A DNA stretch of 64,000 bases from an uncultured Nitrospiraceae bacterium (GTDB taxonomy: Bacteria > Nitrospirota > Thermodesulfovibrionia > Thermodesulfovibrionales > Thermodesulfovibrionaceae), in the NCBI GenBank assembly GCA_937139565.1, contig CAKZQH010000072.1:1-64000 (forward strand), in the 5' to 3' direction. Every line of letters starts with the position of its first letter. Position 1 is the first letter of the stretch. The notes under the pieces were generated by a model. It was not told the DNA's origin. It was given only the letters and a program-made list of their open reading frames with translations, and did not search any database. Below, one piece after another: positions 1 to 64,000 of the stretch. The translations under genes were made by a program, and so were the position numbers.

Positions 1-536
1 AAAAGAAGCATCGTAGTAGTAAAGACATTACAGAGGGATTCCAGTTCAGGGAAAGTAGTTTGCAGAATCCGTTTAATATCGTTTTTGGTGGAAGAGATAA
101 GATGGCAGATAGATTCTCTTTCTCTGGCAATATCTCTGAAGTCTTTAGTGTCCTGAGAGAGGGAGAACTGTTCAATGGAATCCCTGTGGGCAAGAATAAA
201 CCGTGCAATAGTGAGAGAGTCTTTCTTGTCAGTTTTGGTTTTACGCAAAGACAGCTTTGCAAAATTAGAGATCAGAAGGGGGTTAATGATGGCGGTGTTA
301 ATATCTTTAGAAGACAGGTAAGAGAAGAGATTGATATGGTAGCATCCTGTGGACTCCATAGCAGCAATGACATTGGAGAGGTCTTTACAGTTAGAAGTGA
401 TAGCCTTCAAAAGTTCGGAGAAACCCTTTCTATCCATAGAGGTAGAGATAGAAAAACAGACATTACCTTTGCTATCAAGAGCTGTGGCAGAGAAGGAATC
501 TTTGGAGACATCAATACCGACAAACAGATTACTCAT
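1..536 (-). CDS. IS110-family transposase (DEDD), N-terminal part, runs off the window
   Basis: Minus-strand frame from ATG at 536 reads MSNLFVGIDVSKDSFSATALDSKG...MESTGCYHINLFSYL...TKTDKKDSLTIARFILAHRDSIEQF...; the GIDVSKD, E-S-T-G and K-T-D-K-K-D motifs are typical of IS110 RuvC-like domains. No stop before position 1. Confidence 0.93.
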   Translation of the reverse strand, partial: MSNLFVGIDVSKDSFSATALDSKGNVCFSISTSMDRKGFSELLKAITSNCKDLSNVIAAMESTGCYHINLFSYLSSKDINTAIINPLLISNFAKLSLRKTKTDKKDSLTIARFILAHRDSIEQFSLSQDTKDFRDIARERESICHLISSTKNDIKRILQTTFPELESLCNVFTTTMLL

Positions 537-559
537 GGCAAAACCTCCATAATGACATA

Positions 560-735
560 TATAGACGAGGCAGGGGAAGCCTCCCGGCCAATCCTCCATG
601 GTGACAAGGGTTCAGAGACCCAATCAACCTATAATGGCTATGGGAGGCAGGGAACAGACTGCTTCGAGGGTTCAATGACCCAGGTGAAATGGAGTTCTCC
701 TGCCTGTCCAACTTTAACGGGTAAAACCCGCTTAT
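560..735 (-). ncRNA. candidate IS110 bridge RNA
   Basis: Upstream of the transposase on its strand. Hairpin CGGGT-AAA-ACCCG 718-730; stem-loop 645-705 (11-bp stem with one bulge) holding terminal hairpin GGGTTCAATGACCC 668-681; second stem-loop about 583-644 holding GGGTTCAGAGACCC 608-621; hairpin GAGGC/GCCTC 567-583. Confidence 0.65.
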
Positions 736-1020
736 ATAGGCTTTATAACACAAATTCTTAGTAGGAGGGAAAATGGAAGAATCCTATACCTGCTATCAAA
801 GCGAAAGCATATGAACTTTTACAACTCTTTAATATGAGGTTTTACAATGAGACACAATATTCTTGACAAGTGCCCTTATTATTAATGCTTTCATAAAGCA
901 CCTCCAATATATGCTGTTATATCTTAGCAATGCCATTGTTCTAAATACAACTAAAATTTAATAAACTGTTAGATTGTATAAAATTTTTTCTGGTATATTA
1001 AATTTTATAGTTCAGGGAAA

Positions 1021-1875
1021 ATGTGTAGTGCTCCTTTAACAGATATAATATTTGAAGAATCATGGCAGGAAGCAATCGAGAGAATTTTGAAATCTAATAC
1101 AACAATAATCATCGGAGGCATTGACTGTGGAAAATCTACCTTTGCAAGGTATCTTCTAAAAAAATTATTTGATTTAAGGGGAGATTTAATCCTTATAGAT
1201 GCCGACATAGGGCAAAGTTCAATCTCTCTTCCTGGAACGATAGGTTTAAAAAAGATAGCTACCTCTTACGAAAGGGATAACTTTGCCGATGAAATTTTTT
1301 TTGTGGGATATACAACTCCTTCGGTTTCTGTAGGGTATTTTTTAGAGGTTTTTTCGGCGGCTGTTGAGAGAGCCAAAAGTTACAATCTTCCTCTCATCGT
1401 TGATACTGATGGATTTATCTCTGACGAAGGGGTAAATCTTAAATTAAGGAAAATAGAAATATTAAACCCAAATCTTGTTATTGCTTTTCAGAAAGAAAGA
1501 GAATTGGAAACAATCATAAGACATATAAATACAGAAACAATAATACTTAAGCCATCTTCTCATGTAAGGGTTAGAGACCAGAATTCCAGAGCTGAATATA
1601 GACTAAAGCGATTTCAATTTTATTTCAAAAATTCAGAGAGCTACATGATGCCTGTTAAACTAATTAAAGATTCTGAACATTTGAAAAACGTTGTTTACAA
1701 TCTGGATAAGTTTCGAGGAACATTAATAGGACTAATGGATGAGAAGCAATGTATAGGCCTTGGATTAATTGAGGATATTGATAGTAAGACGATTTTGATA
1801 CGAACGCCTATCTCTGGTATTTATAGGGTTAAAAAAATCCTTATTGGAAAAATAAAGTTATCTGAACTTACTTAA
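1021..1875 (+). CDS. Clp1/Grc3/NOL9-like polynucleotide 5'-hydroxyl kinase (P-loop)
   Basis: IIIGGIDCGKSTFARYLL Walker A and LILIDADIGQSSISLPGTIGL, as in the Clp1 P-loop family. Confidence 0.7.
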   Translation: MCSAPLTDIIFEESWQEAIERILKSNTTIIIGGIDCGKSTFARYLLKKLFDLRGDLILIDADIGQSSISLPGTIGLKKIATSYERDNFADEIFFVGYTTPSVSVGYFLEVFSAAVERAKSYNLPLIVDTDGFISDEGVNLKLRKIEILNPNLVIAFQKERELETIIRHINTETIILKPSSHVRVRDQNSRAEYRLKRFQFYFKNSESYMMPVKLIKDSEHLKNVVYNLDKFRGTLIGLMDEKQCIGLGLIEDIDSKTILIRTPISGIYRVKKILIGKIKLSELT

Positions 1876-2174
1876 GTAAAAAATAAGCTATTTCAAGAGG
1901 AGATTTTTTTCGATGAACCTGAGATTAACTAGTGTCGAAACATTTTTACTTTTTTAGTTAAATGGACTTTAAATTTACAATATTGATATAATCCGCTTAA
2001 GGAAGTCCCAAGCCTTTCTCTCATAGGAATAGGGGTGATAATATTTGGATTAACTGCGGGATATTATCTTATAAAAAGAAGTAAGTAGCCTTGATAGGGT
2101 TATATGCCACCATTTTTGGAATGTTAAAAATGCAAATTTTAATACTTATGCATCCAAACATTGGAACAACATAT

Positions 2175-2360
2175 TTACACACCATAACTTAATATATTCA
2201 GTGGTGTTTGACCTTTAAGACTGCTGTAAGGTCTCTCGGTATTATAAAAAATCCTATGTCTCTCAATCACATTTTTTACCTCCAATGGACTATCGCCACA
2301 CTTGATCATTTTATGGCGTATTTTATTCAAAAAAAATCAAATATTTCAAAGAGTTATATC
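2175..2360 (-). pseudogene. rve-type (IS3/IS481-like) transposase C-terminal remnant
   Basis: Minus-strand frame reads FLNKIRHKMIKCGDSPLEVKNVIERHRIFYNTERPYSSLKGQTPLNILSYGV-stop, a typical integrase-core C-terminus. Confidence 0.75.
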
Positions 2361-2469
2361 TTTCTCATGCATCTACTATAATCTAATACCCTTTACACTA
2401 GCAATCTCAGAGACCAACGGAAGAAGATCCCTTCGTCGCTTGCGCTCCTCGCGATGACATCCTTATTTT

Positions 2470-2740
2470 GTCACTGCGAGGCCACGAAGTGGCCGTGGCA
2501 GTCTCTTTCTGTCACTGCGACGGACTCGATGTCCCGAAGCAGTCTCAAAGTAAAGTTTAAGAAAAGACAACGACGAGATTGCTTCGCTTCGCTCGCAATG
2601 ACGTATAATATGAAGGCGCAATGACAGCTTTTTTCTGTCACTGCGAGGGGTTCGATGCCCCGAAGCAGTCTCTAAGTAAAACCTACGAAGAGGTAACGAC
2701 GAGATCCCTTCGGAGCTAAAGCACCTCGCAATGACAGAAA
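2470..2740. repeat. REP-like palindromic repeat cluster
   Basis: Several copies of GTCACTGCGAG-stem-loop-CGAAGCAGTCTC and the opposite orientation GAGATTGCTTCG...CTCGCAATGAC. Confidence 0.85.
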
Positions 2741-2961
2741 GGCAGGAGGAAAATATAGACAGTTAGAGGAAAATCGGATGGTTTAAAAATAGTTCAGAAG
2801 GCATGTAGACTAATCTTTAGATGATAACTCATTGCTTTATTTTTTCTTTCTCATTACCATCGCTGAATTGTATTGATCATCTAAAATAGCATTTGCCACA
2901 TCTAAGACAAATAAAATTTTGTTCTGTTATTTGTATTATTTCTTCTATTATTTTGCCATCA

Positions 2962-3900
2962 TTAATCATAATTTTGGTCCAATAAATTTAAAATTTTTAC
3001 CATATCTTCAGGCAAAGGTGCCTCGAATTCGCAGATTGTATCAGTTATAGGATGTTTAAATTTTATTCTAAAGGCATGTAGCATTTGTCTTGGAATAGGA
3101 ATTTTTCTTTTTCCAATTTCAATATAAACCTTTTTACCGTAGGTTTTATCACCTAAAATCGGATGACCTATTGACGAAAAATGGACTCTTATTTGGTGTG
3201 TTCTTCCTGTGAGAATTCGAACTTTAAGAAGAGTATAATTATTGAAATTTTTTATAGCTTCCCACTCTGTTATTGCTTCCTTGCCTTTTTTTGACTTTGT
3301 TGACATTTTTTTTCTGTTAGTTTCCGATCTTCCAATTGATAAAGTTATTTTTCCTTTTCCTTCTAATTTGCCATAAACGATAGTTAAATATTCTTTTAGA
3401 ATCTCTCTTTTTTTAAAAATTTCCACCAACTTATAGTAAGCCTTATCATCCAAAGAGACAACAATTAAACCTGAGGTATCTTTATCAAGTCTGTGCACAA
3501 CTCCAGGTCTGAGAGGTCCTCCAACAGATGCAAGTTTTTTAACATGATATGCAAGGGCATTCATTAATGTTCCATCTTGGTGTCCTGCTGCAGGATAAAC
3601 AACCATACCAGGTGGTTTGGCTACTACCAATAAGTATTCATCTTTGTAAATAATTTCAGTTGGAATATTTTGAGGCTTTAGTTCAATAGTTGATCCCTTA
3701 GAAAGAATGAAATTCAATATCTCAATCTTTTCATTAAGTTTTAGTTTGTAACTCTTTGATTTAATAGAATTATTTACTAAAACACATTCTTTTTCTATTA
3801 TTTCCTGTGCTTTTGCCCTTGTAATATTCAGTTTTTCTGCAATAAAAACATCCAGCCTTTTTTGCTCTTCCGCAGGCTCTACAATAAAGATTTTATTCAT
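2962..3900 (-). CDS. rluD: RluA/RluD-family 23S rRNA pseudouridine synthase
   Basis: S4-like N-terminus; PGVVHRLDKDTSGLIVVS motif; GRTHQIRVHFSSIGHPILGD. Confidence 0.9.
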   Translation of the reverse strand: MNKIFIVEPAEEQKRLDVFIAEKLNITRAKAQEIIEKECVLVNNSIKSKSYKLKLNEKIEILNFILSKGSTIELKPQNIPTEIIYKDEYLLVVAKPPGMVVYPAAGHQDGTLMNALAYHVKKLASVGGPLRPGVVHRLDKDTSGLIVVSLDDKAYYKLVEIFKKREILKEYLTIVYGKLEGKGKITLSIGRSETNRKKMSTKSKKGKEAITEWEAIKNFNNYTLLKVRILTGRTHQIRVHFSSIGHPILGDKTYGKKVYIEIGKRKIPIPRQMLHAFRIKFKHPITDTICEFEAPLPEDMVKILNLLDQNYD

Positions 3901-6395
3901 AAAGAAAGTTTCTCCCTTAGAAATCTTCCTGTATGTGAATTGGGATTCATAGAGATTTCTTCAGGAGTTCCCTCTGCTACCACTTTACCTCCTTTTTCTC
4001 CTCCTTCTGGTCCAAGATCAATAACATAGTCAGCACATTTTATAATATCTAAATCATGCTCAATTACAATTACAGTGTTTCCCATGTCTACCAGTTTTTG
4101 AAGAATGTTAACAAGTCTTTCTATATCTAACATGTGCAGCCCTGTTGTGGGTTCATCAAGAATATACAGGGTTTTACCTGTTGGTTTTTTGCTTAGTTCT
4201 CTTGAGAGCTTTACTCGTTGAGCTTCTCCACCAGAAAGGGTTGTAGCTGATTGTCCTAAAGTTATATAACCAAGTCCTATTTCCTCCATTATTTTTAATT
4301 TGTGACTTAATTTAGGATAGGCCGAGAAAAAATCCTTTGCTTCAGAAACAGTCATATTAAGTATTTCGCTAATGTTCTTATCCTTGTATTTTATCTTAAG
4401 AAATTCTTCGTTGTATCTTTTTCCCTTGCATTCGTCACATAAAACATAAATATCAGGTAAAAGATGCATTTTTATCTTCTTTAAACCATCTCCTTGACAG
4501 GCTTCACATCTGCCTCCTGGAAGGTTAAAGCTGAAATGTGATTTAGTGTATCCTCTCATTTTAGACTGTGGAAGCATTGAAAAAATTTCTCTAATTTCTG
4601 TCATTATTTGGGTATATGTTGCAGGAGTTGAACGAGATGTTTTCCCAAGAGGAGATTGGTCTATACAAACGACCTTATCAATTTGTTCAATCCCCTCAAT
4701 TCTTTCATGTTTACCGGGCAACACTTTTGAGTTGTAAAGGGCTTTAATTAATGCCTTGTAAAGAACTTCAAAAATTAAACTACTTTTGCCTGAACCTGCT
4801 ACACCTGTAACACATACAAAAACACCCAAGGGAATATTAACATCTATTTTTTTAAGGTTAAATACCTCTGCACCGATTATTTTTAGGAAATTTTGTGTTT
4901 TTCTACGATTTTTTGAAACAAAGACAGAGATGTTTTTTCGCAAATACTTAGCGGTAATTGAAGATTCATTTTTTTTAAGTTCCTCAGGTTTACATAGAGC
5001 AATCATATATCCTCCATGTTGCCCTCCACCTGGTCCAAGTTCTAAAACTAAATCAGCATTCAAAATGGTATTTTCATCATGCTCTACTACAAGTAATGTA
5101 TTGTTTTTATTTGCCAATTCTCGTAAACTTTCGATTAATTTAATACTATCACGAGGATGTAGTCCTATACTTGGTTCATCAAGCACATATAAAACTCCAC
5201 TTAGGTGGGAACCAAGTTGTGTTGCAAGTCTTATTCTCTGAGCTTCTCCTCCAGAAAGAGTAAAAGAAGGCCGATTAAGACTTAAATATTCAACTCCTAT
5301 TTTTAGAAGAAAATCGAGTTTTATAAAGATCTCTTTGATAATTCTTTCAGCAATAGATTTTTCATAGTAGCTAAAGTTTAGTTCTGATAAAAATTTTCTT
5401 AATTCTTCAAGAGAGAGATTGGAAAGTTCTGCAATATTTTTGTCTTTAATTTTTATAGCTAAGGCTTCTTGTTTTAATCTTGCCCCTATGCAAAGACTGC
5501 ATAATTTGAGATTAAAGAGATCTATTTCTTCTTCATCTAAATTTTCGTATCCAAGGCCTCTACATTTTGGACAAGCTCCATACTTGCTGTTAAAAGAAAA
5601 AAGTTTGGGTTCAATTTCAGGTAAACTTATTTTACAATTTCCACAGGCAAGAATTTTACTGAATATGATATCTCGATCTTCTTCTGCAAGATTTACGACT
5701 ACCGTATTTGAATATTTTGTTGCAAGCTCGATTGCTCTCTGTATTTGTTTTGTATATCTTTCTTTAACAATTACTCTATCAACAAGCAGTTCAATAGTGT
5801 GACGTACATTTTTTTTCAATGATATATCCTGATTAAGATCAACAATCCTTCCATCTATTCTTGCACGTATAAATCCTTCTGCCTTAGCTTTTTGAATTTC
5901 TACTTTATGTTCTCCTTTTTTTTCAACTACAATTGGTGCGAATATTTGAATTTTAGAGCCCTGTGGAAGGCTCATTAATGCCTCTGTCATTTTATCTATA
6001 CTCTGTGATGCTAATTCTTTACCGCACGAAGGACAATAGGGTAATCCGATTTTAGAATATAATAGTCTTAGATAGTCATATATTTCTGTAATTGTTCCAA
6101 CTGTAGAACGCGGGCTTTTTGATATTGTTTTTTGATCAATTGAGATTGCTGGGGATAAACCCTCTATCGAATCCACATCAGGTTTCTGAAATTGGTCAAA
6201 GATTATTCTTGATTCAATAGGCAAACTCTGAAGATATCTTCGATGTGCTTCAGCAAAGATAGTATCAATAGCTAATGAGGATTTTCCTGAACCTGAAGGG
6301 CCTGTAATAACGATAATTTTATTTCTTGGAAGAACTAAATTTAAATTCTTAAGATTGTGCTGTCTTGCACCCTTGATGACAATATTTTGCTGCAT
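3897..6395 (-). CDS. uvrA: excinuclease ABC subunit A (short form)
   Basis: Two ABC modules: TGPSGSGKSSLAIDTIFAE, LSGGEAQRIRLATQLGS, GVAGSGKSSLI, LSGGEAQRVKLSREL; zinc motifs CPSCG, CPKCRGLG, CEACQGDG. Confidence 0.96.
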   Translation of the reverse strand: MQQNIVIKGARQHNLKNLNLVLPRNKIIVITGPSGSGKSSLAIDTIFAEAHRRYLQSLPIESRIIFDQFQKPDVDSIEGLSPAISIDQKTISKSPRSTVGTITEIYDYLRLLYSKIGLPYCPSCGKELASQSIDKMTEALMSLPQGSKIQIFAPIVVEKKGEHKVEIQKAKAEGFIRARIDGRIVDLNQDISLKKNVRHTIELLVDRVIVKERYTKQIQRAIELATKYSNTVVVNLAEEDRDIIFSKILACGNCKISLPEIEPKLFSFNSKYGACPKCRGLGYENLDEEEIDLFNLKLCSLCIGARLKQEALAIKIKDKNIAELSNLSLEELRKFLSELNFSYYEKSIAERIIKEIFIKLDFLLKIGVEYLSLNRPSFTLSGGEAQRIRLATQLGSHLSGVLYVLDEPSIGLHPRDSIKLIESLRELANKNNTLLVVEHDENTILNADLVLELGPGGGQHGGYMIALCKPEELKKNESSITAKYLRKNISVFVSKNRRKTQNFLKIIGAEVFNLKKIDVNIPLGVFVCVTGVAGSGKSSLIFEVLYKALIKALYNSKVLPGKHERIEGIEQIDKVVCIDQSPLGKTSRSTPATYTQIMTEIREIFSMLPQSKMRGYTKSHFSFNLPGGRCEACQGDGLKKIKMHLLPDIYVLCDECKGKRYNEEFLKIKYKDKNISEILNMTVSEAKDFFSAYPKLSHKLKIMEEIGLGYITLGQSATTLSGGEAQRVKLSRELSKKPTGKTLYILDEPTTGLHMLDIERLVNILQKLVDMGNTVIVIEHDLDIIKCADYVIDLGPEGGEKGGKVVAEGTPEEISMNPNSHTGRFLREKLSL

Positions 6396-6396
6396 A

Positions 6397-7395
6397 TCAA
6401 TTTTTTTTGTACTCCTTCAATTCAGCTACTACTTTTCCAACCGGAACTTTTGTTTCAACTCTAAGAGGTATCTTATTTTCATCTTTACTTAGCCATATTA
6501 TTATATCGCCCTTTCTTTTAAAAAGACCTTCAGTATCGAGCAGAGGTTTAATTATTATTGCATTAACTTCTTTGTTAGATAGCTCTAATTTTTCTTCTCC
6601 TATAATTTGAATTTTTACACTAGCAAACTTGTTACTGTCGAAAATATCGATAGTTATCTCTTCTTTATCCTTTATAGGGAGGCTTCTAAGGTAAAAGAAA
6701 CCAGATAAGACATCCATAAAAACTTTATTAATTCCTTTATGAAAGGTTGAGTTATTCTTTATATGGTTTATAAAAACAATTTCATTGTTTGAATAATCGA
6801 AGATGGTTTCCTTATTGCCTCTGTATTTTCCCTCCACTTGAATTAATGTGAAATGTTTAGGCTTACCTTGTTCAATCTTGCTTTGGGCATGGTCATTTAC
6901 ATAGTAGAAGTTAGAAATAAAACCAGAGGATTTAACCTGCGAAGTAATTATTATTTCTTGCTCGTTTCCTCTGACATCCATAAAGGCTGAACCCACATAA
7001 ACACCCATCCAATAAATATCAAACTTCATTTTTTCATTAATGAACCGAGTAAAAGGATTAAAAACATGAGTTGGAGTAAGGGTAGAATTCGCTAAGGCTT
7101 TTTCTTCATTTAAATCAGTTATATTTGTTTCATTGGAACTCTCTGCATTAGAGAAAGACTCTTGATGTGATAAATTTTGAATAGGAGCAATATCTTCCTG
7201 TTTCTGGGTAGTATCATCTTTAGTCTCCTTTTGAGAGGGAGGATTTTTGGATGTTTTTTTATTATCTTCAAAAAAATATGTTTCAATAAGGTCAAAGGAA
7301 GGAATAGATATTGTACCTCTTCCCAATATAATTATTACACTTATGTGAATAATTATAGATATAAGCAAGCATAGGATTATCCATTTTGATTTCAT
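6397..7395 (-). CDS. DUF3108 domain-containing membrane-anchored protein
   Basis: N-terminal TM; C-terminal MKFDIYWMGVYVGSAFMDV...GKVVAELKEYKK pattern. Confidence 0.65.
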   Translation of the reverse strand: MKSKWIILCLLISIIIHISVIIILGRGTISIPSFDLIETYFFEDNKKTSKNPPSQKETKDDTTQKQEDIAPIQNLSHQESFSNAESSNETNITDLNEEKALANSTLTPTHVFNPFTRFINEKMKFDIYWMGVYVGSAFMDVRGNEQEIIITSQVKSSGFISNFYYVNDHAQSKIEQGKPKHFTLIQVEGKYRGNKETIFDYSNNEIVFINHIKNNSTFHKGINKVFMDVLSGFFYLRSLPIKDKEEITIDIFDSNKFASVKIQIIGEEKLELSNKEVNAIIIKPLLDTEGLFKRKGDIIIWLSKDENKIPLRVETKVPVGKVVAELKEYKKN

Positions 7396-7443
7396 AAAAA
7401 TAGTATAACACTTAGTTGACCAATAGAATAAAACATATATAGA

Positions 7444-10400
7444 ATGTTAAAGGTAAGTGTAAATATTTGGATTAAATTAAAGGAGCATTTATTTTTTGAT
7501 ATGAAAGAGAAAAAAATTTTTATTTTAAAAAGAAAGTTTTTTTTGCTAGTATGCATAATTTTTTTTATTATTTTTTTTCTTTTGGTAAAAATAAATATAA
7601 CACCTTTTTTGCTTAATCCAGTTAAAGACGAGTTAAAAAATATAACAGGTCAAAACATATCAATTGAACGGATATCAATTAGCTTTTTTCCCCTTTATGT
7701 AGAATTTAAAAATTTAGTCATTTTTAAATCAGAAGATAATAGCCTAAGAATAGAAAAAATAAAACTATATCCTGGATTTACGAAGATATTTAATAAAGAA
7801 ATTGAAATAAGACGAACAATTTTAATTAATGGAAATTTTAATTTTGATTTGCCAACTCTTAATGAAATTATTAACAATATTGATCTATATTTTAAAAAAA
7901 TCTTAAGAGTTCCTTTGAAATTAAGATTTAATTCTTTAGACATAGAAAATATATCTGGAACAATAAAAATAAAAAGAGATTTAAACATAGGATTTTTCCA
8001 ATTTAATAGCCGAATAAAATTAAAGGAAAAAACAGTCATATCAATGATAACCAATATAAAAATTCTGTCAGAAGTTTATCCTAATGTGGATACAAATATT
8101 AAAGCAAGCTTAGAAGTAAAGGATAATGAGGTTATCTTTGAAGAATTGAAAATATTTGAGATAAGTTCATTTATTAAAACTGCTGGAAGTATCAATTATT
8201 TAAATTTTTTAGGGGAGCTTTATGTAACTGGAAAGCTATTTTTTAAATCTTTAATGAAATTCTTTGGATTTACTTCAAGTAACTACGGTGAGTTAGATGT
8301 GGAAGGCAAAATCCATCTAATAGAGGCTAAAGATTGGTTAAATAAAATTAAATTAAATATTTCTTTCAAAGGCTCATTTCTATTAGAAGAGTTAATGAAG
8401 ATTTTAAAAGTTACTGAAAAATTAAGTGGATTAACAGAAATATATCAAGGTAAACTTGAGGGAACTCTTTCTGATTTCGAGGTTTATGGCAAGGTTAAAT
8501 TAAAAAATGGAAATATTCTGGGAGTAAAGTCAGACGAAATTAAAACTAACTACCAATATAAAAGGGGAATATTAGAATTTAGAGATGGTAAAATAAAACT
8601 TTATGGAGGCTCGGCAAAGGCTTATGTATGGATTACTTTGCCAAAAGTTATTAGTCATTATGTTTCTTTAGAGATTAATAATGTATCAAGTAATAGAATA
8701 TTTGAGTTAATAAATTGGAATCCTCAAATTGCTGAGGGAGTGGTTAATGGATGGCTCATTTCTCAAGGGAATATTTTCTCTCCAAGAGGTTCTTTTGTCT
8801 ATGAAAGAAAATCAGATATTCCAAGGGATTTAAGAGGAAAGATAAATTTCATAAAAGGTGATTTCGAATCAAAGAATAGCTCATATATCTTTAAGTCACT
8901 TGAATTTTTCTTAGACAAGACCACCGCATATGCAACTGGTTATGTGGATTTGAAAAATAACAATCTCAACTTCAATTTTGATTCAAAGTCTAATGACATT
9001 AGTGAACTTTTAAAACCCTATCAACAGGGAATTTACGGAGATGCTTATATAAATGGCAAACTTTCTGGACCGATTACTGATCCTCAAATCAGTTTAAATT
9101 TCATATCAAATAATCTTAATGTAGCGTTGGATGAAATAGAGGAAAAGGTAAAAAATCAGACTTTTACATTCGAGCATTTGAAGGGAAACATCGAATATCG
9201 AAAGAATTTTTTAAATAGTAGTATAGTTGGAGAAAATTTATCAATCAAAGGCAAAATATTTTTTCCTAATGCCAAAAATCTTTTTGAATTATCTAACCCC
9301 ATATTTGATATAAGTTTCTATTTCAATAATGTGGATGTTAAAAACTTTTATTTAAAACAATTAGGAGATAATTTGCATACAAGAATGGATATTAAAGGAA
9401 ATATCAAAGATAAAGGTTCTGTCACAGCTGATGTTATAATGGCTCCAGTTTATATCGGAAATAAAAAAGCAATAGATAAAGCATTTTTAAGTTTGCTCTT
9501 ACAGAAACATTCTCTTTCAATAAATAAAGGAGATTTTTATGTAAATGATCAAGTCTTGCAGGTAGCTGGGCATATAGATTTTAACGGACAGATAGACATC
9601 ATAGGAAAATCGAAGAATTTTAATGTTACCCCCTTTATTGAAAAACAAGCTATAAAATTAAACATGAAATATTTAGATAAATTTGAGCTTAATAGCCTGA
9701 ATTTTCTATTAAAAGGCTCTTTCTCTAATCCTGCTTTTAAGGGTGATACAGAGGTTAAAATTAGGAGCAAAAATGGAAAAATTTGTGATGGAAATATGAG
9801 TTTTAACTATGAATTTGACCGTCTTGTGATAAAATCTAATCTCTTACGGAACATTTCTTTTCTTGTTGAAGGTTCCCTTGATAAAGATAATTGGAAGATT
9901 AACGGAGAATTTCATTCAGCAAGAGTTGATGCGCTATTAGGACTTTTTATTAATAATCTATCTGAGGATTTTGTTTTTATGGTAGATGGCAAAATTGAAG
10001 GTTCTATTAGCGGAGATAAAATAAATACTCAGATGGATTTAAATAGAGTATTTACCAGAATTTACGGGATAGGACTTAATAACAAAAATATAGTCAAAAT
10101 AAATGTGAAGAACAATAATATCTATTTTGATCCTATTATGCTTATTGGGCAATCTACAGAATTAATGATTAAAGGGAAGGTTGTGGATTATTACGATATT
10201 TTAATTGAAGGTAACTCTGATTTAAGACCTTTCAAAGCAATTTTAAAACTTGATGATTTAAGAGGAAGAGCCTCAATGCTTGTATATATATATGGAGACA
10301 GAGAGAATCCTGAAATAGCAGGAGAAATTGAAACAAAAAATTCTTCAATAACTATTAAAAAAGATATTCCCTCTTTTAACAATTTGAATGCAATCATTTC

Positions 10401-11451
10401 ATTTAATGAAGACAGAGTCTTAATTGAAAAAGCCTCAGCCACTTTCTCACAAGGGACTGTTCAACTTGAAGGAAGTGCATATCTTGAAAAATTTAAGATA
10501 AAAAATGTTGCTTTATTAGGTAAATTTTCGGATGTTAGATGGATTTTTACTCCAAAGTGCTGGGCCTATTTAGATGGTCAAATTTATTTATCAGGAGATT
10601 ATGATCATCCCGTTTTGTCAGGCCAAGTTAATGTTAGCAGGGGAGTTTATATTGAAAGATTTGATTGGACTAAACTTGCCCTTCAGTCAAGATCAGCGAC
10701 ACCAGTAGCTTCTAAGGATAGTTGGTTAAGTAATTTAAAGTTTAATTTGAGAATACAAGGAGATAATTTCTTTGTAAACAATAATCTTGCCACAATGAAC
10801 ATAAACAGTGATTTGATATTAAAAGGGACATTGGATGAACCTGCTTTTCTTGGCTGGATAAATGCTAAGGACGGATGGGTATATTTTAGAGGAAACAAAT
10901 TTGATATATCGAGACTGCTCATTCAGTTTACAGAGGCAGCGCCAACTAATCCATATATTAATCTTACTGCTCGAACAAATATAAATCAATATAATGTAAA
11001 TCTAAATATTAATGGATATATTGATCAGTTTAATCTTCTCTTGAGTTCTAATCCACCTCTTTCAGAACAAGAACTTCTTAACTTACTCGTACTTGGGCAA
11101 AGTGCGACCTCAACTGGAGGAATTCCAGGTGCTTCTGAAGCAGCATCATTCATCACTGGACAGATGGAAGAGGTAATTCAGGAAAGAATTAGGGGAATTA
11201 CAGGGCTTGACATAATGACAGTTGAGCCTGCAATTTCTAAATCAACTGGGACAATAAATCCAAGAATTACAGTGGGAAAAAAACTTATGGATGGAAAAAT
11301 GACAGTAACCTATTCCACTGCAACCGGGACTACTGTGGAACATATTATTAAAGTTGAATATTTTATCAAAAAAGGAATTTATCTGGTTGGAACAAGAGAT
11401 GAAATAGGAGGAATCTCTGGTGCGATTAAATTTCGTTTTGAGTTTCGTTAA
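7444..11451 (+). CDS. tamB: TamB-like translocation/assembly protein (AsmA/DUF490)
   Basis: 1335 aa, N-terminal TM, long beta-rich repeats, C-terminal LSEQELLNLLVLGQSA... and GLDIMTVEP...VGKKLMDGKMTVTYSTA typical of TamB. Confidence 0.88.
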   Translation: MLKVSVNIWIKLKEHLFFDMKEKKIFILKRKFFLLVCIIFFIIFFLLVKINITPFLLNPVKDELKNITGQNISIERISISFFPLYVEFKNLVIFKSEDNSLRIEKIKLYPGFTKIFNKEIEIRRTILINGNFNFDLPTLNEIINNIDLYFKKILRVPLKLRFNSLDIENISGTIKIKRDLNIGFFQFNSRIKLKEKTVISMITNIKILSEVYPNVDTNIKASLEVKDNEVIFEELKIFEISSFIKTAGSINYLNFLGELYVTGKLFFKSLMKFFGFTSSNYGELDVEGKIHLIEAKDWLNKIKLNISFKGSFLLEELMKILKVTEKLSGLTEIYQGKLEGTLSDFEVYGKVKLKNGNILGVKSDEIKTNYQYKRGILEFRDGKIKLYGGSAKAYVWITLPKVISHYVSLEINNVSSNRIFELINWNPQIAEGVVNGWLISQGNIFSPRGSFVYERKSDIPRDLRGKINFIKGDFESKNSSYIFKSLEFFLDKTTAYATGYVDLKNNNLNFNFDSKSNDISELLKPYQQGIYGDAYINGKLSGPITDPQISLNFISNNLNVALDEIEEKVKNQTFTFEHLKGNIEYRKNFLNSSIVGENLSIKGKIFFPNAKNLFELSNPIFDISFYFNNVDVKNFYLKQLGDNLHTRMDIKGNIKDKGSVTADVIMAPVYIGNKKAIDKAFLSLLLQKHSLSINKGDFYVNDQVLQVAGHIDFNGQIDIIGKSKNFNVTPFIEKQAIKLNMKYLDKFELNSLNFLLKGSFSNPAFKGDTEVKIRSKNGKICDGNMSFNYEFDRLVIKSNLLRNISFLVEGSLDKDNWKINGEFHSARVDALLGLFINNLSEDFVFMVDGKIEGSISGDKINTQMDLNRVFTRIYGIGLNNKNIVKINVKNNNIYFDPIMLIGQSTELMIKGKVVDYYDILIEGNSDLRPFKAILKLDDLRGRASMLVYIYGDRENPEIAGEIETKNSSITIKKDIPSFNNLNAIISFNEDRVLIEKASATFSQGTVQLEGSAYLEKFKIKNVALLGKFSDVRWIFTPKCWAYLDGQIYLSGDYDHPVLSGQVNVSRGVYIERFDWTKLALQSRSATPVASKDSWLSNLKFNLRIQGDNFFVNNNLATMNINSDLILKGTLDEPAFLGWINAKDGWVYFRGNKFDISRLLIQFTEAAPTNPYINLTARTNINQYNVNLNINGYIDQFNLLLSSNPPLSEQELLNLLVLGQSATSTGGIPGASEAASFITGQMEEVIQERIRGITGLDIMTVEPAISKSTGTINPRITVGKKLMDGKMTVTYSTATGTTVEHIIKVEYFIKKGIYLVGTRDEIGGISGAIKFRFEFR

Positions 11452-14074
11452 ATTTTTTCTTATTCTGATAATATTTATTTCCTCTGCTTATGCTTCAGAA
11501 GATATTGTTGAGAAAATCGAAATAAATGGTTTATCGTCAATCTCTAAAAAAGAGTTTCTATATCTTATGGGTATTGAAGAAAATAAGAAGCTAAACAGAG
11601 AAGAGATTAACCGTGGAATTAAAAGGGTTTTCCTAAAAAATGTATTCGAAGACATAAGGGTGGAAATTGATAATAAAGTTTTAAGAATTGCTGTTAAAGA
11701 AAAACCAATAATAGAAGAAATTAAAATAAGCGGTAACATACATTTCTCTGAAAAATTTTATAAAAATCTCCTTTTATTTAATAGAGGAGATAGATTAAAT
11801 GAGATTCAACTTAATAAAACGAAGAAAAAAATAGAGGAGGAACTGAAAAAAAGAGGGTATTTAAATGGAAAAATAAGGGTTGATAAAATACAGAAAGGTG
11901 AAAGATTAAATATCGAGCTTATTGTCGATGAGGGGTCACCAATAATTATAAAATCTATAAAATGGGAGGGTTCTGTTGACGAACATATTAAAGCATTTCT
12001 GAAATTACAACCAAATGACCCCTTTGATAAAGTAGCGCTTGAAGATTTTATTCAACGGGCAAGAGAATATCTTCAAAAACAGGGCTTAATTGGTTCTGAC
12101 ATTAAATATTCATTTAAGGATTCGGAATTAACGATTTTTGTTCAACAAGGTATAAGAGTTAAAGTTGAAATAAAAGGCAATGAATCTCTGTCTACGGGTG
12201 AACTAAAAAATATTATAATGGCTCACTTCCAGGATAGAGTAAATGAGGAAATTATTAAAGACACCGTAAACAGTCTAATAAGCTTTTACAAATTGAGAGG
12301 TTTCCCAGAGGTAAAGGTGGTCCCTCTCATTCAACAGGAGACAAGTATATGGGAAATTACTTATTTTATCGCAGAGGGAGGGCAAAAAATTATTGAAAAG
12401 GTAACTTTTGATAAAACAAGTTTAAGAGAAGATGAGTTAAAAGTCATTCTTTTTAACAAAGAAGGAGCGCCTTTTAACTATGATGAATTGTTAAATGATA
12501 GACAAAGGATTGAAGACTTTTTCAGGTCAAAAGGATATTATGCAGTTAAAGTCTATCAACCAGAAGCAAAAGAGGTTGAAGAAAATAAAATGCATATCAC
12601 TTTCAAAATTGAAGAAAATAAAGCCGTAAAAATAAAGTCGATAGAACTTTCAGTTTTCGATGATTTTTTAAAGGAAGAAATAAATACTTTAATTGATAAT
12701 TATAAAGAGAGATTATTTAGCGATGCTGTATTTTTTGAAATTAAAAGAAAAATAAGAGAAATTTATTTAAAAAACGGCTATCCTCAAACATTAATAGATG
12801 GTAAGTATGAAATTAAAGAAGATAAAGCTTTCATTTATATACATGTGAATAAAGGAAGTAAAAAAGTGTTTGGAAGATCAATTATTCTTGGTAATAACAA
12901 AACTAAAACTGACTTTATTTATAAGAGACTTTTGTCTAAGGAGGAACAACCTTATAATCCCTATATAATTGATAGTGAAAGACAATCACTATATAAAACA
13001 GGGCTTTTTTCAAAAATAGATATAAATGTTGAACCATATGATGATTCAATTGATTTGATTTATCAACTTGAAGAAAATCCTGCAGGAGCCTTTGAATTTG
13101 GATTTGGTTATGGCGAGTATGAAAGAGCTAAGGGTTTTTTAGAGCTGTCTTATATAAATTTATTTGGAATGAATAAACAAATCTTTTCAAGAGCAGAATT
13201 AAGCAGCATTGAACATAGGACTTACGTAACCTATGTAGATCCCTGGATATGGAAGGATTTAACATACAAGTTATCGTTAATTTATGAAAAAATTGATGTT
13301 AAAAATATTGACACAAAAGAAATTATTTATAAATTACAAAGATACGGACTTTCAACTGGTTTTGAAAAAAAGTTTTTAGATTACTTTAAAGCTGAACTTC
13401 TTTATGAAGTAAATTATTCTAAAACTTGGGATGTTATGCCAGAAGTGGTTATTACCGATAAAGATATTGGAAAAATATTTATAAGCGGATTTAAGGGGTC
13501 TTTGATTTATGATACAAGAGACAATGTTTTTGATCCTAAGAAAGGATGGTTAATAGGCGTTACTTCAAAAATCAGTAATAAATTTTTAGGCTCAGAAATC
13601 AATTTCCTAAAAACATCCTTTTATCTTAATAAATATACTGAGCTAACACCTGGATTAGTTCTCGCAAATTCCATTAGGGCAGGGTGGGCTTGGCTTTATG
13701 GAGACAGCAAAGACCTTCCAATTTCTGAAAGATATTTTATGGGTGGAAGAGACACAGTTAGAGGCTATGCACAAAACACACTTGGACCCAAAAAAGATGG
13801 AGAACCAACTGGAGGTAATGCCTTTTTGATTGGGAATATTGAACTGCGAACACATTTAGGAAAAAATTTTTATCTAATTAACTTTCTTGATTTCGGTAAT
13901 GTCTGGAGTAGAGTAGGTGAGGTAAGCCTTTCAAGCCTTAAATATACCGCTGGAATTGGATTAAGGTATAAAACACCAGTAGGACCTATAAGAATAGATT
14001 ATGGACACAAACTTAATAGAGAAAAGGGAGAATCTCGTGGTGAGATACATTTTAGTATTGGTCACGCTTTTTAA
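11420..14074 (+). CDS. bamA: BamA/TamA-family outer-membrane assembly protein with multiple POTRA domains
   Basis: Signal peptide, repeated POTRA-like segments, C-terminal barrel with YFMGGRDTVRGYAQNTLGP and PVGPIRIDYGHKLN...HFSIGHAF. Confidence 0.9.
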   Translation: MRLNFVLSFVKFFLILIIFISSAYASEDIVEKIEINGLSSISKKEFLYLMGIEENKKLNREEINRGIKRVFLKNVFEDIRVEIDNKVLRIAVKEKPIIEEIKISGNIHFSEKFYKNLLLFNRGDRLNEIQLNKTKKKIEEELKKRGYLNGKIRVDKIQKGERLNIELIVDEGSPIIIKSIKWEGSVDEHIKAFLKLQPNDPFDKVALEDFIQRAREYLQKQGLIGSDIKYSFKDSELTIFVQQGIRVKVEIKGNESLSTGELKNIIMAHFQDRVNEEIIKDTVNSLISFYKLRGFPEVKVVPLIQQETSIWEITYFIAEGGQKIIEKVTFDKTSLREDELKVILFNKEGAPFNYDELLNDRQRIEDFFRSKGYYAVKVYQPEAKEVEENKMHITFKIEENKAVKIKSIELSVFDDFLKEEINTLIDNYKERLFSDAVFFEIKRKIREIYLKNGYPQTLIDGKYEIKEDKAFIYIHVNKGSKKVFGRSIILGNNKTKTDFIYKRLLSKEEQPYNPYIIDSERQSLYKTGLFSKIDINVEPYDDSIDLIYQLEENPAGAFEFGFGYGEYERAKGFLELSYINLFGMNKQIFSRAELSSIEHRTYVTYVDPWIWKDLTYKLSLIYEKIDVKNIDTKEIIYKLQRYGLSTGFEKKFLDYFKAELLYEVNYSKTWDVMPEVVITDKDIGKIFISGFKGSLIYDTRDNVFDPKKGWLIGVTSKISNKFLGSEINFLKTSFYLNKYTELTPGLVLANSIRAGWAWLYGDSKDLPISERYFMGGRDTVRGYAQNTLGPKKDGEPTGGNAFLIGNIELRTHLGKNFYLINFLDFGNVWSRVGEVSLSSLKYTAGIGLRYKTPVGPIRIDYGHKLNREKGESRGEIHFSIGHAF

Positions 14075-14522
14075 CTTAATTATTGCTTCACATACTTATG
14101 GAGAGTTTATCAATAGAGTAGTTGCATACGTAGATAATATACCAATAACTCTTTTAGATTTTGAAAAAGAATATTTAAAAATGAAAGAAAAGTTGCCAAA
14201 TATTGAAAAAGAAGAGGTTATCTCAACCATGATTAATAAAACAGTACTTCTTAAAAAAGCAAAGGAACTTTTTCTCGAAGGGAAGGAAGAAGAACTCCTT
14301 AACAGTTATATAGATTTAAAAATTAAAGCTTCAATTATCATTCCTGAAAATCAAATAAGACAGTACTACGAACAAAATAAGACTAAAATTAACAAACCCT
14401 ATTCTTCAGTAAGAGCTCAAATAGAAAACTATTTATATGAAAGAGAATTAAATAAAAAACTTAAAGAACATATTGAAGAATTGAAGGAAGCAGTAGAGAT
14501 AAAAATAGTTTTTATTCCTTAA
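14037..14522 (+). CDS. SurA/PpiC-like N-terminal domain periplasmic protein (likely GTG start at 14037)
   Basis: From GTG: signal peptide MRYILVLVTLFNLIIASHTYG then FINRVVAYVDNIPITLLDFEKEYLKMKEKLP; the ORF-track ATG at 14001 would precede the signal peptide. Confidence 0.65.
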   Translation: MVRYILVLVTLFNLIIASHTYGEFINRVVAYVDNIPITLLDFEKEYLKMKEKLPNIEKEEVISTMINKTVLLKKAKELFLEGKEEELLNSYIDLKIKASIIIPENQIRQYYEQNKTKINKPYSSVRAQIENYLYERELNKKLKEHIEELKEAVEIKIVFIP

Positions 14523-14970
14523 CTTCATAAATAAGAGCAGTTTCATCGCATTCTGGAAATTTGGGACATCTAATACAATCACCCCATATTTTCTGAGGTA
14601 ATTTAGATTTATCAATTTCTTTAAATCCTACCTTTTTAAAAAAATCTGGTATATAGGTAAGTACGAATACTCTTTTTACTCCCAGTTGTTCTGTTTCTTT
14701 TAAGCACTTTTTAACAAGTTTTTTCCCGATTCCTTGTTTCTGATATTCCTTTTTTACAGCCAGTGAACGAATTTCTGCTAAATCTTCCCATAAAACATGG
14801 AGAGCGCAAACTCCCGTAATTTCCTCTCCTTCTTCAGCAAGATAGAAATCTCGAACATTTTCATACAATTCATTCAATGAGCGTGGTAGCATCTCTCCTT
14901 TTCGCGCAAATTCATTGACTATTTTATGGATTGCTTTTATATCTGAAATCTTAGCTTTTCTAATTTTCAA
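14512..14970 (-). CDS. GNAT N-acetyltransferase, ArgA-like
   Basis: IRKAKISDIKAIHKIVNEFARKGEMLPRSLNELYENVRDFYLAEE...LAEIRSLAVKKEYQKQGIGKKLV. Confidence 0.75.
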   Translation of the reverse strand: MKIRKAKISDIKAIHKIVNEFARKGEMLPRSLNELYENVRDFYLAEEGEEITGVCALHVLWEDLAEIRSLAVKKEYQKQGIGKKLVKKCLKETEQLGVKRVFVLTYIPDFFKKVGFKEIDKSKLPQKIWGDCIRCPKFPECDETALIYEVKE

Positions 14971-15499
14971 AAATTGAAAAACCTCTTAAAATAAGTTTTT
15001 TATTGATTTCTATCATTTCCTTTCTTTTGGGGGGTATGATTTCCTCTATGGTTTCTATAACTTTATCAATGCTTACAATATTAGATATTTTTACAAATGC
15101 TCCAAGAAGAACCATATTGGCAAGTTTTGGATTTGCAATTTGTGATGCCTCAAAAGATGCATTAATTGGATAAATCTTTATTCCGCTTAGAGAGTCTGAA
15201 TTTTTTATTATAGCTGAGTCGTAAATTAAACAGCCTTCAGGGACAACACGACTTTTAAACTTTTTAAAAGATGCTTCGTTTAAGACTATCAAGTAATCAG
15301 CATTTTTAACAATAGGAGAACCAATCATTTCGTCGCCAACAACTACCATGCAATTAGCTGTGCCACCTCTTATTTCAGCTCCATAGGAAGGAAACCAAGT
15401 TACTTCTTTGCCATCTTTCATTGCTGCATGGGCTATTACTTTTCCAAGAAATAGAATTCCTTGTCCACCAGAACCAGCAATAATTATGCGTTTTTCCAT
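14960..15499 (-). CDS. 2-oxoacid:ferredoxin oxidoreductase gamma subunit
   Basis: RIIIAGSGGQGILFLGKVIAHAAM...PSYGAEIRGGTANCMVVV. Confidence 0.88.
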   Translation of the reverse strand: MEKRIIIAGSGGQGILFLGKVIAHAAMKDGKEVTWFPSYGAEIRGGTANCMVVVGDEMIGSPIVKNADYLIVLNEASFKKFKSRVVPEGCLIYDSAIIKNSDSLSGIKIYPINASFEASQIANPKLANMVLLGAFVKISNIVSIDKVIETIEEIIPPKRKEMIEINKKLILRGFSIFEN

Positions 15500-16230
15500 T
15501 TATCTTTTATAACTCCTAATTTAAATTCTTTAAACATGTTTTCTCTTAGCCATTTTAAAGACTCTTCAGGAGTCATTCCCCAATCAGTGGGGCAGGGTGA
15601 TAGCATTTCAACAAAAGAAAATCCTTTGTTTTCTAACTGATATTTAAATGCTTTCTCGATATACTTTTTACTTATTACAATGTTTTTGTAAGAATCTAGC
15701 GAACCTCTTGCAATAAAGGAAGTTCCTTCCAAAGTAGCAAGAATTTCAGATACATGAATAGGATAGCCTGCTTTTTCTGGATCTCTTCCTATAGGAGTCG
15801 TTGTAGTTTTTTGTCCAATAAGAGTAGTCGGTGCCATCTGTCCGCCGGTCATTCCATAGTTGGCATTATTTATGAAAAAAACACAAATATTTTCTCCCCT
15901 ATTGGCAGCATGAATTATTTCTGCTGTTCCAATTGCTGCTAAATCTCCATCTCCTTGATAGGTAAATACTATCTTATCAGGGCATACTCTTTTAATTCCT
16001 GTTGCTGCTGCCGGAGGTCTTCCATGCGGTATTTCCAGAACATCAAAATCAAAATAATCATAAGCAAATACAGCACATCCAACGGGAGCAATTGCTATAA
16101 TCCTCTCTCTTATGCCCAACTGATCTACCACCTCTGCTATTAAGCGATGCGCTATACTGTGTCCACAACCTGGACAGTAGCGAAAGTTGACATCTTTTAG
16201 TGAGTTAGGTTTTGTAAAAATTTTTCTCAT
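15484..16230 (-). CDS. 2-oxoacid:ferredoxin oxidoreductase beta subunit (TPP-binding)
   Basis: FRYCPGCGHSIAHRL...YQGDGDLAAIGTAEIIHAANRGENICVFFINNANYGMTGGQMAPTT. Confidence 0.9.
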   Translation of the reverse strand: MRKIFTKPNSLKDVNFRYCPGCGHSIAHRLIAEVVDQLGIRERIIAIAPVGCAVFAYDYFDFDVLEIPHGRPPAAATGIKRVCPDKIVFTYQGDGDLAAIGTAEIIHAANRGENICVFFINNANYGMTGGQMAPTTLIGQKTTTTPIGRDPEKAGYPIHVSEILATLEGTSFIARGSLDSYKNIVISKKYIEKAFKYQLENKGFSFVEMLSPCPTDWGMTPEESLKWLRENMFKEFKLGVIKDKWKNA

Positions 16231-16235
16231 AACCG

Positions 16236-17177
16236 TTAATTATAACAAAAATATTTATAATTTTTCATTATTCCTTCAATAAAACCGTAATCACTAACAA
16301 TTATATTATTTGCACATATATGTTTAGCAACAGATTCAAGAATCATTAGACCAGGAAGAATTATATCAACTCTATCTTTAATAAGTCCAATAATTTTTTT
16401 TCTTTCATTTAATGGAGTTAAGCGAAGTTTTTCGATAATATTATTAACTTCTTCAAGTGAAACTTTAGTTAAGTGCAATTTCTCAGGTATATAACTATCT
16501 AATTTTAGAGCCATCATTGCAAGGGTTACAGCTGTTCCACCGGTTACAAATATTTTCTCTCTTACTATAGATAAGAATGTACCACCTACTATCGAATGTA
16601 TGTAGTTTCTCAGGTTTTCAATTTCTTCTTGAAGGGGAGGGTCAGTTTTGAAAAATTTTTCATATTCCTTTAAAGCTCCTAAATTTAAGCTTCCCATAAG
16701 GATGCCATCATTGTCTGAATATATCCACTCAGTGCTTCCTCCTCCTATATCTAAGGCAAATAGTTGATTTATTCTATCATCAAGACCTGATTTTATTCCC
16801 TCTAATGTAAAAAAAGCTTCTTCATTACCAGAAATTATTCTGATATTGAGACCCAATTCCTTTTTGACCATTTCAATAAAATCCTGAGAATTTACAGCTT
16901 CTCTCAATGCGCTAGTTCCAACAGCGATTACGGGCTCGGATAAAAATTGCTCAGAAACTTCTTTAAATTTTCTTAAAATTCCTAATGATTTTTCTATGGA
17001 TTTTTCATTTAACTTTTTATTTTTTGATATTTCCGTTCCAAGTCTTGCTACTTTTCGATCAACATAGATTCTTTTTACTCTGTCACCTTCTACTTTACCT
17101 ATAAGAAGCCTTATTGTATTGCTTCCTATATCAATTACTGCAATATTATTAAAAGGTTTCATAGTAGAAATTAACAA
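16236..17177 (-). CDS. Ppx/GppA exopolyphosphatase/phosphatase
   Basis: VIDIGSNTIRLLIG...ISGNEEAFFTLEGIKSG...LFALDIGGGSTEW. Confidence 0.92.
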   Translation of the reverse strand: MLISTMKPFNNIAVIDIGSNTIRLLIGKVEGDRVKRIYVDRKVARLGTEISKNKKLNEKSIEKSLGILRKFKEVSEQFLSEPVIAVGTSALREAVNSQDFIEMVKKELGLNIRIISGNEEAFFTLEGIKSGLDDRINQLFALDIGGGSTEWIYSDNDGILMGSLNLGALKEYEKFFKTDPPLQEEIENLRNYIHSIVGGTFLSIVREKIFVTGGTAVTLAMMALKLDSYIPEKLHLTKVSLEEVNNIIEKLRLTPLNERKKIIGLIKDRVDIILPGLMILESVAKHICANNIIVSDYGFIEGIMKNYKYFCYN

Positions 17178-18888
17178 TCTCTACTACAGCCCTATTAATT
17201 GGCACCATTTTACTCTCTTTTGTTCTGCGTTTTTTTATCTCTATCTTGCCATCTTTTAATCCCTTTTCGCCAATTATGACTTGAATTGGAATTCCAATCA
17301 AGTCTGCATCCTTAAATTTAACACCAGGTCTTTCCTCTCTATCATCAATTAGAACCTCCATGTGTCTATCTGCAAAACTGTTATAGATTTCAGATACTTT
17401 TTCATATAGTTCTTCTGCTATTTTAACTGTCTTTTTATCTGATAAGTTTAGGGGAATTATTTCAATATCAAAAGGTGCAATGCTTTTAGGCCAGATAATT
17501 CCATCTTTATCGTAGTTTTGTTCTATAGCAGCTGCAGCGACTCTTGCAGGTCCAATTCCATAGCTACCCATAATTATAGGCTTCTCTTTGCCGTCTTTAT
17601 CTAAAAATATAGCATTAAGAGGAACTGAATATTTGGTGCCTAATTTAAATATGTTACCCACCTCGATAGCCTTTTGTATTTCTATCGGATTACCACATTT
17701 TATACATTTGTCATTTTCCTTAACCTTTCTTATATCAAACCATTCAGCCTTAAAATGTTCCCTCGGATTAATCCCTTGAATATGATAGTTCTTTTTATTC
17801 GCACCTGAAATATAGAGTAAGTCCTTATCAATTGAATTGTCAGCAATAATTTTTATTTTCTGATTCATAGGTCCAATGTATCCTACCTCAACTCCAATTA
17901 GATTTAGAGCTTCCTCAGCAGAAGCGAAATAGAAATCACCTATAAGTCTTGCTAATTTTTTTTCATTTAATTCTTGGTCCCCTCTTATTAAGACTAAAAC
18001 AGGTTCCTTCTCAGTAATAACAAGTAAACTTTTAATAAAATAGCGTTCATCAACCCCAAGAAACTCCGAAACTTCCTTCACTGTTTTCTTTTTGGGCGTA
18101 TAAACTTCTTTAAATTCCATATTAACTATCGGAGGGGATTCTAACTTACTTTTTGCAACTTCAACATTTGCATAATAACCACAATTATCACATATTACAA
18201 TATCATCTTCACCCGCAGGGGTAGGGGCCATAAATTCATGAGATTCTAAATCACCCATAATGCCTGGATCTGACTCAACTTGATAATACTTTAATCCACA
18301 CCTCGAAAAGATTCTATGATAAGCTTCTGCATGCATTTTATAGCTTTTATCCAAACCTGCTTCATCTGCATCAAAACTGTAACTGTCCTTCATAATAAAT
18401 TCCCTTGTTCTTAAAACTCCTCCTCTTGATCTTGCCTCATCTCTCAACTTCGTCTGAATTTGATACCATATTTGTGGTAACTGTCTATAGGATTTAATCT
18501 CCTTAGCAGCTATCCAAGTCATAATCTCCTCATGGGTCATACCAAGACACATATCTCTTCCTGTTCTATCCTTAAGACGAAACATTTCCTCCTTAATAGT
18601 GTACCAACGTCCTGTCTGCTGCCAAATTTCAGCAGGATGCAAAATAGGCATAGATATCTCTTGGGCACCGATTCTTTCCATTTCTTCTTTTAATATGATA
18701 TTTATTTTATTTAAAACTCTCCACCCGAGTGGTAAAAAAATAAATAATCCTGCTGCAAGCTGTCTAACATAACCAGCCTTTAACATTAAAATATGCGATA
18801 TCGCATTTATCCCTGACGGAGTTTCCCTCATGGTGGGAATAAATAGGTTAGTGTATCGCATCCAATCCCTCCCCAAAAATTTATTCAA
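17149..18888 (-). CDS. proS: prolyl-tRNA synthetase
   Basis: MLKAGYVRQLAAGLFIFLPLGWRVLNKI...GMTHEE...YGIGPARVAAAAIEQN. Confidence 0.96.
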   Translation of the reverse strand: MNKFLGRDWMRYTNLFIPTMRETPSGINAISHILMLKAGYVRQLAAGLFIFLPLGWRVLNKINIILKEEMERIGAQEISMPILHPAEIWQQTGRWYTIKEEMFRLKDRTGRDMCLGMTHEEIMTWIAAKEIKSYRQLPQIWYQIQTKLRDEARSRGGVLRTREFIMKDSYSFDADEAGLDKSYKMHAEAYHRIFSRCGLKYYQVESDPGIMGDLESHEFMAPTPAGEDDIVICDNCGYYANVEVAKSKLESPPIVNMEFKEVYTPKKKTVKEVSEFLGVDERYFIKSLLVITEKEPVLVLIRGDQELNEKKLARLIGDFYFASAEEALNLIGVEVGYIGPMNQKIKIIADNSIDKDLLYISGANKKNYHIQGINPREHFKAEWFDIRKVKENDKCIKCGNPIEIQKAIEVGNIFKLGTKYSVPLNAIFLDKDGKEKPIIMGSYGIGPARVAAAAIEQNYDKDGIIWPKSIAPFDIEIIPLNLSDKKTVKIAEELYEKVSEIYNSFADRHMEVLIDDREERPGVKFKDADLIGIPIQVIIGEKGLKDGKIEIKKRRTKESKMVPINRAVVEIVNFYYETF

Positions 18889-19083
18889 TTTAGTAAGTAT
18901 ATCATAATGCCTTCACAACATATCAATGACTAAAATTTAACATAATATACATTATCAGACAATTTTTTTAATTAAAAAATGTAAATAAATTGTTAATTTC
19001 TTTGTTAAAAAGTTCCAAAACTCGATAAATTTTTTCGGAAATTATTTTTATGAATATCTTAGTAGCAACTGAAAAATTTAATA

Positions 19084-20322
19084 TCAGCACAGTGTTTCCT
19101 CTCTATTAACTATTTTTACAAATGCTATGTCCCCGTCTGTCTCGATTAAATTACCTCTAATAAGCATACCTGGGTTCAGATTAGCCTCTTTAAAGACACA
19201 TTTAATGTAATTATCAGATGTTCCACTCCATCTGCTATTTTTTTTCTGTTCTACAATTATCTCAACAGGCAATCCAATAAACTTTTCTATGTATGACCTT
19301 TTCTTTCTTTTTCCAATCTCAATTAACTGCTGAGCTCTTGCCTTTTTTATAGACTCTGGAACAACTTCTTTCATCTTTGCTGCTTCAGTGAAAGGTCTTT
19401 TTGAATAGCTGAAAACATGAAGGTAAGAAAAATCTATTTTTTCAATTAAATTTTTAGTTTCTTTAAAATCTATATCAGTTTCCGATGGGAATCCAACGAT
19501 AACATCCGTTCCCAGTGAAATTAAAGGATGTTTATTAAGAATCTTATCAATAATTGCAACATAATCGTTAATTCTATAAGGTCTATTCATAAGCTTCAGG
19601 ATTCTCTCACTTCCACTTTGAAGCGGTATATGAAGGTGTTTACAAATTCTTGAGTCTGAGACGATTTCTATTAATTCATCGTCAATATGGTTAATTTCTA
19701 TTGAGCTAAGTCTTATTCTACAACTAGATGTTTTTTTTAATATTTCTTTGAGAAGTTTCTTTAAGTTAATTTTATTCGTAGAATCTATACCATAGAGTCC
19801 TAAATTTATACCACTTAGGATAATCTCTTTAATTCCTATTGATTCATATTCTGAGATCTCCTTCAGAACTTCTTCTAAGGGATAACTTTTAGGTACTCCT
19901 CTTAAGTAAGGAACTATACAGTAGCTACACTTTTGATTACATCCGTCTTGAATTTTAACTATAGCTCGATGTCTTGCTAAACTTCTTAATGTGTTATTTT
20001 CAGTTATCTTTTTAAAGTATTTGATTATATTATCTTTTTCTCGATTGCGAAATATTATAACATTTCCATTAAATTTTTCTGTCAAAAGGTCGGTTAAACA
20101 ACCGGTTACAATGCATTTTTTATTTAACTTTATTCCTTTTTTTATAATTCCTTTTGATTGGATCTCTGCTTTATGGGTTACCGCACAAGTGTTTATTATC
20201 CAATAATCAGCTTCTTCTAAATTATTCACTAGTTCATAGCCATTATACTTTAATTGTTTTTCTAATTTTTGAAATTCTGCTTGATTTACTCTACATCCAT
20301 ATACTACAAGAGCTATTTTCAT
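19084..20322 (-). CDS. mtaB: tRNA t6A37 methylthiotransferase MtaB
   Basis: Radical SAM methylthiotransferase: VYGCRVNQAE, KIQDGCNQKCSYCIVPYLRG. Confidence 0.9.
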   Translation of the reverse strand: MKIALVVYGCRVNQAEFQKLEKQLKYNGYELVNNLEEADYWIINTCAVTHKAEIQSKGIIKKGIKLNKKCIVTGCLTDLLTEKFNGNVIIFRNREKDNIIKYFKKITENNTLRSLARHRAIVKIQDGCNQKCSYCIVPYLRGVPKSYPLEEVLKEISEYESIGIKEIILSGINLGLYGIDSTNKINLKKLLKEILKKTSSCRIRLSSIEINHIDDELIEIVSDSRICKHLHIPLQSGSERILKLMNRPYRINDYVAIIDKILNKHPLISLGTDVIVGFPSETDIDFKETKNLIEKIDFSYLHVFSYSKRPFTEAAKMKEVVPESIKKARAQQLIEIGKRKKRSYIEKFIGLPVEIIVEQKKNSRWSGTSDNYIKCVFKEANLNPGMLIRGNLIETDGDIAFVKIVNREETLC

Positions 20323-21614
20323 GAGGCAAAAATCTTTCCTTCTAAGGTATGCCTATTCCCTTTAATTATTTGAGTTTTTACAATTTCACCTATGTTTAGT
20401 CTATCTTTAATTTTTACTATTTTATTTGTTCGAGTTCTTCCTATGTAGAAATCCTCTTCATCCTTTTCTTCCACTAAAACTTCCTCCACTTGGCCTTCTA
20501 ATTTTTTATTTTTTGACTCTGTGATACTATCTTGAAATCTGAGCACCTCACTAAGTCTATCTGATTTGACAGACTCACTAACAGTACCAGACAATCTTGA
20601 GGCAGCAGTAAGTGGTCTTGGTGAAAATTTGAAGGCAAATATTCCATCAAATTGAATTTCCTCAAGTGCTTGCATCGTTTTTTGAAAATCTTCATCTGTT
20701 TCTTGAGGAAAACCTACAATAATATCTGAAGTTATTGAAATTTTAGGAATGTATTCTCGCAATAGTTCAATTTTTTCTCTATATTCTTCATAGCTATATT
20801 TTCTATTCATTAGTTTTAAAATCTTATTCGAACCTGCCTGCAGTGGAAGATGAATATGCTCACAAACTTTTGAACAATCTCTCATTGCTTTAATTAAATT
20901 TATTGATAAATCCTTCGGATGGGAAGTAACAAATCTGATTCTCTCAATGCCATTAATTTTATCAATCGCTTCAAGTAATCTTGGAAAATCTATATCATCA
21001 TCCTTATAGGAATTCACATTTTGACCTAAAAGAGTAACTTCTTTATATCCATTTTCACCCAGTAGTTTTATTTCCTCAATAATGTCCTTAGAGGACCTAC
21101 TTCTTTCTCGACCTCTTGTATAAGGAACTACGCAGTAGCTACAGAAATTATTGCATCCGTAAATTATATTAATCCATGCTTTAATAGGATCTTTTCTTAA
21201 AATAGGAAATTTTATTTTTGCTATTAAAGGATTTTCTTCTATGTGTATTTTATTTGATAAATCTTGTTCAACTATTTTTTCAATTAAATGGATATTGTCT
21301 GGCCCTAAAACATAATCAATGTAGGGAGCTTTGTTTAAAAGTTTTTCACCTTGAAGCTGAGCTGAACAACCTGCCACTACAATTTTGATATTTGATTTTC
21401 TCTTTTTTAAGTTTTTTACTCTTCCCAGGTTACTTAAAAATTTATGCTCTGCCTTTTCTCTAATAGCACAGGTATTAAAAATGATTAGGTCAGCTTTTTT
21501 AGGTTCTTCTACCTCAGTAAATCCATTGGAGGATAAAATACCTAAGATTCTCTCACTATCATGTTCATTCATCTGGCAACCAAAAGTTTTTATATAAACT
21601 GCCCTACCCTTCAT
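20319..21614 (-). CDS. miaB: tRNA-2-methylthio-N6-dimethylallyladenosine synthase MiaB
   Basis: KTFGCQMNEHDSERI, NIIYGCNNFCSYCVVPYTRGRERSR, TRAM-like C-terminus. Confidence 0.95.
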   Translation of the reverse strand: MKGRAVYIKTFGCQMNEHDSERILGILSSNGFTEVEEPKKADLIIFNTCAIREKAEHKFLSNLGRVKNLKKRKSNIKIVVAGCSAQLQGEKLLNKAPYIDYVLGPDNIHLIEKIVEQDLSNKIHIEENPLIAKIKFPILRKDPIKAWINIIYGCNNFCSYCVVPYTRGRERSRSSKDIIEEIKLLGENGYKEVTLLGQNVNSYKDDDIDFPRLLEAIDKINGIERIRFVTSHPKDLSINLIKAMRDCSKVCEHIHLPLQAGSNKILKLMNRKYSYEEYREKIELLREYIPKISITSDIIVGFPQETDEDFQKTMQALEEIQFDGIFAFKFSPRPLTAASRLSGTVSESVKSDRLSEVLRFQDSITESKNKKLEGQVEEVLVEEKDEEDFYIGRTRTNKIVKIKDRLNIGEIVKTQIIKGNRHTLEGKIFAS

Positions 21615-21767
21615 TTTTTTATTATAACAACTTATATTTTTTATTTATAAGTTAACTTTTCCCAGCACAAGCTCTTCTTTTTTTGATAACTGTAAGCTGA
21701 CGGAAAAAAATATGAAAGAATTCTTTTTCTGATTAATGCAAAAAATTAAAATATAATATAATAAAAA

Positions 21768-23750
21768 ATGATTTATGAAGTTCTTCAATCTATATTGATT
21801 ATTTTTGGTATATCAGGCCTTATAATTTTTCTATTAGGCAAGCTCCACATCCCTCCTATTGTAGGTTTTCTTATTGCTGGCACTATCATTGGTCCTTATG
21901 GTCTTGGCTTTATCAAAGACCCCCATGAGGTTGAAGTTATTGCTGAAATTGGAGTAATTCTTCTTATGTTTACGATTGGTATAGAGTTTTCTATACCCAG
22001 ACTTTTATCTCTTAAGAAGGAAGTATTTTTATTAGGAAGTCTTCAAGTTATCCTTACTATTGCTTTTATTAGCATTATTAGTCAATTCACTCTCAATGTT
22101 TCTCTTAATAATTCAATATTTTATGGATTTATTATCGCTCTCAGTAGTACTGCCATTGTTATGAAAATTCTTGCGGACAGAGGTGAACTTAATTCTCCTC
22201 ATGGAAAAATTTGTCTTGGAATTCTTCTTTTTCAAGATCTTTGTGTTGTTCCTTTGATGCTATTTACGCAAATGCTTTCTGGGCAAGGTGGTAGTTATTA
22301 TAATTTTTTCACCGTAATACTTAAAGCTTTTGTAATTCTATCTGTTGTTTTCATATTCTCTAGAATTGCAGTACCCTATATACTTCATGAGGTAGTTAAA
22401 ACTAAAAGTAGAGAGCTTTTCATTATAGTTACTATTTCAATATGCTTAGGAACAGCTCTTTTTACTTCAAAATTGGGACTTTCACTTGCTCTCGGTGCTT
22501 TTTTGGCAGGAGTTGTGATTTCTGAATCTGAATATTCTGCTCAGGCTGTAGCAGACATATTGCCTTTTAAGGAAACCTTTTCGGGAATATTTTTTATTTC
22601 CGTTGGCATGCTTCTTAATCTTGATTACGCAAAAAATCATTTAATAGAGGAAACTGTTCTTGTAGGAAACATTTTCCTCATAAAAACTTTTATTATTTTT
22701 CTTATTACATATTTATTTATTCACTCTTTTAGAGTATCTCTTAAATCGGGTTTTTCACTTGCTCAGATCGGTGAATTCTCCTTTATCCTGGCTTTTACAG
22801 GAAAATCTACAGGCCTTTTAAATGAAGACGAATATCAAAGCTTTATCTCAGCCTCGGTAATTACAATGCTTGTAACTCCACTTGTTATTAAATATTCTCC
22901 AAAATTTATTGATTATATTTCTCAAAAAAAACCATTTAAATACTTAGAGAAAACGGGAACAATAAAAGATTCCGATGTTGTTGTACGAAAGTCAAACCAT
23001 GTAATTATTATAGGGTTTGGTTTAAATGGAAGAAATCTTGCAAGAGTTTTAAAAGAGACAAAAATTCCGTACACAATTTTAGAACTAAATCCTGATACAG
23101 TAAGAAAGATGAAGAAAAAAGGTGAACCAATATATTACGGGGACGGAACGAGTTCTGAGATATTATACAAGTTAGGTATAAAACGAGCGAAAGTTTTAGT
23201 TATAGCAATTTCAGATCCTAATGCAACAAGGAAGATAGTTCAAATTGCTAAAACTGAAAATCCAAAAATCCATATTATTGTTCGAACTAGATTTGTCACA
23301 GAGATTGAAGAACTAAAAAAATTGGGGGCAACCGAGGTAATACCAGAGGAATTTGAGACCTCTCTTGAGATTTTCGCACGAGTACTTCATCACTTTGGTG
23401 TTCCACGAAATAGAATTTTACAGATGATTGAGAAAATAAGAGAAGAAGGCTATGAAATTTTAAGATTACCGGAGATTCCTAAAACCAGAGCAGGAATGGA
23501 GTGTGTTTTCTTTGAAGGTCTTGATATGGATAGTTTTTTGATTGATAAAAATTCATGGCTTATTGGTCATTCCTTGAAATCTCTCGATATAAGACATAAA
23601 GCGAAAGTTACTGTTATCGCTGTGCAAAGAGGAAACGAGACTATTTTAAATCCATCAGCTGATTTTATTTTACAAGAGGGAGACATTATAATTTATGTGG
23701 GAAATAAAAAACAGTTAGTTGAGGCATTAAATTTTTTCCAGAGAATTTAA
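21768..23750 (+). CDS. CPA2 cation:proton antiporter (KefB-like) with TrkA-N and TrkA-C domains
   Basis: Na/H exchanger domain (GFLIAGTIIGPYGLGFI), TrkA-N (HVIIIGFGLNGRNLARVLKE), TrkA-C tail. Confidence 0.9.
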   Translation: MIYEVLQSILIIFGISGLIIFLLGKLHIPPIVGFLIAGTIIGPYGLGFIKDPHEVEVIAEIGVILLMFTIGIEFSIPRLLSLKKEVFLLGSLQVILTIAFISIISQFTLNVSLNNSIFYGFIIALSSTAIVMKILADRGELNSPHGKICLGILLFQDLCVVPLMLFTQMLSGQGGSYYNFFTVILKAFVILSVVFIFSRIAVPYILHEVVKTKSRELFIIVTISICLGTALFTSKLGLSLALGAFLAGVVISESEYSAQAVADILPFKETFSGIFFISVGMLLNLDYAKNHLIEETVLVGNIFLIKTFIIFLITYLFIHSFRVSLKSGFSLAQIGEFSFILAFTGKSTGLLNEDEYQSFISASVITMLVTPLVIKYSPKFIDYISQKKPFKYLEKTGTIKDSDVVVRKSNHVIIIGFGLNGRNLARVLKETKIPYTILELNPDTVRKMKKKGEPIYYGDGTSSEILYKLGIKRAKVLVIAISDPNATRKIVQIAKTENPKIHIIVRTRFVTEIEELKKLGATEVIPEEFETSLEIFARVLHHFGVPRNRILQMIEKIREEGYEILRLPEIPKTRAGMECVFFEGLDMDSFLIDKNSWLIGHSLKSLDIRHKAKVTVIAVQRGNETILNPSADFILQEGDIIIYVGNKKQLVEALNFFQRI

Positions 23751-23817
23751 GCAAGCAGATAAGTATCAAATAAATAGGTAAACTTTTCCTGTTGTCTAAA
23801 TTTCACATCTATATTTT

Positions 23818-24450
23818 TTATCTTATGAAATTGGTAAAAATTTTATTTTCTCTTTCAGGTTTTGGAATAGAATCTTGACCGTTTTCAACCAATTTTAAAA
23901 GCCAGGCCATATTTTTTCCTAATATCCTCATAATCTGTATCCCTTCCTCATCCATCAGTGCTTCGCCTGGTTTGAGTCCAAAGATAACATTCCAATAATT
24001 TGAAGAAGGAACGAACATCTCAGCATAATGTAAATAGTGTAGGAGTTGATCAAAAGTGCTTACACCACCCGATCTTCTATCAGCAACTACAGCTGCACCA
24101 ACTTTCTGTCTAAATAATCCACCATTAACAGATGCTACCAAAAAGGCTCTGTCAAGAAAACATTTGAAGGTACCAGCTATTCCTGAAAAATAAACAGGAG
24201 AGCCTAAAATAACTCCATCTGCTTTTTTTATTTTTTGTATCCATTTATTAACATCATCTTCTATAGCACATCTCTCATTTTTATTTTCAGCACATTTATA
24301 GCAGGCTATGCATCCTCTTATCGGTTTAATCCCTACATGTATTATCTCTACATCTATCTTGGCATTTTTTAGCTGTTCAGCCACTATTTTAATAGCATGA
24401 TAGGTGTTACCGTTTTTTCTTGGGCTTCCATTGAAGGCGACTACTTTCAT
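23818..24450 (-). CDS. flavodoxin-fold NAD(P)H-dependent FMN reductase / iron-sulfur flavoprotein
   Basis: VVAFNGSPRKNGNTYHAIKIV, CIACYKCAENKNERCAIEDD, GVILGSPVYFSGIAGTFKCFLDR. Confidence 0.88.
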   Translation of the reverse strand: MKVVAFNGSPRKNGNTYHAIKIVAEQLKNAKIDVEIIHVGIKPIRGCIACYKCAENKNERCAIEDDVNKWIQKIKKADGVILGSPVYFSGIAGTFKCFLDRAFLVASVNGGLFRQKVGAAVVADRRSGGVSTFDQLLHYLHYAEMFVPSSNYWNVIFGLKPGEALMDEEGIQIMRILGKNMAWLLKLVENGQDSIPKPERENKIFTNFIR

Positions 24451-24470
24451 TTTTTACCTCCTAAAAATAC

Positions 24471-24560
24471 GGAGAGGGAGGGATTTGAACCCTCGGTGGA
24501 GCTTTTAGACCCCACACGCGATTTCCAGTCGCGCCCGTTCGGCCACTCCGGCACCTCTCC
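24471..24560 (-). tRNA. tRNA-Ser (anticodon GGA)
   Basis: GGAGAGGTGCCGGAGTGGCCGAACGGGCGCGACTGGAAATCGCGTGTGGGGTC...CCGAGGGTTCAAATCCCTCCCTCTCC; long variable arm, GGA anticodon in CTGGAAA. Confidence 0.95.
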
Positions 24561-24579
24561 AGATTTTTTATTTTAGCAT

Positions 24580-24897
24580 TTAGGAGGTTATGTTTTCAAA
24601 GAATTTTATTAGATTTTCTTCTCTTCTTTTTAGAAATTCCTCTAATTCTATTTTATCCAAAGGCAAACAACAATTAGGATCTGCTGTATCAAATTTAGTA
24701 AACATAATTCTCTTTATTTTACCTTCAAGAACAGCAACTGCCATAACTATTTCATCAACCTTAAATTCTATTTCTTCAAATTCATCAAAACTATCAGGTA
24801 AATTTTCATATTTAATTGAAAAATTTTTTAAAAATTTTTCATCCTTAAGGATTGAAGCATTTATTTTTTTACCAATAAATTTTTTAAATTTTTCCAC
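24580..24897 (-). CDS. hypothetical protein (105 aa)
   Basis: Intact ORF; family not recognised. Confidence 0.55.
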   Translation of the reverse strand: MEKFKKFIGKKINASILKDEKFLKNFSIKYENLPDSFDEFEEIEFKVDEIVMAVAVLEGKIKRIMFTKFDTADPNCCLPLDKIELEEFLKRREENLIKFFENITS

Positions 24898-24910
24898 TTA
24901 ATACTCCAAA

Positions 24911-24942
24911 ATCAATAGGGAGACTATAGTCTCCCTATTGAT
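24911..24942 (-). terminator. 32-bp perfect palindrome, probable terminator of the cytochrome operon
   Basis: ATCAATAGGGAGACTATAGTCTCCCTATTGAT directly after the stop of the cytochrome gene. Confidence 0.6.
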
Positions 24943-24965
24943 AAAACCAAAATTCTCTTTAAATG

Positions 24966-25337
24966 TTAAGATTTTTTGTGACAATCATTGCATTTTGTCG
25001 GTGCTGCTTTTCCTGCTTCATTTTCCTGTTTGTGACAGTCTATACAGTTTTTATGATATGCATCCATAGCCTTAGGAGCATCTCCCACTGCTTCAGTTAT
25101 GTTATGACAGGATATACACTTTGCAACTTTTTCAGCTGGATTAGCATCTTTGTGATGACAGGCTTTACAGTCAATTTTGTAGTCCTCTGCATGCTTTTTG
25201 TGAGTGAATTCAGTAGGAGGAAATTTTGCACCTTCCCAGTGTAACTTATACACATCCTGTGGTTGCGCATAAACAAATGAAATTGCAAAAAGAAAACAGG
25301 TAACAAAGATCAGTATCAATCCATTTTTAAATTTCAC
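24966..25337 (-). CDS. periplasmic tetrahaem class III (c3-like) cytochrome
   Basis: Signal peptide; CXXCH motifs CKACH, CISCH, CIDCH, CNDCH. Confidence 0.88.
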   Translation of the reverse strand: MKFKNGLILIFVTCFLFAISFVYAQPQDVYKLHWEGAKFPPTEFTHKKHAEDYKIDCKACHHKDANPAEKVAKCISCHNITEAVGDAPKAMDAYHKNCIDCHKQENEAGKAAPTKCNDCHKKS

Positions 25338-25375
25338 TTAATTCACCTCCTTTCATTGAAGTTTATTTCAATATT

Positions 25376-26008
25376 TTAATGATCATCGTGCTCTTCTTCA
25401 TATCCAGTAAACATTGCTTTAATGTGTGCCATCGGTGTATGTCCAAGGGTTGCCAGATAAAAGTGCACAATGATAAAGGCACTAAAAAATATCCAAAGGA
25501 CTACATGAATTAATGAAGCAACTTGAATACCTCCGATTAAATTTATCAATGAAGCAAAGAGCTGAGGGTCCCATAAAAATAAACCAGTCAAAATTTGCAA
25601 AGGTATTAATAGTACCATGATCATCAAATAGGAAATTTGCTGCATAGGATTAAATTTACTTTCGGGTGTTGGATGATGAGGATTTTTATCTCCAACCATT
25701 ATACCATATCCATAATATTTTGCCTGTCTAATCGAATTTTTTATAAATTCTATAGGCTTCCAAAATGGTGGAATGTAAATTTTGAATAATTTACCTGTAA
25801 AGAGATAATAAAGTAACCATATAAAATAGTTAAAAAGAAGAATAAAGCCGAGCCAACTATGAATTTGAACTGCTGTTTCAAAACTCATTAGACCCATTTC
25901 ATCAACAAATCTTATTTGGGCACCTGTAATTATCAAAATTATAAAACCAAGTGCATTTATCCAGTGCCATATTCTAATTGGTAATGGATGAAGATAAATT
26001 TTTTTCAT
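25376..26008 (-). CDS. di-haem cytochrome b (Ni/Fe-hydrogenase / thiosulfate-reductase b-type family)
   Basis: HPLPIRIWHWINALGFIILIITG and later His-rich TM segments. Confidence 0.85.
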   Translation of the reverse strand: MKKIYLHPLPIRIWHWINALGFIILIITGAQIRFVDEMGLMSFETAVQIHSWLGFILLFNYFIWLLYYLFTGKLFKIYIPPFWKPIEFIKNSIRQAKYYGYGIMVGDKNPHHPTPESKFNPMQQISYLMIMVLLIPLQILTGLFLWDPQLFASLINLIGGIQVASLIHVVLWIFFSAFIIVHFYLATLGHTPMAHIKAMFTGYEEEHDDH

Positions 26009-28008
26009 TATTTTCCCTCCCTTCTCTTTCTTCTGATAGGTGCGGTTAAAATTCTAAGAGTGATATGGCCTATAGGAACCGCTATGCCACCAAGTAGAGC
26101 AATGAAAAATAGGATATCGAGTATTTTAATTTTTGTCAGACCTAAAACATAGAAATCTTTTATATTCGGTATAGCAAAGGCTGAATTGAAGGCTTTATTC
26201 TCTAAGTCCATCTTTAGAGGCTTTACTCCTTCCCTATTTACCTCAATTTTACCATTAAAGGATGCATTTGCATTATGACAGTAGGCACAATCCATAATCG
26301 AATTTGCTTTTGGTTCTATTTTATGAGCATCATTTGGATTAACTACATCAATCCTTCCTACAAGATGAGCAGATGTCTTTGACTTGATTGCTGACATAAA
26401 CTGCCACAGTTCCTGTTCTTGAACTTTTCCATCCTTATTTGAATCAAGTTTATTTTTTACATCTTTTACATCAATATTAAGTGCTTTCGCAACTTCTTCC
26501 TCTTTTATAGGCTTTCCAGTTTTTTTGTCAAAAAGTGTAACATATATAGCTTTTTGTCCTTTTGTATGGCAAGAAGCACAAGAACTTGAGTTAAAGTGAG
26601 CATCAACAAAGGTTGTTAGTCTAACTGGTGGATTCCATAACCACTTATTATGGCTTGTCTTGGCATCCTTATGACATTTAACGCAAGAATCTCCTAATTT
26701 TGCAATATTTGTTGCAAGCACATCATGGGCGTTATGGCAAGATGCGCAGTTTGGAGCATTTTGTTTGCCCTGATTAATGGCGAGTTGGTGGACACTGTCT
26801 TTAAAGGCTTTTCCTGAGTCAGCATGACATTTTATGCAAAGCTCTGAGCTTGCATTCTTATCCTTTGAAATACGACTTACCTTATGATAATCATGACACT
26901 TAAGACAGTCAGGTGATTGCTGGTTTCCTTTTTTGAGTGCTTCAGCATGAATACTTATATCAAACTTTTTAACTTCTTCCTGATGGCAATTGTTGCATAT
27001 TCCTTTTGCTTGAGCTCTGTAATCTGCTATTGATTCAAAGGTTTTTATGGGATGCTTTGTTGAAGAAAACTCTTTGTGACAGTCTGAACATTTTTGCTTT
27101 TTGTGAACAGAATTAAGAATATCCGACTCTTTTACCTGAACAGATAAAGTTTCACCATTTTTCATTTTCATAGAAATAGGTCTGCTATGACAACTTAAGC
27201 AGTATTGATTTTCAGGAAGAGACTTTGCAACCTTAGCAGGTTTCACACCATGTGAACCATGACACTCAATACAAGAGGCTGTTTTAGTTAATGCATAATG
27301 TGCTGGATTTTTCTTAAGCTCTGCATCGGTATGACATCTAGTACAAATTTTATTCATTTCTGATCTGTATTGATTTTTATCTTTAAAGTTATAGATAGGA
27401 TGCTTTGTCTTTGAGAAATCATTATGACAGACAATGCACTGAAATTTTCCATGCACTGATTTTTTTATTTCATCTTCATTAACACGCATAGATATTTTTT
27501 CTTTGCTTGGTAAAGTTTTTGTGATATCAAAACGATGACAGCTCATACAGTATTCTGTAAATCCTACTTTATTTTTCCAGTCTTTAATTGAACCGATGTA
27601 ATGATTTCCATGGCATTGACTGCAATGTATTTCTCCTTTCTTTACTAACTGACCATGAACTGAAAGTTTTGTCAATGTATCCTTTGGATGACAATTTAGG
27701 CAATTTGGTGAGAATTCTTGAACATAGTCCTTTTTACTTGCTATTTTTCTTGGCTTAGGATGATTTTTTAGCGTTATCCCTGGATGACAGGATGAGCAAT
27801 CTAAGGCACCGTGGACTGATTTTTCATATTTACCACCATCAACGAATAAGGAAATGTTCTCACCGCTTTCTGTTTTTTTCTGCAGAGTTTTAATTCCATG
27901 ACATCGTAAACAGGCTTTGGCGTCATCTGATACAGCTTCTTTCAAAGGCACTAAGTAGGAGATCAAGAAACACAATATAACGCATCCACTAATAATAATT
28001 GCCCTCAT
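26008..28008 (-). CDS. 17-haem c-type cytochrome with C-terminal TM anchor and EF-hand-like loop
   Basis: 17 CXXCH motifs counted by eye; LDSNKDGKVQEQELWQFM; C-terminal TM ILFFIALLGGIAVPIGHITLRIL. Confidence 0.92.
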   Translation of the reverse strand: MRAIIISGCVILCFLISYLVPLKEAVSDDAKACLRCHGIKTLQKKTESGENISLFVDGGKYEKSVHGALDCSSCHPGITLKNHPKPRKIASKKDYVQEFSPNCLNCHPKDTLTKLSVHGQLVKKGEIHCSQCHGNHYIGSIKDWKNKVGFTEYCMSCHRFDITKTLPSKEKISMRVNEDEIKKSVHGKFQCIVCHNDFSKTKHPIYNFKDKNQYRSEMNKICTRCHTDAELKKNPAHYALTKTASCIECHGSHGVKPAKVAKSLPENQYCLSCHSRPISMKMKNGETLSVQVKESDILNSVHKKQKCSDCHKEFSSTKHPIKTFESIADYRAQAKGICNNCHQEEVKKFDISIHAEALKKGNQQSPDCLKCHDYHKVSRISKDKNASSELCIKCHADSGKAFKDSVHQLAINQGKQNAPNCASCHNAHDVLATNIAKLGDSCVKCHKDAKTSHNKWLWNPPVRLTTFVDAHFNSSSCASCHTKGQKAIYVTLFDKKTGKPIKEEEVAKALNIDVKDVKNKLDSNKDGKVQEQELWQFMSAIKSKTSAHLVGRIDVVNPNDAHKIEPKANSIMDCAYCHNANASFNGKIEVNREGVKPLKMDLENKAFNSAFAIPNIKDFYVLGLTKIKILDILFFIALLGGIAVPIGHITLRILTAPIRRKRREGK

Positions 28009-28124
28009 CCCACACTCCTTATATAAGATTTTTAAGATTAAGTTGGGAAATTATAACACAAAAAGTAGAGATAATATCAATGAAAAATGGGGATAAATGT
28101 TATAAAACTTTTTTAATAAATTGA

Positions 28125-28529
28125 TTAATACTTTTTATAAAAAAGAGGGTCTTCGCAGGCTTTTTTTAGGCAGGACTTTATTATTTTTTCAATTTGAGAT
28201 CCAATCTCTTCGTCAAAACCAACGAAACCTTGGTCTCCTATAAAAGTTACAGGTACTCCTGAAGGATTTATACCATATGATCTTGACATTGTCATAAGAA
28301 GTTCTCTTGATGCCATATTGGACAGCACATCATAGTCTCTTATCTCAAGTTTTGGATATTTCTTTTTAAGTACTGATAAAAATTCCTTCTCCTTAACACA
28401 ATAGGGACAGCCTTCTTTCCAGAATAAATAAAGAATTACATTTTTCTTGCTATCCGCAAATCCGGATGAAGAGAGAGCTAAAAAAATTATTATTGATAAA
28501 AGAAATAGCCTAAATTTCTTCCCTATCAT
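28125..28529 (-). CDS. thioredoxin-fold protein, exported
   Basis: Signal peptide; LYLFWKEGCPYCVKEKEFL; GVPVTFIGD cis-Pro motif. Confidence 0.8.
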   Translation of the reverse strand: MIGKKFRLFLLSIIIFLALSSSGFADSKKNVILYLFWKEGCPYCVKEKEFLSVLKKKYPKLEIRDYDVLSNMASRELLMTMSRSYGINPSGVPVTFIGDQGFVGFDEEIGSQIEKIIKSCLKKACEDPLFYKKY

Positions 28530-28607
28530 ATATAGAAAAATATAGCATAATTATGATAGATTAATCAATTATAATCGCATTCAAGCTGTCCTTAAATAGG
28601 AGGTCTC

Positions 28608-30017
28608 ATGTTAAAAATTGAAAAATGGAACGAAAAGATTTGGAATTTTTTTGCATCGGTTGACCTTGCAGTAGCTTTGTTTATTGTAATTTCCATAGGA
28701 GCAGCAATAGGAACAGTTATTCCCCAACAACCTGGACCTGAAGCTACTGTTCAATTTTTTTCTAAGTTTTTCAAACCAGATACAGCATTAACTATTTATG
28801 AAGTAATTAGTCTTTTTGATTTAAATAATCTATACCACAGCTGGTGGTTTACATTCTTGCTTTTTATCTTTGCTTTAAACCTAATAGTATGTTCCATAGA
28901 GAGACTTCCTGGATTAATTAAATCTTTTAAATCCTCTCCTCAGCCAATTTCATTTCAGGTTTTAGAAAAAATGCCCTTCAAAAAAACCTTCACAGATTTT
29001 AAAGAAGAAAACTTTAAAGAAAAACTTATAGAAATATTTCGGAAAAAAGGATTTACCATAGATATTTTTCAAATTAATGAAGGGACTCAGATTCAAGGGA
29101 AAAAATGGAGTAAATCTAAATTAGCTGTATATCTTACCCATTTTAGTATTTTAATAATTCTTACCGGAGCTCTCATGGGAACTTTTTTTGGATTTAGAGG
29201 TCATATGAATATTGTTGAGGGCACTGGTCTTGATTTTTTGATTTCTGATGATGGTAGACCTATCCCTTTAAATTTTAAAGTTATGTGTGAAAAATTTGAG
29301 GTTGAATACTATGATAATTCAGCGATGCCAAAGGCTTATAGAAGTAAGTTGAAAATAATTGAAAATGGTCAAGCAGTTAAGTTTAATGGCAAAGATGAAA
29401 TTTTAATCGAAGTTAATCATCCTTTTTCTTATAAGGGAATAACTTTTTATCAGGCAAGCTATGGTTTTCAACCAACTGAACATGCAGAATTCAGATTTAT
29501 ATATATCGATAAGGAAGGGAAAGAAATTCCATTAAAAAGCCATTTTGAGGAAAAATTCAAAATACCGGGCACTTCTGTGACAGTTCAAGTAGTAGATTTT
29601 TCTCCTGCTTTAGGTATAGATGAAAGCGGAAGACTTTTTAATATGACAACAGACATGATAAATCCTGCCGTATTAGTTGTCTTTGAAGAAAATGGTAAAA
29701 AATCTGAACAATGGATTTTAAGTAAAATCCCTGAAACATGGGAAACTCCCTATGGAAAGCTTAAATTTAACGAACTCTGGGGTGCTCAGTTCACAGGACT
29801 ACAAGTAAGAAAAGATCCAGGAATTCCTCTCATTTATATAGGCTCAATATTTCTTTGTTTTGGCCTTTTAATTTCTCTGTTTCTGCGCCCTATTACTCAT
29901 TTTGTTATAATAACAAAAGATAAGATAACCTTTTATTATCCATCTACAAAGGGAATAGTTTTTGTGGAAAAACAGATTGACGAAATCATGAGTAAATTAA
30001 AAGGAGAGAAAAAATGA
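28608..30017 (+). CDS. resB: cytochrome c biogenesis protein ResB/Ccs1
   Basis: ASVDLAVALFIVISIGAAIGTVIPQ; YHSWWFTFLLFIFALNLIVCSIERLP. Confidence 0.93.
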   Translation: MLKIEKWNEKIWNFFASVDLAVALFIVISIGAAIGTVIPQQPGPEATVQFFSKFFKPDTALTIYEVISLFDLNNLYHSWWFTFLLFIFALNLIVCSIERLPGLIKSFKSSPQPISFQVLEKMPFKKTFTDFKEENFKEKLIEIFRKKGFTIDIFQINEGTQIQGKKWSKSKLAVYLTHFSILIILTGALMGTFFGFRGHMNIVEGTGLDFLISDDGRPIPLNFKVMCEKFEVEYYDNSAMPKAYRSKLKIIENGQAVKFNGKDEILIEVNHPFSYKGITFYQASYGFQPTEHAEFRFIYIDKEGKEIPLKSHFEEKFKIPGTSVTVQVVDFSPALGIDESGRLFNMTTDMINPAVLVVFEENGKKSEQWILSKIPETWETPYGKLKFNELWGAQFTGLQVRKDPGIPLIYIGSIFLCFGLLISLFLRPITHFVIITKDKITFYYPSTKGIVFVEKQIDEIMSKLKGEKK

Positions 30018-31072
30018 GCTATCAAATAATATCTATAGCAGGTCTTCTTTATATTTTAGCAATGCCTCTTTATATTGTTTATATTTTGACTAAAAATAAC
30101 AAATTAGGCTATCTTCCAACTGGAATTCTTTCATTAGGAGCATTAATTCATATCTATGGATTTATTCAGAGATTTCAGGAAATGTACGCTATTAATCACT
30201 CATTTATGAGAAGCATACCCATTACAAATCTTTACGAAAGCCTTATTTTCTTCTCTCTGTGTTTAATAGTAGGGTACCTTTTTATTGAATGGAAATACAA
30301 GAAGAAAAGCTTTGGCGTGTTTGTATCCATCATTGCTGGTATAACCATTGGGCTTACTGAGCTTCTTGGAATTTCAAAAGAAGTTCAGCCTCTTGTTCCT
30401 GCTCTTAAAAGCAACTGGCTTCTTGCTCATGTCACTCTTAGTTTTATATCCTATGCTGCTTTTGGAATAAGCTTTATAACTGCAACTCTTCATGTTATTG
30501 CAAACTCTGATAGCAAGAAGTCCTTTAATTACATTTTTTCGACTTCTATTTTAGGTTTAATGTTTTTCCTGTTTCTATCTGTGATAATAGATATAGCTAC
30601 AGCTACCAATCCTAAAGCGGTTCGAGTTTTCCATTCCACTTTAGCAAATGAATCGTTCATTGTGGCCATCATTAGTTGGATTTGTCTATTTGTTGTTATT
30701 TTTGCTTTCTGGAGATGGGGTAATTTAATCGGAAAAATACTCGAAACTTTTAAAATAGATTCCAATTTTCTTGAGGATATAACTTATAAAGGCATAGCTT
30801 TTGGTTTCCCAATTTTCACAATCGGAGGACTCGTTTTTGGAGCCATATGGGCAGATCAGGCATGGGGTAGATACTGGGGGTGGGATCCAAAAGAAACTTG
30901 GTCTCTTATTACATGGTTTGTGTATGCCTTCTATCTTCATGCTAAGTTTATAAAAGGTTGGCAGGGAAATAAAACATCAATGATCGCTGTGATCGGCTTT
31001 ATAGTAACCATATTCACCTATCTTGGCGTTAATCTCTTTTTAAGTGGACTTCATTCGTACGGTAGCATGTAG
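30014..31072 (+). CDS. ccsA: cytochrome c biogenesis protein CcsA/ResC
   Basis: WGRYWGWDPKETWSLITWFVYAFYLHA haem-handling motif. Confidence 0.95.
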   Translation: MSYQIISIAGLLYILAMPLYIVYILTKNNKLGYLPTGILSLGALIHIYGFIQRFQEMYAINHSFMRSIPITNLYESLIFFSLCLIVGYLFIEWKYKKKSFGVFVSIIAGITIGLTELLGISKEVQPLVPALKSNWLLAHVTLSFISYAAFGISFITATLHVIANSDSKKSFNYIFSTSILGLMFFLFLSVIIDIATATNPKAVRVFHSTLANESFIVAIISWICLFVVIFAFWRWGNLIGKILETFKIDSNFLEDITYKGIAFGFPIFTIGGLVFGAIWADQAWGRYWGWDPKETWSLITWFVYAFYLHAKFIKGWQGNKTSMIAVIGFIVTIFTYLGVNLFLSGLHSYGSM

Positions 31073-31076
31073 TTAA

Positions 31077-32075
31077 ATGATAATTCTTGGAATAGATACA
31101 TCCTGCGATGATACCTCTGTAGCAGTACTTGAAGATAGAAAGATTCTAAGTAATATTGTTTCCTCTCAAATAAAATTTCACAGTAAATATGGTGGAATTG
31201 TTCCAGAGATTGCTTCACGCAAACATATCGAGAGGATTTGGGATGTAACTGATAAGGCTCTTAATGAAGCAAAGGTAAATTTATCAGATGTAGATCTCAT
31301 TGCTGTTTGTCATGGTCCTGGTCTTATTGGCTCGCTTCTTGTGGGGCTTTGTTTTGCAAAATCCATTAGTTTTGTCAGTGGGAAAAAACTAATTGGAGTA
31401 AATCATCTTGAAGGACATATACAGGCAGTTTTTTTAGAGGAAGAATATCCAGAGTTTCCCTTTTTAAGTCTCATTGTTTCCGGTGGTCATACAAGCATTT
31501 ACAGGGTAGATGATTTTGGTAAGTATGTGGAACTTGGCAGAACAAGAGACGATGCAGCGGGTGAAGCCTATGATAAAATTGCTAAATTACTCGGCCTTGG
31601 CTATCCTGGTGGTCCATTCATAGATAAGCTGGCTAAAGAGGGTAACTCTGATAAATATCCTTTGCCTCGACCTTTTCTTCATGGCAGTCTTGATTTTAGT
31701 TTTAGCGGTTTAAAAACAGCTACAAAGGCTCTTCTTAGGAATCTCAATGTTGATCAAAACATAAATGATGAACTGATAAAGGATATTTCAGCATCCTTTC
31801 AGGCCTCTGTTGTTGAGGTTTTAATAGAAAAAATAAAATGGGCAGCAAAGAGAGAAAACATAAAAAGGATTGTTATAACGGGTGGAGTTGCTGCTAATAG
31901 TGAATTACGATTAAGAGCACAGGAGCTAAAGAATTCAGGCTTTCAGATTTATTTGCCATCAAAAAATCTTTGCACAGACAATGCAGCCATGATAGCTATT
32001 GCAGGATATCATAAATTTAAAAAAGGAGAAACTTCAGACCTTTTTCTCAATGCCCATGCTTATTTACCATTGTAG
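31077..32075 (+). CDS. tsaD: tRNA N6-adenosine threonylcarbamoyltransferase TsaD
   Basis: ILGIDTSCDDTSVAVLE; GVNHLEGHIQAVFL; GGHTSIYRV. Confidence 0.97.
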   Translation: MIILGIDTSCDDTSVAVLEDRKILSNIVSSQIKFHSKYGGIVPEIASRKHIERIWDVTDKALNEAKVNLSDVDLIAVCHGPGLIGSLLVGLCFAKSISFVSGKKLIGVNHLEGHIQAVFLEEEYPEFPFLSLIVSGGHTSIYRVDDFGKYVELGRTRDDAAGEAYDKIAKLLGLGYPGGPFIDKLAKEGNSDKYPLPRPFLHGSLDFSFSGLKTATKALLRNLNVDQNINDELIKDISASFQASVVEVLIEKIKWAAKRENIKRIVITGGVAANSELRLRAQELKNSGFQIYLPSKNLCTDNAAMIAIAGYHKFKKGETSDLFLNAHAYLPL

Positions 32076-32152
32076 TTTATTGTGTTAAAATAATTTTTTA
32101 TAAACAATAACATCGAAAAAAGGATTAAAGCCTAAAGGGGAGGATTAAAAAA

Positions 32153-33340
32153 ATGAAGATAGTATTAGCTTACTCAGGAGGGCTTGACACTTCAGTGGCT
32201 ATAAAATGGTTAAAGGAAAAGTACAGTGCTGAAGTCATAGCTTTTTGTGCTGATATTGGCCAGGAAGAAAATTTTCAGGAGATCGCTGAAAAAGCTGCAA
32301 AAACAGGCGCAAAAAGTATTTACATTGAGGATTTAAAAGAGGAGTTTGTAAAAGATTTTGTTTTTCCTATGTTAAGAGCAAACGCTGTTTATGAAACAGG
32401 ATATCTTATGGGAACCTCAATTGCAAGGCCATTAATAGCAAAGAAACAAATTGAAATAGCCCTAAAGGAAGGTGCAGAAGCAGTGGCTCATGGTGCAACT
32501 GGAAAAGGTAATGATCAGGTTAGATTTGAGCTTACCTATTATGCTTTAAAGCCAGACATAAAGGTGATTGCTCCTTGGAGAGAGTGGGAATTTGACTCTC
32601 GAAGCTCTCTTATTGAATATGCTGAGAAAAATCGAATTCCAGTGCAAGCTACAAAGGAAAAACCTTATAGCATTGATCGAAATCTCTTCCACATAAGTTA
32701 CGAAGGTGGTATTTTAGAAGATCCATGGAATGAGCCACCTCATGACATGTACACACTGGTTGTTCCGCCTGAAAAAGCACCAGATAGAGCTACATATATT
32801 GAAATAGAATATCTTAATGGAAATCCTGTTGCCTTAGATGGTGAAAAATTAAGCCCTGCTCAACTTCTCTCTAAGTTAAATAAAATCGCAGGAGAAAATG
32901 GAATAGGAAGAGTTGATATTGTAGAGAATCGATATGTAGGTATTAAATCCAGAGGAGTTTATGAAACACCTGGTGGAACGGTTTTACAAATAGCTCATAA
33001 GGCAATTGAGTCAATAACAATGGATAGGGAACTTATGCATTTAAGAGATAGTATTATGCCTAAATACGCAGAGCTAATTTATTATGGTTATTGGTTTTCC
33101 CCTGAGAGAAAAACTTTGCAAAAACTCATAGATGAAACCCAGAAAAATGTAACTGGTATCGTTAGGCTTAAGCTTTACAAGGGAAATTGTGTTGTTGTTG
33201 GTAGAAAGTCACCCTACTCTCTCTATAATCAGGAATTAGCTACCTTTGAAAAGGATACAATTTACAATCAAAAGGATGCAGAAGGTTTTATTAAAATAAA
33301 TGCTTTGAGACTTAGAACAATTAAAAGATTTAATGATTAA
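32153..33340 (+). CDS. argG: argininosuccinate synthase
   Basis: [33 protein letters not shown]. Confidence 0.97.
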
Positions 33341-34433
33341 CGACGAGATTTTCTTTGCATTAGCTATAAATGAAATAGAGGACTTAGGACCTATTCGGTC
33401 AAAAAAATTATATTCTTACTTTGGTTCATTTAAAGAAATTTTTAATTCTGATTTGGAAAAAATTGCATCTGTTGAAGGCATTGGACTTCAATTATCAAAA
33501 AAAATTAAGTTTTTTGACAATTGGAAAAAGATAGAGAGAGTAATTAAAGATTGTGAAAAAGGAGATATTCAAATTCTCTCATTTAACAGCAATAAATATC
33601 CTAAATTTTTAAAAGAAATACCCGATCCACCTCCTGTTTTATTTTGTCGGGGAGAATTAATGGACGAAGATAATTATGGAGTTGCTATTGTTGGTTCGAG
33701 GAGACTTACTGATTATGGAAGAAAAGTTACAGATAAATTAGGGAGTGAATTAGCATCCTTAGGTATTACGATAGTAAGTGGTCTTGCTAGAGGTATTGAT
33801 TCAATAGCCCATGAGGCATCTCTCTCTTCAAACGGAAGAACTGTGGCTGTGCTTGGAAGCGGTGTTTCTTATATCTATCCCCCTGAAAATCGTAGGCTTG
33901 CAGAGAGAATTACAAAAAATGGAGCAATTTTAAGCGAATACTATCCGGATGCTGGCCCCAGAAGAGAAAATTTCCCTCAAAGAAATAGAATAATAAGTGG
34001 AATGACACTTGGAACATTAGTAACTGAAGCAACTATAAATTCAGGAGCTCTAATAACAGCCTCTTTTGCACTTGAACAGGGAAAAGAGGTTTTTGCAGTT
34101 CCAGGTAATATTAACTCAAAAAATTCAGAAGGAACAAATTTGTTGATAAAAAGAGGAGCGAAAGTAGTAACTTCTGTTGAGGATATACTTGAAGAAATTA
34201 TTGTCTTTATTCCATCATTAAAAGAGTCAATGGTTAATCGAAAAGCTGCGAAAGAAGTACAGTTTGCGGAAGATGAAAAATTAGTATTTAATCTTTTAGA
34301 AGAAGCGATGACCTTAGATGAGCTTGTAGTAAAAAGTGGTTTTAATGTATCAAAGCTGCACGAAATACTTTTAAACTTTGAAATAAAGGGATTGATAACT
34401 AAAAGAGAAGGCAGATATATGAGGAGGAATTAA
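33333..34433 (+). CDS. dprA: DNA processing protein DprA
   Basis: [49 protein letters not shown]. Confidence 0.95.
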
Positions 34434-34709
34434 ATGAAACTTCTTGATTTTTTAAGGGTTCTTGCTCGACAGCTTATAGATAATGATTACAATGAAGAAG
34501 CACTAAAGGACCTCTCTCTTTTTGATATTGATTTAAATCAGGTAAAGGAAGAGCTTAATTTCATAGAAGGAAGTGAGCTGCTTGATATTGAGGAAATTGA
34601 TATGATAAGGGCACTACTTGTTTTTCTTCTTATGCGTGAAACAGATCTCCACGAGGATGATATTTACAGTTTTATTTTTAGTAAAGGAAAGCAAATAACA
34701 TGGAATTAA
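34434..34709 (+). CDS. hypothetical small acidic protein between dprA and topA
   Basis: 91-aa ORF abutting dprA and overlapping topA start. Confidence 0.6.
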   Translation: MKLLDFLRVLARQLIDNDYNEEALKDLSLFDIDLNQVKEELNFIEGSELLDIEEIDMIRALLVFLLMRETDLHEDDIYSFIFSKGKQITWN

Positions 34710-37027
34710 AGAATAAGAATCTTATAATTGTCGAGTCACCTGCAAAAGCTAAAACTATCAATAAAATAGTTGGAAAGGATTTTCAGGTAAAGGCATCGGT
34801 GGGTCACATTAAGGACCTTCCAGAGGATAGAATAGGAGTGGATACCAAAAATGGCTTTAATCCCGAATATATAATTATTCCGGGAAAAGAAAAAATTGTG
34901 AGAGAATTAAGAGATTCTGCAAAAAATGCGAATAAGATATTCATCGCCACAGACCCTGACAGAGAAGGCGAAGCCATAGCCTATCATATTGCTGAAGAAA
35001 TAAAAGCTCCTCAGGATAAAATTTATAGAGCTATCTTTAATGAAATAACTCCTAACGCAGTTAAATCTTCCATCGAAAATCCAACAAAAATAGATATAGA
35101 TAAGGTTTACTCTCAGCAGGCAAGAAGAATTCTTGATAGACTTGTTGGTTACAAGCTTAGTCCCCTCTTATGGAAAAAAGTAAAAAGAGGTTTATCAGCA
35201 GGAAGAGTTCAATCTGTAGCTCTTCGAATGGTAGTTGACCGAGAAAAGGAGATAATGACCTTTAAAGCTCAAGATTACTGGACGATTCTTGGAAAATTTA
35301 AAGGGGAAAACAGAGAGGAAATTGAAGCTAATCTTTATAAATACAAAGGTAAGCTTGTTATTGATCGAAAAGAAGAAACGAATTTTCTAATAAAAACCGA
35401 GGAAAAAGCAAAGGAAATCGTTGAAAAACTAAAAAAATTAAACTATGCTCTTTCAAAAATCGAAAAGAAAACAAAAAAGAAAAATTCACCAGAACCTTTT
35501 AGAACAGCAACTCTGCAGGCTCAAGCTTCCTCTGCATTAGGATTTTCTCCTAAAAAGACAATGTTAATTGCTCAGCAACTTTACGAAGGAATTGATATTG
35601 ATGGAACAAGGGTTGGACTTATAACTTATATGAGAACTGATTCTACAAGAGTCTCAGAGGACGCAAAAAAATGGGCAAGCAATCTAATTGAGAAAAATTT
35701 CGGCAAAGAATTCCTAAGTTCATGGAAGGAGACAAAAGGTAAAAAACAAAATGTTTCCATTCAAGATGCCCATGAGTGTATCAGACCTACCTATCCTGAT
35801 AAAACACCAGAAAGTATCCAAAAATATTTAACAAAAGAACAATACGCTCTCTATAAACTAATATGGGATAGATTTTTAGCAAGTCAAATGGCTCCTGCAG
35901 AGATTGAACAAACTACTTATGTCATAGAAGATTTAGATGGAATTTCCCAATTCAGAGTAAGTGGTTCAGTGATAAAATTTCCAGGTTTTTTAATTCTTTA
36001 TAAAGATGAAGAATTGCAGGAAGAAGATATTTTGCCTCCTCTACAAGAAGGAAGTTCAATGGAAATACTAAATCTTGAGGCTCAAAAGCACACCACCGAG
36101 CCACCTCCAAGATATACAGAAGCAACTCTTGTTAAAGCTCTTGAAGAAAAGGGAATTGGAAGGCCTTCTACCTATGCAACCATACTGAGCACCATTCAGG
36201 AAAGAGGATATGTGAAAAAAGACAAACAGAGACTTTATCCAACCTATCTTGGTTTTATGGTTAATGATCTTTTGGAGGAAAAGTTCCCTGAGCTAATGGA
36301 TTACAATTTTACAGCAAGAATGGAGGAAGATCTTGATAAAATTTCGCTCAGGGAAACCAATTGGCAGAAGGTGGTTGAAGAATTTTATACAGAATTTGAA
36401 AAAACTCTTAAAGATGCTGAAAAGATGTCCAAAATCAACAAACCAAAGGAAATAAAAACTTCATTTCAGTGTGAAAAATGTGGTAAAGAGATGATAATAA
36501 GGTGGAGCAATGGAGTTCCGTTTTTCGCCTGCTCTGGATATCCTGAATGCAAAAATACAAGGTCTATTTGGAAAAAAGAAAATACACCTGAAAGTTCTCC
36601 AATTGATAAAAAATGTCCAAATTGCGGATCTCAACTCTTGATTAGAAGAGGAAGGAAGGGAGAATTTATTGCTTGTTCCCAATATCCTAAGTGTAATTAT
36701 ACATCTTCAATAACAGCCGAGGTTACTTGCCCGAACTGTGGAGGTGATATTGTAAAAAAATATGGAAAAAAAGGAAGAATCTTCTGGGCTTGCTCCAATT
36801 ATCCTAACTGTAAATTTATTTTACCAAGTGAACCCGTTTATTCAAAATGTCCAAATTGTGGAGCTACTTTCATGCTTAAGAGGAAGAACAAAAATGGAGA
36901 AGAATTTTTTGTTTGCTATAATAAGGACTGTAAAGTTAAAATAAAAATAAATGAAAACGCAGCTGGGACCGACCCTGCGCAACAGAAGGATGCAAACCCC
37001 GCCAGGTCCGGAAGGAAGCAACGGTAA
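34700..37027 (+). CDS. topA: DNA topoisomerase I with C-terminal zinc fingers
   Basis: LIIVESPAKAKTINKIVG; TYMRTDSTRVS; CXXC zinc ribbons. C-terminus runs into the SRP RNA. Confidence 0.97.
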   Translation: MELKNKNLIIVESPAKAKTINKIVGKDFQVKASVGHIKDLPEDRIGVDTKNGFNPEYIIIPGKEKIVRELRDSAKNANKIFIATDPDREGEAIAYHIAEEIKAPQDKIYRAIFNEITPNAVKSSIENPTKIDIDKVYSQQARRILDRLVGYKLSPLLWKKVKRGLSAGRVQSVALRMVVDREKEIMTFKAQDYWTILGKFKGENREEIEANLYKYKGKLVIDRKEETNFLIKTEEKAKEIVEKLKKLNYALSKIEKKTKKKNSPEPFRTATLQAQASSALGFSPKKTMLIAQQLYEGIDIDGTRVGLITYMRTDSTRVSEDAKKWASNLIEKNFGKEFLSSWKETKGKKQNVSIQDAHECIRPTYPDKTPESIQKYLTKEQYALYKLIWDRFLASQMAPAEIEQTTYVIEDLDGISQFRVSGSVIKFPGFLILYKDEELQEEDILPPLQEGSSMEILNLEAQKHTTEPPPRYTEATLVKALEEKGIGRPSTYATILSTIQERGYVKKDKQRLYPTYLGFMVNDLLEEKFPELMDYNFTARMEEDLDKISLRETNWQKVVEEFYTEFEKTLKDAEKMSKINKPKEIKTSFQCEKCGKEMIIRWSNGVPFFACSGYPECKNTRSIWKKENTPESSPIDKKCPNCGSQLLIRRGRKGEFIACSQYPKCNYTSSITAEVTCPNCGGDIVKKYGKKGRIFWACSNYPNCKFILPSEPVYSKCPNCGATFMLKRKNKNGEEFFVCYNKDCKVKIKINENAAGTDPAQQKDANPARSGRKQR

Positions 37028-37063
37028 GCGTTTTATTCTGTGTGCCGCAGTAAGTCGGTCCTT
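36965..37063 (+). ncRNA. ffs: SRP RNA (4.5S type)
   Basis: GGACCGAC...CCAGGTCCGGAAGGAAGCAACGGTAAGCG...GTCGGTCC; outer stem 36966-36973/37054-37061, canonical apical domain, then T-run. Confidence 0.95.
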
Positions 37064-37077
37064 TTATTGAAGGGAAA

Positions 37078-38658
37078 ATGGCATATCTTGGATTTGCAAG
37101 AAAATATAGACCTCAAAAATTTTCAGACCTTACTGGACAGGATTTAGTTGTCAAAATTCTTCAAAATTCAATTCAGACTGGTAAAATTTCCCATGCCTAT
37201 GTTTTTTCTGGTCCTAAAGGAGTTGGAAAAACATCAACTGCAAGAATTTTAGCAAAAGCGCTAAACTGCTATAGTCCTCAAAATAGACCTTGCGATTTAT
37301 GTCCCTCCTGCAAGTCTGTTAAAGAGGGAAAAGCCATGAATGTTATTGAAATAGATGCCGCATCTCATACCTCTGTTGAAAATATTAGAGACCTTAGAGA
37401 AAATATTCGTTATGCCTCTGCAGAAGGTGTTTATAAGGTTTACATAATAGATGAAGCTCATATGCTTAGTCAGGCTGCTTTTAATGCCTTTTTAAAAACC
37501 CTCGAGGAGCCACCTCCTCATGTGGTATTTGTTCTTGCAACAACTGAACCAAGAAAAATTCCTCTTACGGTACTGAGCAGATGTCAACACATACAGTTTA
37601 GACGAATACCAGTAAGCCTTATAAAAGACAGGCTCATGAGCATTTGTAAAGAAGAGGGAATAAATATTTCTGAAGAAGCTCTCTACGCTATCGCAGGGAA
37701 TTCTGAAGGAAGCATGAGAGATGCACTTACGCTTCTTGACCAGATAACATCATATTCAGAAAATATAACCCTTGAAGATGTTAATCTCCTAATTGGAGGA
37801 ACCGATGTTAGAGTTCTTAACGAACTTACCGATTATTTGATTGAAGGGAATAGAGAGAAAATAATTTTAAAAATTGAAGAATTAAATGATTTAGGCACAG
37901 ATTTCAAGTTGTTTATACGGGATTTAATTAACTTCCTTCGTAATCTCATTATTCACAAAGTTACAGGGGGTAGTAGGTTTTTCTTTGATGAGAGAGAGCT
38001 TCAATTTATTCAAAATCTGCAACAAAAAATTTCTGAAGAATACCTAATTCTACTTATCAAAGAGCTAATCAGCGCTGAATTTGCTATTAGAAACTCCATG
38101 TTTCCTAGAATTATTTTTGAGATTACCTTGCTTAAACTGAGCACCCTTTCTCATTTCAGAAGCATCGATAAGGCTATTAAAGAGATTAAAACTCAGGCAT
38201 TCGATATAGAAGAAAAAACTGAGCCAAGAATTGAAAAGGAAGTTATACCTCAAGTCGAAAATATGGAGATTTCTCAGCTATGGAATAAAGTTTTTGAAAA
38301 AATAGAAGAACAGAATCATATTTTAGCCTCTAAAATAAAACAAGCAAAGATTAATTTCACCCGAGATGAAATCCAATTAATATATAACGGAGGCTCATCT
38401 TTTTGTGCTGAGTCAGTTAAAGATAATTTAAAAGAAATTCAATCTCTTTTAAACTATCAAGGAGTTGATGCAAAGGTTAAAGTAATTGAGTGTAAAAATG
38501 GAATCCTTGAAGATTCGGTACCTAATCAAAAAAGAGAATATAGAGAACAGTTTTTAGAGAATAATTTAGTAAAAAAAACTTTAGAGCTTTTTGATGGTAA
38601 AATTTTTAATATAATACCCAAAGAAGGAGGAAATGATGTCAAAGAAGATGTTCGGTGA
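37078..38658 (+). CDS. dnaX: DNA polymerase III gamma/tau subunit
   Basis: SGPKGVGKTSTARILAKALNC; IDEAHMLSQAAFNAFLKTLEEPP. Confidence 0.97.
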   Translation: MAYLGFARKYRPQKFSDLTGQDLVVKILQNSIQTGKISHAYVFSGPKGVGKTSTARILAKALNCYSPQNRPCDLCPSCKSVKEGKAMNVIEIDAASHTSVENIRDLRENIRYASAEGVYKVYIIDEAHMLSQAAFNAFLKTLEEPPPHVVFVLATTEPRKIPLTVLSRCQHIQFRRIPVSLIKDRLMSICKEEGINISEEALYAIAGNSEGSMRDALTLLDQITSYSENITLEDVNLLIGGTDVRVLNELTDYLIEGNREKIILKIEELNDLGTDFKLFIRDLINFLRNLIIHKVTGGSRFFFDERELQFIQNLQQKISEEYLILLIKELISAEFAIRNSMFPRIIFEITLLKLSTLSHFRSIDKAIKEIKTQAFDIEEKTEPRIEKEVIPQVENMEISQLWNKVFEKIEEQNHILASKIKQAKINFTRDEIQLIYNGGSSFCAESVKDNLKEIQSLLNYQGVDAKVKVIECKNGILEDSVPNQKREYREQFLENNLVKKTLELFDGKIFNIIPKEGGNDVKEDVR

Positions 38659-38980
38659 AATAATGAGGCAGGCTCAAAAAATTCAAGAAGAAATTCAAAA
38701 GAAACAGGAAGAAGTTAAAAAAATGACAGTTGAGGCCACCTCAGGTGGTGGAATGGTAACGGTCAAAGCAAATGGTGCAGGAGAAATTGTGTCTATAAAA
38801 ATAGACAAAGAAGTTGTTAATCCAGATGATATTGAAATGCTTGAAGATTTGGTTTTAGCAGCAGTTAACGAAGCTATTAAAAGAGCTCATGAATTAGCTC
38901 AACAGGAAATGGCTAAAGTATCTATGCCATTCAACTTACCCGGAATGCCAGATTTAAGTAGTCTTTTCGGAAAAATATGA
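38633..38980 (+). CDS. YbaB/EbfC nucleoid-associated protein
   Basis: MFGEIMRQAQKIQEEIQKKQEE...EATSGGGMVTVKANG. Confidence 0.95.
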   Translation: MMSKKMFGEIMRQAQKIQEEIQKKQEEVKKMTVEATSGGGMVTVKANGAGEIVSIKIDKEVVNPDDIEMLEDLVLAAVNEAIKRAHELAQQEMAKVSMPFNLPGMPDLSSLFGKI

Positions 38981-39570
38981 GCAATCCCTTAGAAAAGGTT
39001 ATTATTAGTTTATGTAAATTACCCGGCATCGGTAGAAAAACCGCACAGAGACTCGCTTTTTATATAATGAGTATGGAAGAAAGCGAAGCTGCCAGCCTTG
39101 CTCAGTCAATTATTGACCTTAAAAAAAAGGCAAAATATTGTTCCCTTTGTTTCAATATTACAGACAAGGAAAAATGCGACATATGCGAGAATCCTGAAAG
39201 AGACCATGGGATTATATGTGTAGTAGAGGAACCAAGTAATATAGTTCTTTTTGAAAAAACAGGCTATAAAGGTGTTTATCATGTAATTGGCGGAAATATT
39301 TCTCCTGTTGACGGGATAACTGCTGATAAACTAAAAATTAAAGAGCTTGAAGAGAGAATAAAGAAAGATAAGGTGAGGGAAGTAATAATTGCAACAAGCC
39401 CAAATACAAAGGGAGAACTAACAGCTCAATGGATTGCCGAATTGTTAAAAAATTATAATATCAAAATAACAAGAATTGCCTATGGACTTCCGATTGGTAT
39501 TGACATTGAATTTGCAGATGAAGTAACCTTATCAAGAGCCTTAGAGGGAAGGAAGGCTTTGAATGAGTGA
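38977..39570 (+). CDS. recR: recombination protein RecR
   Basis: LCKLPGIGRKTAQRLAF; CSLC...CDIC zinc motif; Toprim. Confidence 0.97.
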   Translation: MSNPLEKVIISLCKLPGIGRKTAQRLAFYIMSMEESEAASLAQSIIDLKKKAKYCSLCFNITDKEKCDICENPERDHGIICVVEEPSNIVLFEKTGYKGVYHVIGGNISPVDGITADKLKIKELEERIKKDKVREVIIATSPNTKGELTAQWIAELLKNYNIKITRIAYGLPIGIDIEFADEVTLSRALEGRKALNE

Positions 39571-40315
39571 AGATTTAAAAAAGAGAAGAATCGAGTTAGG
39601 CAAAACAATTGAAGAAATAGCTGAACATACGAAAATTAAAAAGTGTTGCCTTAGAGCAATTGAAGAAGGCAAGTTCGAAGAACTACCATTAGAAGTTTAT
39701 GCAAAATCTTATATTAAAACCTATGCTAATTACCTAAATTTGGATCCCCAGCCTATTTTGAAAAAATATGAAGAGTTTAAAAAGAAAAGACAGCAACCTG
39801 AAAAAAATGAAGTTTCAGAGCCAAAAGAAGATAATATATCAGAAGAACCAAAAAAAGTAAGGACTATTTACACAAAATCTTATCCTAAATGGCTTACTAC
39901 AGCAACAATAATATTGGGCGTGATTTTAATGATTGTTTTATTAATAAAAATTGAAAAAAGAGATGACAAAATCCCACCCCACCCTGTTATCAGTAAAGAA
40001 ACAGAATTAGATAAAAGTAAAACAGAAATAATAATTCAACCAGCTGAACATCAAGAAAAGTCTTCTGTTGAAGATAAAAAATTAAAAATAGAAGCTGTTG
40101 ATAAGGTATGGATGAGAATTACAATTGATGAAAAGGAAAAAAAAGAATTTCTCCTTAATCCTGGTCAGACAATAGAGCTAACTGCAAGTAAATCATTTAA
40201 ACTCCATATTGGTAACGCGGGTGGTGTAAAAATATCGTTTAACAATGAAGAGCTTGGTAAGATTGGAGATGTAGGACAGGTAGTGTTTCTTAATCTTCCC
40301 AAGGATAAAAATTGA
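39563..40315 (+). CDS. RodZ-like HTH/DUF4115 protein
   Basis: N-terminal HTH, TM, C-terminal DUF4115-like region VWMRITIDEKEKKEFLLNPGQTIELTA. Confidence 0.85.
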   Translation: MSEDLKKRRIELGKTIEEIAEHTKIKKCCLRAIEEGKFEELPLEVYAKSYIKTYANYLNLDPQPILKKYEEFKKKRQQPEKNEVSEPKEDNISEEPKKVRTIYTKSYPKWLTTATIILGVILMIVLLIKIEKRDDKIPPHPVISKETELDKSKTEIIIQPAEHQEKSSVEDKKLKIEAVDKVWMRITIDEKEKKEFLLNPGQTIELTASKSFKLHIGNAGGVKISFNNEELGKIGDVGQVVFLNLPKDKN

Positions 40316-42399
40316 AAAAAGAAGATATTCTAGAATTAATTAAACAAGCTGGAAAGCCTCTCAGCTTTAGAGAACTCGCAGAATCCCAGTCTTTAAAATC
40401 GTCAGAAAGGCGAAAGCTAAAAAAAATTATTAATGAATTAATAAGTGATGGCAAAATCGTCAGAAACAGGAAGGGTTTATATTTACCTGTTAAGGAGGCA
40501 AGGCTTATAACAGGATATTTTGAGGCACATAAAAATGGCTATGGTTTTTTAATTCCAGATTCACCTTCTGAGAGCGATGTTTTTATTCCACCACCTGCCA
40601 CTATGGGAGCCATGCACGGTGACAGAATTGTAGCAAGGATTGAACAGAAAAGAAGGAGAGAAGGAAGAGTAATAAGAATTATTGAAAGAGGCATTAAAAG
40701 AATCGTAGGAGTTATTGAAAGGGCAGGTCCTATATTTATTCTCCAGCCGAGAAAGAAAAATATTAATCAACAGATAGTGCTTGCACCAACTGAGATGAAA
40801 ATTCAATCAGGCCAAATTGTTTTGGCAGAGATAAGCAATTATACTGGTGGAAATAAGCCACTGATAGCTAAGGTTCTAAAAATTTTTGAGAAACCAAAAA
40901 TACCTAAGGAAGATTTAGAGATACTTGTTTATGAGTACGAACTCTCTAAAAAATTTTCCTCCCAAGTAACAAACCTTTCAAAAGCACTTGTTAAAAAGGG
41001 GATTTCTCAACGACTAATAAAAGGTAGAGTGGATCTTAGAGTGCTTCCTACAGTAACCATAGACGGAGAAAATGCAAAAGATTTTGATGATGCAGTGTCA
41101 ATTAAAAAGACTAAAAAAGGATTCATCCTTTGGGTTCATATTGCTGATGTCAGTCACTATGTTAAATGGGACTCTCCCATCGATGAAGAAGCAAGAATGA
41201 GGGCTACAAGCGTCTATCTTCCCGATAGAGTTATTCCTATGCTTCCTCCTGAACTTAGTGAAAACCTATGTAGTCTCCTGCCTAAAACTCCAAGATTAAC
41301 CTTTACTGTAGAAATGCATTTTAATAATAATGGAGAAAGGCTGGAATCCCTTTTCTATCCAAGCATGATTCAAACTGCTGAGAGAATGACATACACATCT
41401 GTTAAAAATATCATAATTGATAGAGACAAGGAAGAGATTAAAAAGTATAGGAAACTGGTGCCACACTTTGAAAAAATGGCAGAGCTATGTGAAATTTTAA
41501 AAAATAGGAGAAACCAAAGAGGAAGTCTTGATTTCGACCTTCCTGAACCTGAAGTACTATTAGATATAAATGGAGATCCACAGGCGATTATTAAATCTGA
41601 AAGAAATTTTGCTCATTTTATTATTGAAGAGTTTATGATAGCTGCGAATGAAGCAGTAGCAGAGTTTTTATTTGAAAATAATATCCCCTCCCTTTATAGA
41701 GTTCATGAAGAACCTGAGGGAAATAAAATTCAGTATCTTACTAGGATTATCAAAAATCTTGGACTTTTAAAAGATGAACTGAAACCAAAACAGTTTCATG
41801 AGTTTATAAAACTCATAAAAGGCACGCCCCATGAGGAAATAGTAAACTATTTGATTTTAAGAAGCCTCAAACAAGCTCGTTACAGCCCTGAGAATGTTGG
41901 GCACTTTGGATTAGCATCTAAATGTTACACCCACTTTACCTCACCCATTCGAAGGTATCCTGACTTAGTAGTTCATCGGATTCTTAAGGAATTTTTACAA
42001 AAAGGGAAGATTGCAAAGGAAAGAAAAAAAGCCCTCGATGACACTCTTCCAGAAATAGCGCTTCATAGTTCAAAAATGGAAAGACGAGCAGATGAAATAG
42101 AGAGAGATTCCATACAGATAATGAGAGTTTGGTTTATGAAAGACAAAGAGGGTGAAGAATTTGATGGAAAAGTAACTATGGTGACAACTGAAGGATTAAG
42201 AGTAAGACTGGAAGATTATTTTATTGAAGGATTTCTTCATCTTTCCCATATTACTGACGATTTTTATCAGTTCGACGAAAATAAATATTGCCTAATTGGA
42301 CTAAAAAGAAAAAAGAAATTTACTATAGGAACGCCTATTAAAGTAAAGGTAGCAAGAGTAAATATTGAAGATAGAGAGATTATTTTTGACCTTGTATAA
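40312..42399 (+). CDS. rnr: ribonuclease R (TTG start)
   Basis: RNB domain: DGENAKDFDDAVSI; YTHFTSPIRRYPDLVVHR; C-terminal S1. Confidence 0.95.
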   Translation: MKKEDILELIKQAGKPLSFRELAESQSLKSSERRKLKKIINELISDGKIVRNRKGLYLPVKEARLITGYFEAHKNGYGFLIPDSPSESDVFIPPPATMGAMHGDRIVARIEQKRRREGRVIRIIERGIKRIVGVIERAGPIFILQPRKKNINQQIVLAPTEMKIQSGQIVLAEISNYTGGNKPLIAKVLKIFEKPKIPKEDLEILVYEYELSKKFSSQVTNLSKALVKKGISQRLIKGRVDLRVLPTVTIDGENAKDFDDAVSIKKTKKGFILWVHIADVSHYVKWDSPIDEEARMRATSVYLPDRVIPMLPPELSENLCSLLPKTPRLTFTVEMHFNNNGERLESLFYPSMIQTAERMTYTSVKNIIIDRDKEEIKKYRKLVPHFEKMAELCEILKNRRNQRGSLDFDLPEPEVLLDINGDPQAIIKSERNFAHFIIEEFMIAANEAVAEFLFENNIPSLYRVHEEPEGNKIQYLTRIIKNLGLLKDELKPKQFHEFIKLIKGTPHEEIVNYLILRSLKQARYSPENVGHFGLASKCYTHFTSPIRRYPDLVVHRILKEFLQKGKIAKERKKALDDTLPEIALHSSKMERRADEIERDSIQIMRVWFMKDKEGEEFDGKVTMVTTEGLRVRLEDYFIEGFLHLSHITDDFYQFDENKYCLIGLKRKKKFTIGTPIKVKVARVNIEDREIIFDLV

Positions 42400-43129
42400 A
42401 TAAAACCTCATAGGTTGCATAAATTCCTTCATGATTTCCGAATCGTTCTCTATAAATATGACAAAAGCGTTTAAAGGCTTCTTTACCCGAAAGTGCCTTC
42501 TTTTGTGAGTAATTCGTTCCCGTAAGTTTGTGCGTAAGAAGCAGGTCCAAGGGATTTGCAAATTTTTCCCTGTAATTTTTTACTTCAAAACTTAAAACTT
42601 TAGCCTCTTTTCCAAGAAGAGATATATAAAAATCTGGAGTCTTCATCGGAAAAACTGAACCAAATCCTGAAATTTCAGACACTTCTTTTAATTCAGTTAA
42701 AGAATTACTTGTAAAAATTGAAAAATAAAAATCTCCACCTTTTTTTAGCGTTTTAAGAATTAAGGGAAGAGTTTTCTCTGGATTTGAAAGCCAATGGATT
42801 GTTGCTGAGCTTATTAAAAGATCAGCTATACCATCACGAAGAGGTATGTTTTCAGCGTAAGAATTTATAAAAAAATGTTTGCCTGTCAGATTACCCTTAA
42901 GCTTTTTCAAAAAATTGTAGGTGATATCCACATGAATGAAGCGATCAAAAATTAATCTTTTTGAAAGTGGTATGCTAAGAAAACCAGTACCACTTCCTAT
43001 TTCAACAATTGTTGAAAAATGCTTATCCTTAATTTTGTTCAGTACTTCTTTAGCAACTTTCTTTTGAATCTTTCCTTTTATATCGTAGGTGTTTGCCGCT
43101 TTGCTGAAAGAAAGGCGAAGGGCTTGCAT
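42380..43129 (-). CDS. class I SAM-dependent methyltransferase, BioC-like
   Basis: FSKAANTYDIKGKIQKKVAKEVLN...VEIGSGTGFLSIPLS; ADLLISSATIHWL. Confidence 0.7.
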   Translation of the reverse strand: MQALRLSFSKAANTYDIKGKIQKKVAKEVLNKIKDKHFSTIVEIGSGTGFLSIPLSKRLIFDRFIHVDITYNFLKKLKGNLTGKHFFINSYAENIPLRDGIADLLISSATIHWLSNPEKTLPLILKTLKKGGDFYFSIFTSNSLTELKEVSEISGFGSVFPMKTPDFYISLLGKEAKVLSFEVKNYREKFANPLDLLLTHKLTGTNYSQKKALSGKEAFKRFCHIYRERFGNHEGIYATYEVLFIQGQK

Positions 43130-43160
43130 TCTCTATTTTAGCAAAGTACCAGGGTCTGAC

Positions 43161-43916
43161 TCAAAAAGCATTTACTACAAACTTTCTACCCTCATGATTA
43201 ATTATTTTGACATTTATCTCATAAACATCCTTGATAAGTGATTCGTCTATTATATTTTGGTCTCCCTCTCTGTAAATTTTTCCATTTTTCATAAAAATAA
43301 AGTAATCGGCAAACTGAATTGCAAGATTAAGATCATGTAGTACAATTATAGTAATTATGGAACGCTCTACGGTGACTCTTTTAAGTAATGAGAGAATCTC
43401 AAGTTGATTTTTAGGATCAAGGTGATTTACAGGCTCGTCAAGTAACAAAACTTCTGGTTCCTGAGAAATTGCTCTCGCAATCAATACTTTTTGACTTTCT
43501 CCTCCACTTAATTCACCTATTTTTCTAAAAGCAAACTCTTCAAGTCCAAATTCTATGATCAAATTTTCAACGATGTTAAGATCTTTTTTTGAAGGTTCAA
43601 TGGTGATATGCGGTTTTCTTCCAAGTAAGATTGTATCAAAAACAGTGCAAAAAGGTGTTGAATTGGATTTTTGAGGAAGATATGCAATTCGCTTTGCAAG
43701 ATTTCTATGGGATATTTTTTTTAAATCTTCACCTGAAATATATATGCTCCCACCTTTGGGTTTAATTATTCTGTCTATAGTTCTGAGAAGCGTTGATTTT
43801 CCAGAGCCATTTGGTCCTAAAATTGCATATAAAGCCTTTTTTTCAAAAAGCAGATTAAGGTTCTGTAAAACCTCCTTTTCTCCATATCCAGCTATTAGAT
43901 TTTTTATCTCAAGCAA
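43161..43916 (-). CDS. FecE/BtuD-type ABC transporter ATPase
   Basis: LGPNGSGKSTLLRTIDRIIKP; LSGGESQKVLIARAI. Confidence 0.93.
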   Translation of the reverse strand: MLEIKNLIAGYGEKEVLQNLNLLFEKKALYAILGPNGSGKSTLLRTIDRIIKPKGGSIYISGEDLKKISHRNLAKRIAYLPQKSNSTPFCTVFDTILLGRKPHITIEPSKKDLNIVENLIIEFGLEEFAFRKIGELSGGESQKVLIARAISQEPEVLLLDEPVNHLDPKNQLEILSLLKRVTVERSIITIIVLHDLNLAIQFADYFIFMKNGKIYREGDQNIIDESLIKDVYEINVKIINHEGRKFVVNAF

Positions 43917-45008
43917 CTAAAAGCGTCTCCTTTTAATAAGAAGATAAAAAAACATTGGAGCACCAGCAAAAGAAGTAATTATACCCACTGGTAAAATGAC
44001 AGGTGCTATTATTGTCCTTGCAATTAGATCAGACAAAAGAAGAAGTAAAGCTCCAAAAAGAGCTGAATAGGGAATTAGAAATCTATGATCATTTCCTATC
44101 AGCAGTCTAACCAAATGAGGGGATATAAGTCCTATGAAGCCAATTATCCCAAGAAAAGCCGTGCATACTGAGACAACAAAAGCACTCATAAACATTCCAG
44201 ATATTCTGAGAAATTTCACATTTACTCCAAGGCTTTTTGCTACCTCATCTCCCCATAGGAGAGCATTAAAATTCCATCGGTGAAAGAGAAAGAAACCAAA
44301 GGTAAAAACAAAGGCAAACATCATTAGCTTATTTTCATGCCAACCTGCTTTCCCAATGTCTCCAAAGGTCCAGAAAACAGTAGCAGCAACTTGAAAATCC
44401 TGAGCAAAATATTGTAGGAACATAGTGGCAGAACCAAAAAGACTGCTTAGAGCCACTCCTGCAAGGATTATTGCTTCAGGAGTAATATTTCTTAAAAAAG
44501 AGAGAGAGAGAATAAGCCCAACTGTTAAAAGAGCTCCTAAAAAAGCTGAAATCACCACAGGATAACTTTTTATGACTGTAACAGCCTCTGTTCCATAAGA
44601 GTGCGCTTGTCCTGCACCAAGAACAATTATTGCAAAGGCTGCACCAAATGCAGCACCCTGAGAGACTCCAAGTGTAAAGGGAGATGCCAATGGGTTTCTG
44701 AGAACATTTTGCATTACTGCTCCTGCCATGCCCAGAGAAGCTCCTGCCAGCATAGCTCCAAGAGTGCGGGTTACTCTAATATTCCATATAACATAGGAGT
44801 TCTCGGAATTTCCCATTAATCCTCTCACTACTTCTGAGATTGAAAGATTTAGTGAGCCTGTTCCTATTGAAATAAAAGAAAGCACCACTAAACAGGCAAA
44901 TATTATAAAACCAACAACTCCCTTTACTCTAATTGATTTTAAATACTCTTTTGTTATAGAGTTTTTAACGAATTGTAATTCCCTTTTCTCCAAACTCAAC
45001 CTTTCCAT
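43917..45008 (-). CDS. FecCD/BtuC-family permease
   Basis: IWNIRVTRTLGAMLAGASLGMAGAVMQNVLRNPLASPFTLGVSQGAAFGA; GFIGLISPHLVRLL. Confidence 0.94.
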   Translation of the reverse strand: MERLSLEKRELQFVKNSITKEYLKSIRVKGVVGFIIFACLVVLSFISIGTGSLNLSISEVVRGLMGNSENSYVIWNIRVTRTLGAMLAGASLGMAGAVMQNVLRNPLASPFTLGVSQGAAFGAAFAIIVLGAGQAHSYGTEAVTVIKSYPVVISAFLGALLTVGLILSLSFLRNITPEAIILAGVALSSLFGSATMFLQYFAQDFQVAATVFWTFGDIGKAGWHENKLMMFAFVFTFGFFLFHRWNFNALLWGDEVAKSLGVNVKFLRISGMFMSAFVVSVCTAFLGIIGFIGLISPHLVRLLIGNDHRFLIPYSALFGALLLLLSDLIARTIIAPVILPVGIITSFAGAPMFFYLLIKRRRF

Positions 45009-46053
45009 ATCCTCTGTATGCCCTCTTTAGTTCAGGAAATACATCTTTAAACAAAAATTTTCTCATAATCTCACCGCACTTTTTATCTATGTGAATATCT
45101 TTAAATCTATCAGGATAAAGGGTTTTTCCTATAAAGTATGAATTTGCAAAGAGAATTTCCAAATTAGTTCTATAAAAATTATAAGGAAAAACTGAATAAA
45201 CTCTTCCCTCCTTTACTGCTTTAAGTTTTTTATAAAACTCCTTGTTTTTTAAATAATCTTCATTTACGAGAGTAAGTCCGTTAGTGTCAATAAAAATATA
45301 GTCTGGATTCCAAAATAAAAGCTTTTCTTTATCTATAAAGATGTGCCCTTCCCTTCCTGTTTCATCTGCCACATTCTTCACATTTAACCATTTAAGAGGA
45401 GGATAATGAGCTTCTGTACTTGTAATACCATGGGATCCTCTTGCACTTATAGCACCCACGTAAACAGTAGGACTGATAGAGTTTTTTGTTCTTTTAATAA
45501 GGTCTAAAATAAGATTATCAATATAACTATTTAACTCTTGAGCTCTTTTTTCTCTTTGGAGTAATTTTCCAAGAAATATGAAAGTTCTCTTTATATCTTC
45601 AATTTTAAAGCCCTCTGGTCCTGCATAGTGAAGAACCACCACAGGAATTCCAGTTTTACTTTGTATAAGATTAGCATTTTCCATCTCAAAGGTAATAATT
45701 AAATCAGGTTTAACTGCAATAATTTTTTCAAAATCAGGGAGTTTTCCTGGCCCTCCCTCTCCTATGGTTGGAATTGTTTGAACTCTATCTTTTATTACAT
45801 TCCAGTATGCACGCCCTACTGCAGTATTTCCTCTCATTGAACCTTGCTTTTCCACATCCTCTACTCCAACCACCTGATCAAAAGCTTGTAAATAAACCAC
45901 ATAACGTAGTGATGCATTAAGCGCAACTATTCTATCAACTTTCTTTGGAATTTTTACCTCCCGACCTACCATATCCTTGATAGTTGTCCACTGTTCAGCA
46001 TGGGTGTTTGCTACTAACAGAAATAAAATAAATAAATACAAAACAAATCTCAT
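44965..46053 (-). CDS. periplasmic binding protein (BtuF/FhuD-like)
   Basis: Signal peptide; VKIPKKVDRIVALN...FEKIIAVKPDLIITFE; VYSVFPYNFYRTNLEI. Confidence 0.88.
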   Translation of the reverse strand: MRFVLYLFILFLLVANTHAEQWTTIKDMVGREVKIPKKVDRIVALNASLRYVVYLQAFDQVVGVEDVEKQGSMRGNTAVGRAYWNVIKDRVQTIPTIGEGGPGKLPDFEKIIAVKPDLIITFEMENANLIQSKTGIPVVVLHYAGPEGFKIEDIKRTFIFLGKLLQREKRAQELNSYIDNLILDLIKRTKNSISPTVYVGAISARGSHGITSTEAHYPPLKWLNVKNVADETGREGHIFIDKEKLLFWNPDYIFIDTNGLTLVNEDYLKNKEFYKKLKAVKEGRVYSVFPYNFYRTNLEILFANSYFIGKTLYPDRFKDIHIDKKCGEIMRKFLFKDVFPELKRAYRGYGKVEFGEKGITIR

Positions 46054-46463
46054 CTTTTATCCTCCGAAGACTTATATTCTATGTAGGGTTTTATATCAAG
46101 CACGGGAGTGCCATCAAACATATCAAGTCTTTTTACTTTAATTACATTCTCCTTAACCTCAAGCACATCAACTACAGAAAGTCCAATTGGATTTGGCCTA
46201 TGGGGTGAGCAAGTACTGAACACACCCTTTCTCTCCTCAAGATGAGGAGGTTTTTGTATAAGTTTGTCTTTAGTAAAGGGGGGAGATTTGTGAAATACGA
46301 ATATGACCACAATTTTATCGGTAGGATTTATGTCTTTGAGACCGTCAATATACTCTGGTTCAATAACAATCTCTCCCTCCACTTCAGAGACTGTCCAATG
46401 CCTTGGTACAGCCTCGGAATATGTTCTGACATAGCCTATAGGTTTGAAATTATACTCATCCAT
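46050..46463 (-). CDS. TrmO/TsaA-family (UPF0066) methyltransferase
   Basis: PIGYVRTYSEAVPR; VFSTCSPHRPNPIGLSVVDVL. Confidence 0.88.
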   Translation of the reverse strand: MDEYNFKPIGYVRTYSEAVPRHWTVSEVEGEIVIEPEYIDGLKDINPTDKIVVIFVFHKSPPFTKDKLIQKPPHLEERKGVFSTCSPHRPNPIGLSVVDVLEVKENVIKVKRLDMFDGTPVLDIKPYIEYKSSEDKR

Positions 46464-47253
46464 TCATTTTCTCCACAAATTTCTCAATTGATGTGAATAT
46501 TTCATCACTATCAATAACTTTTCCCTCAATGGAAGCTCTATATACAAGAGGTGAAAAATAAATCATTCCTGAAAGTGGCAGAGCTTTTCTATTGATAACA
46601 TCTTTAACAGCCTCCTCATTTTCGGGGAATACTTTGTTTACGAGAAAATAAACCCTTTTATCCATCTGATCTGCAAGGGAGACTATTTTTTGGGCTACTT
46701 CAATGGAATCTAAATAAGGCTCAGCAACTACCACTATCGTGTCAATTCCCTTTTCAACACCTCTTCCAAAATGTTCTATACCTGCCTCAGTATCAACTAT
46801 TATTATTTCATTTTCTTTTAATTGGATTTTTTCAAGAAACTCTCTACTAATAATACCCATTGGACAGGCACATCCCTCTAAGGGCTCTTTGATTTTTCCT
46901 ATATTTATGAGGGAGATTGAACCGTTTACCTTTAAAAATTCCGGTGGGATATCATGCAATTGAAAGGTTTCTTTTTCTATGACACTCATCTTAGATTCCT
47001 TGTTACCTGATTGAAATCTCTTTATAATGCTCTGTTGAACCATTTTCTTTCCACCGAGAAAATCCATGAAGGCTTGTGGTGGCTCATCATATCCAAAGAG
47101 ACGATAAAGACTTTGATTGCTTTCATCGGTATCAATTACAATAACGCTATAACCCTTTTTCGCTAAAACCTTAGATAAAGCATAGGTGATAAAGCTTTTT
47201 CCTACTCCACCTTTTCCGCAAACAGCAATTTTTTTCATACTTTTCTCCTTCAT
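46456..47253 (-). CDS. CooC-like MinD/ParA-family ATPase
   Basis: IAVCGKGGVGKSFITYALSKVLAKKGYSVIVIDTDESNQSLYRLFG; VDTEAGIEHFGRGVEKGIDTIVVVAEP. Confidence 0.88.
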   Translation of the reverse strand: MKEKSMKKIAVCGKGGVGKSFITYALSKVLAKKGYSVIVIDTDESNQSLYRLFGYDEPPQAFMDFLGGKKMVQQSIIKRFQSGNKESKMSVIEKETFQLHDIPPEFLKVNGSISLINIGKIKEPLEGCACPMGIISREFLEKIQLKENEIIIVDTEAGIEHFGRGVEKGIDTIVVVAEPYLDSIEVAQKIVSLADQMDKRVYFLVNKVFPENEEAVKDVINRKALPLSGMIYFSPLVYRASIEGKVIDSDEIFTSIEKFVEKMNG

Positions 47254-48279
47254 TTAATTACACTTCCATAAATCAAAGCTTTTTAAAATATTCATATCTA
47301 CATCAAAAAAAGACTCTGGATCAAAGTTATCTAATGTTTTAGTTTTCAATGGTCGCACATATCTTTTGTAATCCTTTTCATTTTCTACCATCCACTCTAT
47401 TAGTTTTAACCTTTCTTGGAAAGTTTTTCCCTCCTTAACTCCTGCGTCTTTTCTTAGCTCATCCCAGAGAAATTCAATTACTAATGCTTCTGCCTCTTTT
47501 TTCTTCGGAGAATATCTGATGTAGATACCAGCAAGATTCATAGCTCCATCTACTAAGCATTTTTTACTCTTCTCTGAGATGGGAATTACTAATAGATTTC
47601 TCTTGCCAGCTGTTGTATTGAGTATGCTCTGTATAGCATCATCCTTACACCAAGAAGGGATGGAGACTATTAAATAGCGTTGCTCTGAAGATAAGGGGAA
47701 ACTTTCAAGCAAATACTTTGATATCCATAATCCGCTTAAAACACCAGGACACAAATGGTCATGAAACTGAACGGAATTTCTTAATTCGAGAGACATTCCC
47801 TTTTTCCAGGCTACAACTATGGGTAAAAACTTATAACCCCTGCCGTTCAAAAGATTTTTGACCTTATCCTCTGTATTGTTGAGAGAGGTTGTTAAAAATT
47901 TTTCAAAACTCTGAAAACTCAGTGAATTATTTTGATCCTTAATATAAACTGCCTTGTCTAGCAATGAATCGTAGACAAAAATAAAGAGTGAACTATTGAC
48001 AGAATCATGAATGTTTATAATATTTCCAAGACTCATGTCAGCGTAATTAGAGAGAATGGACAAAAGGTTAATTGTGTCTTTACTTTTGAACTTTACCTGA
48101 CCAGCATTGGTTATTATCAAAGTTTCCTTATAGTGAGTTTGTTTAAATTCTTGCTCCAAAACATTTTTAACTTCTTTTAGCAGATAATGATCTCTATCCT
48201 CTGAATAGGAAGTAGTAACTGATAAAATTATCACGATAAAAATGAGCAATACTTTTTTCAACATTTCATTCCTCCTCAA
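47254..48279 (-). CDS. exported FmdE-like protein
   Basis: Signal peptide; SVQFHDHLCPGVLSGLWISKYLL and WCKDDAIQSILNTTAGKRNLLV. Confidence 0.75.
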   Translation of the reverse strand: MRRNEMLKKVLLIFIVIILSVTTSYSEDRDHYLLKEVKNVLEQEFKQTHYKETLIITNAGQVKFKSKDTINLLSILSNYADMSLGNIINIHDSVNSSLFIFVYDSLLDKAVYIKDQNNSLSFQSFEKFLTTSLNNTEDKVKNLLNGRGYKFLPIVVAWKKGMSLELRNSVQFHDHLCPGVLSGLWISKYLLESFPLSSEQRYLIVSIPSWCKDDAIQSILNTTAGKRNLLVIPISEKSKKCLVDGAMNLAGIYIRYSPKKKEAEALVIEFLWDELRKDAGVKEGKTFQERLKLIEWMVENEKDYKRYVRPLKTKTLDNFDPESFFDVDMNILKSFDLWKCN

Positions 48280-50521
48280 AAACTAAATGCTACAGAGCCA
48301 TAAACACTAAAGGGTGCACCGGGATAGTAATCTGGACTTACTATGTATTTCTTATCAAAGAGGTTATAAAACTCAAGAGCAAATCTTACATCCTGAATAG
48401 GACCGATCTTTTTAATGTTGTATGCGCATTTTAAATCAACCACGAAGTATGAAGGCATTTTTTCGTCATGAGCAAGGTCTCCATACCTTTTACCAATAAA
48501 TCTAACAGTAGGAGTAAGCTCAAACCCTTTATAATTTAAAATCACTCCTGATGTAAACATCCATTCAGGAACATCTATCACTTGCTTGCCATCGGTTTTA
48601 TAAAGCTTTCCTGCACTTACTATATCTCCATCATATTTAAGTTTTGTATAGGTAGGGTTAAAGAAGAAAGTAACATAGTCAGAGAAAATTATATTACTTC
48701 CAAGTTCAAATCCGTATCCCTTAGCTTTACCTACAAAGGTCTGATAGCTTACTGGATTACCTTGGAATTTAAGAAGTTGTGATGGATTATCAGGATCTTT
48801 CCATCCTGGTGTTATGGGTGTCCTAAGGTTTTTGTGTTTAGAGAAAAAGATTGTTGGATAGAGTTCTATTCTGGAAGTCCTGAATCTTAAACCTATATCA
48901 AGATTATCAGTTTTTTCTGGATTATACTCTTTGAAAAGATCCTGCATGGTTATACCCATTTTCTGAAATTTTGAGTAGAGATTGTAATATAGATTCACAA
49001 TAGGCATATAAGCATAAGGTTGTTGAAAGGTTCTTCCAAAACTTGAATAGATCTCTAAGGAATCAGTAATAGTATAGGACAAACCTGCCGTTGGAAGCCA
49101 TACATCGTATGATTGACCACCATAATCTAATTTGCTCTCTCTTTGAGGATAGGGATTACCAGAAGAGTCATAAGATGTAATGTAACCTTCATTGTCAGAT
49201 TCTTTTAATTTTAAATATTTAAGCCCAACCTGCCAATTGAATCTATCAATATTCCCTGCTAATTTTACATAGGGACTATAACGGTAACTATCGTTTATGC
49301 TTTTTGTATACCTACCCCAGCCCACAAAGGTTTTCGAACCATCTGGATTGAGCCAGTAGTTCTTTGTTGGTTCATCATCCCAACTTTGTTTTTCATACTG
49401 AAACCCTGCAAGTGCCTTAATTTTTTCAAATTCAGCAACAATTTCTGAAATAGCTCCCCATCTTTTAACTGTCCACTTACTTATTTGTATCCCAGGATTT
49501 GAACCAGTACGTCCTGAAACCTTATCAGAACCACTTGTCTCTTCTTTTTCTTCTTCTCGGTAGTAAGGTTTTAAGGCAATCTTAAAATTTTCGCTTAATT
49601 TTAAGGTTATAAATGAAAAAATATCATAGTTTGTCCATTTAAGTTTCTGATAGTCATAATAAAGCCAATCCTTGGAGGGATTTCTAAAAAGCTCTGTGTT
49701 ATAATCAAATCTTCTATATTCATCAAGGTCCTTTGCTTGCGCATAGGTTAGATTTCTGTATTTGTGATGTTTAATTTCATTAAAGTTTGCCCACATTTTA
49801 ACTTCTAAAAGATCTCCAAATGGTTGAACAAACGTTAAATTTACATTGTTTCTTGGCCCAATTTTACCCTCACCCTCCATTTTTCCTCCTCTGCATATGA
49901 GTAAGAAAGAGAAATTTTAGTGCCCAGATTATTAATTTTTCCGGAATCCAATCTAATAAAGCTCTTCGTATAATTAAAGCTACCAACAATTTGTTTCAGT
50001 GTGAGATTAAACTTATCCATTGCCCAAAGAGGTCTAAGTTGAATAGTTCCACCTCTTGTTCCAGCTCCAGGTCCAAGATCAGCCGGCACTGCTCCTTTGT
50101 AAAGAGCAATTCCTTCGAAATTCTCAAGATCAAGTATGTATGTTCTTGGACCTATTGGATTTCCACCGTAAATTGGAATACCTTCAACAGACATACTTCC
50201 AAGAGACCCACCTACCCCTCTTACTCTAACAGCCATCTGCGTCGATGCCATGTTTGCAGGATCAGGACTTTCGAACATAACGCCAGGAAAAATTCCTATA
50301 GCATTCCAGACATTTGTAGAAGATGCAGTTCCACCAAGTTTAATTCCCTCTCTTGTTAACTCCATACCAGTGAAAACTGTCTCTGCAGTCTCTTTTGTTG
50401 GTGCTAATATTCTTTCACCGGTTACCACAATCTCCTCAAGTTTTTCATCCTTTGTTTCAGAAAAAGCCGGTGATGAAAAAATAAAGAATAAAGACAAAAA
50501 CATGACCACATAATAAATCAT
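48276..50521 (-). pseudogene. TonB-dependent outer-membrane receptor, split by an apparent frameshift near 49870
   Basis: 49841-50521 encodes signal peptide plus plug (EEIVVTGERI...VRVRGVGGSLGSMSVEGIPIYGGNP); 48276-49880 encodes the barrel. One extra A in the AAAAA run would join the frames. Confidence 0.8.
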
Positions 50522-50543
50522 AGCTATACCCCTCCAAAATTTT

Positions 50544-50636
50544 TTATAACTCCCTTCTTGAGAGGTATAGACCCTTCATGAGTCTCTTACAAACAAAAAA
50601 GCCGTGCAGAGCATTAAGCTCCATCACGGCCTTCAT
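50544..50636 (-). CDS. candidate leader peptide (uORF), MKAVMELNALHGFFVCKRLMKGLYLSRREL
   Basis: 30-codon ORF with GAAGGG 11 nt upstream of the ATG, spanning the leader terminator. Confidence 0.3.
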   Translation of the reverse strand: MKAVMELNALHGFFVCKRLMKGLYLSRREL

Positions 50637-50660
50637 GACCAGTTAAACCCTTCGTGGGAT
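50545..50660 (-). promoter_or_regulatory. structured 5' leader of the TonB operon: four small hairpins plus terminator
   Basis: On the minus strand: CCC-ACGAA-GGG, GGTC-ATGAA-GGCC, terminator, GACTC-ATGAA-GGGTC, CTCTC-AAGAA-GGGAG. Confidence 0.6.
50595..50630 (-). terminator. intrinsic terminator in TonB operon leader
   Basis: GCCGTGatgGAGCttaatGCTCtgCACGGC followed by TTTTTT on the minus strand. Confidence 0.8.
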
Positions 50661-50925
50661 AGAAAATTAAAACATATAAATACAATCTTCGTCAAGTAAC
50701 TATTCGAATTTGTAAATACCTTTTTCTTAGCCAAAGATTATTCTATATGATTTAAACAGGTATATTTAGTCTATGTTGTCATAAAGTATCCAAATCGCCA
50801 TAGATACTCAAAAGCTTCAACTTTAATACCTTTATAAGGGTCTAATATAGGGGTCCGACATTAATCTTATTTCTCCTGATCCATACTTTGAATATCTTCT
50901 CTATATGCTCCTGATTTTTTGCTCA

Positions 50926-51352
50926 ACCCGACTTCATCAATTTAGGGCATATTTTATTTAAGAAAACTAAATATTTCAGAGACTCATATTTTCCTTTTCC
51001 ACTTAATGTAGTCTACTGTCTTTCGTACTTTTCAAAGCCAATTTCTCTCTTACTTTGTTTACTAATATCAAAAATCTTTACCTGTAAAACTTGAATCAAA
51101 ATATGAATACTATCTCTGTTGATTTCTGGTTTTAATCCATTGTATTCTACATATAATCTTTCTGCTATGAGGGTATCACGATTAACAAAAGACAAGGTTC
51201 TAATGAGATTAGTAAAGGATAGAGAAACCTATGAGGGAGAGAATAAAGGCAGGAAGGAGATGTCTGAGAACATAGCGTATGCATTTTGTCACTGTGAGCC
51301 TCTCGATGAGGCAAAGCAGTCTCTGATACCTCTTACATGTCACTGCGAGGGA
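50926..51352. repeat. decayed IS-derived element copy B
   Basis: Near-identical by eye to 58591-59010; contains FLNKICPKLMKSG-stop, similar to the copy A integrase remnant. Confidence 0.8.
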
Positions 51353-51420
51353 CTCGATGTCCCGAAGCAGTCTCTAAGTAAAACCTATGAAAAGGTGACG
51401 ACGAGATCCCTTCATAAGAT
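51286..51420. repeat. REP-like palindromic repeat cluster
   Basis: GTCACTGTGAGCCTCTCGATGAGGCAAAGCAGTCTC and GTCACTGCGAGGGACTCGATGTCCCGAAGCAGTCTC. Confidence 0.85.
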
Positions 51421-51526
51421 TTATAAACTTATTTTAAAAACACTCCATTTTACCAATCGCATCAATAACTACAATTTCTGCTTTTTGAAAATGTAAGGAC
51501 CTTAAAAAAACTCAAATCCTTATACA

Positions 51527-51727
51527 TCAACAAATATTTCCCCACTCTATACTTGTTTTAATATTCGCATGGGAGAGAATCTTTTTCTGTTTAGATAAAC
51601 TTACCAGCTCAAAGCCTAATCTGTCTTTTTCCTTTATCTCCTGTGTGAAAAATCCCGCTGGTGGGTAACTGGAAAGGGCTTCTGACAATTTTTTTATCAT
51701 CTCATCAAAGCCTTTTAAATAGGCTAA
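51527..51727 (-). pseudogene. THEP1-like nucleoside-triphosphatase fragment lacking the P-loop N-terminus
   Basis: Minus frame reads FDEMIKKLSEALSSYPPAGFFTQEIKEKDRLGFELVSLSKQKKILSHANIKTSIEWG then stop; PAGFFTxEI and LSHxNIK resemble THEP1. Confidence 0.55.
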
Positions 51728-52306
51728 TCAGTTAGATTTTCTCCTTCTGAAAATACTCTTTCCCACCTTTATAAAAAGGACTCCACCTAAAGCTAATACA
51801 AATATAAAACCAATTAAAGGAAGTACAATTGCAAAAGCTGAAACCATAGCTGACATTACTAACTCTGAAGTGGAAAGAACAGGATTACCGATACCGCCTG
51901 TAAATAGCGATGATTTAGCCCTAAGCGCTGTTGTAGCACCCTGCATGATACCTGCGATACCACCGCCTGCTATAATTGCAACCAGCCATTTCATCACAGG
52001 TGGTATGTCTGTTATTACTGACGCGGATGCTATTATCCCGGCAATTACAGAAATTGGAGATGCGATAGTATCCATCAGGTTGTCAAGCCATGGAATATAA
52101 TAAGCAATTACCTCAAATACTGTCGCTGTTGCAAAAGCCATAAGTGCGTAGTTGCTTCCTATCCATTCAAACTCAGGTGATAAATTGACAAGCCCATAAT
52201 TAGAAACCAAGCTTAATAAAAGCAAAGGGACAAAAATCCTAAATCCGCACGCAGCACTTAAACCTATTCCCGTTATTATGGCTAAAACTGTATCAATGTT
52301 ATCCAT
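51728..52306 (-). CDS. DUF4126 membrane protein
   Basis: AIITGIGLSAACGFRIFVPLLLLSL...YIPWLDNLMDTIASPISVIAG. Confidence 0.8.
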   Translation of the reverse strand: MDNIDTVLAIITGIGLSAACGFRIFVPLLLLSLVSNYGLVNLSPEFEWIGSNYALMAFATATVFEVIAYYIPWLDNLMDTIASPISVIAGIIASASVITDIPPVMKWLVAIIAGGGIAGIMQGATTALRAKSSLFTGGIGNPVLSTSELVMSAMVSAFAIVLPLIGFIFVLALGGVLFIKVGKSIFRRRKSN

Positions 52307-52386
52307 AAATTTATCTTTTCACTTAATTATACTCTTTCAAAAGACTGAATCCAACTTTAAGTAAAAAAAAAGATATAAGCTATTGG

Positions 52387-52863
52387 TCAATCATCAAATT
52401 GAGAAATTTGAAGCAAAAGTTTTCTGAAAAACTCGTTTTCTTCACATGCTTTCAGCCAAGTGCAGACTGAACAATACTTTTTATACCAATCACTAAAAAA
52501 GTGAGGAATTTTATTTTTCAGCACATTCCAATCTACATATCCGCCTTTTTCCATTTCTAAAAAAATAAGTGCATCATTATCCATCTGTCTTATTTCTATA
52601 TCAGCATTTTCGCTGTAGCTACATCTATTATCTTTAAGATTAAAACATCTTTTACAGACATCATCTGCTCCATCTGATATTTCTATGATTTCATTGTTAG
52701 CTCTTATCATAAGATCTTTTAAATTATTGATAAATGCTTCATCATAGCCTTGTCCTGAAAAGAAATGAAGACATATAAGATGATGACCTCTAAGTCTGAT
52801 TTTTCTATTTATTTCTCTATTCATCTTCAAACAATGATGTGTATTTAAATTTTTCTGAGTCAA
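52387..52863 (-). CDS. DUF1284 domain protein
   Basis: IRLRGHHLICLHFFSGQGYDEAFINNLKDLM plus conserved Cys. Confidence 0.75.
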   Translation of the reverse strand: MTQKNLNTHHCLKMNREINRKIRLRGHHLICLHFFSGQGYDEAFINNLKDLMIRANNEIIEISDGADDVCKRCFNLKDNRCSYSENADIEIRQMDNDALIFLEMEKGGYVDWNVLKNKIPHFFSDWYKKYCSVCTWLKACEENEFFRKLLLQISQFDD

Positions 52864-54529
52864 ATAACCCCCTATCAGTAAGTTTTAGTGCAGGTATGAC
52901 AGGCAATGTCATAAAAGAAAGAGTCATAAACGGAGCTTTTAACAAACTGCCAAGTTCCTTTGCTTTTCTGTCCAGTTGTTTGTATTTATTTGAAACAAAA
53001 TTACAGTCCCTTTCTGACATCAATCCTGCAACTGGCAGAGGAAGTATCTCTTCAACATCGTTGAAAATCAATGAAAGACCCCCTTTACTTCGAATAATCA
53101 AATTTACTGCTTTAGCGATTTCACTATCATCTACTCCAACACATACTATGTTGTGAGAGTCATGGGCTACTGATGAGGCAATGGCACCTTTTTTTAAGCC
53201 AAAGTTTTTTACAAATCCCACTGCTGGTGGGTGGTCCTCATACCTGTTTATTACTGCTATTTTTAAAATATCTCTGCTCACATCTGAGACTATATAGCCA
53301 TCTACAGTTTTTGGCTTTTTAATGAGTTTTTTTGTATATATCTGGCTATCTACTGCTTCAATAACTTTTATTAAATCTCCTTGCGCTGGAATTCTAAAGT
53401 CTTCAGGGCTTTTTTCCTTTGCATTGAATTTGTTTAAAATATCAATATTTGTATTCTCTGAAAAATTAATTAGACTATGTCCTTCTATTTGCAATACTTT
53501 TCCATCAACTACAGTGCAGAGTATATTAAAGTTCTTCAAATCATCCACTAATAGAAAGTTAGCTTTATCATCCTTTTGCAAAAAACTAAAATCTATTTCA
53601 TAGTGCCTGGCAGCATTGAAAGATGCTGCTCTCAATACATCTATAGGGTCATAACCCCAGTTTAAAAGTTGTTTTATCATTAGATTAATATTGCCTTTTA
53701 TCAAATCATCAGGATGGATGTCATCACTACAGAGCATACACATCTGAGGATACTCTTTTATTAGAGGAGCAAGTGCTTCAAGGTTTTTCGCTGCGGAACC
53801 TTCTCTTATTTGAATCTTCATGCCGTTAAGTATCTTTTCTTTTCCCTCATCATAGGTAGTTACTTCATGGTCAGTAGTAATTCCTGCTTTTATGTAGAGC
53901 AAAAGTTCTCTATCTCTTAGTCCTGGCGCATGTCCATCAATCTTTTTTCCATATTTTTTGGCTATCTCAATTTTTTCCATTATTTTTTTGTCCCCTCCAA
54001 TTACTGCAGGATAGTTCATGACTTCGCTTAAATATCCCACCTCTTGATTTTTCATTAAATTTTCAATATCCTCTGCCTCTATCTTTCCTCCTGTAGTTTC
54101 AAGATCTGTGGCTGGTACACAGCTTGGTGCTCCAAAATAAAATCTGAAAGGGAGATTTCTGCTTTCGTTTATCATGTATCTAACTCCATCAACTCCTAAA
54201 ACATTAGCAATCTCATGAGGATCTGAAAAACATGCAATAACACCATGTTTTATTGCAACTGAGGCAAACTCCACTGGAGTAAGCATAGAGCTTTCAACAT
54301 GAACATGAGAATCTATAAATCCTGGAATTATATAAAAATTGGGAGCATCATTTACTGGTTTTACCGCTGTTATTATGCCGTTTTTAATGGTCAGTTGCCC
54401 TTTAAAAATCTTTTTGTTGATTATATCAACAATATATCCACTGACGCTCTTTACTGAGAGTGTTTTTTTCTTTTGACTTAAACTTAGGGCTCTCATTAAG
54501 ACTGGACTCATTTTAAAACTCTCAGTCAA
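52817..54529 (-). CDS. ade: adenine deaminase
   Basis: IIPGFIDSHVHVESSMLTPVEFA; DPHEIANVLGVDGVRYM; GHAPGL; CSDDIHPDDL. Confidence 0.95.
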   Translation of the reverse strand: MTESFKMSPVLMRALSLSQKKKTLSVKSVSGYIVDIINKKIFKGQLTIKNGIITAVKPVNDAPNFYIIPGFIDSHVHVESSMLTPVEFASVAIKHGVIACFSDPHEIANVLGVDGVRYMINESRNLPFRFYFGAPSCVPATDLETTGGKIEAEDIENLMKNQEVGYLSEVMNYPAVIGGDKKIMEKIEIAKKYGKKIDGHAPGLRDRELLLYIKAGITTDHEVTTYDEGKEKILNGMKIQIREGSAAKNLEALAPLIKEYPQMCMLCSDDIHPDDLIKGNINLMIKQLLNWGYDPIDVLRAASFNAARHYEIDFSFLQKDDKANFLLVDDLKNFNILCTVVDGKVLQIEGHSLINFSENTNIDILNKFNAKEKSPEDFRIPAQGDLIKVIEAVDSQIYTKKLIKKPKTVDGYIVSDVSRDILKIAVINRYEDHPPAVGFVKNFGLKKGAIASSVAHDSHNIVCVGVDDSEIAKAVNLIIRSKGGLSLIFNDVEEILPLPVAGLMSERDCNFVSNKYKQLDRKAKELGSLLKAPFMTLSFMTLPVIPALKLTDRGLFDSEKFKYTSLFEDE

Positions 54530-54650
54530 ATTTTTTGCCCTCCTGCAAAAAATTAAGTATATTTTACAAAAATCAATGATTCATCTCTAAATTTATCAAT
54601 CAAATATTCAGTGAGCTCGATGATAAACTCTTTGTATTACAATGGATAGG

Positions 54651-54675
54651 CCGTGGAGGCTTATAACCTCCACGG
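54651..54675 (-). terminator. probable terminator of the caspase-like gene
   Basis: CCGTGGAGG-CTTATAA-CCTCCACGG just downstream of the stop. Confidence 0.6.
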
Positions 54676-54704
54676 AAGTATTATTATAAAATTCTGAATC
54701 CTAC

Positions 54705-56288
54705 TTACTCTAAAAAAGTCCTGGAGCCAAGAAATCCCTCTTGAGTTGGATCTTGGGAATAATAGTGATAATGAATCCAACCAGTGCTTGCAGGAGGTTG
54801 ATTATTGTCATCGTAATGGGGAGTATCATCGGTATAATGCATTCTTCTTGCCCAATTAAAAGCTTCCTGCATGCTGATCTTGCCGTTTTCATCCCAGTCA
54901 ATATCTATTGCAACTTCTTTACCTTTACGATCTCTAATTTTCTCTCCATCAGGTGTGCGTCCCATTAAGACAGTGAAAAACCAGTAAGTAAATTCATTGT
55001 ATTTTGCAACACCCCCTGCCTTTGGCCATCTTGCTCTGGAAATTTGGTTTGGACCTGCTGCAGACATGATAATTCTATTAGGTCCTCTTAAATCATCAAT
55101 AAACCCTCCACTAAAGCACTGCTCCATTACAATTATCATTACTTTGTAGTGCCTGATTTTATTTACCTGTTCAGCAAACTCATCATCATACATTGTCCCA
55201 CGATTAGGACCAAGAATAATTGCCTCATCTACTCTGAGCAAATCATTTTTATCTTTATCTTTATTATAATCTTGATTGTATTGAGCTTCTGAAATAAGAT
55301 CTTCCGTCTGTTCATTATCTGTATCAAATCTAGCTGACTGGAGTCCTGCCTCCAAGTCGCCCCGTTTTTTTAATAGTAAGCCTCCTCCATGATTGTTAAT
55401 CATTATAAAAAGCTTATCATGACTCGTCATTTTTGTGGCTAAGTTATTAAAAACTCTCTCAATATTTTCTCTTGATGCCTCAAGAATATTGGGAATAGTG
55501 CCTTTAACTTTAGCTTCTACCTTATCATCAGGCTCAAAACCATCGTGATAGAGCACGTTTATATTCTCTGCAGGATATCCTCTGTCTCTTAAAATTTGGT
55601 ACATACACAAAAGATCATTCCAATAGCGAATATGGTTACTTTCATATCCACCTCCACCAGCAATAAGAACTGCATATTTGCCTTCAGGATAGGCTTGATG
55701 AGGTCCAATTTTCTCAATTGTTTCGATTATTCGTGATTTTCTTATTCTCTCTTTTATTTGTTCACTTGGTGGTTCGGTAACTGAATCATCGATCTTTGGA
55801 ATGTCTGTAAATTTGTCCTTAATTTGGTCAAAAAAGGAAGAAGTTCTCTTATCGGTAAGTCTTGCATCTGCTAATTTTTGAATGTTAAGTGTTTGAATGA
55901 CAACAGATTCTGCTCTAACTGTTTTTGGATCTTTTTGTTCAGGCTTTCTTAAAATCCCCTTAACAGATATTCTGTCACCTGACTTGATACCTGCTGGTAT
56001 ATTGCCAACAATGGGAATAAAGGAATGCGTTGGAAGAGGAATATTATCGTATGTTCTTTCTATGTTATCAATAATCATAGGAATTGAACCTGCATAGTAA
56101 TAACCTTCTACACTAACTTCACTGTTAAGAAATTTGAGAATTTCAGGAGAACGAAGTTGTTTTTTCAAAACTATTTCAGATTGTGACTGATTGGATTGAA
56201 ATTGGCTTGATTGAGCACTAACGGTACACACAGTGAACAGCATAGAGCAAAAAATAAAAATTACTAAAAAAACTCTTTCTCTTCTCAT
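54705..56288 (-). CDS. secreted caspase/legumain-like (C13/C14-clan) cysteine peptidase homologue
   Basis: Signal peptide; KYAVLIAGGGGYESNHIRYWNDL; FIMINNHGGG (His) and VMEQCFSGGFIDDL (Cys); DIDWDENGKISMQEAF EF-hand-like loop. Confidence 0.78.
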   Translation of the reverse strand: MRRERVFLVIFIFCSMLFTVCTVSAQSSQFQSNQSQSEIVLKKQLRSPEILKFLNSEVSVEGYYYAGSIPMIIDNIERTYDNIPLPTHSFIPIVGNIPAGIKSGDRISVKGILRKPEQKDPKTVRAESVVIQTLNIQKLADARLTDKRTSSFFDQIKDKFTDIPKIDDSVTEPPSEQIKERIRKSRIIETIEKIGPHQAYPEGKYAVLIAGGGGYESNHIRYWNDLLCMYQILRDRGYPAENINVLYHDGFEPDDKVEAKVKGTIPNILEASRENIERVFNNLATKMTSHDKLFIMINNHGGGLLLKKRGDLEAGLQSARFDTDNEQTEDLISEAQYNQDYNKDKDKNDLLRVDEAIILGPNRGTMYDDEFAEQVNKIRHYKVMIIVMEQCFSGGFIDDLRGPNRIIMSAAGPNQISRARWPKAGGVAKYNEFTYWFFTVLMGRTPDGEKIRDRKGKEVAIDIDWDENGKISMQEAFNWARRMHYTDDTPHYDDNNQPPASTGWIHYHYYSQDPTQEGFLGSRTFLE

Positions 56289-56804
56289 TTTTTTCTCCTT
56301 TTATTTTTTAAAAGAACAACGAATTTGTTCCTGTTAAATTAAAAAAAACAACTCTCAAAAAAGTCAATAAAAATTTTAAACCTCGACATAAAAAAGTAAG
56401 GAGTTAAATCAAAGTTGTCTCTAATGAATTAAGGCAAGTTGGTAATATCTTACATACATAGTAGCTCATAGAAATCCCATTCCGCCATTTCGAGGAGTGA
56501 AACTCTTCGATTCGCTCAGAATTACAAATAAAATATCCATTGAGAGGATCGATACCTGCAGTTCTATCCTCACTTAAAGAGCGTTTTGTGGTATCAAGAC
56601 ACTTATAATGACGAAGAAATAGAAAGAGGATTTATGATAAGTCCCTTTAAAAAAAGTGTTTCGAAATTTTAAGATAAAAAATACAGAAGATATATACTCT
56701 CTACTCTTTTGATTCTTTGTAAAAATTTTAAATCTACATTTTTGTAACTTTTTTGATTTTGATATCAAATGATATGATAATTATTTACAAAGTCCATAAA
56801 ATAA

Positions 56805-58445
56805 ATGGGAGGAGGAATAATGAGACTGTTAAACAATCTTTCAATAACAACCAAACTTTACTCAGCCTTTGGTTTTATCTTTGCCTGTTTTATTTTGATT
56901 TCAGCTTTTGTCCTTTATCAATTGCATTTCGAAATTAAAAAGGATGCTCACAGGCTAAATGAGCGTATTGATAAAACTGCTTATGTTGCAGATATGAGAA
57001 AGGCTATATCAGACATTTACTACCATATAGGCTTTATGATGGTAACTTCAGATATAAGTGAAGTTAAAAAATCGTTTGAATCAATAACAAAAAGCAGAGA
57101 GAATTATAAAAAGGCTATAGAAGAGTTAAAGAAAACGACACGCACAGAAGAAGGTAAAAAACTCATACAGAGCCTTGAAGATACACTTGCCTCTGCTCGT
57201 AGCACCAACAATAAAATCATTGAACTCTGTCAGGCTGGTCGTCAAAAGGAAGCGATGCTATTAAAAGGGGATTATGAAAAAGGTTACTACGGAATACAAA
57301 AAGCCTTTGATGATTTAGTTCTTTTTCAGCAAAAACAAGCTAAAAAAGAAGAAGAACATTTAACATCTTCCATTAACTTTGGTTCAGTTGGGCTTTTAGT
57401 TGGTGGTTTTATAGCTCTTGTTGTTTCTATTGTTTTTATTTCCATCATTGTACTCCCCATAAGAAAGGCTGTTCTTGAGATAGAATCAGCGATGGAACGA
57501 GTAGGTCAGGGAGATATGACTGTTACAATAAAAACAGACAGAAAGGATGAACTTGGTAAAATTATGCTATCTACTGGAAAAGCCATTGAATCAATCAAGG
57601 CTCTAATTGCTGAATCTAAGACCATAGTTTCATCACTTGCATCATCTTCAGAAGAACTCTCTGCAACAACTGAACAAATTTCACGAACACTTAATAATCA
57701 GGCTGAAAGAACATCTCAGATAGCAACCTCTACAGAAGAAATGAGTCAGACTGTAGTTGACATTGCAAAAAATGCCTCTGGTATAGCAGAGACAAGCAAA
57801 GATACTCTTAAAACCGCTCAAGAAGGTGTGAAGGCAACTCAAAAAACAGCCGATGAAATTAAATCCATTGAGAAAGTAATCGCTCAGCTTGGCAAGGTAG
57901 TAGGTGATTTAAACACAAAATCTGTTCAGATTGGTGAAATAGTAACAGTAATCAAGGATATAGCAGACCAGACCAATCTACTTGCGCTAAATGCAGCCAT
58001 AGAAGCAGCTAGAGCAGGAGAGCAAGGTAGAGGTTTTGCAGTAGTGGCAGATGAGGTACGGAAACTAGCAGAGAGAACTGCTAAAGCAACAGATGAAATA
58101 GCCTCAATGATTAACAGCATACAAACTGAAGTAAACTCTGCTACAAAAGAGATGGAAAATGCAAAGGATAAAGTCAACACAGGAGTGTCTTTGTCCGAAA
58201 ATGCTTCTTTTATGATAGAGGAGATGATGAAGAATATTGAGAATTTACAATCAATGATACAGCAAATTGCAAGTGCTACAGAAGAGATGTCCTCTGTTGC
58301 TGAACATGTATCTCAGGATATAGTTACGATTTCAACAGGTGCAAAAGAAATAGCAAGTGCTGGAGAGCAAATAACACAAACAGCAACTGATATAGCAAAA
58401 CTTGGAAATGATTTGAAAGTAGCGATAGATAAGTTTAAGGTCTAG
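56805..58445 (+). CDS. methyl-accepting chemotaxis protein
   Basis: 4-helix-bundle-like N-terminus, HAMP, and [38 protein letters not shown]. Confidence 0.97.
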
Positions 58446-58478
58446 ATGCAATAAATACTATATTGTCTTGGAGATAAT

Positions 58479-59438
58479 ATGCCCCCATTTTTTTAAAAGG
58501 TATAAATATGAAATTTTAGTACTTATGCACCCAAACATTGACAAAGTATTTACATGCTATGCATAAATACCTCCTACTCAAGTTTAGCCCGACTTCATCA
58601 ATTTAGGGCATATTTTATTTAAAAAAACTAAATATTTCAGAGACTTATATTTTCCTTTCCCACCTAAGGTAGTCTAATGACTTTTATACTTTTCAAAGCC
58701 AATTTCTCTCTTTCTTTGTTTACTAATATCAAAAATCTTTACCTGTAAAACTTGAATCAAAAGATGAATACTATCTCCGTTGATTTCTACCTTTAATCCT
58801 TTGAATTCTACATATAATCTTTCTGCTATGAAGGTATCACGATTAACAAAAGACAAGGTTCTAATGAGGTTGGTAAAGGATAGAGTGGACTATGAGGGAG
58901 AGAATAAAGGCAGGAAGGGGATCTCTGAGAACATAGCGTATGCATTTTGTCACTGCGAGCCTCTCGATGAGGCAAAGCAGTTTCTGACACCCCTCACATG
59001 TCACTGCGAGGCCATGAAGTGGTAGAGGTAGTCTCAAAGACCAACGGAATGAGATCCCTTCGTCGCTTGTGCTCCTCGCAATGATAGAGAGGGAAGAGAC
59101 GAGATCCCTTCGTCGCTTGCGCTCCTCGCAATGACAGGAAAGAAAAGCCTCGCAATGACACTTCCCTTTGTCACTGCGAGGGACTCGATGTCCCGAAGCA
59201 GTCTCTAAAGCCTGTTTTAACGACGAGATTGCTTCGCTATCGCTCGCAATGACATAAGAGGGGGGCTCCAATTACAGAAAGGGGGAGAGGTTCTAATTGC
59301 AAGAATAGAGCGGAACGTAGAGAGATGATCAGATTCGCAAATGAGATAACAAGGGAGGAGGAAAATATAGACAGTTAGAGGAAAATCAGATGGTTTAAAA
59401 ATAACTTAGAAGGCATGGAGACTAATTTTAAGATGATA
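58479..59438. repeat. decayed IS-derived element copy C containing REP-like units
   Basis: Shares both ends with copy A and a ~430-bp internal block with copy B. Confidence 0.7.
58946..59265. repeat. REP-like palindromic repeat cluster
   Basis: Several GTCACTGCGAG...GCAGTCTC units in both orientations. Confidence 0.85.
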
Positions 59439-59556
59439 AATAATTGATTTACAGTGGTTTTTAAGTTCCTAGTGATGAAGCTGGGTTAGAGTATAGTAAG
59501 ATTATATTCGTATTTATGTTGTTCCAAAAATGGATAGCAGGTCATTAGGATAAGTT

Positions 59557-60270
59557 TTATACTTCTTCTTTCAAAAAGATACCATCAAGCATTTTAAGTT
59601 TACGCTTGCATTTTCTTGCAATTGCATCGTTGTGAGTGACAATTATAAAAGTAGTTTTACTTTCCTCGTTTATTAATTGAAACAATTCAAAAAGTTCCAT
59701 TGCAGAATGGGAATCAAGATTTCCAGTTGGTTCATCAGCAAGTATCACAGCTGGGTCATTAAAAAGTGCTCTTGCTACTGCTACTCTTTGCTGTTCTCCA
59801 CCTGAGATTTCACCTGGATAGTGAAGGGCTTTTTTATCTATTCCAAGTTTTTTCAGAATTTCATAAGCTCTATCTTTTATCTCACTATGTTTTTTTCTCT
59901 GTCCCGCTGTCTCAATTTCTATTAGTTTAGGCATTATTACATTCTCCAATACATTAAACTCTGGTAAAAGATAGTGAAACTGAAATACAAATCCTATATG
60001 TTTATTTCGAAAATAAGAAAGTGCCTGTTCTGAGAGTTTCGTAGGATTTATTTCTTTATCAATTAAATACCTAATCTCGCCAGATGTGGGTTTATCTAAG
60101 GTCCCTATTATATGAAGAAAAGTGCTTTTGCCAACTCCAGATGCTCCTGTTATAGCAACAATATCTCCTTCATATGCAATAAAATCAATTCCTTTCAGAA
60201 CCTCTAAAGTACCAGCTTTTGTGGAATAGCTTTTTTTGAGGTTATTAGTGGTTAGTATCTCTTTTTTCAT
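59557..60270 (-). CDS. lolD: LolD-type ABC transporter ATPase
   Basis: ITGASGVGKSTFLHIIGTLDKPTSGEI; ISGGEQQRVAVARALFNDPAVILADEPTGNLD. Confidence 0.92.
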   Translation of the reverse strand: MKKEILTTNNLKKSYSTKAGTLEVLKGIDFIAYEGDIVAITGASGVGKSTFLHIIGTLDKPTSGEIRYLIDKEINPTKLSEQALSYFRNKHIGFVFQFHYLLPEFNVLENVIMPKLIEIETAGQRKKHSEIKDRAYEILKKLGIDKKALHYPGEISGGEQQRVAVARALFNDPAVILADEPTGNLDSHSAMELFELFQLINEESKTTFIIVTHNDAIARKCKRKLKMLDGIFLKEEV

Positions 60271-60490
60271 CCTTTTTGAAGGGCTTGCTCATCTCTTCGA
60301 ATTTTTTAAGTACATAATTGTGAATGCTGTCTGCTTTTTCAGCCACATAATGTATTGCTTTTTTAACTACTCCTGTTGTTTTATCCCCGATTTCTCTAAT
60401 TTTACCTCCGCCAAACAGAAGGGATACAATTAAAAAAACAATAAAGAGAATAATGCTAAGACATCCTAAGTTTCTTATAAATTTAAACAT
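60245..60490 (-). CDS. small membrane protein between lolD and lolC/E
   Basis: 81 aa, one N-terminal TM, charged helical tail; overlaps lolD start and touches lolC stop. Confidence 0.6.
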   Translation of the reverse strand: MFKFIRNLGCLSIILFIVFLIVSLLFGGGKIREIGDKTTGVVKKAIHYVAEKADSIHNYVLKKFEEMSKPFKKDEKRDTNH

Positions 60491-61695
60491 TACTCATACC
60501 TCAATATGTCTACTGGGTTAATTTTTGATGCTCGATGAGCTGGATAAAGAGTTGACACAAGACTAATCACTAGGGCTGATAGGGAAATAATAATTATATC
60601 TAAAATTTTCACCTTCACGGGCAATTTACTTAAATAATACACATCTGCAGGCAATTTTACAATATCATAGGATTTAATTATTTCACAAAGAATTAATCCA
60701 CCCACCAACCCGATTATCGTTCCTATTACTCCTATTAAAAAACCCTCTGACATAAATATAAATTTTATAATTCTATCCGTTGCACCCATTGATTTTAGTA
60801 TAGCAATATCTCTCTGTTTTTCTACAACATTTACCATGAGCATGCTTATTATATTAAATGAAGCCACAAGAATTATGAGTGTAAGAATGACGAACATAGC
60901 AAATTTTTCAAGTTTTAAGGCTGAAAAGAGATTTCGGTTCATTTGCATCCAGTCTTTAACATAATAAGTACCTCCGAGCTCTTTTGTAAGAGCCTGACTC
61001 AAAATGTTTGCTCTATAAACATCTTTTAATCTTAATTGTATCCCTGTTACATTATCTCCGTAGTCAAAGAAATCTTGCGCAATTTTTAAATCTGTTATAG
61101 CAAGGTTTGCATCATATTCAAACATACCAATCTCAAAAATTCCAGTAACAATAAATTTCTTTACTTTTGGAATAATTCCCAATGGTCCTATTGAACCCAT
61201 CGGAGAAATAACAGTTATTGTGTCACCAGGCAGAATTCCAAGCACATTGGCAAGCTCTTTTCCAATCATAATCCAAGGAAGCTCTGTGTAATTATCGTAT
61301 TTGTATTTTACATGCTTAAAAACTTCAGTTGTTTTTCTATCATACTCAGGAATTATTCCTCGCAAATAAACACCGTGTGCCCTTTTTCCGCTTGATACAA
61401 GAACCTGACCTAAAACAAAGGGAGAATAGGCTTGTATTTCTTCTTTTTTTGATAGGTATTCAGTGAGAGCTTGATAATTTTTTATGCTTCCAGAATAATT
61501 TAGGACAACTGCATGGGCTTGTATTCCAAGAATTTTCTTTTGCAGGTCTTCATGAAATCCGCTTATTACAGAAAGCACTACTATTAGCGCCATTACTCCG
61601 AGGCAGACTCCACCAATTGAGACAATAGTTCCAAGAGAGGTTCCTCTTTTTCTGCTTTTTAAATATCTTAAGGCAATAAAAAGAGGAAGTCTCAT
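60490..61695 (-). CDS. LolC/LolE-family lipoprotein-releasing permease
   Basis: ALRYLKSRKRGTSLGTIVSIGGVCLGVMALIVVLSVISGF; EKQRDIAILKSMGATDRII. Confidence 0.93.
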   Translation of the reverse strand: MRLPLFIALRYLKSRKRGTSLGTIVSIGGVCLGVMALIVVLSVISGFHEDLQKKILGIQAHAVVLNYSGSIKNYQALTEYLSKKEEIQAYSPFVLGQVLVSSGKRAHGVYLRGIIPEYDRKTTEVFKHVKYKYDNYTELPWIMIGKELANVLGILPGDTITVISPMGSIGPLGIIPKVKKFIVTGIFEIGMFEYDANLAITDLKIAQDFFDYGDNVTGIQLRLKDVYRANILSQALTKELGGTYYVKDWMQMNRNLFSALKLEKFAMFVILTLIILVASFNIISMLMVNVVEKQRDIAILKSMGATDRIIKFIFMSEGFLIGVIGTIIGLVGGLILCEIIKSYDIVKLPADVYYLSKLPVKVKILDIIIISLSALVISLVSTLYPAHRASKINPVDILRYE

Positions 61696-63212
61696 TTTTG
61701 TTCAGGTCTTAAAAGAGGAAAGAGAATTACATCCCTAATCGATTGATTATCTGTAAGTAACATAACAAGTCTGTCTATTCCTATTCCTTCTCCTGCAGCA
61801 GGAGGCATGCCTATTTCAAGAGCTCTTATGAAATCCTCGTCAAGCTCAGGAACCTCTTCATCTCCTTTAAGTCTCTCCTCAAGCTGTTGAAGAAATCTTT
61901 CCTTCTGATCTATTGGATCGTTTAATTCTGAAAAAGCATTGGCTATTTCTCGTCCTGCAATAAATAGCTCAAATCTCTCAACGAGCTCTGGATTATCTCT
62001 TTTTCTCTTTGCAAGGGGGGATAACTCTACAGGATAATCAATAATAAATGTAGGCTGAATTAACTGAGGTTCGACTACTTCTTTAAATATTTCGTCAAGA
62101 ACTTTTGAAAGACTACTTTCTTTGGGTATATCTATTCCTTTTTCAAGAGCCCACTTTCTTGCAAGTTCAGCATCTTTGAAAATATTTTCTGGAACCCCTC
62201 TTTCTTTCAATGCATCATACATGGAGATTTTCTTATAGGGTGGAGTAAAGTCAAGGATGTAGTCCCCGAATTTTACTTGAAGGCTTCCACACACCTTCTG
62301 CACAATATAGCTTAAAAGCTTTTCTGTAAAACTCATAAGCCAGTTGTAATCCTTGTAAGCTACATAGAACTCTATCATTGTGAATTCAGGATTGTGCTTT
62401 GTGGAGATACCCTCGTTTCTAAAGTTTTTACCTATCTCATATACTCTTTCAAATCCACCAACTAAAAGTCTTTTTAAATAAAGCTCTGGTGCGATTCTCA
62501 GGAAAAGTTCCATATCAAGGGCTTCGTGGTAAGTTTTAAAAGGTTTTGCCCTTGCACCACCTGCAATGGTATGCATCATTGGTGTTTCAACTTCAAGAAA
62601 ACCCTCTTCTTCAAGAAAATCTCTTAGGGATTTTATAATCTGCTGTCTCTTAACAAAGGTTTCTTTAACTGACGGATTTACGATGAGGTCCACATATCTT
62701 TGTCTGTATCTTGCCTCAATATCCTTTAATCCATGCCATTTCTCTGGAAGAGGTCTCAGAGACTTACTTAGAAATTCAAAATTGTGAACTTCAATGGTTA
62801 ATTCATTAGTTTTAGTTCGAAAAAGCCTACCACTTACGCCAATTATGTCGCCAATGTCAAGGTTTTTAATCAGTTGAAACTTATCTCCCAAGATGTCTTT
62901 TCTAAGATATATTTGAATTTTGCCCTTCGAATCCTGTAAATGGGCAAATACTGCCTTTCCAAAATCTCTAAGGAGTATAATTCTTCCTGCAATTGAAACC
63001 TCTATGGTTTGGTTTTCGAATTGTTCTTTCTCTAACTCCCCATATTCTTTGTGAATTTGTTCTGATGAGTGGGAAGGCTCAAAGGTACCGTTATAGGGTT
63101 CAATCCCTAAGCTTCTAAGTGTATCGAGTTTTTTGATCCTCTGTTGAATAAGTTCAGAAAGTGGTGTTTCTTGCATACTTAAAATTATCCCCCTCAAAAT
63201 TAAAATTTTCAT
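61692..63212 (-). CDS. lysS: lysyl-tRNA synthetase, class II (start probably internal, MQETPLSELIQQR)
   Basis: RYRQRYVDLIVNPSV; FRNEGISTKHNPEFTMIEFY; GEGIGIDRLVMLLTD. Confidence 0.96.
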   Translation of the reverse strand: MKILILRGIILSMQETPLSELIQQRIKKLDTLRSLGIEPYNGTFEPSHSSEQIHKEYGELEKEQFENQTIEVSIAGRIILLRDFGKAVFAHLQDSKGKIQIYLRKDILGDKFQLIKNLDIGDIIGVSGRLFRTKTNELTIEVHNFEFLSKSLRPLPEKWHGLKDIEARYRQRYVDLIVNPSVKETFVKRQQIIKSLRDFLEEEGFLEVETPMMHTIAGGARAKPFKTYHEALDMELFLRIAPELYLKRLLVGGFERVYEIGKNFRNEGISTKHNPEFTMIEFYVAYKDYNWLMSFTEKLLSYIVQKVCGSLQVKFGDYILDFTPPYKKISMYDALKERGVPENIFKDAELARKWALEKGIDIPKESSLSKVLDEIFKEVVEPQLIQPTFIIDYPVELSPLAKRKRDNPELVERFELFIAGREIANAFSELNDPIDQKERFLQQLEERLKGDEEVPELDEDFIRALEIGMPPAAGEGIGIDRLVMLLTDNQSIRDVILFPLLRPEQK

Positions 63213-63219
63213 TAAAAAA

Positions 63220-63294
63220 TCGGGGCGAGCCGATTTGAACGGCCGACCACTCGCACCCCAAGCGAGTGCGCTAACCAGGCTGCGCTACGCCCCG
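63220..63294 (-). tRNA. tRNA-Pro (anticodon TGG)
   Basis: CGGGGCGTAGCGCAGCCTGGTTAGCGCACTCGCTTGGGGTGCGAGTGGTCGGCCGTTCAAATCGGCTCGCCCCGA. Confidence 0.95.
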
Positions 63295-63296
63295 AT

Positions 63297-63650
63297 TTAG
63301 GTAAGCATATTTAAAATCTCTTTTAAGCGAATTTTTATTTTTTCTATTATATCCTCTTTTGTTGGAATTTCACCAGTGTCTATTTGATTATCATATACTT
63401 TTGAAAGTTTTTTTCTAACTCCTTCAATTGTATATTTTTCCTCATAAAGCATCTTCTTTATCAACAGAATGATTTCAATGTCTTTTATTGTATAAAGCCT
63501 TTGACCGCTTTTTGTTTTTTTTGGTTTTAAGAAGGGAAATTCGGTCTCCCAATATCTTAAAACATATGGTTCTACACCAACTATTCTACTTGTCTCTCCG
63601 ATTTTATAGAACAGTTTATAGGGAAACTCTCTTTGAAGAGGCTCTCCCAT
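63297..63650 (-). CDS. MerR-family transcriptional regulator
   Basis: YKIGETSRIVGVEPYVLRYWETEFPFLKPKKTKSGQRLYTIKDIEIILLIKKML. Confidence 0.92.
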   Translation of the reverse strand: MGEPLQREFPYKLFYKIGETSRIVGVEPYVLRYWETEFPFLKPKKTKSGQRLYTIKDIEIILLIKKMLYEEKYTIEGVRKKLSKVYDNQIDTGEIPTKEDIIEKIKIRLKEILNMLT

Positions 63651-63651
63651 T

Positions 63652-63933
63652 TTAAGCTTTCTTCTGGATAACTTGCTTTAACTGTTCACTTGGTCTAAAG
63701 CTTACGATTTTTCTAGGTTTTATTTCTACAGCTTCCATTGTTTTAGGATTTCTTCCAACTCTTTTTCCTTTATTTCTTACTGTAAACACACCAAAACCTG
63801 ATATTTTAACAATCTCCTCTTCAACTAAAGCTTCTTTCATTGTGTCGAAAACTGTTTCAACAATTTTCTGAATTTCTGTTTTTGGAAGTCCCACTCTTTC
63901 AAAGATAAAATTAACAATATCCGCCTTCGTCAT
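63652..63933 (-). CDS. integration host factor/HU family protein (IhfA-like)
   Basis: EEIVKISGFGVFTVRNKGKRVGRNPKTMEAVEIKPRKIVSFRPSEQLK. Confidence 0.95.
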   Translation of the reverse strand: MTKADIVNFIFERVGLPKTEIQKIVETVFDTMKEALVEEEIVKISGFGVFTVRNKGKRVGRNPKTMEAVEIKPRKIVSFRPSEQLKQVIQKKA

Positions 63934-64000
63934 TCCTGCCTCCTTACCTTAATGGAAATCTTAGAATTTTATCTTATTTTATTCTAATTATGTCAAGTTA

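What the first reader, a model, noticed from the sequence alone, without database searches (positions are those of the whole stretch)
560..735. Candidate bridge RNA upstream of an IS110 transposase
Seen: on the transposase strand, the non-coding region has a 5' hairpin (718-730), then two consecutive stem-loops, each with an internal loop capped by nearly the same hairpin (RNA sense GGGTCATTGAACCC and GGGTCTCTGAACCC). The 645-705 stem is 11 bp with one bulge (AGGCAGG.GAAC / GTTC.T.CCTGCCT). Established: IS110 elements such as IS621 encode a bridge RNA beside the transposase, with a target-binding and a donor-binding internal loop. Inference: this is the bridge RNA of an IS110 lineage from a probable thermophile.
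Basis: partly seen in the sequence, partly recalled or inferred. Interest (0 to 1): 0.8.

Follow-up and report, generated by a model that had tools for sequence, protein, structure and literature searches.

The report
Bridge RNA of a ribosome-site-seeking transposon
The stretch is a genuine IS110 bridge RNA (the guide RNA that picks where a small mobile element inserts), and its close relatives carry guides for the ribosome-binding sites in front of host genes and have lost stop codons on the strand opposite their own gene, as if built to sit in front of genes, even essential-looking ones, without silencing them.

Summary
Window 560-735 (minus strand) is the bridge RNA of an IS110-group element whose transposase (PF01548) runs off the contig start. 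Its stems covary across 34 relatives. Its target-loop positions track the flanks of different insertions: LTG 61% vs 39% swapped (n=40), RTG 72% vs 33% (n=27), 0/20,000 permutations each. Handshake guides also fit. The window element's junctions were rebuilt: CCATTTTCC-CT-GCTTCAGTC, core CT, RTG 7/7, with a related unoccupied site in the same genome.

Going further: close relatives carry guides for Shine-Dalgarno plus start codon (rc TAAAGG-AG-GTGAAATGG). 35 of 50 lineage insertions lie 2-13 nt before an ORF start (controls 5-10/50), including mreB, atpB-like and amidase genes. In this lineage the strand opposite the transposase is stop-free in one frame from the right end to the bridge-RNA end: the transposase avoids TTA/CTA/TCA (window: 15.5 expected, 0 seen, P=4e-9). 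That frame is not conserved as protein and does not fold in prediction. I infer selection for ribosome passage, so that insertions are tolerated. IS900's 'hed' is the precedent. The window copy itself has a re-aimed right guide. RNA expression and read-through are untested.

The parts
3..536 (-). IS110 transposase, N-terminal 178 codons (DEDD RuvC domain), cut by the contig start
   Evidence: PF01548 5.3e-37; complete relatives also carry PF02371
560..735 (-). bridge RNA (predicted transcript)
   Evidence: R1/A1 alignment and covariation; ends inferred from the -10 box and conservation
742..748 (-). -10 box (TTATAA/TATAAA); its -35 TTGACT lies in the right end, so the promoter forms only on the circle (spacing 17-18)
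   Evidence: junction sequences of relatives; right ends of this genome
717..731 (-). 5' hairpin GCGGGTTTTACCCGT (present only in part of the family)
   Evidence: fold
646..704 (-). target-binding loop (TBL): stem GGCAGG.GAAC/GTTC.CCTGCC
682..692 (-). left target guide CCATTTCAC-CT
   Evidence: covaries with left flank; 9/11 to the window's own flank CCATTTTCCCT
668..681 (-). TBL cap hairpin GGGTCATTGAACCC
   Evidence: pair 49/57 changed on both sides in 12 sequences
659..666 (-). right target guide CGAAGC-AG (relatives: AAAGG-AG)
   Evidence: 7/7 to right-end flanks CTGCTTC in this genome
657..658 (-). TBL handshake guide TC, complementary to donor GA beside the core
   Evidence: first base T in 32/33
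580..647 (-). donor-binding loop (DBL), stem CCTCCC/GGGAGG
622..632 (-). left donor guide ATAGGTTGATT, matches right end ATAG.TTGACT
   Evidence: sequence; donor constant in the family so covariation not testable
608..621 (-). DBL cap hairpin GGGTCTCTGAACCC
   Evidence: pair 118/128 changed on both sides in 13 sequences
594..606 (-). right donor guide region ending GG-AG (pairs CT-CC of LE)
   Evidence: sequence; analogy to IS621
592..593 (-). DBL handshake guide GA
   Evidence: covaries with target positions 6-7 across the family
766..767 (-). core dinucleotide CT; element ends here, flank CCATTTTCC beyond
   Evidence: four left ends in this genome share sequence only from the core inward; joined site vs L007
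3..764 (+). stop-free frame on the strand opposite tnp, in register with it, running through the bridge RNA to TAG TAG (759-764) abutting GGAGG; continues off the contig

Best explanation
Window 560-735 (-) encodes the bridge RNA of an IS110-group insertion sequence. After excision, the joined ends make a promoter that transcribes the RNA. Its first loop pairs with the two strands of a target around a CT core, its second with the element's own joined ends, and the DEDD transposase recombines the two without scars. In this lineage the target loop normally encodes the Shine-Dalgarno/start-codon region, so the element enters the ribosome-binding site of host genes, always antisense to them. The element's first bases (CT-CC) rebuild GGAGG in front of the displaced gene. 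The strand opposite the transposase has been cleared of stop codons in one frame from about 12 nt inside the right end to TAG at the rebuilt site. I infer that host transcripts stay covered by ribosomes through the 1.4-kb insert, which limits polarity. Shown computationally: covariation, guide-target matching, insertion sites, stop avoidance. Inferred: RNA expression, recombination, read-through. The window copy keeps the frame, but its right guide has changed (AAGGAG to GAAGCAG) and it sits in the tail of a mutator-type transposon repeat.
For: Stem covariation. Guide-target permutations: LTG z=8.7 and RTG z=7.3, 0/20,000 each; right flanks by genome 0/20,000. Core pairing 26/27. Handshake guides. 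Junction TTGACT-17/18-TATAA. Joined window target against L007. Sequence relation to IS621 and ISCro4. SD insertions 35/50 vs 5-10/50 in control bins, 0/11 in other groups. Real downstream genes. Antisense stop avoidance: window P=4e-9, bimodal across relatives, frame open through the LE in most. No conservation or fold of an antisense protein (vs 91).
Against: No expression or biochemical data. The donor loop is nearly constant, so donor covariation could not be tested. The window element is incomplete in the assembly, and its right end was assigned through flank similarity to C32/C95. SD targeting with an open antisense frame has only 2-3 independent contrasts on the tree; three distant relatives carry GGAG-type right guides without the open frame. 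The antisense frame has an ATG near the right end in L013/L059/L062 but ATT in L040/L041, and it is broken inside the left end of L013, L059 and L067.
Confidence: 0.93

Rival explanations
1. The stop-free antisense frame encodes a functional protein (a 'hed'-type gene) expressed from host signals after insertion.
For: An ORF on the complementary strand spans all of IS900, without RBS or start codon of its own (PMC8141618). Here host AAGGAG plus ATG 13 nt downstream is present in L013/L059/L062.
Against: Sense 4-fold sites are not clearly more conserved than in non-SD relatives. Antisense alignment has 4 invariant columns against many tens in the sense one. AF2 mean pLDDT is 25.7 vs 77.1 for the sense protein with equal depth.
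Confidence: 0.12
2. The antisense frame is open merely through codon bias or shared ancestry, with no function.
For: Open elements cluster on the tree.
Against: The host uses TTA+CTA for 42% of Leu and TCA for 29% of Ser, giving P(0)=4e-9 for 178 codons. Ten elements from several phyla down to 37% GC keep 0-1 such codons while all other relatives have 5-36. Loss would be fast under neutrality.
Confidence: 0.08
3. Insertions sit at ribosome-binding sites only because insertions elsewhere are purged, not because the RNA aims there.
For: Survivorship must act to some degree.
Against: Guides match flanks position by position and differ between genomes with the flanks; relatives with other guides sit elsewhere (0/11); orientation is fixed.
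Confidence: 0.05
4. The region is only a structured 5' UTR/promoter of the transposase with no guide role.
For: It is directly upstream of tnp, and the RNA would include the tnp start.
Against: Guide-target covariation in both half-loops, core and handshake positions.
Confidence: 0.02

Closest known systems
IS621 / IS110-group bridge RNA (PMC11208160, PMC11208158)
   Same: RNA in the left end upstream of tnp, 5' stem-loop plus two loops with cap hairpins, LTG/RTG and LDG/RDG, CT core, circle-junction promoter, handshake guides; transposase related in sequence
   Different: Only distant transposase similarity (PDB match 5.7e-16); target is the Shine-Dalgarno region in close relatives, not REP elements; stop-free antisense frame
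IS900 and its hed frame (IS110 family; PMC8141618 citing Doran et al. 1997)
   Same: Insertion at translation-initiation signals (title of Doran et al.) and an ORF on the complementary strand spanning the whole element without its own RBS/start codon
   Different: Different phyla and AT-rich hosts, where an open antisense frame is improbable by chance; here the aiming is traced to bridge-RNA guides and the antisense product shows no sign of a protein; kinship with IS900 not tested
IS1111 / seekRNA elements (PMC11187229)
   Same: RNA-guided DEDD transposases
   Different: RNA downstream of tnp and guide order reversed; not the case here

Membership tests
IS110-group bridge RNA system | DEDD RuvC-like N-terminal domain plus C-terminal PF02371 domain | tested here: met
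   Window PF01548 5.3e-37; both domains in complete relatives. The C-terminus of the window copy is off the contig
IS110-group bridge RNA system | structured RNA in the left end upstream of tnp, with two covarying stem-loops bearing internal loops | tested here: met
IS110-group bridge RNA system | first loop guides match target flanks on both sides of the core and covary with them | tested here: met
IS110-group bridge RNA system | second loop guides match the donor ends | tested here: inconclusive
   Sequence match ATAG(G)TTGATT / ATAG-TTGACT and GG-AG / CT-CC; donor too constant for covariation
IS110-group bridge RNA system | handshake guides | tested here: met
IS110-group bridge RNA system | scarless insertion at a CT core | tested here: met
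   shared core at both ends; joined window site against unoccupied relative L007; core pairing 26/27
IS110-group bridge RNA system | promoter formed at the circle junction | tested here: met
   sequence level only
IS110-group bridge RNA system | RNA is made, binds the transposase and is needed for recombination | not testable with these tools
   needs RNA-seq and biochemistry
IS1111 group | RNA in the right end downstream of tnp | tested here: not met
   RNA lies upstream; right ends are only a few nt beyond the stop codon in most SD-type relatives
IS900-like (hed-bearing) architecture | targets translation-initiation signals | tested here: met
   met for close relatives; the window copy itself matches only on the start-codon side
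IS900-like (hed-bearing) architecture | frame on the complementary strand spanning the element | tested here: met
IS900-like (hed-bearing) architecture | phylogenetic kinship to IS900 | not tested
   IS900 sequence not fetched

The most novel reading that the evidence does not exclude
A lineage of bridge-RNA elements has evolved transparent insertion. The guide RNA aims at Shine-Dalgarno sites, the donor end rebuilds the Shine-Dalgarno, and the transposase gene has been purged of every codon that would be a stop on the other strand. Ribosomes loaded at the host site can therefore run through the whole element, including the bridge-RNA gene, and hand over to the displaced host gene, so that even genes such as mreB and atpB tolerate the insertion. 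The old 'hed gene' of IS900 would be the same device and not a protein gene.
Probability: 0.5. Interest if true: 0.78.

Novelty: new variant of a known kind. Interest (0 to 1): 0.6.

Why it matters
It extends natural bridge-RNA programming to the motif in front of thousands of genes. It also gives a testable reason why a transposase gene would be constrained on its non-coding strand: keeping the host's downstream gene expressed. It offers a concrete answer to the decades-old question of what IS900's hed frame is for. Elements that insert before essential-looking genes without evident loss would also be useful leads for RBS-directed, expression-preserving DNA insertion.

Tried and rejected
Single-sequence folding is not decisive (z=-1.66). 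Rfam finds nothing at 560-735. A closing stem P0 between the 5' AAAGG and the 3' CCTTT is only weakly supported. C44 was first taken as the empty target of the window element; the right-end flanks on C32/C95 and the unoccupied copy on C79 (L007) showed the true right half is GCTTCAGTC. Synonymous shuffling within the gene cannot test the in-register antisense frame because it conserves TTA/CTA/TCA counts; host codon usage was used instead. A phylogenetically controlled test of 'SD guide implies open frame' lacks power: 2-3 independent contrasts. An outward promoter or terminator in the window's left end was not found. Literature searches of the open library found no paper joining IS110 bridge RNAs with Shine-Dalgarno targets; absence there is not proof of novelty.

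Full report
WHAT IS THERE. The window is the start of contig C72 of a 1.99-Mb draft genome. The minus strand carries the first 178 codons of an IS110 transposase (PF01548, 5.3e-37), cut by the contig end. Upstream of its ATG lie about 230 nt of non-coding left end. Four left ends in this genome (C72, C42, C26, C91) share sequence only from CT-CCTACTAAG inward, which fixes the boundary at window 766-767.

IT IS A CONSERVED RNA. Thirty-four left ends from relatives down to about 39% transposase identity align over 165 positions (A1). For the two-stem-loop structure, 96.0% of pair cells are kept, 12 pairs have double changes (58 cells, against 19 in shuffles), and 0/500 shuffles reach the covariation score. 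Sliding the partners by one column drops pairing to about 53%. Conservation is high in the donor loop and low exactly in two half-loops of the first stem-loop, as reported for IS621 (PMC11208160).

THE FIRST LOOP AIMS. Taking the core as CT, the 9 nt left of the core were compared with the LTG (40 elements) and the 6 nt right of it with the RTG (27 elements). Own pairs match 61% and 72%, swapped pairs 39% and 33%; none of 20,000 permutations reached the observed value in either test, and the RTG core complement is right in 26/27. Close relatives alone show the same: grouping right-end flanks by genome, own guides match 4.84 of 6 against 3.48 when guides are swapped, 0/20,000. Guide ACAGGAG goes with flank CTCCTGT, GAGGAG with CTCCTC, TAAAGGAG with CTCCTTTA, GAAGCAG with CTGCTTC (flanks). 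The handshake guides described for IS621 (PMC11208158) are also present: the TBL position next to the core is T in 32/33, complementary to donor A, and the DBL pair covaries with target positions 6-7.

DONOR AND PROMOTER. Right ends finish ATAGTTGA-CT only a few bases after the transposase stop in most relatives; left ends begin CT-CCTAC. Joining them gives TTGACT, 17-18 nt, TTATAA/TATAAN in nearly all complete elements, the circle-junction promoter described for the group. The donor loop reads ATAGGTTGATT and ...GGAG; because donors hardly vary, covariation could not be tested.

THE WINDOW COPY. Its RTG is CGAAGCAG. Right ends on C32, C95 and C85 of the same genome all continue CT-GCTTCA. Joining the C72 left flank with the C32/C95 right flank gives ..TTCCATTTTCC-CT-GCTTCAGTC..GCATAAGG, and an unoccupied relative is on C79..TTCCATTTTCC-CT-GTTTCAGTC..GCATAAGG (L007). 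The same sequence family occurs on several contigs. Near the C95 right end lies a mutator-family transposase fragment (PF00872), so I read the target as the tail of such a repeat.

RELATIVES AIM AT SHINE-DALGARNO SITES. In most close relatives the guides read CCATTTCAC-CT and AAAGG-AG, the complement of TAAAGG-AG-GTGAAATGG: a full Shine-Dalgarno followed by a start codon. Of 50 distinct insertions with this type of left end, 35 have an ORF of at least 60 codons (at least 40 if it runs off the sequence held) starting 2-13 nt from the core on the opposite strand; neighbouring 12-nt bins give 5-10, and relatives with other left ends 0/11. Eight of the 15 without a start belong to this genome or to elements with other guides. 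In one draft genome (G083) 15 copies lie in unrelated flanks sharing only this motif. Downstream genes are real: MreB, ATP synthase A chain, amidase, lactate permease, ferritin, polysaccharide export. At least 14 of 46 right flanks have a same-direction ORF of at least 60 codons ending within 60 nt, as inside operons. The element's first bases, read from the host gene, give TAG-TAG-GAGG, so a Shine-Dalgarno is rebuilt.

THE OTHER STRAND HAS NO STOPS. In complete SD-type elements the frame opposite and in register with tnp runs 296-471 codons, the longest from 12 nt inside the right end to the last bases of the left end; other relatives show about 100-120. Stops in that frame correspond to tnp codons TTA, CTA and TCA. 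The host uses these for 42% of Leu and 29% of Ser, so the window's 178 codons should hold 15.5; there are none (P=4e-9). Across 66 distinct relatives counts are bimodal: 0-1 in ten SD-type elements, 5-36 in all others. In eight of eleven SD-type left ends read, the frame stays open through the bridge RNA until the last few bases or as far as read; it is broken in L013, L059 and L067. On the tree the open trait needs at least three changes and occurs only with SD guides (10/13 vs 0/24), but there are only 2-3 independent contrasts, so the association is suggestive, not proven. Three distant relatives have GGAG-type right guides without an open frame.

PROTEIN OR PASSAGE? The antisense sequence is not conserved beyond what the sense gene imposes; its alignment has four invariant columns (vs 83); AF2 gives mean pLDDT 25.7 against 77.1 for the transposase with equal alignment depth. 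Selection for absence of stops without selection for a protein fits ribosome passage: host Shine-Dalgarno at the right end (ATG 13 nt downstream in L013, L059, L062; a coupled leader ORF in L020), an open frame through the element, and a stop abutting the rebuilt Shine-Dalgarno. I found no outward promoter or terminator in the window's left end. This is inference; an unseen outward promoter, or a real peptide, remain possible.

RELATION TO THE KNOWN. Membership in the IS110 bridge-RNA group is well supported; IS1111 is excluded by RNA position. The nearest architecture is IS900, whose hed frame on the complementary strand spans the whole element without its own RBS or start codon (PMC8141618) and which Doran et al. 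1997 reported to target translation-initiation signals (title as cited there). New here, as far as the open library shows, are the RNA-guide basis of such targeting, its recurrence in other phyla, and the codon avoidance that argues for a stop-free passage and not a gene.

Noticed in passing
window 1021-1875 (+): ORF with a Clp1-type P-loop domain (PF16575, 1.7e-35), a polynucleotide-kinase-like protein, next to the element.
   Followed up: no
window 2400-2750: Clustered palindromic repeats of the type TCACTGCGAGG...CCTCGCAATGACA, also beside a repeat on C44 (L003).
   Followed up: no
L041/L014 (G083:C63): A copy in which the donor-binding half of the bridge RNA is deleted and fused to the transposase gene while the target loop is intact; other copies in that genome have complete ends.
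   Followed up: no
L051, L038/L190: Relatives with core CA instead of CT; in L051 the RTG (..TG) matches the CA core of its right flank, a natural core switch.
   Followed up: partly
L062 and L059: Nearly identical elements (94% protein identity) in MAGs labelled Thermoplasmatota archaeon and Desulfofervidaceae: recent cross-domain transfer or binning error.
   Followed up: no
L017 / L020: More distant elements (39% identity) in the same genus also have SD guides and a stop-free antisense frame; in L020 a 13-codon leader ORF overlaps the frame's ATG as ATGA.
   Followed up: partly
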